A stretch of DNA of 23,776 nt from a virus, in the IMG/VR virus record IMGVR_UViG_3300004097_000056, positions 1 through 23,776 of that record; one strand, written 5' to 3'. This document shows positions 1 to 23,776 of the stretch, one piece after another. The notes under the pieces were generated by a model. It worked only from the letters and a program-made list of their open reading frames with translations. It did not search any database and had not been told where the DNA came from. Position numbers and translations under genes: made by a program. The stretch's first letter is position 1. Every line of letters starts with the position of its first letter.

Positions 1-28
1 CCCGGCGTGGACCCGGTTGGAGCCGGGC

Positions 29-220
29 ATGTACGAGAGCCGGTGCGGCACCTATTACATCGCCCGCCATGAGGTCGCCTACAACGAAACCCGATGGCTT
101 CCGTACCGCCGGGGCGTGGACGGTTGGTATCGGGTCGCCGGGCGTCACGGACGCCGGACCCTTCAGCAAGCCAAGCAGGCATGCGCCACGCACGCCACGA
201 ACAAGGGAGAGCAGGCATGA
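29..220 (+). CDS. Small basic protein of unknown function
   Basis: I do not recognise this 63-residue protein. It is rich in Arg and Tyr and has no Cys pair, signal peptide or membrane segment. I chose the ATG at 29 because a GGAG at 19-22 sits six bases upstream. The frame is also open to the left edge of the window, with a TTG at 17, so a longer or upstream-starting version cannot be excluded. Its TGA stop overlaps the ATG of the next gene (ATGA at 217-220), which suggests co-translation with the zinc-ribbon gene that follows. Confidence 0.6.
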   Translation: MYESRCGTYYIARHEVAYNETRWLPYRRGVDGWYRVAGRHGRRTLQQAKQACATHATNKGEQA

Positions 221-615
221 GCGACACCTGTGTGGAGTGCGGGCGGGACACATCGTTCGGGTCCGGCCTGTTCGTCAACCGCATACCGGCTGACGACGGC
301 TACATCTGCCCGGAGTGCTTTGTGTGCGAACGCTGCGGCATCTACTACGACGACTGCGAGTGCCGGGACGACGACACCACGGCGGAGTCGATGATGGCGG
401 GCCTGGACACCACCGCGATCACCGCCGCCATGCTGGTGGATGTGCTGCGAAAGGTCGGGACGGCCTACGTCGTGGAGGACAAGGATGCCCAGGTGTTCCC
501 GTCGGAAATCCTGGCCGACCTGATCCACGAGTTGAGCCAATCCATGTTGGTGAACCCGAACTATCGCCCGGACCACTTCCGGATTCAGGCCCGCAACTAT
601 GGCGGCGACCAATGA
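217..615 (+). CDS. Cys-rich zinc-ribbon-like small protein
   Basis: This 132-residue protein has a Cys-rich N-terminal third: C5/C8, then C31, C34, C37 and C40, then C47/C49, spaced as CxxC knuckles that could hold one or two zinc ions. The C-terminal part is acidic, mostly helical-looking, and has no recognisable motif. The ATG at 217 overlaps the previous stop, and the preceding gggagag at 206-212 can serve as its ribosome site. A protein- or nucleic-acid-binding role is inferred from the Cys pattern alone; the family is not identified. Confidence 0.7.
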   Translation: MSDTCVECGRDTSFGSGLFVNRIPADDGYICPECFVCERCGIYYDDCECRDDDTTAESMMAGLDTTAITAAMLVDVLRKVGTAYVVEDKDAQVFPSEILADLIHELSQSMLVNPNYRPDHFRIQARNYGGDQ

Positions 616-728
616 TGGTCGGTGTGGGTTCGTACCTCATGTTGATCATCGCCGTCATCCTGGTGGGGTGGATCGTGTTTGTCATCCCTCACAAGCCATG
701 GGACGACGACGACAACGACGATTGGTAA
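612..728 (+). CDS. Tiny single-pass membrane protein
   Basis: This is a 38-residue protein. Residues 4-26 form one strongly hydrophobic stretch (LMLIIAVILVGWIVFVIP), followed by a short tail of Asp residues (WDDDDNDDW). The ATG at 612 overlaps the preceding TGA (ATGA), so it is probably translationally coupled. Its size and layout resemble the small membrane proteins common in actinophages. It could be a holin-like or superinfection-related peptide, but it is far from any visible lysin gene and nothing in the sequence fixes a role. Confidence 0.55.
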   Translation: MMVGVGSYLMLIIAVILVGWIVFVIPHKPWDDDDNDDW

Positions 729-738
729 AGTCTCCGCC

Positions 739-804
739 GTGGCCCTGGTTGGTGGCCACGACGGATGAACGGAGCCGCCTGGTCTTGGTCCGCCGGGCGG
801 CTCC
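739..804 (+). repeat. Two inverted repeats in the gap before the modification operon
   Basis: Two perfect inverted repeats lie in the 94-base gap between the small membrane gene and the ParB-like gene. The first has 6-bp arms GTGGCC (739-744) and GGCCAC (754-759). The second has 9-bp arms GGAGCCGCC (771-779) and GGCGGCTCC (796-804). Neither is followed by a T run, so a classical intrinsic terminator is not supported. They could end the upstream transcript, mark an operator, or structure the operon leader. A TAAAGT (726-731) fits the actinobacterial -10 pattern TANNNT but lacks a good -35. Confidence 0.4.
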
Positions 805-822
805 GCCCGTTTCCGGGGACGG

Positions 823-1413
823 GTGCGCTACGCTCGCATCGTGGAGTACGTCCCGCAGCAGTACGAGGACCGCCCGGTTGCGGACCTGGTGTTGCATCCA
901 CGGAACCCGAACCAGGGCGATGTGGGAGCAATTGCCACGAGCATCGACGCCATCGGTTGGTACGGCGCGCCCATCGTCCAAAAGTCCACCGGCTACATCC
1001 TGGCCGGGAACCACCGGGTGATGGCCGCGCGCCACGAGGGCGCGGAGACCGTGCCGTGCTTGGTGATCGACGTCGATGATGACGTCGCCACGCGCATCCT
1101 GGTCGGTGACAATCGGCTGGCGGCCCTGGCCTACATGGACGACGAACGCGCGTTGGAACTGCTGATGGAATTGCAGGCCACCGGCGGGCTGCCCGGCACC
1201 GGCTACGACGAGGACGACCTGGACGCGCTCGTGCGTTCGCTTCAGCCGTTCGACCTGGACGAACTCGCGGCCCAGGTTGGCGATCCGGTGTCCGGCGACC
1301 TGGACCCCTCGGTTTCCGTCCGGGTGCCGCCGGACGTTTTCGCAAAGTGGCGCGCGCATGTTGATACGCACATGGGTGATGAGCCAGCCGCGTTCGCGGC
1401 GCTGTTCGACTAA
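823..1413 (+). CDS. ParB/sulfiredoxin-like N-terminal domain protein next to DpdA
   Basis: This is a 196-residue protein. Residues 15-105 match the ParB/Srx-type domain: a hydrophobic opening (VADLVLHPRNPN), a central helix, the GNHR nucleotide/phosphate-loop motif at 62-65 (family form G-x-HR), and a trailing GDNRLA segment. The rest is acidic, with no clear helix-turn-helix. Domains of this class are well known fused to, or beside, phage DNA methyltransferases. Here the partner is DpdA, whose ATG overlaps this stop codon (TAATG at 1411-1415). I infer a DNA-binding or targeting helper for base exchange. A free-standing ParB-like nuclease is the alternative. The start is GTG at 823; a GTG at 841 is also possible. 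Confidence 0.8.
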   Translation: MRYARIVEYVPQQYEDRPVADLVLHPRNPNQGDVGAIATSIDAIGWYGAPIVQKSTGYILAGNHRVMAARHEGAETVPCLVIDVDDDVATRILVGDNRLAALAYMDDERALELLMELQATGGLPGTGYDEDDLDALVRSLQPFDLDELAAQVGDPVSGDLDPSVSVRVPPDVFAKWRAHVDTHMGDEPAAFAALFD

Positions 1414-2303
1414 TGACTCCCATCCTGGTCTCGTTCCACTACTTCCGGTCCGCGAACCTGACCGGCCTGGTGGACGAGTTGGGTGGCACCGACGCCATCG
1501 ACCTGTTCGTTGACTCCGGTGCGTTCAGCGCCCTCAACGCCGGGGCGAAGGTGACGGTGCCCGATTATGCGGAGTGGTTGAACAAGCACCACCGGGTTGT
1601 GAACTTCGCCGCCGGGCTGGACGTCATCGGTGACCCGAAGGCCACAGCCAAAAACGCGCGCGCCCTGGTGAAGGCGACCAAGGGCCGCGTGACCATCGTG
1701 CCCACGTTCCACGTTGGGAGCGATTGGCGGCACCTCGTGGCGCTGTGCGAGGAATACCAATTCGTGGCGCTCGGTGGTGCCGTCGGCGTCAACCGCCGCG
1801 AGCGCGCGATGTTGGCGTGGCTGGCTCATGCTCACAAGATCATCCGGGACGCCGGGGCGGTCGCGCACGGCTTCGGATTGACCCGCCCGCCGTACCCCGA
1901 GGCCCTGCCGTGGTTCAGCGTCGATTCTTCCTATTGGGCAGTCGCCCAGCGGACCGGGACGATGGCGCTGTGGGACCGCCGGGCAAAACGCTTCGTGCCT
2001 ATCCGGGTTGGAAGGCCGGACACGGCAAAGCACGCGGTGCTGTTGAAGGAGTACGGCTTGGACCCCATCCAATTTTCCGCGGCGGGTTTTGGCCGGTCAT
2101 CAAAGCGCGGCCCGGATGCGAAGGGCGACCGCGCAGCCCTGGCCACCGCGTCGGTGAAATCCTGGCGACGCTATGCCCGCCACCTGCGCGCAGCCCGCGA
2201 CGTCGAACCGCCGAAGGGCGTGCGCGGTTCCGGGCCAAAGGTGTACCTCGCTGCGGGCAGCCCCGGCGACGTTCGACTGTTGGCGACCATGGAGGACGAA
2301 TAG
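1413..2303 (+). CDS. dpdA: DpdA-like DNA-guanine transglycosylase (TGT superfamily)
   Basis: This 296-residue protein resembles the tRNA-guanine transglycosylase superfamily as adapted to DNA. It has DSGAFSA at 34-40 (D34 corresponds to the general acid/base Asp of the DSGGFQ motif in TGT), GLD at 68-70, PTFHVG at 97-102, ALGGAVG at 119-125 and HGFGLT at 152-157. FSVDSSYW at 168-175 contains D171, the probable nucleophile that forms the covalent enzyme-DNA intermediate. The zinc-binding CxCxxC cluster of tRNA TGTs is not seen, and the protein is shorter than those enzymes. The reaction would be exchange of guanine in DNA for preQ0 or a derivative. It sits between a ParB-like gene and queC, whose ATG directly abuts the stop. 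The family is clear; the exact base is inferred from the neighbours. Confidence 0.88.
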   Translation: MTPILVSFHYFRSANLTGLVDELGGTDAIDLFVDSGAFSALNAGAKVTVPDYAEWLNKHHRVVNFAAGLDVIGDPKATAKNARALVKATKGRVTIVPTFHVGSDWRHLVALCEEYQFVALGGAVGVNRRERAMLAWLAHAHKIIRDAGAVAHGFGLTRPPYPEALPWFSVDSSYWAVAQRTGTMALWDRRAKRFVPIRVGRPDTAKHAVLLKEYGLDPIQFSAAGFGRSSKRGPDAKGDRAALATASVKSWRRYARHLRAARDVEPPKGVRGSGPKVYLAAGSPGDVRLLATMEDE

Positions 2304-2963
2304 ATGTCCAGCGCGATGGTGCTGCTTTCCGGCGGCATGGATTCGACGGCAGCCCTGGCGATGTTGAGCCACGACGGACCGGTTGAGGCTGTGTCGATTG
2401 ACTACGGGCAGCGGCATGCCCGCGAATTGGCCGCGGCGGGTGATGTGGCCAACCACTACTGCGTCCCCTGGTGCGTGGTGGACCTCCGGGAGTGGGGTGC
2501 CATGGTGCCGTCGGCGCTCACCGACCACGACCGCGAGTTGCCCGAGGGCCATTATGCGGACGAGAGCATGCGCGCCACGGTGGTGCCGGGCCGGAACGCC
2601 ATCATGCTTTCCGTCGCCGCGAGCATCGCCGCCGCGCGCGGATTGGAGACCGTGGTGACCGCGGTTCATGCCGGGGATCACCCGATCTATCCGGACTGCC
2701 GCCCGGCGTTCATCGCCGCCATGGACGAGGGGCTGCGGCAGGGCACGGGCGTCGGCGTGTTCGCGCCGTTCGTCAACGTGAGCAAAACCGAAATCGCCCG
2801 GCTCGGTGCCGACGCTGGCGCGCCGTTCGCGCTCACCTGGTCGTGTTATGCGGGCGGCGATGTTCACTGTGGCCGCTGCGGCACATGCGTTGAGCGCCGG
2901 GAAGCCTTTGAGGAATCCGGCGTGCCCGACCCGACGACATACGAGGTGAGCCATGCCGGTTGA
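2304..2963 (+). CDS. queC: 7-cyano-7-deazaguanine (preQ0) synthase QueC
   Basis: QueC converts 7-carboxy-7-deazaguanine to preQ0 using ATP and ammonia. The 219-residue protein has the full set of motifs: the PP-loop SGGMDST at 9-15, DYGQRH at 33-38, VPGRN at 94-98, and the C-terminal zinc site C181, C189, C192 and C195 (HCGRCGTC). Length matches stand-alone bacterial QueC, with no fused amidotransferase domain, so it is not the Gat-QueC type that would make archaeosine-like bases. The ATG follows the dpdA stop with no gap, and the end overlaps queD by 11 bases, consistent with a translationally coupled operon. Confidence 0.95.
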   Translation: MSSAMVLLSGGMDSTAALAMLSHDGPVEAVSIDYGQRHARELAAAGDVANHYCVPWCVVDLREWGAMVPSALTDHDRELPEGHYADESMRATVVPGRNAIMLSVAASIAAARGLETVVTAVHAGDHPIYPDCRPAFIAAMDEGLRQGTGVGVFAPFVNVSKTEIARLGADAGAPFALTWSCYAGGDVHCGRCGTCVERREAFEESGVPDPTTYEVSHAG

Positions 2964-3327
2964 AGTGACGCGCCGCATCCGATGGGAGGCCGCCCATTAC
3001 CTCCCGAACCACGACGGACCATGCGCGCGGATGCATGGTCATTCGTGGAGCGCCGAGGTGGTGGTGGCGGGCGATGTGGACACCAGCGAGGGGCCTACCC
3101 AGGGAATGGTGATCGACATGGGCGCGCTCGCGGCGCACTTCCGCGACAGGCTGGAACCGCTGTTGGACCACCAATGTCTGAACGACACCATCCCCGCGAC
3201 GTATTACCCACCCAGCACGGAGAACGTCGCGGCGTGGATACTCCACCATTACCGCGCCGCCGATTTCCCCGTGGTCCGCGTCACCGTCCGCGAAACCGAA
3301 AACCAGACGGCGACGGCGACAGCATGA
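2953..3327 (+). CDS. queD: 6-carboxy-tetrahydropterin synthase QueD
   Basis: QueD turns dihydroneopterin triphosphate, the FolE product, into 6-carboxy-tetrahydropterin. The 124-residue protein keeps the zinc ligands H15, H28 and H30 (AAHYL and MHGHSW), the catalytic Cys C24, the DH pair at 72-73 (LLDHQCLND), GMVIDM at 51-56, PSTEN at 87-91 and a Glu at 114 (VRETEN). This is the normal length for the 6-pyruvoyl-tetrahydropterin synthase/QueD family. The Cys-x3-HGH spacing favours QueD over eukaryote-type PTPS. It overlaps queC upstream by 11 bases and queE downstream by 4 (ATGA). Confidence 0.94.
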   Translation: MPVEVTRRIRWEAAHYLPNHDGPCARMHGHSWSAEVVVAGDVDTSEGPTQGMVIDMGALAAHFRDRLEPLLDHQCLNDTIPATYYPPSTENVAAWILHHYRAADFPVVRVTVRETENQTATATA

Positions 3328-3992
3328 CGTACACGGTGCACGAGCAGTTCTACACATGGCAGGGCGAGGGCGACCACATGGGCAAAGCCGCGTGGTTCAT
3401 CCGCATGCAGGGCTGCGATCAGAAATGTCCGTGGTGCGACGCCGCGGGCACATGGCACCCGGACCACAAGCCGGACAACCTGGAGCGGTACACCCCGGTG
3501 GAGTTGGCCAACTGCGTTGAGGCTCCGCCCGGTGCCATCGTGGTCATCACCGGCGGCGAGCCGTGCCTGTACGACCTGGACCCGCTCATTGAAGCCCTGG
3601 ACCATCGGGGCTATCCGGCGCACATCGAAACCGCGGGGCACCGGCCATTGCCGACCCGCCCGTGCTGGGTCACCCTTAGCCCAAAGCCCTTCGCCACCCC
3701 GCCCTTGGCGGCCAACGTCATGCGGGCCGACGAGTTCAAGGTGATCGTGTCCGGGCCGCGCAGCATGGCGGACGGGCTGGCGTTCACCCGGCCCGGATGC
3801 TCAACATGGTTGCACCCGGAGTGGTCCAAGCACGACGACCCGGATGTGTTGGACCTGATCAGCGAAACCGTGAAGGACAACCCGGACCTGCGCGCCGGTT
3901 GGCAACTCCACAAAAACTACCGCGTTGACCAATTGGACCCCGGCAGCCGCCCGGCGGTCCCGCTGGGAGGTGTCGATGGCAACCCATGGTGA
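3324..3992 (+). CDS. queE: 7-carboxy-7-deazaguanine synthase QueE (radical SAM)
   Basis: QueE is the radical-SAM enzyme that rearranges 6-carboxy-tetrahydropterin to 7-carboxy-7-deazaguanine. The 222-residue protein has QGEG at 13-16, the iron-sulfur-binding Cx3Cx2C at C31, C35 and C38 (CDQKCPWC), GGEP at 77-80, ETAG at 102-105, TLSPKP at 117-122 and the QLHKNYRVD tail at 194-202. The start is the ATG overlapping the queD stop; the longer frame upstream is a shadow inside queD. The last 17 bases overlap the next gene, so the C-terminal tail after about residue 206 looks like added sequence. Confidence 0.94.
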   Translation: MTYTVHEQFYTWQGEGDHMGKAAWFIRMQGCDQKCPWCDAAGTWHPDHKPDNLERYTPVELANCVEAPPGAIVVITGGEPCLYDLDPLIEALDHRGYPAHIETAGHRPLPTRPCWVTLSPKPFATPPLAANVMRADEFKVIVSGPRSMADGLAFTRPGCSTWLHPEWSKHDDPDVLDLISETVKDNPDLRAGWQLHKNYRVDQLDPGSRPAVPLGGVDGNPW

Positions 3993-4896
3993 CCTGTGGA
4001 CCGCGACATGGCAGGACATCACCGAGCAGGTGGCGACGGTGGCCAAGCGTTGGGAGCCGCGCGATGTGTTCGGCATCCCGCGCGGCGGCCATGTGCCCGC
4101 GGCCATGCTCGCCACGCTGTGGGGCACAAAGGTGTTGGCCGATCCGGAACCGGGTTGTCTGATGCTGGACGACCTGGTGGACAGCGGGCGGACCATGGAG
4201 GAGTGGCTGTACCTGTTCGGGGATGGCGTCGATTTCGACGCGCTGTACCGGAAGCCCACCAGCCCGGAGACTCCGCACCGGGTTCAACCCACCACGGTGG
4301 ATGGCTGGGTTGTGTTCCCGTGGGAGCGGGAAACCAGCGGGCCGGAGGACGCGGTGGTGCGGCTGCTCCAATGGGTCGGTGAAAACCCGGCGCGCGATGG
4401 ACTGCTGGACACCCCGGCCAGGGTGACCAACGCGTGGCGCGAGTTGTGCGAGGGCTACCAGGTGGACGTTGGCCAACTGCTGGCCACCCAGTTCGATCAG
4501 GAGGGCGGCGGCCAATACGGGGGCATGGTGGTGCTGCGCTCGGTGCCCTTCAACAGCATGTGCGAGCATCACCTGTTGCCGTTCAACGGGCACGCCACCG
4601 TGGCCTACATCCCCGGCGACTCCGGGCGCATCGTCGGCTTGTCGAAGTTGGCACGGCTCGTGGAGGCCTATGCCCGGCGGCTTCAGGTCCAGGAGCGGAT
4701 GACGCTTCAGATCGTGGACGCGTTGGAGGACCACCTGGCCCCGCTCGGCTCCGCGTGCACCATCACCGCCCACCATTCATGCATGAGCCTGCGTGGCGTC
4801 CGGAAGGACACCGGCGGCATGGTGACGTCGGAGGTCCGCGGTGCGTTCAAGACCGACCCGGCAGCCCGCGCCGAATTCATGTCCCTAAGCCAATGA
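3976..4896 (+). CDS. folE: Phosphoribosyltransferase-GTP cyclohydrolase I fusion
   Basis: This 306-residue protein has two domains. Residues 1 to about 116 carry type I phosphoribosyltransferase signatures: GIPRGGHVPAAMLA at 33-46 and the PRPP-binding CLMLDDLVDSGRT at 61-73. They end in a VVFPWE segment (112-117). Residues 120-306 are GTP cyclohydrolase I (FolE), which opens GTP to dihydroneopterin triphosphate. The zinc and catalytic residues are intact: C196, H198 and H199 (CEHH), H267 and C269 (HHSC), plus GLSKLARLVE at 221-230 and the SLRGVRK tail. The start ATG 3976 is backed by GGGAGG at 3965-3970 and overlaps queE. It supplies the first step of preQ0 synthesis. The phosphoribosyltransferase may recycle a purine base toward GTP, which is inference; its substrate is not readable from the sequence. 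Confidence 0.92.
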   Translation: MATHGDLWTATWQDITEQVATVAKRWEPRDVFGIPRGGHVPAAMLATLWGTKVLADPEPGCLMLDDLVDSGRTMEEWLYLFGDGVDFDALYRKPTSPETPHRVQPTTVDGWVVFPWERETSGPEDAVVRLLQWVGENPARDGLLDTPARVTNAWRELCEGYQVDVGQLLATQFDQEGGGQYGGMVVLRSVPFNSMCEHHLLPFNGHATVAYIPGDSGRIVGLSKLARLVEAYARRLQVQERMTLQIVDALEDHLAPLGSACTITAHHSCMSLRGVRKDTGGMVTSEVRGAFKTDPAARAEFMSLSQ

Positions 4897-5186
4897 AACG
4901 CGATTGGCGGGCCGCGCGCGCCAAAGTGGACCAGGAAGGCCGGTGCCGGGTGTGCGGGGCCAGGAATGGCTTGCAAGCGGCGCACACGATTGGCCGCAAG
5001 TACGACGACCGCCGAACCGGCGTTGTCGATCCGCGCGACATCGTGCCTTTATGCGCCCACGACCATGCCGCGTTCGATCAACGCCGGTTAGACCTCCTCC
5101 CGTACCTGACCCTGGACGAACAGGCCCGCGCTGTCGAACACGTTGGGATTGAGCGCGCGCGCAACCGGCTGGCCCCATTGGGTTAG
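4893..5186 (+). CDS. Small HNH-type nuclease at the end of the modification operon
   Basis: This 97-residue protein has a zinc-finger HNH layout: CxxC at C18/C21, H31 in LQAAHTIGRK, an acidic/Asp-rich turn (VVDPRDIVPLC) and C54 with H56/H58 and a terminal FD. The central Asn of classical HNH is not obvious, so activity is uncertain. Its ATG overlaps the folE stop (ATGA), tying it to the operon. It could be a homing or DNA-processing nuclease, or an enzyme aimed at unmodified competitor DNA. The context suggests but does not prove the last option. The stop codon falls inside the first of the tandem repeats that follow. Confidence 0.75.
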   Translation: MKRDWRAARAKVDQEGRCRVCGARNGLQAAHTIGRKYDDRRTGVVDPRDIVPLCAHDHAAFDQRRLDLLPYLTLDEQARAVEHVGIERARNRLAPLG

Positions 5187-5257
5187 ACCTAGGCCGGTGC
5201 TTGGAGACCTGGCCGGGGGCTTGGAGACCTAGGTGCTGGGAGACCCTGGCCGGTTGC
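5181..5257 (+). repeat. Four imperfect ~20-bp direct repeats
   Basis: Four near-tandem copies of a unit close to ttGGAGACCTaGGCCGGtgc begin at about 5181, 5201, 5221 and 5237. The shared core is GAGACC followed by a CTAGG or CTGGCCGG part. The period is 20, 20 and then 16 bases. Two copies contain the palindrome CCTAGG (5188-5193 and 5228-5233). The first copy includes the stop codon of the HNH gene; the others are non-coding. Such an iteron-like array between two gene blocks could bind a regulator or replication protein. Function is unknown. Confidence 0.75.
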
Positions 5258-5286
5258 CGGGGCGGTCCTGCGGATGCTGGCAGGTA

Positions 5287-5307
5287 TTAGCATGCGAAGC
5301 ATGCTAA
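5287..5307 (+). repeat. Perfect 9-bp hairpin with GAA loop
   Basis: Arms TTAGCATGC (5287-5295) and GCATGCTAA (5299-5307) are exact inverted repeats around GAA. The centre therefore reads GCGAAGC, a DNA mini-hairpin sequence known to be unusually stable. It lies 30 bases before the next start codon, with no T run after it. Operator for a dimeric repressor, mRNA leader hairpin and single-strand DNA hairpin are all possible. Confidence 0.65.
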
Positions 5308-5336
5308 ACGGAACCAACACCACGGAGACACCAGCC

Positions 5337-5618
5337 ATGAGGACCAACCAGATGCGGCCCGCCACGGTGCGCCGCCTCAACGCCATCGTGGATCGGGTCA
5401 CCGCCGCCGAGTCGCTGGAAGTCACCAGCGGCCACGACGTTGAGTGGACCCGCGATTGGTGGGAAATCAAGGACGTCCGCAGCGACGGCGGCATCCTCCA
5501 CATTTACATCGACCAGGACCCCAGCGGTTGGGGTTGCACCATCTGCGACGCCGGGGAGTCCCGCACCGCGTCGCTCCGTCAGGTCGAAATCGAAATCGCA
5601 ACATGGGAGACCAAGTAA
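5337..5618 (+). CDS. Hypothetical protein, 93 residues
   Basis: I do not recognise this family. The protein begins with a basic N-terminal helix (about residues 1-25), continues with Trp-rich strands (DVEWTRDWWEIKDV) and has one CxxC (GCTICD). An in-frame ATG at 5274 exists, but it would run through the hairpin and repeat region. The ATG at 5337 is preceded by GGAG at 5324-5327 and is preferred. It opens a run of four genes of unknown function between the modification operon and the packaging genes. Confidence 0.65.
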   Translation: MRTNQMRPATVRRLNAIVDRVTAAESLEVTSGHDVEWTRDWWEIKDVRSDGGILHIYIDQDPSGWGCTICDAGESRTASLRQVEIEIATWETK

Positions 5619-5620
5619 TC

Positions 5621-5974
5621 ATGCGGACCTACCAACTGACCCGCACGTTCGTTGACGACACCCTGGCCTGCGGCACGCTCCGCAACGCCAAGGTCGTCCA
5701 CCGGACCGCGCGCCACATCACCATTCGGCTCACCGACACCGACGCCACCGAGTTGTACGCCCGCGCCGAGCATTACGTCGGGGAGGCCGGGGAGTACGGC
5801 GGCCAGGGCTACGGCGGCCTGGTGGCCAGCGCCCGCACCACCATGAAGCGGATGACGGCGCAGGGCTACGACGTTTACGACCTGGTGCACCGCCGCCGCG
5901 CGTCGTGGATCGGCTACATGCAGCACTGCCGGTGGTACGACTACCTGGACTCCCGCGGCCTGCCCCGCCGCTAA
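5621..5974 (+). CDS. Hypothetical protein, 117 residues
   Basis: This protein is not recognised. It is a small, basic, Arg- and Tyr-rich protein with a beta-rich first half (VVHRTARHITIRLTDTD), a Gly/Tyr-rich middle (GEYGGQGYGGL) and a basic C-terminus. There is no membrane segment or metal motif. The start ATG at 5621 follows the previous stop by two bases, with GGGAGA at 5605-5610 as ribosome site. The longer upstream frame is a shadow of the preceding gene. Confidence 0.65.
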   Translation: MRTYQLTRTFVDDTLACGTLRNAKVVHRTARHITIRLTDTDATELYARAEHYVGEAGEYGGQGYGGLVASARTTMKRMTAQGYDVYDLVHRRRASWIGYMQHCRWYDYLDSRGLPRR

Positions 5975-6002
5975 CCAACCAACCGGGAACGAGGACCAAC
6001 CA

Positions 6003-6890
6003 ATGCCAGCACGGGAACGACACACATTCATCAAGCAGCCGGGGGACAACCCGGTGGGGTGCACGACCCACGAGCGCGCCCACGGCGGTGGCCCCGGCGC
6101 ATACACCACGGACTACCACGAGCCGGACGAGTACCTGCCGGTGGCCTACATCAGCGACAAGCACGACGCCGGTGCGTGGGAGGAGGGCGACGCCGGGGTG
6201 AAGGAGCCGACGGCCTACTGCCCCCACTGCGGTTCGCCTGGCCGGTACATCTACCGGTTCACCGACATGGGCGGCAACGAGTGGCGCGCCATGTCGGGAT
6301 GCGTTGAGGCCTGGCCGGGCGGGAAGGACCACGCCCGGCAGTACGACCTCGGGCAGGCCGACCTGGACACGCTCCGCGATGCCGGGGGCGACCACGCCCG
6401 GCTCGTCGCGGTCGGCGCGTTCGATCAGTACGGATGGCCCGCCCGCGAAATCGCCAGCCCGTTCCTCCGGGAGATGCTGAGCAGCCTTCAGCACTATGGC
6501 CGCCTCTCCGACAAGCAGGTGGCCGTGGCGCTCCGGATCATCGACGAGGGCCGCCACACGGTGGACGAGCGTGCCGAGCGCGAGGCCGAGCGCGCCCGCG
6601 AGGACGCCGAGCGCCGGGCCAAGGGCGGTGCCGTCGTTGCCGCGGAGGGCGCGACCATCACCGGCACCATCCTCACCCTTCGCCACGAGGACGGCTTTTA
6701 CGGGCCGACCACCAAGTGGATGGTGGAGGCCGCCGACGGTTGCCGCTATTGGGGCACGATGCCCTCCGCCGCTTTGGACATGGAGTTGGACAAGGGTATG
6801 ACCGTCACGTTCACCGCGAACGTGGAGCCGTCCAGCGACGATCCCATGTTTGGGTTCACCAGCCGCCCGCGGAAAGTGCAGGCCCTGTAA
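6003..6890 (+). CDS. Phage protein with zinc knuckle, coiled coil and OB-like C-terminal domain
   Basis: This is a 295-residue protein. The N-terminal half has a CPHC knuckle at C73-C76. Residues about 188-210 are a charged Glu/Arg/Ala helix of coiled-coil type. The C-terminal domain (about 212-295) is beta-rich: an ITGTILTLRHEDGFYG strand pair, KWMVEA, YWGTMPSA, a GMTVTFTANV strand and an FGFTSRP ending. That ending resembles a module I have seen in other actinophage proteins and looks like an OB fold. A single-strand DNA or RNA binding role is only a guess. The ATG at 6003 has GAGG at 5991-5994 upstream. Confidence 0.7.
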   Translation: MPARERHTFIKQPGDNPVGCTTHERAHGGGPGAYTTDYHEPDEYLPVAYISDKHDAGAWEEGDAGVKEPTAYCPHCGSPGRYIYRFTDMGGNEWRAMSGCVEAWPGGKDHARQYDLGQADLDTLRDAGGDHARLVAVGAFDQYGWPAREIASPFLREMLSSLQHYGRLSDKQVAVALRIIDEGRHTVDERAEREAERAREDAERRAKGGAVVAAEGATITGTILTLRHEDGFYGPTTKWMVEAADGCRYWGTMPSAALDMELDKGMTVTFTANVEPSSDDPMFGFTSRPRKVQAL

Positions 6891-6949
6891 TGAACGACAT
6901 AACCAACACCGACTATTACCATCGCACCACCACCAACCAGGAGACCAAC

Positions 6950-7486
6950 ATGAACAGCACCACCGGCATCAACCACCCCGCCGCCGCCACCGATGCGCTC
7001 GCCGCGTTCCGCCTGATCGACCGCGATTGGTGGGGTGGCTATTACCCCGCCGACAACCCGGTGTGCGTGGACAACCCGGACGGCGAGTTCGACTGGCTCA
7101 TCGACGCCATCCGGCATTGCCACGCCGACGGCAACGGGGGCTACAACATGCCCGACGACTGGACGTACCACCACGCACACATGGCCATGGAGTTCATCGC
7201 GGAGCAGGAGCGCGTGCACGGCGACGACACCGTGGCCGACATCCACATGGATCAGGACCTGGTGCACGAGTGGGCCGACCGGTACACCGAGACCTACCCC
7301 GGTCCGGGGACGGCGGTGCGCGCAACGTGGATGATTTCCACGCCGGAGCGCATGGCCGCCGTGGCCGAATTGATGGAGGAGTCCGGCTACTGCATGACGC
7401 ACGCCCTGGCCGAGGCGTACCAGGATGAGGTGGACCATGTGTTCATGGTGGTGCTGGACCGGTACAAGGCTCACACCACTGGATGA
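6950..7486 (+). CDS. Hypothetical acidic protein, 178 residues
   Basis: I do not recognise this protein. It is acidic and rich in Trp, His and Asp, with segments such as DRDWWGGYYPADNP, a helix holding HHAHMAMEFIAEQE, and a C-terminal helix EAYQDEVDHVFMVVLDRYK. I chose ATG 6950, which has GGAG at 6940-6943. An in-frame ATG at 6890 overlaps the previous stop and would add 20 Thr/Asn-rich residues, so the exact start is uncertain. The end overlaps the HNH gene by four bases. Confidence 0.65.
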   Translation: MNSTTGINHPAAATDALAAFRLIDRDWWGGYYPADNPVCVDNPDGEFDWLIDAIRHCHADGNGGYNMPDDWTYHHAHMAMEFIAEQERVHGDDTVADIHMDQDLVHEWADRYTETYPGPGTAVRATWMISTPERMAAVAELMEESGYCMTHALAEAYQDEVDHVFMVVLDRYKAHTTG

Positions 7487-7809
7487 GCCGACGCGCTCCC
7501 AAAGCCTGCGCCGAGGTGGGTTGCTTGGAGGCCGCGACAAAGCGCGGTCGCTGCGCAGCCCACCAGGTGCAGCCGTGGGTTGGCGCATACCGGGTTGAGC
7601 CACCGGGCTGGGATCGGTTGCGCCGCTCGGTGCTGCTCGGTGCCCAATGCGTGGCGTGTGGTTCGACACCCGATGTTGTGGACCACATCGTGCCGTTGGC
7701 ACGCGGTGGGTCGTGGGACATCACCAACCTCCAACCGATGTGCCGAGCCTGTCACCACCGCAAGACCCAGGCCGAAGCGCGGGAGGGCAAACAACGGCGG
7801 TCCCGTTAG
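7483..7809 (+). CDS. HNH endonuclease next to terminase
   Basis: This 108-residue protein has a classical HNH fold: C56/C59, DHIVPLARGG (D67-H68), TNLQP with N82, C87/C90 and HHRKT (H91-H92). An extra Cys/His set near the N-terminus (C9, C14, C24, H27) may form another small zinc site. HNH proteins directly upstream of terminase genes are common in tailed phages, where some are known to work with the large terminase in cutting and packaging DNA. The position here supports that role. The ATGA overlap at 7483-7486 couples it to the preceding gene. Confidence 0.88.
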   Translation: MSRRAPKACAEVGCLEAATKRGRCAAHQVQPWVGAYRVEPPGWDRLRRSVLLGAQCVACGSTPDVVDHIVPLARGGSWDITNLQPMCRACHHRKTQAEAREGKQRRSR

Positions 7810-7845
7810 CCGTAGGGGTTGGCACATAGGCGACCCATGCGAGTC

Positions 7846-7968
7846 CCACACACGGCGTGTGGTGAAGCGACAGGGCCTATTGCGCCGTGCGATGGGCTAG
7901 CATGCCCGCCATCAGACCGTCATGCAGTCGGGGCGGACCACCGTGATGGGGTAGGGGACTCCCTCCCC
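7846..7968 (+). other. Non-coding gap before terminase with two hairpins
   Basis: The 190 bases between the HNH and terminase genes (7810-7999) hold no supported gene. I see a small inverted repeat, CCACAC (7846-7851) with GTGTGG (7857-7862). A G/C-rich hairpin pairs GGGG and AGGG (7948-7951, 7953-7956, with T7952 bulged) with CCCT and CCCC (7961-7968). TAGCATGC at 7898-7905 repeats the arm of the hairpin at 5287. The gap is a plausible place for a packaging start site or terminator, but nothing here proves either. Confidence 0.35.
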
Positions 7969-7999
7969 CGGCGCGCTGGGGCGGGGCGGCCTCGGGCTT

Positions 8000-8575
8000 G
8001 TGACGGAAACACTGACCCCGGTGGGGTGCAAGTTGGCGACCAAGCCAAAGCGGAGCCGCAAAGACCACGGACCACGCGTTGACGGGCAGGGCCGCCCGCT
8101 CAACCTGACGTCGGAGATTGCCGAGCGCGTCATTGCCCATGCGGCTTCGGGCATGGACTTCGTGGATTGCTGCGTTGCCGCGGGTGTGGCCAAAAACACC
8201 GCCCGGCGCTGGCACGACAAGGCCACGAAATACGAGGCCGCGGCATACGAGGACAACATGAACGCCGTCCCGGACCTCGGGCGAAAGTACCTCAACCTGT
8301 TGGTCGGCGTTCAGGAGCAGCATGCCCGGCTGGAAATGCGGATGCTCGCGCAGGTGCAGCAGTCCGCCTCCGACGGGAACACCGACGCGGCCAAGTGGGT
8401 GCTGGAACGCGTCCATGGGTACACCCCGCCGAAGCGCGTGCGCGACCGCTCCAACCGGAACACCGGCAACCCGCCGGGTCGCCCTGTTGGCGCGACGAGC
8501 GCGCCGGACCGGCAGGGCACCGAGGCCGCCGCCGCACCACCACCCCGGCTGCGGCTGGCCGGAGGCACCGGCTAG
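8000..8575 (+). CDS. Terminase small subunit
   Basis: This 191-residue protein sits directly before the large terminase. Residues 37-75 (LTSEIAERVIAHAASGMDF followed by AAGVAKNTARRWHDKA) look like the helix-turn-helix of small terminases that recognise phage DNA. It is followed by a helical oligomerisation region with WVLERVHGYTPPKR, a segment typical of these proteins, and a Pro/Ala-rich tail. The GTG at 8000 is the furthest start; a GTG near 8021 or a TTG at 8033 is also possible. The amber stop at 8573-8575 is in the same frame as the next gene. Confidence 0.82.
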   Translation: MTETLTPVGCKLATKPKRSRKDHGPRVDGQGRPLNLTSEIAERVIAHAASGMDFVDCCVAAGVAKNTARRWHDKATKYEAAAYEDNMNAVPDLGRKYLNLLVGVQEQHARLEMRMLAQVQQSASDGNTDAAKWVLERVHGYTPPKRVRDRSNRNTGNPPGRPVGATSAPDRQGTEAAAAPPPRLRLAGGTG

Positions 8576-10198
8576 TTGGCGGGCTGGGAGGATTACGCAC
8601 CGGCCACCGAGGGCGACTATTTCGCATGGTGGTGCCAGGAACATTGCGTGCAGTCGATTGACCGGTGGGATGGCCTGCCGCTGGTGTTGGAGCCATGGCA
8701 GCGCGCTTTCTTTGACGAGGTGTTGACCCAGGACGACGACGGCGTGCCGTATTGGCGAACCATCGCGCTCATCATGCCGCGCAAAAATTCCAAGACCACG
8801 ATGCTGTCAGCCCTGGCGATGTATCGGCTCCTGATGGACGACGGCAAGCCCAACGTGCTGCTCGCCGCATCCAGCGATGGTCAGGCCCGCCACCTGTTCA
8901 ACGGTGCGGCGTCGTTCGTGCTGAAGGCCCCGGCGCTGGAACAAGAGGTTCACGTTCGGGATTACGTCGGCAGCATCACCCGCCGGGACGGCTTGGGGGA
9001 AATCCAGCGGGTCGCATCCGACTACCGCCGCCTCCACGGCCAGAACCCGTCCCTGGTGCTGTGCGACGAGTTGGCGCAATGGACCCAGCCCAACCTCCGT
9101 AAAGCGTGGGTTGCGCTCACCACCGCATCCGGCGCGCGCAAAAACTCGCAGACCATCGCCATCACCACCGCCGGGGAGGTGGTGCACCGCCACGACAGCA
9201 TCCTCGGTGACCTGCTGGACAACGCCCTGGAGGTGGGGGAGGTGGAGGGCAGCCTGCCCGGCCTGCGCATCGTGCGCGAGCATGAAAGCCGCGCCCTGGT
9301 GTATGAGTACGCCGCGGCCCTTCCCGGCGCGGACCCGCAAAAGTCGCGCGACCTTCACGCCGCGGTGCGCCGCATGCGCCGCGAGGGCGACCCGAAGTTG
9401 GACGAAACTGTGGCCGAGTACGAAGCCGAGGTGGAGCGGCTTTATCAGGCATGGAAGCCCGCCAACCCGGCGTCGTGGATTGACCGCGACTACCTGCTCG
9501 CCCAGGCGCTCACCCCGGCGCTATCGCGGGAGGACGTCCTGCAACTCCACGCCAACGTGTGGACGGAAAGCCTGGGGCAATGGGTCACCCGCGACGATTG
9601 GCTCGCGGCGGAAGTTCCGGACCGCCTGGCCGAGGGGGACGTCATCACGTTGGGCTTTGACGGCTCGGAGACCAACGATGCAACCGCGTTGGTCGCCGTC
9701 CGGGTTGAGGACGGCTTGATCCAGCCCCTGGGTGTGTGGCAGCACCCGCAGGGCGCACCGGACTGGCGCGTGCCGCGCGACGAGGTGCACGCGGCGGTAG
9801 AGTCCGCGTTCGCCATGTACCACCCCGCCCTCATGCTCTGCGACCGCCCGTTTTGGCAGTCGGAAATGGACGAGTGGGCTGGGCGCTGGCCTAAGCGGGT
9901 GATGGAGTTCCGCACCGCGCACACGACCAAAATGGGTGCGGCCATTGAGCGGTTTTCCACCGACCTTTCCATGGGCGGCATGGTGCACGCCGGGGACCGG
10001 GTGCTGACGCAGCATGTGCTGAACGCGGAGGCAAAGCGCGCCAGCACCGGCGGGCTGTCCCTGATGAAGCCGGGGAAGGACCACAGCCGGAAAATCGACG
10101 CGGCGGTTGCGGCGGTGCTGGCGTGGGAGGCCCGCGCCTACGCAATTGAAAAGCAGTTGGACCCGAGGCCGAAGCGCGGCAGGTTGGTCACGTTTTGA
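8576..10198 (+). CDS. terL: Terminase large subunit (packaging ATPase and nuclease)
   Basis: This 540-residue motor pumps DNA into the prohead and cuts it. The ATPase half has a Walker A-like PRKNSKTT at 68-75 and Walker B LVLCDE at 160-165. The RNase H-like nuclease half has the acidic triad D362 (LGFDGSETND), D423 (LMLCDRP) and D508 (HSRKIDAAVA). All key residues are present. The start is TTG at 8576, directly after the small-terminase stop. GGAGG at 8561-8565 lies ten bases upstream, and no ATG occurs early enough to keep the ATPase whole. The end overlaps the MuF-like gene by four bases. Confidence 0.95.
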   Translation: MAGWEDYAPATEGDYFAWWCQEHCVQSIDRWDGLPLVLEPWQRAFFDEVLTQDDDGVPYWRTIALIMPRKNSKTTMLSALAMYRLLMDDGKPNVLLAASSDGQARHLFNGAASFVLKAPALEQEVHVRDYVGSITRRDGLGEIQRVASDYRRLHGQNPSLVLCDELAQWTQPNLRKAWVALTTASGARKNSQTIAITTAGEVVHRHDSILGDLLDNALEVGEVEGSLPGLRIVREHESRALVYEYAAALPGADPQKSRDLHAAVRRMRREGDPKLDETVAEYEAEVERLYQAWKPANPASWIDRDYLLAQALTPALSREDVLQLHANVWTESLGQWVTRDDWLAAEVPDRLAEGDVITLGFDGSETNDATALVAVRVEDGLIQPLGVWQHPQGAPDWRVPRDEVHAAVESAFAMYHPALMLCDRPFWQSEMDEWAGRWPKRVMEFRTAHTTKMGAAIERFSTDLSMGGMVHAGDRVLTQHVLNAEAKRASTGGLSLMKPGKDHSRKIDAAVAAVLAWEARAYAIEKQLDPRPKRGRLVTF

Positions 10199-11031
10199 CC
10201 ACCGATTGGACAACCGGGTGGGAGCCGCTGCCGGACCTGACGCCGGACGAGGTGGCGGCTGGCCGGGCCTACCAACAGCGGGTTGAGCGCCGCATTGCGG
10301 AAACCGGCAGCGCGCTTCGTCAGACCGCGGCGGAGGTGCTGGCGCGGTACGACCTCACGGACCTGGCCGATGAAGCCTGGCGGGCGGAGGCCAGCCCGAT
10401 TGTCCGCGAGGGGCTTATGGGTGCGCAGGACGACATGCGTGCGTACCTGTTCAACGTCGGGTTGGAGGATGTGCAGATGCCGGACGTTGACATGGACACG
10501 CCGACCATCAGCCACGCCATCAGCAAAGGCCGGTGGTACGCCAGCGAGGGTATGAGCGGAGGGGTCCTCGTGGACCAAATTGGCTCCACGGTTTCCGGCT
10601 GGTACGCCGGGGACCACCAGGCCGCCATGCGCAGCGTCACCAGCGCCAGCGACGCCATCGCCGGATACCGGAAGGTGGCCGGTGGCACCGCGTGCAATTG
10701 GTGCGTGGAGACATCGCAGCGAATGTATTACCGGGGAGTGCCCTACCACCGCGACGACAAGTGCGGTGTGGTCCCGGTGATGCGGCGCAACATGAGCGCC
10801 ACGGAAGCGGCGCGGTCGGATTCGGCCACGCTGTTCGGCAGGACGACCTTTGGCCACAGTCGTGCGGCGTCATACCGCGATGGCCAGCGAGTAAGCCCCG
10901 TCTATGAAAGGACAAGCGCGGAATGGACAGCGGAATACAGCCGGAGGCGGCAGCAGATAACCCTGATGAGGGACCAATTGGAGATGCGCCGGTTGGCGCT
11001 GATGACCCAGGCCAGGGCGGCGACGCGGTAA
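10195..11031 (+). CDS. MuF-like minor capsid protein
   Basis: This 278-residue protein starts with TTG at 10195, overlapping the terminase stop. The N-terminal two thirds are helical. Residues 164-195 contain C167, C170, H185 and C190 (ACNWC followed by PYHRDDKCGVVP), the Cys/His pattern seen in MuF-type head morphogenesis proteins. Together with its place before the scaffold, this suggests a minor head protein that joins the prohead around the portal. No protease or toxin domain is visible. Its last 109 bases are shared with the scaffold gene in another frame. Confidence 0.75.
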   Translation: MTTDWTTGWEPLPDLTPDEVAAGRAYQQRVERRIAETGSALRQTAAEVLARYDLTDLADEAWRAEASPIVREGLMGAQDDMRAYLFNVGLEDVQMPDVDMDTPTISHAISKGRWYASEGMSGGVLVDQIGSTVSGWYAGDHQAAMRSVTSASDAIAGYRKVAGGTACNWCVETSQRMYYRGVPYHRDDKCGVVPVMRRNMSATEAARSDSATLFGRTTFGHSRAASYRDGQRVSPVYERTSAEWTAEYSRRRQQITLMRDQLEMRRLALMTQARAATR

Positions 11032-11486
11032 CCACCCCGCCGGAGTCCGTCGATGAATGGCAGTCGAAGGTGAAGCGGGCCAACAACGAAGCCGCGAAGT
11101 ACCGGGTGCGGCTCCGGGAGGTGGAGGGCGAGGTGGAGCAGTTGCGCCAGGCCGCCATGTCGGAGCAGGAGCGAGCGGTGGCCGAAGCCTACGACCGGGG
11201 CCGGTCGGAGGAGCGCGCCGAGTGGGAGCCGCGCGTGCAGGAGGCCATGGTGCGCAGCATCGCCGCTCCGCTCGTGCGCGACCCGGAGGATGTGGTGGCG
11301 ATGCTGTCGTGGGACGGCGACGACACCGAGGACAGCATCAAAGCCAAAGTCGCGGCGCTGTTGGAGGCCAAGCCGTACCTGGCCCTGACGTCGGAGCCGC
11401 CAACCCCAATCGCGCAGGGCACCCGCGGCGGCGGCACCACGCAGGGCGACGCGGAAGGGTGGTTGCGGGACCAATTGGGCCGCTAG
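10923..11486 (+). CDS. Capsid scaffolding protein
   Basis: This 187-residue protein is typical of siphovirus scaffolds: an acidic, Pro/Gly/Asp-rich N-terminus (1-40), a long charged coiled coil (about 43-110, from DEWQSKVKRANNEAAKYR), and a short C-terminal domain. It would guide capsid assembly and then be removed. The ATG at 10923 lies inside the MuF gene and is preceded by AAAGGA at 10907-10912, so the 109-base overlap looks genuine rather than a mis-called start. No protease domain is seen in it. Confidence 0.85.
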   Translation: MDSGIQPEAAADNPDEGPIGDAPVGADDPGQGGDAVTTPPESVDEWQSKVKRANNEAAKYRVRLREVEGEVEQLRQAAMSEQERAVAEAYDRGRSEERAEWEPRVQEAMVRSIAAPLVRDPEDVVAMLSWDGDDTEDSIKAKVAALLEAKPYLALTSEPPTPIAQGTRGGGTTQGDAEGWLRDQLGR

Positions 11487-11487
11487 G

Positions 11488-11517
11488 TTGACTCCCCGCG
11501 CGTGCATGAGGTAGCGT
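11488..11517 (+). promoter_or_regulatory. Candidate promoter upstream of the capsid gene
   Basis: TTGACT at 11488-11493 and TAGCGT at 11512-11517 are 18 bases apart. This matches a SigA-type -35 and the actinobacterial -10 pattern TANNNT. It lies in a 132-base gap just before the major capsid gene, where extra transcription is plausible. No experimental support is available. Confidence 0.4.
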
Positions 11518-11557
11518 CCCCAGGGTAGCCGGAGGCTGCGCGTTGCCCTGGGGGCGC
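11514..11557 (+). other. Long hairpin upstream of the capsid gene
   Basis: GCGTCCCCAGGG (11514-11525) pairs with CCCTGGGGGCGC (11546-11557): 12 bp with one G-U pair. The 20-base loop contains a smaller AGCC/GGCT stem (11527-11530, 11534-11537). There is no T run, so it may be an mRNA leader or stabilising structure, not a terminator. It ends 61 bases before the capsid start. Confidence 0.5.
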
Positions 11558-11618
11558 GCGGATAACGCGGCAGGCCGCTGAACCGCAGACCATCAACTGC
11601 TATTCAGCGAGGTAAATC

Positions 11619-12641
11619 ATGCCGCTTATCGAGCGCGCCGATCTGGTCGCACATTCGACTGCGCCGGACGGTCCGGGCATTGTGCCCATCCAGTATTCGC
11701 AGGACATCATCCAGGCTGCCGTTGAGGCCAGCGTTGCCATGCGGACCTTCCGCACTATGCGGATGCCTACCGGCACCACGAACCTGCCGGTGCTGTCCGC
11801 ACTCCCGAACGTCGGTTGGGTCAACGAGACCCCGCTGACCGGCGCGGGTTCCACGGGCACCATCAAGCCCGCCACGGATCAGGGTTGGACGAACGCAGTC
11901 CTGACCGCCGAGGAGTTGGCCGCGATCGTGGTCATCCCCGAGGCCGTCATCGACGACGCTTCGGTGAACCTGTGGGCGGAGATCACGCCGCGACTGGGTG
12001 AGGCCATCGCCATGGTGGTGGACGAGACCGTGTTCTTCGGCGGTTCGTCCGGGCACCCGAAGCCCGCCACGTTTGCCGACGGGCTTTACACCCAGGCCGC
12101 CGCTGCCGGGCAGGTTGCCAACACCGGCGTGCTGGTGGACGACTTCAACACCGCGTTCGGCTACATTGAGTCGGCGGGCTGGGATGTGTCGAACGTGTAC
12201 GGCACGCGGCTCATCAAGACCAGCCTGCGCGGCACGAAGGACGACAACGGCGCACCGATCTACCTGGAGTCGTTCCGCGACGACGGGCGCACCGACAGCA
12301 TTTACGGCGCGTCCATTGATTACGTCGCCGGGCAGGCCTGGGATTCGTCGCTTGCACTTTCCGTGCTGGCCGACGCCGACAAGGCCATCCTGGGTATCCG
12401 CCAGGACATGCAGACCAAGGTGCTGGACCAGGCCACCATCGACATCAGCGCAGCCAAGGACGGCTCGCAGTTGGTGAACCTGGCGCAGCAGGATCTGGTC
12501 GCCCTTCGGGTGCGTTTCCGTTTCGCGTTCACCACCGCGGTGCCCGTCACCGCGCGGGCGGACGACGCGGACGCCATCCCGTTCTCGGCAGTCGCGCCGA
12601 CCGTCATCAAGTCGGCAACGACTAAGGCCGCGAAGGCCTAG
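11619..12641 (+). CDS. Major capsid protein (HK97 fold)
   Basis: This 340-residue protein is most likely the shell subunit. Its position after the scaffold and features of HK97-type capsids support this. The N-terminal region has IQYSQDIIQAAVEASVAMRTFRTMRMP. A beta-rich WVNETPLTGAGSTG extended loop follows, then AELAAIVVIPEAVIDDA-like spine helix sequence, DETVFFGGSSGHPKP, and a C-terminal P-domain strand region ending LVALRVRFRFAFTT. It lacks an obvious N-terminal delta domain, consistent with the separate scaffold. ATG 11619 has GAGGT at 11609-11613. It is flanked by a candidate promoter and a terminator-like hairpin, as expected for a highly expressed gene. Confidence 0.92.
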   Translation: MPLIERADLVAHSTAPDGPGIVPIQYSQDIIQAAVEASVAMRTFRTMRMPTGTTNLPVLSALPNVGWVNETPLTGAGSTGTIKPATDQGWTNAVLTAEELAAIVVIPEAVIDDASVNLWAEITPRLGEAIAMVVDETVFFGGSSGHPKPATFADGLYTQAAAAGQVANTGVLVDDFNTAFGYIESAGWDVSNVYGTRLIKTSLRGTKDDNGAPIYLESFRDDGRTDSIYGASIDYVAGQAWDSSLALSVLADADKAILGIRQDMQTKVLDQATIDISAAKDGSQLVNLAQQDLVALRVRFRFAFTTAVPVTARADDADAIPFSAVAPTVIKSATTKAAKA

Positions 12642-12657
12642 CACGCAGCAGTAACCA

Positions 12658-12693
12658 GGCCCTCACCCAGCAGCGGGGCGCTGGGTGGGGGCC
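12658..12693 (+). terminator. Terminator-like hairpin after the capsid gene
   Basis: A 14-bp stem pairs 12658-12671 (GGCCCTCACCCAGC) with 12680-12693 (GCTGGGTGGGGGCC), with one G-U pair and an eight-base loop. It starts 17 bases after the capsid stop. Only a weak CGTTTCCC follows, so termination may be partial; it could also protect the capsid mRNA 3' end. Confidence 0.6.
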
Positions 12694-12720
12694 TGCCCCG
12701 TTTCCCACCGGAGGGCACGC

Positions 12721-13101
12721 ATGACGGACACCATCAAGCAGCACCTGTTGGCCCTGCTCGGTGGCACCTACCCCGACGACCAGGTGGACGCTGCCATTGA
12801 GTTGGCGTTGCAGTTGGTTGGCCACCTCATTGGGCGGCCCGTAACGGAGGAGGACGAGACCATCCTCATTGCCGTCGCCATGGTCGCCGCCAACATCCTG
12901 GTGAGCAGCGACGGCGGCCCGGTCACGAGCGAAACCATTGGCGAGTATTCCTACTCCCGCAGCGGTCGCGCCAACATGGCGGGCGGTGGGTTCATCACCC
13001 CGGATGTGGAGGACATCCTCCGTCCGTGGCTTCAGCGTTCCGGCGTCCTGTGTGTAAGCACGCCGACCCCATCCTGGACGGAGGGCACGCGCAATGGCTG
13101 A
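12721..13101 (+). CDS. Head-tail connector (gp6-like adaptor)
   Basis: This 126-residue protein follows the capsid gene. The N-terminal helices (IKQHLLALLGGTYPDDQVDAAIELALQLVG) and a second helical segment (EEDETILIAVAMVAANILV), followed by a beta hairpin and a C-terminal LRPWL helix, match the small adaptor proteins that dock under the portal (HK97 gp6/SPP1 gp15 type). ATG 12721 is chosen because GGAGG at 12710-12714 precedes it; an in-frame GTG at 12685 would lie within the terminator region. It overlaps the portal gene by eight bases. Confidence 0.72.
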   Translation: MTDTIKQHLLALLGGTYPDDQVDAAIELALQLVGHLIGRPVTEEDETILIAVAMVAANILVSSDGGPVTSETIGEYSYSRSGRANMAGGGFITPDVEDILRPWLQRSGVLCVSTPTPSWTEGTRNG

Positions 13102-14470
13102 ACGGCTTAGTCCGGATTGGTGGCGCGAGCGGCTGATTTCCAGCCTCATGGCGCGCAACGCGCGCGCGGAGGAGTTGAACTCGTACTACACCGGCACCTA
13201 TCCCGCGCCGGTCATCGCCTCCCGGTATTCCGATGCGTACCGGAACCTGATCGCGCTGGCGCGCACGCCATGGGCGCGGCTCATCGTTGACACGATCAAC
13301 GAACGGCTGCGCATCCAGGGCGTCCGGCTCGGTGACCCGCGTTCCGAGGAAATCGTGTGGGATGCGATGCGCGCCAACTACATTGACGCCGATCAGTCCA
13401 CGGTGCACGCGGAGGCGCTGATTACCGGGACGGGGTATGTGTCCACCTGGTTCAGCGAGACCGGCGCGGTGGTCCGTCCGGAGTCCAGCCGCGAGGTGGT
13501 GCACGAGACCACGCCGGGCAACCCGCGGGACGTTGCCGCCGCCCTGAAGGTGTACCCCGACGACCTGGCCGGGGTGTGGCGCTGCGAGTTGTACCTGCCC
13601 GACGCCGTGTACCGGTATGTGGGCACCGAGCCGCACACCACCGACTACGACGATGGCTATGCCTCCCTGGCGTTCGACACCTCCGACTTCCAGCCGGACC
13701 CGGAGCGCCCGGCGGAGGCCAACCCGTTCGGGGTGGTCCCCATCACGCCGTTCGTCAACCGCGCCCGCGTTGGCTCCGGCGCGTTCAGCGAGTTGGACGA
13801 CCTCATTCCGGTGCTGCGCCGCATCGACAAGATCACGTTGGACATGCTCGCCAGTAGTGACGCGGCGGGCTTCCGGCAGCGGTGGGCAACCGGGTTGGAG
13901 ATTCCGCGCAACCCGGACACCGGGCAGCCGGTGGAACCCTTTGACGCCGCCGTGTCCAAACTGTGGGTCAGCGAGTCCAGCGACACATCGTTCGGCTCGT
14001 TCGACGCCACCGACCTCGGCCCGTACATGAAGGTGGTGAGCGACAGCGTGGCGGCGCTCGCCGCGATCAGCCGCGTGCCCGCGCACTACCTGATGACGGA
14101 CCTGGTGAATCCGCCGAGCGCCGACAGCCTGGTGGCCAGCGAGTCCGGGCTGGTGGCGAAGGTGGAGGACCGCCAAGCGATGTTTGGTCAGTCGTGGGAG
14201 CGCGTCGCGGTGCTGACGGCGTTGGCTGTTGGCGTGCCGCCGTCCGGCGTCCCGGAAGTTGAGTGGGCATCGCCCGAGCGGCGCAGCCCTGCCGAGCAGG
14301 CAGACGCGCTGGTGAAGTTGGCCGCCATCGGCGTGCCGAAGGAGGCCCTGTGGCGGGAGTGGGGTGCCAACCCCGCGGAGGTGCGCGAGTGGCGCGCGCT
14401 GGACGCCGCCGGGCAACTGATGCAGGCCCAGGCAACCGAGGCGGAGGACGATGGGCCGCCCGTCGGTTAG
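13094..14470 (+). CDS. Portal protein (SPP1 gp6-like)
   Basis: This 458-residue protein forms the dodecameric DNA gate. It shows the family pattern: an N-terminal helix with EELNSYYTGTYP, ALARTPWARLIVDTINERLRIQGVR, a DADQSTVHAEALITGTGYV region, the long GVVPITPFVNRA stretch followed by SELDDLIPVLRRIDKITLDML, and the SVAALAAISRVPAHYL clip/stem region. Length fits the family. A GGAGGG at 13080-13085 precedes ATG 13094. In most siphoviruses the portal gene lies right after the large terminase; here it sits after capsid and connector, which is unusual. Confidence 0.92.
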   Translation: MAERLSPDWWRERLISSLMARNARAEELNSYYTGTYPAPVIASRYSDAYRNLIALARTPWARLIVDTINERLRIQGVRLGDPRSEEIVWDAMRANYIDADQSTVHAEALITGTGYVSTWFSETGAVVRPESSREVVHETTPGNPRDVAAALKVYPDDLAGVWRCELYLPDAVYRYVGTEPHTTDYDDGYASLAFDTSDFQPDPERPAEANPFGVVPITPFVNRARVGSGAFSELDDLIPVLRRIDKITLDMLASSDAAGFRQRWATGLEIPRNPDTGQPVEPFDAAVSKLWVSESSDTSFGSFDATDLGPYMKVVSDSVAALAAISRVPAHYLMTDLVNPPSADSLVASESGLVAKVEDRQAMFGQSWERVAVLTALAVGVPPSGVPEVEWASPERRSPAEQADALVKLAAIGVPKEALWREWGANPAEVREWRALDAAGQLMQAQATEAEDDGPPVG

Positions 14471-14792
14471 CCGCCTCCTGGTCACCCCGGCCACGCTCCT
14501 CCACCGCGATGACGGCAACGTGGACGAGTACGGCAACCCGGAACCCGGATGGGTTGACGTCGGGGAGACCACCGTGCTGCTTCAACAGCGTTACGCCAAG
14601 CAGGACGACGACGGCAGCACCCAGGTGTCGGTGTGGACGATGTTCCTGCCGCCGGATGTGCCCATGGACGGATGGGACCGCATCCGTGTGGGCGGTGAGG
14701 ATTGGACCCTGGATGGCGACGCCGCACCGGGCCAGGCCGCCATCGACGGGCTGGTGCACCACAACCAGGTCCGCGTTAGGCGGGTGCGCTAA
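14451..14792 (+). CDS. Head-closure (stopper) protein
   Basis: This 113-residue, beta-rich protein has the look of SPP1 gp16/phage head-tail adaptor proteins: LVTPATLLHRDDG near the start, a YGNPEPGWVD loop, strands VLLQQRYAK and VWTMFLPPDVPMDGWDRIRVGGEDWTLDG, and a basic end. This pattern (a DxWDRI segment, then a measured strand) is common in stoppers. It starts at ATG 14451, inside the portal gene (20-base overlap), with GGAGG at 14443-14447. It would seal the packaged head before tail joining. Confidence 0.72.
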   Translation: MGRPSVSRLLVTPATLLHRDDGNVDEYGNPEPGWVDVGETTVLLQQRYAKQDDDGSTQVSVWTMFLPPDVPMDGWDRIRVGGEDWTLDGDAAPGQAAIDGLVHHNQVRVRRVR

Positions 14793-15100
14793 TGGCGTAT
14801 TTCGTTGCCAACGCCGGGGGCTTCGTTGCGCTTGGGGAGGCCGCGGAGGCAAAGTTCACGCCGCAGGCCATGGCCCTTGCGCGCCGCATCAACGCCAACG
14901 TGGAGGGCATCGGGGGACGTCCCCCATTCCCGTATGACGCGCAGGCCGGAGCGACCAACCGCGTGGTAATTCGTTCGTCCATGTGGCATTGGCTGGAGTA
15001 CGGCTACATGCAGTTTGGTCGTGAGTACCGCAGCCCGGCAAAGCCCATCGCCCGCGCGGTTCAGGACATGGGTATGAGGTGGGAGGACGCCGGTGGCTGA
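14792..15100 (+). CDS. Neck/minor tail protein (HK97 gp10-like)
   Basis: This 102-residue protein lies between the stopper and tail-terminator genes, where HK97 gp10-type neck proteins occur. It has an N-terminal helix (AEAKFTPQAMALARRINANV), a GGRPPFPYDAQ loop and a strand NRVVIRSSMWHWLEYGYMQFG resembling the conserved central piece of that family. The ATG at 14792 overlaps the previous TAA. The functional name rests on gene order as well as this modest similarity. Confidence 0.55.
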   Translation: MAYFVANAGGFVALGEAAEAKFTPQAMALARRINANVEGIGGRPPFPYDAQAGATNRVVIRSSMWHWLEYGYMQFGREYRSPAKPIARAVQDMGMRWEDAGG

Positions 15101-15527
15101 CGCCCTGATGGTCCCGGCGGACCCGGAGCGGATCGTTTCCGCGTTCCTGCGCGAGCAGCCCGAATTGGCCGACGCGCTCGGTGACCGGATCTACACGACT
15201 ATGCCCAAGGACAAAACGTATCCGCTCATGGTCCTCACCCGGTGGGGTGGGGAGGTGCCACCGGGCGGACCACTAAGTGTGGAGGCCGCCGACGTTCAGT
15301 TCGACGTATGGGCGGACCGCAAAAAGCAGGCCCAGGACGTCGCGCAATTGGTCCGCGCGATCCTGGCTCAAAGACTCCCGGCTGGCGACAGCACGGGTGG
15401 GTGGATAACCGGCGCAGCGTCCAGCGCCATGCGTTATGCACCCGACGAGTTGGTGGACCCGCCGCGGCCACGTTATGTGTTTTCGGCGCGGCTCACCTGT
15501 CGGAGCGTGGCCCTGCCCGCGCCCTAG
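15093..15527 (+). CDS. Tail terminator protein
   Basis: This 144-residue protein sits directly before the tail tube gene. Features typical of tail terminators are an N-terminal helix (DPERIVSAFLREQPELADAL), a GDRIYTTMPKDKTYPLMVLTRWGG strand, an AADVQFDVWADRKKQAQDVAQLVRAIL helix and a final PRYVFSARLTCR strand. It would cap the tail tube end facing the head. The start is GTG 15093, with GGGAGG at 15081-15086 and an eight-base overlap with the previous gene. Confidence 0.8.
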   Translation: MADALMVPADPERIVSAFLREQPELADALGDRIYTTMPKDKTYPLMVLTRWGGEVPPGGPLSVEAADVQFDVWADRKKQAQDVAQLVRAILAQRLPAGDSTGGWITGAASSAMRYAPDELVDPPRPRYVFSARLTCRSVALPAP

Positions 15528-15578
15528 TAGTGCCCGGCCACCAGGCCGCGCATCCTTCAACGTCCGAGGAGGACAAAA

Positions 15579-16160
15579 ATGGCTACATCAGCCGAAAATG
15601 TGGTGGTGGCGGGGACCGGTGACGTTTACGTTGCCGACGCTGGCACCGAGTTCACGACCGCGCTGCCCGGCGTTCCCGCCGACGACAGCGGTTGGGATCT
15701 GGTCGGGTTCATTAGCGAGGACGGAGCGACGTTCTCAATGGACCGCGAGACCGAGGAGTTGTACGCATGGCAGTCCATGGACGCCATCCGCGTGCTGACG
15801 ACTTCCGAGCCTAAGACCATTTCGTTTGAACTGATGCAGTTCGACCCGATCACGCTTCCGCTGGCGCTTCAGGGCGGCACGGTTACCGCGGGCAAGTACG
15901 TTCCGCCGGTTGCGGGCAACACCGAGGTCAAGGCCATGCTGGTGTACGGCATTGACGGGGATTACAACTTCCGGTTTTGGTTCCCCCGCGTGCAGATTGA
16001 GGGCGCGGTGGAGTTCAACATGAACCGCAGCGACGCCATCCGGCTGCCGCTGGAGTTCAAGGTGCTGGCCGCGGAGACCAGTTGGTACATGGAAAGCAAC
16101 CACCCGGCATGGGCGTCGGTGAGCCGCAAGGCCCCTGCGCCCGCCGCCGCGAAGGCCTAG
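15579..16160 (+). CDS. Major tail (tube) protein
   Basis: This 193-residue protein is placed after the terminator and before the chaperones, as tail tube proteins are. It begins MATSAENVVVAGTGDVYVADAG and continues with a WDLVGFISEDGATFSMDRET strand pair, an SFELMQFDPITLPLALQGG segment and FNMNRSDAIRLPLEFKVLA. The C-terminus is a short Ala/Pro/Lys tail. A strong GAGGAGGA at 15566-15573 precedes ATG 15579, fitting high expression. It polymerises into the tail tube around the tape measure protein. Confidence 0.88.
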   Translation: MATSAENVVVAGTGDVYVADAGTEFTTALPGVPADDSGWDLVGFISEDGATFSMDRETEELYAWQSMDAIRVLTTSEPKTISFELMQFDPITLPLALQGGTVTAGKYVPPVAGNTEVKAMLVYGIDGDYNFRFWFPRVQIEGAVEFNMNRSDAIRLPLEFKVLAAETSWYMESNHPAWASVSRKAPAPAAAKA

Positions 16161-16169
16161 GAGGACAGC

Positions 16170-16472
16170 GTGCCCCGCTTTGACGTTCTCCTAGTTGCGG
16201 ACGATGGGACACACACCATCGTGAACGCCGGACGCCCGCGCGCCCTGGTGGACTTCTCCCAGGAGTTTGGCCACCAGGAGCCGCGGGACGTTCGGGAAGT
16301 TGCATGGCTGGTTCACAGCGCGTTGCGCATCGACCAGCCGTTGGATGAATGGCTGGACGGTCTGTTCCTGCTCACCGCCGACGACGAGGACATCGACGCG
16401 GCGGTTGCGGAGGGGAAGGCAACCCGCCCTACTCCCGGCCCAGCGAAATCGAAGGCCAAGCCGCCCGCATGA
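16170..16472 (+). CDS. Tail assembly chaperone, first frame (gpG-type)
   Basis: This 100-residue protein starts at GTG 16170 behind AGGAGG at 16159-16164. The core (VDFSQEFGHQEPRDVREVAWLVHSALR, then LDEWLDGLFLLTADDEDIDAAVAEG) is typical of the first tail chaperone, which binds the tape measure during tail assembly. The end, from about residue 83, is Pro/Lys/Ala-rich and low in structure. It is followed by the second frame, reached by -1 slippage or separate initiation. GGGGAAG at 16412-16418 is the best slippage candidate. Confidence 0.82.
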   Translation: MPRFDVLLVADDGTHTIVNAGRPRALVDFSQEFGHQEPRDVREVAWLVHSALRIDQPLDEWLDGLFLLTADDEDIDAAVAEGKATRPTPGPAKSKAKPPA

Positions 16473-16768
16473 GCGTGCTCACCGGCATAGCCCCCGACGC
16501 GTTGTTGGACCTGTCGCCATCCATGTGGGACGCAATGGTGGAGGCCGCCAACGCGCGTTGGGGTAATGCCGAGGAGTTGGCCGCGCAACAGGTGGAGGGC
16601 ATCCACGCCCTGTATGTGGCCACGCTCGCCGCCGCTGGTGCCAAAAACCTGCCGGACCCCTATCAGGTGCCGCGGCCATGGGAGGAGCCAAAGGCGAAGG
16701 ACAAGCCCCGGCAGGTGTCGTTCACCGAGTTTGCCGGGATGTACGGAACGCACGGAGGGAAGCGTTAG
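16469..16768 (+). CDS. Tail assembly chaperone, second frame (gpGT extension)
   Basis: This frame is -1 relative to the first chaperone and stays open upstream to at least 16349. The ATG at 16469 overlaps the first stop (ATGA), but it has no close Shine-Dalgarno sequence (AAGG lies 13 bases away). I therefore favour a -1 frameshift product, as in most siphoviruses, with independent initiation possible. From that ATG it encodes 99 residues: a helical LTGIAPDALLDLSPSMWDAMVEAANARWG region and a Pro/Lys-rich linker. It lies just before the tape measure, as expected. Confidence 0.75.
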   Translation: MSVLTGIAPDALLDLSPSMWDAMVEAANARWGNAEELAAQQVEGIHALYVATLAAAGAKNLPDPYQVPRPWEEPKAKDKPRQVSFTEFAGMYGTHGGKR

Positions 16769-16771
16769 CCC

Positions 16772-19700
16772 ATGGGCACCAACGTAGGCACCGCATACGT
16801 CACCATCAACGCGGACACCTCCCGGCTCAATGCCCAGGTGGACAGCGCCACCAGGGGGATCGGCAAAAAGTTCAAGGGGATGGCCGCCGGGCTAGGCATC
16901 GCACTCGGTGGTGCGTTCGCCGTGAAGGGCCTGTCGTCCACCGTTTCGCAATTCAACGAGTTTGAGGGGAGCCTGGCCAAAATCCAGGGCCTCGTGGGCA
17001 TCGCCGGAAGCGAGGTCCAAAAATTCGGTGACCTCGCAAAGGAGTTGGGGCCGAAATACGGGAAGTCGGCGCAGGAAACCGCCGACGCCCTGTTCTTCAT
17101 CACCAGCGCCGGGTTGCGTGGCGCGGACGCCACCAGCACGTTGGAGGCCTCCCTGAAGGCCAGCGCCATCGGATTGGGCGATGTGGCCACGGTTGCGGAC
17201 CTGGCCACCAGCGCCATGAACGCCTACGGCTCCGACACCCTTAGCGCGAGCAGCGCCACCGACGTCATGGTGGCCACGGTGCGTGAAGGCAAGTTGTCCG
17301 CGGAGGAGTTGGCGGAGTCCATGGGCCGCACGCTGCCGCTGGCCAGCGCCATGGGTGTGGAGTTCAACGAAGTGGGCGCAGCGTTCGCCGCCCTGTCGCG
17401 CACCGGCACCAACGCGTCGGAAGCCGCCACCCAAATTCGCAGCATTTTCAGCGGCATCCTCCGCCCCACCAAGCAGGCGCAGGAGGAGTTGGCGAAGTAC
17501 GGCCTGACCGCGGACGGGCTGCGGGAGTCCATGGACAAAAAGGGCCTGTTGGCGACGCTGAAAACGCTGACGGACACCATCGGGGACAACGACGAAAGCA
17601 TCGCCCAGGTGTTCCCCAACATCCGGAGCCTGTCCGGCGTGCTGGACCTCATGGGAGCCAACGCGGCCATCACCGAGGAAATCTTTGGCAACCTGGGGGA
17701 CACCACCGGCGACACCTCCGACGCTTGGAAAGTGACCGCCAAAACCAGCGGCCAGCAGTTGGCCGAGGCCATGGAAACCATCAAGGTCAAAGCCTTGGAC
17801 ATCGGCGCGGTGCTGGCTCCCATGGTGGTGAAGTTGGTCAAGGGGTTCAGCGCATTCGTGGATGCCGTGAAGCCCGCCGCCGCCACCATCAAGGATCAAT
17901 TCGTGGCCGGGTTCCAGGTGTTGCAGCCGCTGTTGAACCCGCTGCTGGCGGCGCTGAAGGGACTGGGCAAAGCGTTCCAGGTGCTGGCCGCTAATGCCCT
18001 GGTGGTAAAGGCCGCCCTGGTGGGCCTCATGGCGGTGTTCGTGGTACCCAAGTTGATTGCGTTCGGCACCGCCCTCGGAGCCATGGCGCTGCGCCTAAAG
18101 GCGTTCGCCCTCGGAGCGCGCGGCGCAACCGCGTCCAGCATGGGCTTGGCTGTTGGCCTCACCGCCGCGCAGGCGGGCCTCACCCGCATGGCTGCCGCCG
18201 CTCGCATTGCACGCGGTGCCCTCGCGGCAATGGGCGGTCCCATCGGCCTGGCCATCACCGCCGGGCTGACCCTGGCCACCATTATCGGCGGGGACCTCAT
18301 CCGGTCGTTCGGCGCAGGCAAGTCGGCGGCGGAGCGGTTGGCGGAGGCCAACCGGGATGCGGCCCGCGCGGTGCGGGACCTCACCACCGCGGGCAGGGAT
18401 TACGCACGGTCCCAAATTGCCTATGAGGACGCGCTGGACCGGCAGGCGCAGACCACCAGGGATGTGGCGGTTGCCGAGGCCGAACTGAAGCGCGCGAGGA
18501 CTACTGGGAACGCGGCGCAGATTGCAACCGCGGAAAAGAAGTTGGAGCGCGCCCGGCGCACCAACCGGACCGCCACCCTGGACGTTCGGGACGCATCCGA
18601 CGCGGTTACCAAAGCGCGGGTCAAGGAGGACAAGGCCCTGAAGGATGGCGTGCGCCAGGTGAGCCGCCTGGTCGGCGCGCAGAAGGCGGCAAAGGGCGTC
18701 GCCGCTCCGCTGGTGGACATTACCCGCATGAGCGCGGCGGAGCAGGCGGAGTTCGCCCTAAAGACGAAACAGGCTTACGCCGCGGTTGGCAAAACGGGCG
18801 CGTACAAAAACCTGACGAAGGCGCTCACCACCTACCGGGAAAACGCGGAGGCCGCCGGGAACCAATCGCCCAAACTGATTGGGCGGCTCAAGGACCTGGA
18901 GAAGGTCAAGGGGCCGGAACAACTAATGACGGGCCTGGCGGACCTGGACCGGGAATTCCCCGGCGTGGTCACGAAGGTGGAAAAGGGTGCCGCCAACATC
19001 AGCGCCGGAGTCGGCAAAATTGGTGGCGGCGGCACCGCCACGCAGGTGTCCGGAAACCTGCAAGCCACCACGGACCAGATTGACCAGTTTGGCGAGGATG
19101 CCCTCCAGGCCGCAAAGGATGCGGTGGCGGAGGTCAACCGCGTGCTGCGCTTGCTGGGCCTGCGCAACTCGCCGGACGTTGCAAAAACGGTTGGCGAAAA
19201 CATGGCCAGGGTCGTGTTCACGTTCCGTGCCGTGATGGACCCGCTGAAGCGTGACACCGCCAAAGAGGTGTCAGCCATCAACAAAACGCTGCGCACCCTC
19301 GGCAGCAAAATCCCCTTGGCGGAAACGCTGGGCAAGTTGCAAAAGGGCATTGGCACCTTCGCCGCCGCCGGGGTGGGCAACGCCGCCAAACTGAAGTTGA
19401 TCACCCAGGCCATGGTCGGGCTGGGTCGGGCCAAAAAGGGCGTGAACGGCGTGCCGGGCCTCATCGACCGCATCACGGCCAGCGTGGCCCGCATGGGGGA
19501 AAAGACGAAGCCCGCCGCCATGAAGGGGCTGCAACGGTTGCTGAAGGTGATGCGCAACCAATTCGGCAAAATCAGGGACGCCGCGGAGGCCGCCCGCGAC
19601 AAATTCCGCGAGTCGATGGAAGGGTTTATTTCGAAGTCGTTGGAGGGCTTTGATCGGCTGACCCAGGCGGCCCTGGACGGCATCAACGCCACCTACGACG

Positions 19701-20638
19701 CCCTGACCCAGGCGGAGATTGACTACAACAATGCCCAGGCCGCCTACGACAGCGCGCAGCAACAGGACAACCTGAATCAATTGCAGTCCGACCTGGACGC
19801 CGCCACGGCGGCGTACAACGCGGCGCTGGACCCGAATTCCGGCGCGTGGCAGGAGGACATCGACGCGGCGCACGCGGAGATGCTGCAAGCGCAAAAAGCC
19901 CTCAACGACGCGCAGGCGCAAATACAACTTCAGGGCCTGGCCACGCTGGCGGAGCAAGCACGGGCGGAACAGGAGCGGCGGCGGGCGGAGGAATTGGCCG
20001 CCAAGGAACGTGAGCGCGAGGAGCAACGCGCGCACTTTGAGCAGTTGGTCCGCCAACAGGGCGAGGCCCTTATGGCCGGTCGCATCAGCGCCGCCGAGTA
20101 CCAGGGCGCGGTGAGCGGTGCGCTAAACGCCATTGGCGTGAGCGCGGAGAACCTGGCCACGGTCATGGGCAACACCATGGTGGGTCAGTTTTCCGGCGCG
20201 ATGGCCGGGATGGCGGAAAGCGCCGTGGTCGCCGCCCGCGCGGTGGCCGCGTTGTTCAGCGCCAAGAGTAGGGGCGGCCTGCTCGCCGCCATCCGGAAGT
20301 TGGAAGCGGCCATCCGGACGCTGGGCAAAAAGAAAAAGGGCGGCGGCGGCGGATCGAAAAAGAAGGGGCGCAGCATGCCCGCCGACGGCGTGCCGGGCTT
20401 CGCCCAGGGTGGCGTGGTGAGCAAGCCCACCCTGGCCCTGGTGGGTGAGTCCAGCCGGACCACGCCGGAAATCATTACCCCGGAGAAACTGATGCGGCAG
20501 ATTGTGCGGGAGGAGGGCGGCACGGGCACCCAGGTCCGCGTGTTCATTGGCGACCGCGAACTGACGGACCTGGTGCGCACCGAGGTAGTGGCCGAGCAAT
20601 ACACCACGGGCCGCACGGTCATGGCGGGTGCGCGGTGA
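16772..20638 (+). CDS. Tape measure protein
   Basis: This is a 1288-residue protein that sets tail length. Residues about 55-250 (from GLSSTVSQFNEFEGSLAKI to the FGNLGDTTG region) match the phage minor tail/tape measure domain. Hydrophobic helices at about 405-445 and 480-510 are candidate membrane segments. Long charged coiled coils follow (about 520-625 and 960-1100, Glu/Arg/Ala-rich). A Lys/Gly linker and a GFAQGGVVSKPTLALVGE segment lie near the C-terminus, which ends in a basic tail. ATG 16772 is behind GGAGGGA at 16755-16761. The usual rule of about 0.15 nm per residue predicts a tail near 190 nm. No peptidase domain is obvious. Confidence 0.93.
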   Translation: MGTNVGTAYVTINADTSRLNAQVDSATRGIGKKFKGMAAGLGIALGGAFAVKGLSSTVSQFNEFEGSLAKIQGLVGIAGSEVQKFGDLAKELGPKYGKSAQETADALFFITSAGLRGADATSTLEASLKASAIGLGDVATVADLATSAMNAYGSDTLSASSATDVMVATVREGKLSAEELAESMGRTLPLASAMGVEFNEVGAAFAALSRTGTNASEAATQIRSIFSGILRPTKQAQEELAKYGLTADGLRESMDKKGLLATLKTLTDTIGDNDESIAQVFPNIRSLSGVLDLMGANAAITEEIFGNLGDTTGDTSDAWKVTAKTSGQQLAEAMETIKVKALDIGAVLAPMVVKLVKGFSAFVDAVKPAAATIKDQFVAGFQVLQPLLNPLLAALKGLGKAFQVLAANALVVKAALVGLMAVFVVPKLIAFGTALGAMALRLKAFALGARGATASSMGLAVGLTAAQAGLTRMAAAARIARGALAAMGGPIGLAITAGLTLATIIGGDLIRSFGAGKSAAERLAEANRDAARAVRDLTTAGRDYARSQIAYEDALDRQAQTTRDVAVAEAELKRARTTGNAAQIATAEKKLERARRTNRTATLDVRDASDAVTKARVKEDKALKDGVRQVSRLVGAQKAAKGVAAPLVDITRMSAAEQAEFALKTKQAYAAVGKTGAYKNLTKALTTYRENAEAAGNQSPKLIGRLKDLEKVKGPEQLMTGLADLDREFPGVVTKVEKGAANISAGVGKIGGGGTATQVSGNLQATTDQIDQFGEDALQAAKDAVAEVNRVLRLLGLRNSPDVAKTVGENMARVVFTFRAVMDPLKRDTAKEVSAINKTLRTLGSKIPLAETLGKLQKGIGTFAAAGVGNAAKLKLITQAMVGLGRAKKGVNGVPGLIDRITASVARMGEKTKPAAMKGLQRLLKVMRNQFGKIRDAAEAARDKFRESMEGFISKSLEGFDRLTQAALDGINATYDALTQAEIDYNNAQAAYDSAQQQDNLNQLQSDLDAATAAYNAALDPNSGAWQEDIDAAHAEMLQAQKALNDAQAQIQLQGLATLAEQARAEQERRRAEELAAKEREREEQRAHFEQLVRQQGEALMAGRISAAEYQGAVSGALNAIGVSAENLATVMGNTMVGQFSGAMAGMAESAVVAARAVAALFSAKSRGGLLAAIRKLEAAIRTLGKKKKGGGGGSKKKGRSMPADGVPGFAQGGVVSKPTLALVGESSRTTPEIITPEKLMRQIVREEGGTGTQVRVFIGDRELTDLVRTEVVAEQYTTGRTVMAGAR

Positions 20639-21504
20639 GTGCCCAGCCCGTCATCACCTACCGGGTGGACACCGAGGACGGCGCGGTGTGGTTGGAGGTC
20701 GATGCTGTTGGCCCCACCACCATCTGGCGCACCAGCACCGGCAGCGGGCGCAGCGTCGTCGTGCGCGGTGCGTACAAGGTCATGGACGCGGATGGCCGGT
20801 TGGAGTTGTTCGACTACGAGGTGCCCATTGGCGCGGAGGTCATCTACACCGCGGTGTGGGGTGACACCACCACCGGGCCGGACACCGGCGACGTCATCGG
20901 CGTGCCCACGGACCCCATCACGCTCACCACCACCGACTCCTGGCTGGTGGACCTGTGGGATGCCCGTTGGTCCCTGAAGGTGTGGGTGGAGGATTTCACC
21001 CAGGCCAACTATGGGATCGAACAGGACATGGCCTACCCCCTCATGCGCCGGACGCCGGTGGTGTCCGGCAACGTGCGCCGCGCGCAGACCGGCACCCTCA
21101 CCGTCATCACCGAGACCGATCTGGACGCGGCGAAGGTGCGCAACCTGGTGGCCAACGGTGTGCCCATCCTGTTCCAGGCTCCCATGGAGTACGGGGTGGG
21201 CAACCTATACATGACCGTGGGCGCGGTGACGGAGAACCGCATGACCCGCCGGGGTGCGGAGCAGATGCGCCGCTTTGTCCTGGAATACGCCGAGGTGGAG
21301 CGACCCCGCCCGGAGTGGGTCGTGAACCTGGACACCATGAGCAACATCAACTTCGCGGACGCCCTGCTGATCTGGGGCGTGTACGACCGAATGAATACCA
21401 GCACGGACTCCTTTGAGGCGGTGCGCACCACCAAAAAGGGCGGCATTGGTGACAACGTGGCGTTCCCCATCCGCCCGCCGGACCTGACGGACCGGGGCGA
21501 GTAG
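20635..21504 (+). CDS. Distal tail-like (Dit) minor tail protein
   Basis: This 289-residue, beta-rich protein follows the tape measure directly, the usual place for the distal tail protein that starts the baseplate. Two halves can be seen: a beta-sandwich-like N-terminus (to about 105), and a region with SWLVDLWDARWSLKVWVEDF, MRRTPVVSGNVRRAQTGTLTVITET and RRGAEQMRRFVLEYAEVERP. The latter is a pattern common in actinophage minor tail proteins. It uses GTG 20635, overlapping the tape-measure stop (GTGA). The exact ring role is inferred from gene order. Confidence 0.72.
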   Translation: MSAQPVITYRVDTEDGAVWLEVDAVGPTTIWRTSTGSGRSVVVRGAYKVMDADGRLELFDYEVPIGAEVIYTAVWGDTTTGPDTGDVIGVPTDPITLTTTDSWLVDLWDARWSLKVWVEDFTQANYGIEQDMAYPLMRRTPVVSGNVRRAQTGTLTVITETDLDAAKVRNLVANGVPILFQAPMEYGVGNLYMTVGAVTENRMTRRGAEQMRRFVLEYAEVERPRPEWVVNLDTMSNINFADALLIWGVYDRMNTSTDSFEAVRTTKKGGIGDNVAFPIRPPDLTDRGE

Positions 21505-22619
21505 TGCTATCCGGCTCGGATGCCATCAACAATGCGGTCAAGCAATCGCACATGGTGGTGTGCCACTTCGCGGTGCAGCGCGCCAACGCGCCCGAGCCAA
21601 CGGAAACCCGCTTCGTCGCAACCGAGGGCACCTACACCCAGGACCGCACTAGCAACTACGGCAGCCGGGTCAGCCTGGTTATCCCCCAGGAAGGTATGTG
21701 GGACGCCGACAGCGGGCTGCCCACCATCATGCCTTACGGGGACCGCATCAAACTGTGGCGCGGAATCATCGCGCCGGACGGTATGGCGTGGACCGCTCAA
21801 CTCGGTGTGTTCCGCGTGGACTCCGTGGCGTTCAACCGCCCGTCCTCCACGTTCCGGGTGGAGGCCAGCGGGCTGATGTCCCAAGTGGACGACAGCCTGT
21901 TCACCGCTCCCCGGCTGGTGCGCAACGATGACGACAAAGAGGCCGTGCTGCGCAACCTGGTGGACGAGGCCCTGGTGATGTGGGGACCGGGTGCGAGGGC
22001 GGAACGCGCGCCGGATGAGACCAACTCGCTGGGAGCCATTTACAACCAAAGCCGCATGGACGCCGTGGCGGACCTGGCCCTGGCCCTTGGCGTGGACGCC
22101 AAGTTCAACAACAACGGTTCCCTGGTGCTGGTGCCAACGCCGACCGCCGCGGACCCGGTGGTGTGGGAGTTGTACGCCGGGGAGGAGGGCACCGTCATCG
22201 ACTACGGCACGCAATTCGACCGTGGCGACTCGTACAACGGTGTGGTCGCGGAAGGCCGCAGCCCATACGGCAGGCCGGTGCGCGCCCTGGTGACCAACAA
22301 CAACCCGGACGACCCGATGCGCTGGGGCGGTCCCTTTGGGTATGTGCCGACGTACTACACAAGCGACGTTTTGCGCGACCGGGAGGACTGCCGGTTGGCG
22401 GCGGAGGCGCGGCTGAACGATGGCCGGGGCCGGGCGCGGCAGGTGTCGATCACCTGCGTTGCCCATTCCGGGTTGGAGTCCGGCGACCTGATTAGGCTGC
22501 GCACGGTTACGGACCAGGAGGTGCTGGTGATCCTGGACCAGGTGCAAATGCCGCTTGGTCCGGGTCAGATGAAGTTGACGGGCCGGGTCGTCCAGGGATG
22601 GGAGTACGCCGATGGGTAG
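21504..22619 (+). CDS. Minor tail protein, tail hub-like
   Basis: This 371-residue protein starts with GTG 21504, overlapping the previous TAG by one base. The first part (SRVSLVIPQEGMWDADSGLPTIMPYGDRIKLWRGI, then LGVFRVDSVAFNRPSSTFRVEASG) is typical of actinophage minor tail proteins with a hub-like N-terminus. The rest (GVDAKFNNNGSLVLVPTP to the LGPGQMKLTG end) looks like the hub-domain layout seen in tail-associated proteins. No peptidoglycan hydrolase motif is visible. It probably forms the tip ring under Dit. Confidence 0.75.
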   Translation: MLSGSDAINNAVKQSHMVVCHFAVQRANAPEPTETRFVATEGTYTQDRTSNYGSRVSLVIPQEGMWDADSGLPTIMPYGDRIKLWRGIIAPDGMAWTAQLGVFRVDSVAFNRPSSTFRVEASGLMSQVDDSLFTAPRLVRNDDDKEAVLRNLVDEALVMWGPGARAERAPDETNSLGAIYNQSRMDAVADLALALGVDAKFNNNGSLVLVPTPTAADPVVWELYAGEEGTVIDYGTQFDRGDSYNGVVAEGRSPYGRPVRALVTNNNPDDPMRWGGPFGYVPTYYTSDVLRDREDCRLAAEARLNDGRGRARQVSITCVAHSGLESGDLIRLRTVTDQEVLVILDQVQMPLGPGQMKLTGRVVQGWEYADG

Positions 22620-23304
22620 CGATTACCTCGCGCGCCGGATCATGGCGCAGCACGACAGGCCAACGCAGGTGACCACCGGGGAGGTGGTGCGTGCGTGGGA
22701 ATTTTCCAGCCAGCCCTATGCCGCCATCCGGTTGCAGGACGACGACCCGAGCAGCGAGCGGGAAATGCTGGCCACCTCCATGATGGAAGTTGGCACGCTT
22801 GCGGTGGTGCTGTTGGACGGGAGTGGGTTCGCGGTTGCGGTTGGCTCCCTGTCCGCCGGGCTGGACTCCCTGGGTGGCAGCGCCCTCCCGCCGGGTGGCC
22901 TGACGGACGACGTATTGGCCAAAGCGAGCGAAGCAGACGGCGACGCCCGGTGGGTCGCCGCCAACTTTGGCGACGGCAGCGGCGGCAGCGTAAAGCAAGG
23001 GCGGCGCATCACCGAGGGCGTGGAGTCCTGCGGCCCGGCCTGGCCGGTGCCCACCACCGTGGGCCAGGGCTACATCCCGGCCAGCCCGGACCGACTTAGC
23101 CTGCTCATTCAAAACGTGTCCGGCACCGACATCTGGGTTGGCGGCAGCAGCCAGGTGGGCGACCCCAATGGGGACGGCGTGGGGCTGGGCGTAATGGTGC
23201 GGTGGGGCGCGTCCATTACTATGAACGCTAGCCCCGCAGCAGCAATCTACATCTGGTGCCCATACGACCGCGCGCCCGTGTCGTGGCTCGCGGAGGAGGT
23301 TTAG
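22612..23304 (+). CDS. Small tail tip/baseplate protein with two beta domains
   Basis: This 230-residue protein overlaps the previous gene by eight bases. The N-terminal part (TTGEVVRAWEFSSQPYAAIRLQDDD, then LAVVLLDGSGFAVAVGSL) reads like an OB-type baseplate domain. A Gly/Ser/Pro-rich linker follows. The C-terminal 100 residues (SLLIQNVSGTDIWVGGSSQ to GVMVRWGASITMNAS to AIYIWCPYDRAPVSWL) are a beta sandwich often found in phage tail tip or virion surface proteins. A host-contact role is inferred from position. Confidence 0.68.
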   Translation: MGSDYLARRIMAQHDRPTQVTTGEVVRAWEFSSQPYAAIRLQDDDPSSEREMLATSMMEVGTLAVVLLDGSGFAVAVGSLSAGLDSLGGSALPPGGLTDDVLAKASEADGDARWVAANFGDGSGGSVKQGRRITEGVESCGPAWPVPTTVGQGYIPASPDRLSLLIQNVSGTDIWVGGSSQVGDPNGDGVGLGVMVRWGASITMNASPAAAIYIWCPYDRAPVSWLAEEV

Positions 23305-23306
23305 CG

Positions 23307-23776
23307 GTGGCGATTATTACCGGCGGCGGGCTGCCATCAGGCGGGGACGCTGGCCCGCCCGGCAAGGACGGCGCGAGCGCCTACGAAATTGCCGTTCAAC
23401 ACGGCTTCCCCGGCACCGAACAGGAATGGCTGGACAGCCTCCAGGGGCAACCCGGTACGGACGCTCCGGCGGTGGACGTCAAGGGGTGGGTGCCCACGGC
23501 GGACGACCTCCCGGCGGATGCATCAGACCGCGACGCCTACATAAGCGCCGACGACGGACACTTCCACCTTTACTACGCCGACACCGGCGAGTGGCGTGAC
23601 TGCGGCCCGGTCGTTGGCCCTCCCGGCGAACAGGGCGACACCGGCGCGAGCGCCTACGAGGCCGCGGTGGCGGCGGGCTTCGACGGCACGCAGGAGGAGT
23701 GGCTTGCGAGCCTCCAGGGCGAGCCGGGCAAGCAGGGCGACCAGGGCGACCAGGGCGAGCAGGGCGACCAGGGCGA
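23307..23776 (+). CDS. Collagen-like tail fibre protein (cut by window edge)
   Basis: The gene starts at GTG 23307 behind GGAGGAGG at 23292-23299 and runs off the right edge, so only about 156 residues are visible. It contains Gly-x-y collagen-like tracts (AGPPGKDGAS, GPPGEQGDTG and a GDQGDQGEQGDQG run) and two copies of a repeat reading SAYE-x-AV-x2-GF-x-GT-x2-EWL-x-SLQG (one starting near 23379, one near 23651). Between them is a WVPTADDLPADASDRDAYIS strand region. Such repeats with Gly-x-y tracts are known in phage tail fibres, where they trimerise and place receptor-binding tips. The C-terminal receptor part is outside the window. Confidence 0.85.
   Translation, partial: MAIITGGGLPSGGDAGPPGKDGASAYEIAVQHGFPGTEQEWLDSLQGQPGTDAPAVDVKGWVPTADDLPADASDRDAYISADDGHFHLYYADTGEWRDCGPVVGPPGEQGDTGASAYEAAVAAGFDGTQEEWLASLQGEPGKQGDQGDQGEQGDQG
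23709..23776 (+). repeat. Short tandem repeat coding for Gly-Asp/Glu-Gln
   Basis: The last 68 bases are repeats of a 9-base unit close to cagggcgac/cagggcgag. They encode the Gly-Asp-Gln/Gly-Glu-Gln collagen-like triplets and continue past the edge. Near-identical units make the tract liable to length changes by slippage. Confidence 0.8.

Follow-up and report, generated by a model that had tools for sequence, protein, structure and literature searches.

The gene cluster at positions 823-5186 of the window, the whole 23,776-base stretch analysed here, which is itself a fragment of an uncultured phage whose host is probably an actinobacterium, raises the question of whether part of the guanine in the phage DNA is replaced by preQ0 or a derivative, as the initial annotation had predicted. 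We put at about 0.86 the probability that the cluster is a 7-deazaguanine DNA-modification operon leading to dPreQ0; a purine phosphoribosyltransferase (PRTase) domain fused to its FolE may, at low confidence, serve salvage or sensing.

The operon consists of seven tightly overlapping genes (Table 1). The DpdA-type transglycosylase, QueC, QueD, QueE, FolE, ParB-like and HNH genes of the initial annotation were all recovered at the positions it had given, with scores far above chance, and the overlapping order that it described was borne out, because neighbouring genes abut or share ATGA or TAATG overlaps and the stop codon of the ParB-like gene overlaps the dpdA start. Its FolE call was correct but missed the fusion to the PRTase domain, and the gene probably starts at the ATG at 3976, with the Shine-Dalgarno sequence GGGAGGTG. 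The HNH gene does lie at the operon end, with its start at ATG 4893, but no homologue was found among the collected syntenic loci; its membership of the module was dropped for that reason, and the protein probably stands outside the pathway. The inverted repeat of the upstream hairpin spans 13 nt with 92% complementarity, and the segment 764-824 folds with -39.7 kcal/mol (z -4.2). No sigma-70 promoter or T-run terminator scored above chance, and the window contained no tRNA gene, no Rfam match and no megablast match to phages.

Table 1. Position of the operon features in the window
Feature	Position	Strand	Supporting matches and remarks
GC-rich hairpin	770..805	+	directly upstream of operon; terminator-like, without T run; boundary to upstream genes
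ParB-like (ParB/Srx domain) protein	823..1413	+	phrog_723 E 6e-30; Pfam ParB_N 2e-4, under cut-off
DpdA, predicted DNA-guanine transglycosylase, phage type 1	1413..2303	+	phrog_887 E 3e-38
QueC	2304..2963	+	Pfam QueC 1e-59; TIGR00364 177 bits vs cut-off 150
QueD, 6-carboxytetrahydropterin synthase	2953..3327	+	Pfam PTPS 6e-27; CARMHGH motif
QueE	3324..3992	+	phrog_2076 2e-31; TIGR04322 2e-27, under its cut-off; motifs
Gpt-like purine phosphoribosyltransferase domain, N-terminal in FolE fusion	3976..4347	+	phrog_8995 3e-11; PDB Gpt/HGXPRT 7e-6
FolE, GTP cyclohydrolase I domain	4348..4896	+	Pfam GTP_cyclohydroI 5e-65; TIGR00063 above cut-off
Small HNH protein, operon end	4893..5186	+	HNH_2 1.5e-6

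GTP is converted to preQ0 by FolE, QueD, QueE and QueC. The motifs of all four enzymes were found in the window proteins, namely SMCEHH, HSCM and QVQER in FolE, whose cyclohydrolase domain superimposes on human GCH1 with Z 24.8 and 1.4 A, CARMHGH in QueD, CX3CX2C and TGGEP in QueE, and SGGMDS with four C-terminal Cys in QueC, the scores of QueD and QueE lying under the NCBIfam equivalog cut-offs. Together with DpdA this set is complete in the window and corresponds to 'group 2' of Hutinet et al. 2019, which combines DpdA with FolE, QueD, QueE and QueC and is without amidotransferase (PMC6884629), in support of the predicted replacement of guanine. The order ParB-DpdA-QueC-QueD-QueE-FolE is identical in genes 86-91 of the Arthrobacter phage Sonali (identities of 36% for DpdA, 59% for QueC and 42% for ParB) and recurs in other uncultured phages (L008, L015, L193, L208, L249 and others); unlike in the window, the Sonali FolE is without the PRTase domain, and its operon lies at the opposite genome end and not beside the terminase. 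The B-cluster mycobacteriophages (Rosebush, CRB2), Bipper and Cracklewink resemble the window in that genes for a DpdB-like ParB, DpdA and Que enzymes precede the terminase, but QueC is absent from the Bipper type, the Cracklewink FolE is unfused, and no similarity to the window was found at the DNA level for these phages.

The first ~120 residues of the window FolE form a Gpt-like PRTase domain. Its AF2 model (pLDDT 92.5) matches E. coli XGPRT with Z 14-15 and Sulfolobus HGXPRT with Z 14.1 (118 aa, 2.0 A), and the domain has in common with these enzymes the class I PRTase fold, the PRPP motif DDxxDSGxT, the RGG pyrophosphate loop and the purine-stacking W..FPWE. It differs from them in being fused to FolE and in a flexible-loop stretch that is about 20 residues shorter; the spacing from RGG to DDxxDSG is about 26-27 residues in the window and other fused forms, as against 46 in a stand-alone PRTase (L013), and the full flexible catalytic loop is absent. 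The PRPP motif occurs in 89 of the 94 non-redundant PRTase-FolE fusions that were found in viruses. Among bacteria, one of 80 FolE loci was fused, and that one is a full DpdA cluster. The fusion is also found in the Queuovirinae (Pseudomonas phage NP1, Vibrio phage VpKK5), which share QueC, QueD, QueE and DpdA with the window but differ in gene order, in having DpdA without an adjoining ParB and in placing the locus beside the DNA polymerase, and other 7-deazaguanine phages encode stand-alone PRTases next to FolE or QueE. In contrast, the experimentally studied phages 9g and CAjan have the DpdA family (H196 present) and the preQ0 pathway in common with the window, but their FolE proteins (204 and 196 aa) are without the PRTase domain, which is thus accessory. 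In a sample of viral FolE loci ranked by similarity to the window FolE, in which fused forms may be over-represented, DpdA was encoded by 19 of 19 fused loci flanked by 3 kb or more on each side and by 16 of 20 unfused ones, so that these counts do not show a specific tie of the fusion to DpdA. A single origin of the fusion was likewise unsupported, since the FolE tree needs about 17 gain or loss changes, at least nine of them forced by well-supported branches, and a rule that a long PRTase loop means no DpdA fails with Campylobacter phage CPt10, which has a longer loop and a DpdA2-like gene.

No description of a PRTase in the 7-deazaguanine pathway was found in the open-licence PMC papers searched. 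Our tentative proposal is that the PRTase-FolE fusion represents an accessory component of phage 7-deazaguanine systems that has gone unreported, in which the compact PRTase, tied to FolE, may recycle or sense the guanine ejected by DpdA. Counter-points to salvage are the shortened loop, the loss of PRTase motifs in a few fusions (L084, L090) and the absence of the domain from 9g and CAjan. It is also conceivable, if far from assured, that the domain is a non-catalytic regulator which adjusts FolE on binding PRPP, GMP or guanine, like the PRTase-fold regulators PurR and PyrR; the shortened loop and the motif losses agree with such a role, as do its physical attachment to the enzyme that opens the pathway and the repeated gain or loss of the domain, but the PRPP-loop, RGG and W...PWE motifs are kept in most of the 94 fusions, which goes beyond the need of a bare scaffold.

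Regarding the base that is made, dPreQ0 is predicted because the window QueC is without an amidotransferase domain and neither QueF nor ArcS lies nearby. The protein, of 219 aa, aligns with the Gat-QueC of NP1 over the QueC part only, and no homologue of QueF, ArcS, Gat, QueF-L or DpdC was found among the searched ORFs of the 23.8-kb window. In agreement with this prediction, mass spectrometry of the tested group 2 phages found about 28% of G as dPreQ0 in Rosebush and about 32% in CAjan (PMC6884629). Because the record is a fragment and such enzymes can sit apart from the cluster, a later-acting enzyme encoded elsewhere could convert dPreQ0 to dADG, dPreQ1 or dG+; this is unlikely, considering that the clusters of relatives with the same operon (Sonali; B-cluster mycobacteriophages, PMC6392294) are without such enzymes and that Rosebush contains dPreQ0 almost alone (PMC6884629). 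More doubtful still is a route independent of DpdA, in which the PRTase would make the 7-deazaguanine base a nucleotide that enters DNA via dNTPs. The Brevundimonas phage MaInes, where a stand-alone PRTase adjoins FolE together with ribonucleotide reductase and dNMP kinase and DpdA was not found, would fit such a route, but DpdA, which requires the free base, is encoded in the window and at nearly all of the fused loci.

The AF2 model of the window DpdA (pLDDT 90) aligned with Z. mobilis TGT with Z 17.9 and 3.2 A over 244 aa, and the structure-based check that the initial annotation had proposed thus returned a TGT fold. The invariant pair of Asp residues is retained, and D34, D70, H152 and D171 are unchanged in all of 41 relatives and align with D72, D114, H196 and D215 of phage 9g, H196 being the His that marks phage DpdA and that DpdA2 is without. 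The zinc site CxCxxC...H of tRNA-guanine transglycosylases is absent, the window protein having one Cys and CxCxxC occurring in none of the 41 relatives, so that the earlier claim that all metal-binding residues are present holds for the Que and FolE enzymes only. A profile of the 41 members picked out the solved structure 7ui4, a DNA-guanine transglycosylase (E 0.0012), and tRNA TGTs gave no match at E values up to 1; at this profile level, the clustering with tRNA TGTs that would have spoken against DNA modification did not materialise. The TGT Pfam models were matched by none of the family members, PADLOC gave no match for DpdA, and a scan of viral contigs with the single DpdA sequence returned no matches. 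These sequence and model comparisons suggest that the protein is very probably a phage type 1 DpdA, a predicted DNA-guanine transglycosylase. That it targets host tRNA instead, the operon boosting queuosine or its precursors there, is highly improbable, because the automatic annotation of relatives as queuine tRNA-ribosyltransferases is opposed by the profile matches, by the missing zinc site and by the loss of the DNA base in a delta-dpdA mutant of CAjan, a phage with a related DpdA (PMC6884629).

A ParB-superfamily domain is encoded directly beside dpdA in the window. The protein is 37% identical to the Cracklewink ParB, which, like that of Sonali, adjoins DpdA, and its relatives either lie beside DpdA, in B-cluster mycobacteriophages, or are fused to DNA methyltransferases, in Gordonia phages. 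In bacteria, DpdB is the ParB-like partner of DpdA, and its ATPase activity is needed for insertion. The window protein is a probable DpdB-like partner of DpdA.

In the mechanism that we propose, FolE, QueD, QueE and QueC, as assigned by family and motif, would convert GTP to preQ0, and DpdA, to judge from its TGT fold and conserved catalytic residues, would cleave the guanine-deoxyribose bond in the phage DNA and insert preQ0, thereby liberating guanine. The ParB-like protein would most likely aid DpdA in engaging DNA, as its recurrent adjacency and the published role of DpdB suggest, and the likely product would be dPreQ0 at a fraction of G, shielding the DNA from restriction. As a low-confidence guess, the PRTase domain may turn the released guanine into GMP, and hence into GTP, the substrate of FolE, or may set the flux through FolE by sensing guanine or PRPP.

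The anti-restriction strategy is already known, and this operon extends it to a further uncultured phage. Of broader interest is that many FolE proteins of this pathway in viruses carry a conserved purine PRTase domain, which is unnamed in databases and in the searchable literature. According to the published values for Rosebush, about 96,500 dPreQ0 are present per million nucleotides, from which we estimate about 13,000 preQ0 for a 67-kb genome and about a million GTP for a burst of 100, a cost that would give a strong reason for recycling. The PRTase-FolE fusion hints that DNA hypermodification may include the recycling of purines or the control of flux and, if recycling is true, the fusion would close a loop from guanine through GMP and GTP to preQ0.

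The seven gene families that the initial annotation had placed at 823-5186 (ParB-like, DpdA, QueC, QueD, QueE, FolE and HNH) are those found there, and the overlapping order that it described was borne out at the successive junctions, apart from one pair of abutting genes. Its reading as a 7-deazaguanine DNA-modification operon is correct, as judged by gene content, order, motifs and the DpdA family match. Immediately 5' of the operon, a strong hairpin without a T run (770-805; z -4.2) is a plausible operon boundary. Three imperfect 20-nt direct repeats (AGACCTAGGCCGGTGCTTGG) lie directly 3', at 5185-5260.

Junctions between successive operon genes, read from the sequence
Junction	Arrangement
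ParB/DpdA	TAATG overlap
DpdA/QueC	abutting
QueC/QueD	11 nt overlap
QueD/QueE	ATGA overlap
QueE/FolE	17 nt overlap, clear Shine-Dalgarno
FolE/HNH	ATGA overlap

An AlphaFold2 model of DpdA, built on an alignment of 41 viral relatives (pLDDT 90), retrieved tRNA-guanine transglycosylases (TGTs) as its top structural matches (Z 17.9, 244 residues). At the sequence level, by contrast, the family profile hit a DNA-guanine transglycosylase of known structure, 7ui4 (E 0.0012), with tRNA TGTs absent from its matches up to E 1, and TGT Pfam models matched none of the family members; the grouping with tRNA TGTs that would have spoken against the initial annotation was thus not seen at the profile level. 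Residues D34, which we take to be the general acid/base by analogy with TGT, D70, H152 and D171, presumably the nucleophile, are invariant in the alignment and correspond to D72, D114, H196 and D215 of phage 9g. H196 is the residue absent from DpdA2 according to Hutinet et al. (PMC6884629). The TGT zinc cysteines are absent in all 41 family members, so the claim that all metal-binding residues had been identified does not extend to DpdA. The Campylobacter phages were listed as dADG-modified and without DpdA by Hutinet 2019 (PMC6884629), and in phage CPt10 the 'hypothetical protein' YP_009168992.1 (NC_027996.1 54369-55145; L251:2370-3146) shares 44% identity (E 3e-55) with the protein annotated as DpdA in Flavobacterium phage immuto, which suggests that a DpdA2-like gene may have been overlooked there.

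The window is an entire IMG/VR virus record of 23,776 bases and represents part of a tailed phage genome. Downstream of the operon it encodes TerS, TerL, major capsid, portal and tail proteins, and megablast against 50,697 phage records gave no match. Because its TerL is most similar to those of phiC31/BT1-type Streptomyces phages (~29% identity), its ParB-like protein matches almost exclusively Arthrobacter, Gordonia and Mycobacterium phages, and its GC content is 64-69%, the host is likely an actinobacterium. A second HNH gene, unrelated to that of the operon, directly precedes the terminase genes (7483-7809) in a common HNH-terminase arrangement, and Gly-X-Y collagen-like repeats at the record end (~23340-23776) likely belong to a tail-fibre gene truncated by the contig end.

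The order ParB-DpdA-QueC-QueD-QueE-FolE is identical in Arthrobacter phage Sonali and recurs in several uncultured viruses (L008, L015, L193, L208, L249 and others), none of which has a counterpart of the HNH gene. This recurrence marks the operon as a cassette shared among phages, of which the window holds a new member. Sonali also carries, beside its full operon, a second, shorter gene annotated as DpdA-like (gene 81, L003:3987-4604) that aligns poorly with DpdA. The ParB-like protein would fit the published notion of DpdB, a ParB superfamily member accompanying DpdA (PMC6392294; PMC12839542).

Gene content, order, predicted folds and motifs are directly evident in the operon. By known pathways, FolE, QueD, QueE and QueC would convert GTP to preQ0, which would be exchanged into phage DNA and would confer an anti-restriction effect. 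The 219-aa QueC can be aligned with phage Gat-QueC in the QueC part only, and QueF, ArcS and Gat were not seen within this 23,776-base fragment. Since measured phages with the same gene set carry dPreQ0 (~28% of G in Rosebush and ~32% in CAjan, where deletion of dpdA abolishes it; PMC6884629), dPreQ0 is the predicted modified base.

The first ~120 residues of FolE (306 aa), overlooked in the initial annotation, form a Gpt-like phosphoribosyltransferase (PRTase) domain, matching phrog_8995 (E 3e-11) and purine PRTases in the PDB (E 7e-6). Its model (pLDDT 92.5) resembles XGPRT-type structures (Z 14-15) and, across 118 residues, superimposes on the GMP complex of Sulfolobus HGXPRT at 2.0 A. Residues G38, D65, G71, W111, P115, W116 and E117 are invariant across 47 aligned fusions; among 94 non-redundant fusions, 89 retain the PRPP motif, 83 have the RGG loop and 75 a strict W.VFPWE, with near variants of the latter in many others. 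Two fusions (L084:7785-8681 and L090:6877-7863) have decayed PRTase motifs, which suggests that a PRTase domain can persist after losing its catalytic site. Speculatively, the domain might convert guanine released by DpdA to GMP. However, the stretch between RGG and the PRPP motif, which contains the flexible catalytic loop, spans 20-38 residues, mostly 26-28, in the fusions but 46 in the stand-alone PRTase of locus L013. This shortening points to weak or altered catalysis and leaves room for the alternative that the domain may be a guanine/PRPP sensor. No paper found in the open-licence PMC literature names it.

Fused FolE occurred in 45 of 80 FolE-centred viral loci. Where at least 3 kb was available on each side, DpdA accompanied all 19 fused and also 16 of 20 unfused FolE genes, so the fusion is a trait of the pathway rather than of DpdA in particular. 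The single fusion among 80 bacterial FolE loci lies in a full viral-type QueE-QueC-QueD-PRTase-FolE-DpdA cluster (L098) on a contig filed as an Anaerolinea thermophila MAG (DYKZ01000001.1, 111,818 bases), which is probably viral and was binned with the bacterial genome. Unlike the window, phages 9g and CAjan have a FolE that lacks the domain. Flavobacterium phage immuto, Brevundimonas phage MaInes and Pseudomonas phage Callisto encode a stand-alone PRTase of the same family next to FolE or QueE. MaInes (L094), with QueC, QueD, QueE, FolE, the PRTase, a ribonucleotide reductase and a dNMP kinase, yielded no DpdA in two whole-genome searches and is a candidate for a nucleotide-level route. As the FolE tree implies ~17 gains or losses of the domain, at least 9 of them forced by well-supported branches, the PRTase domain is optional and often exchanged. 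The operon is ordinary in kind, and its PRTase-FolE fusion is an overlooked detail that is possibly instructive.
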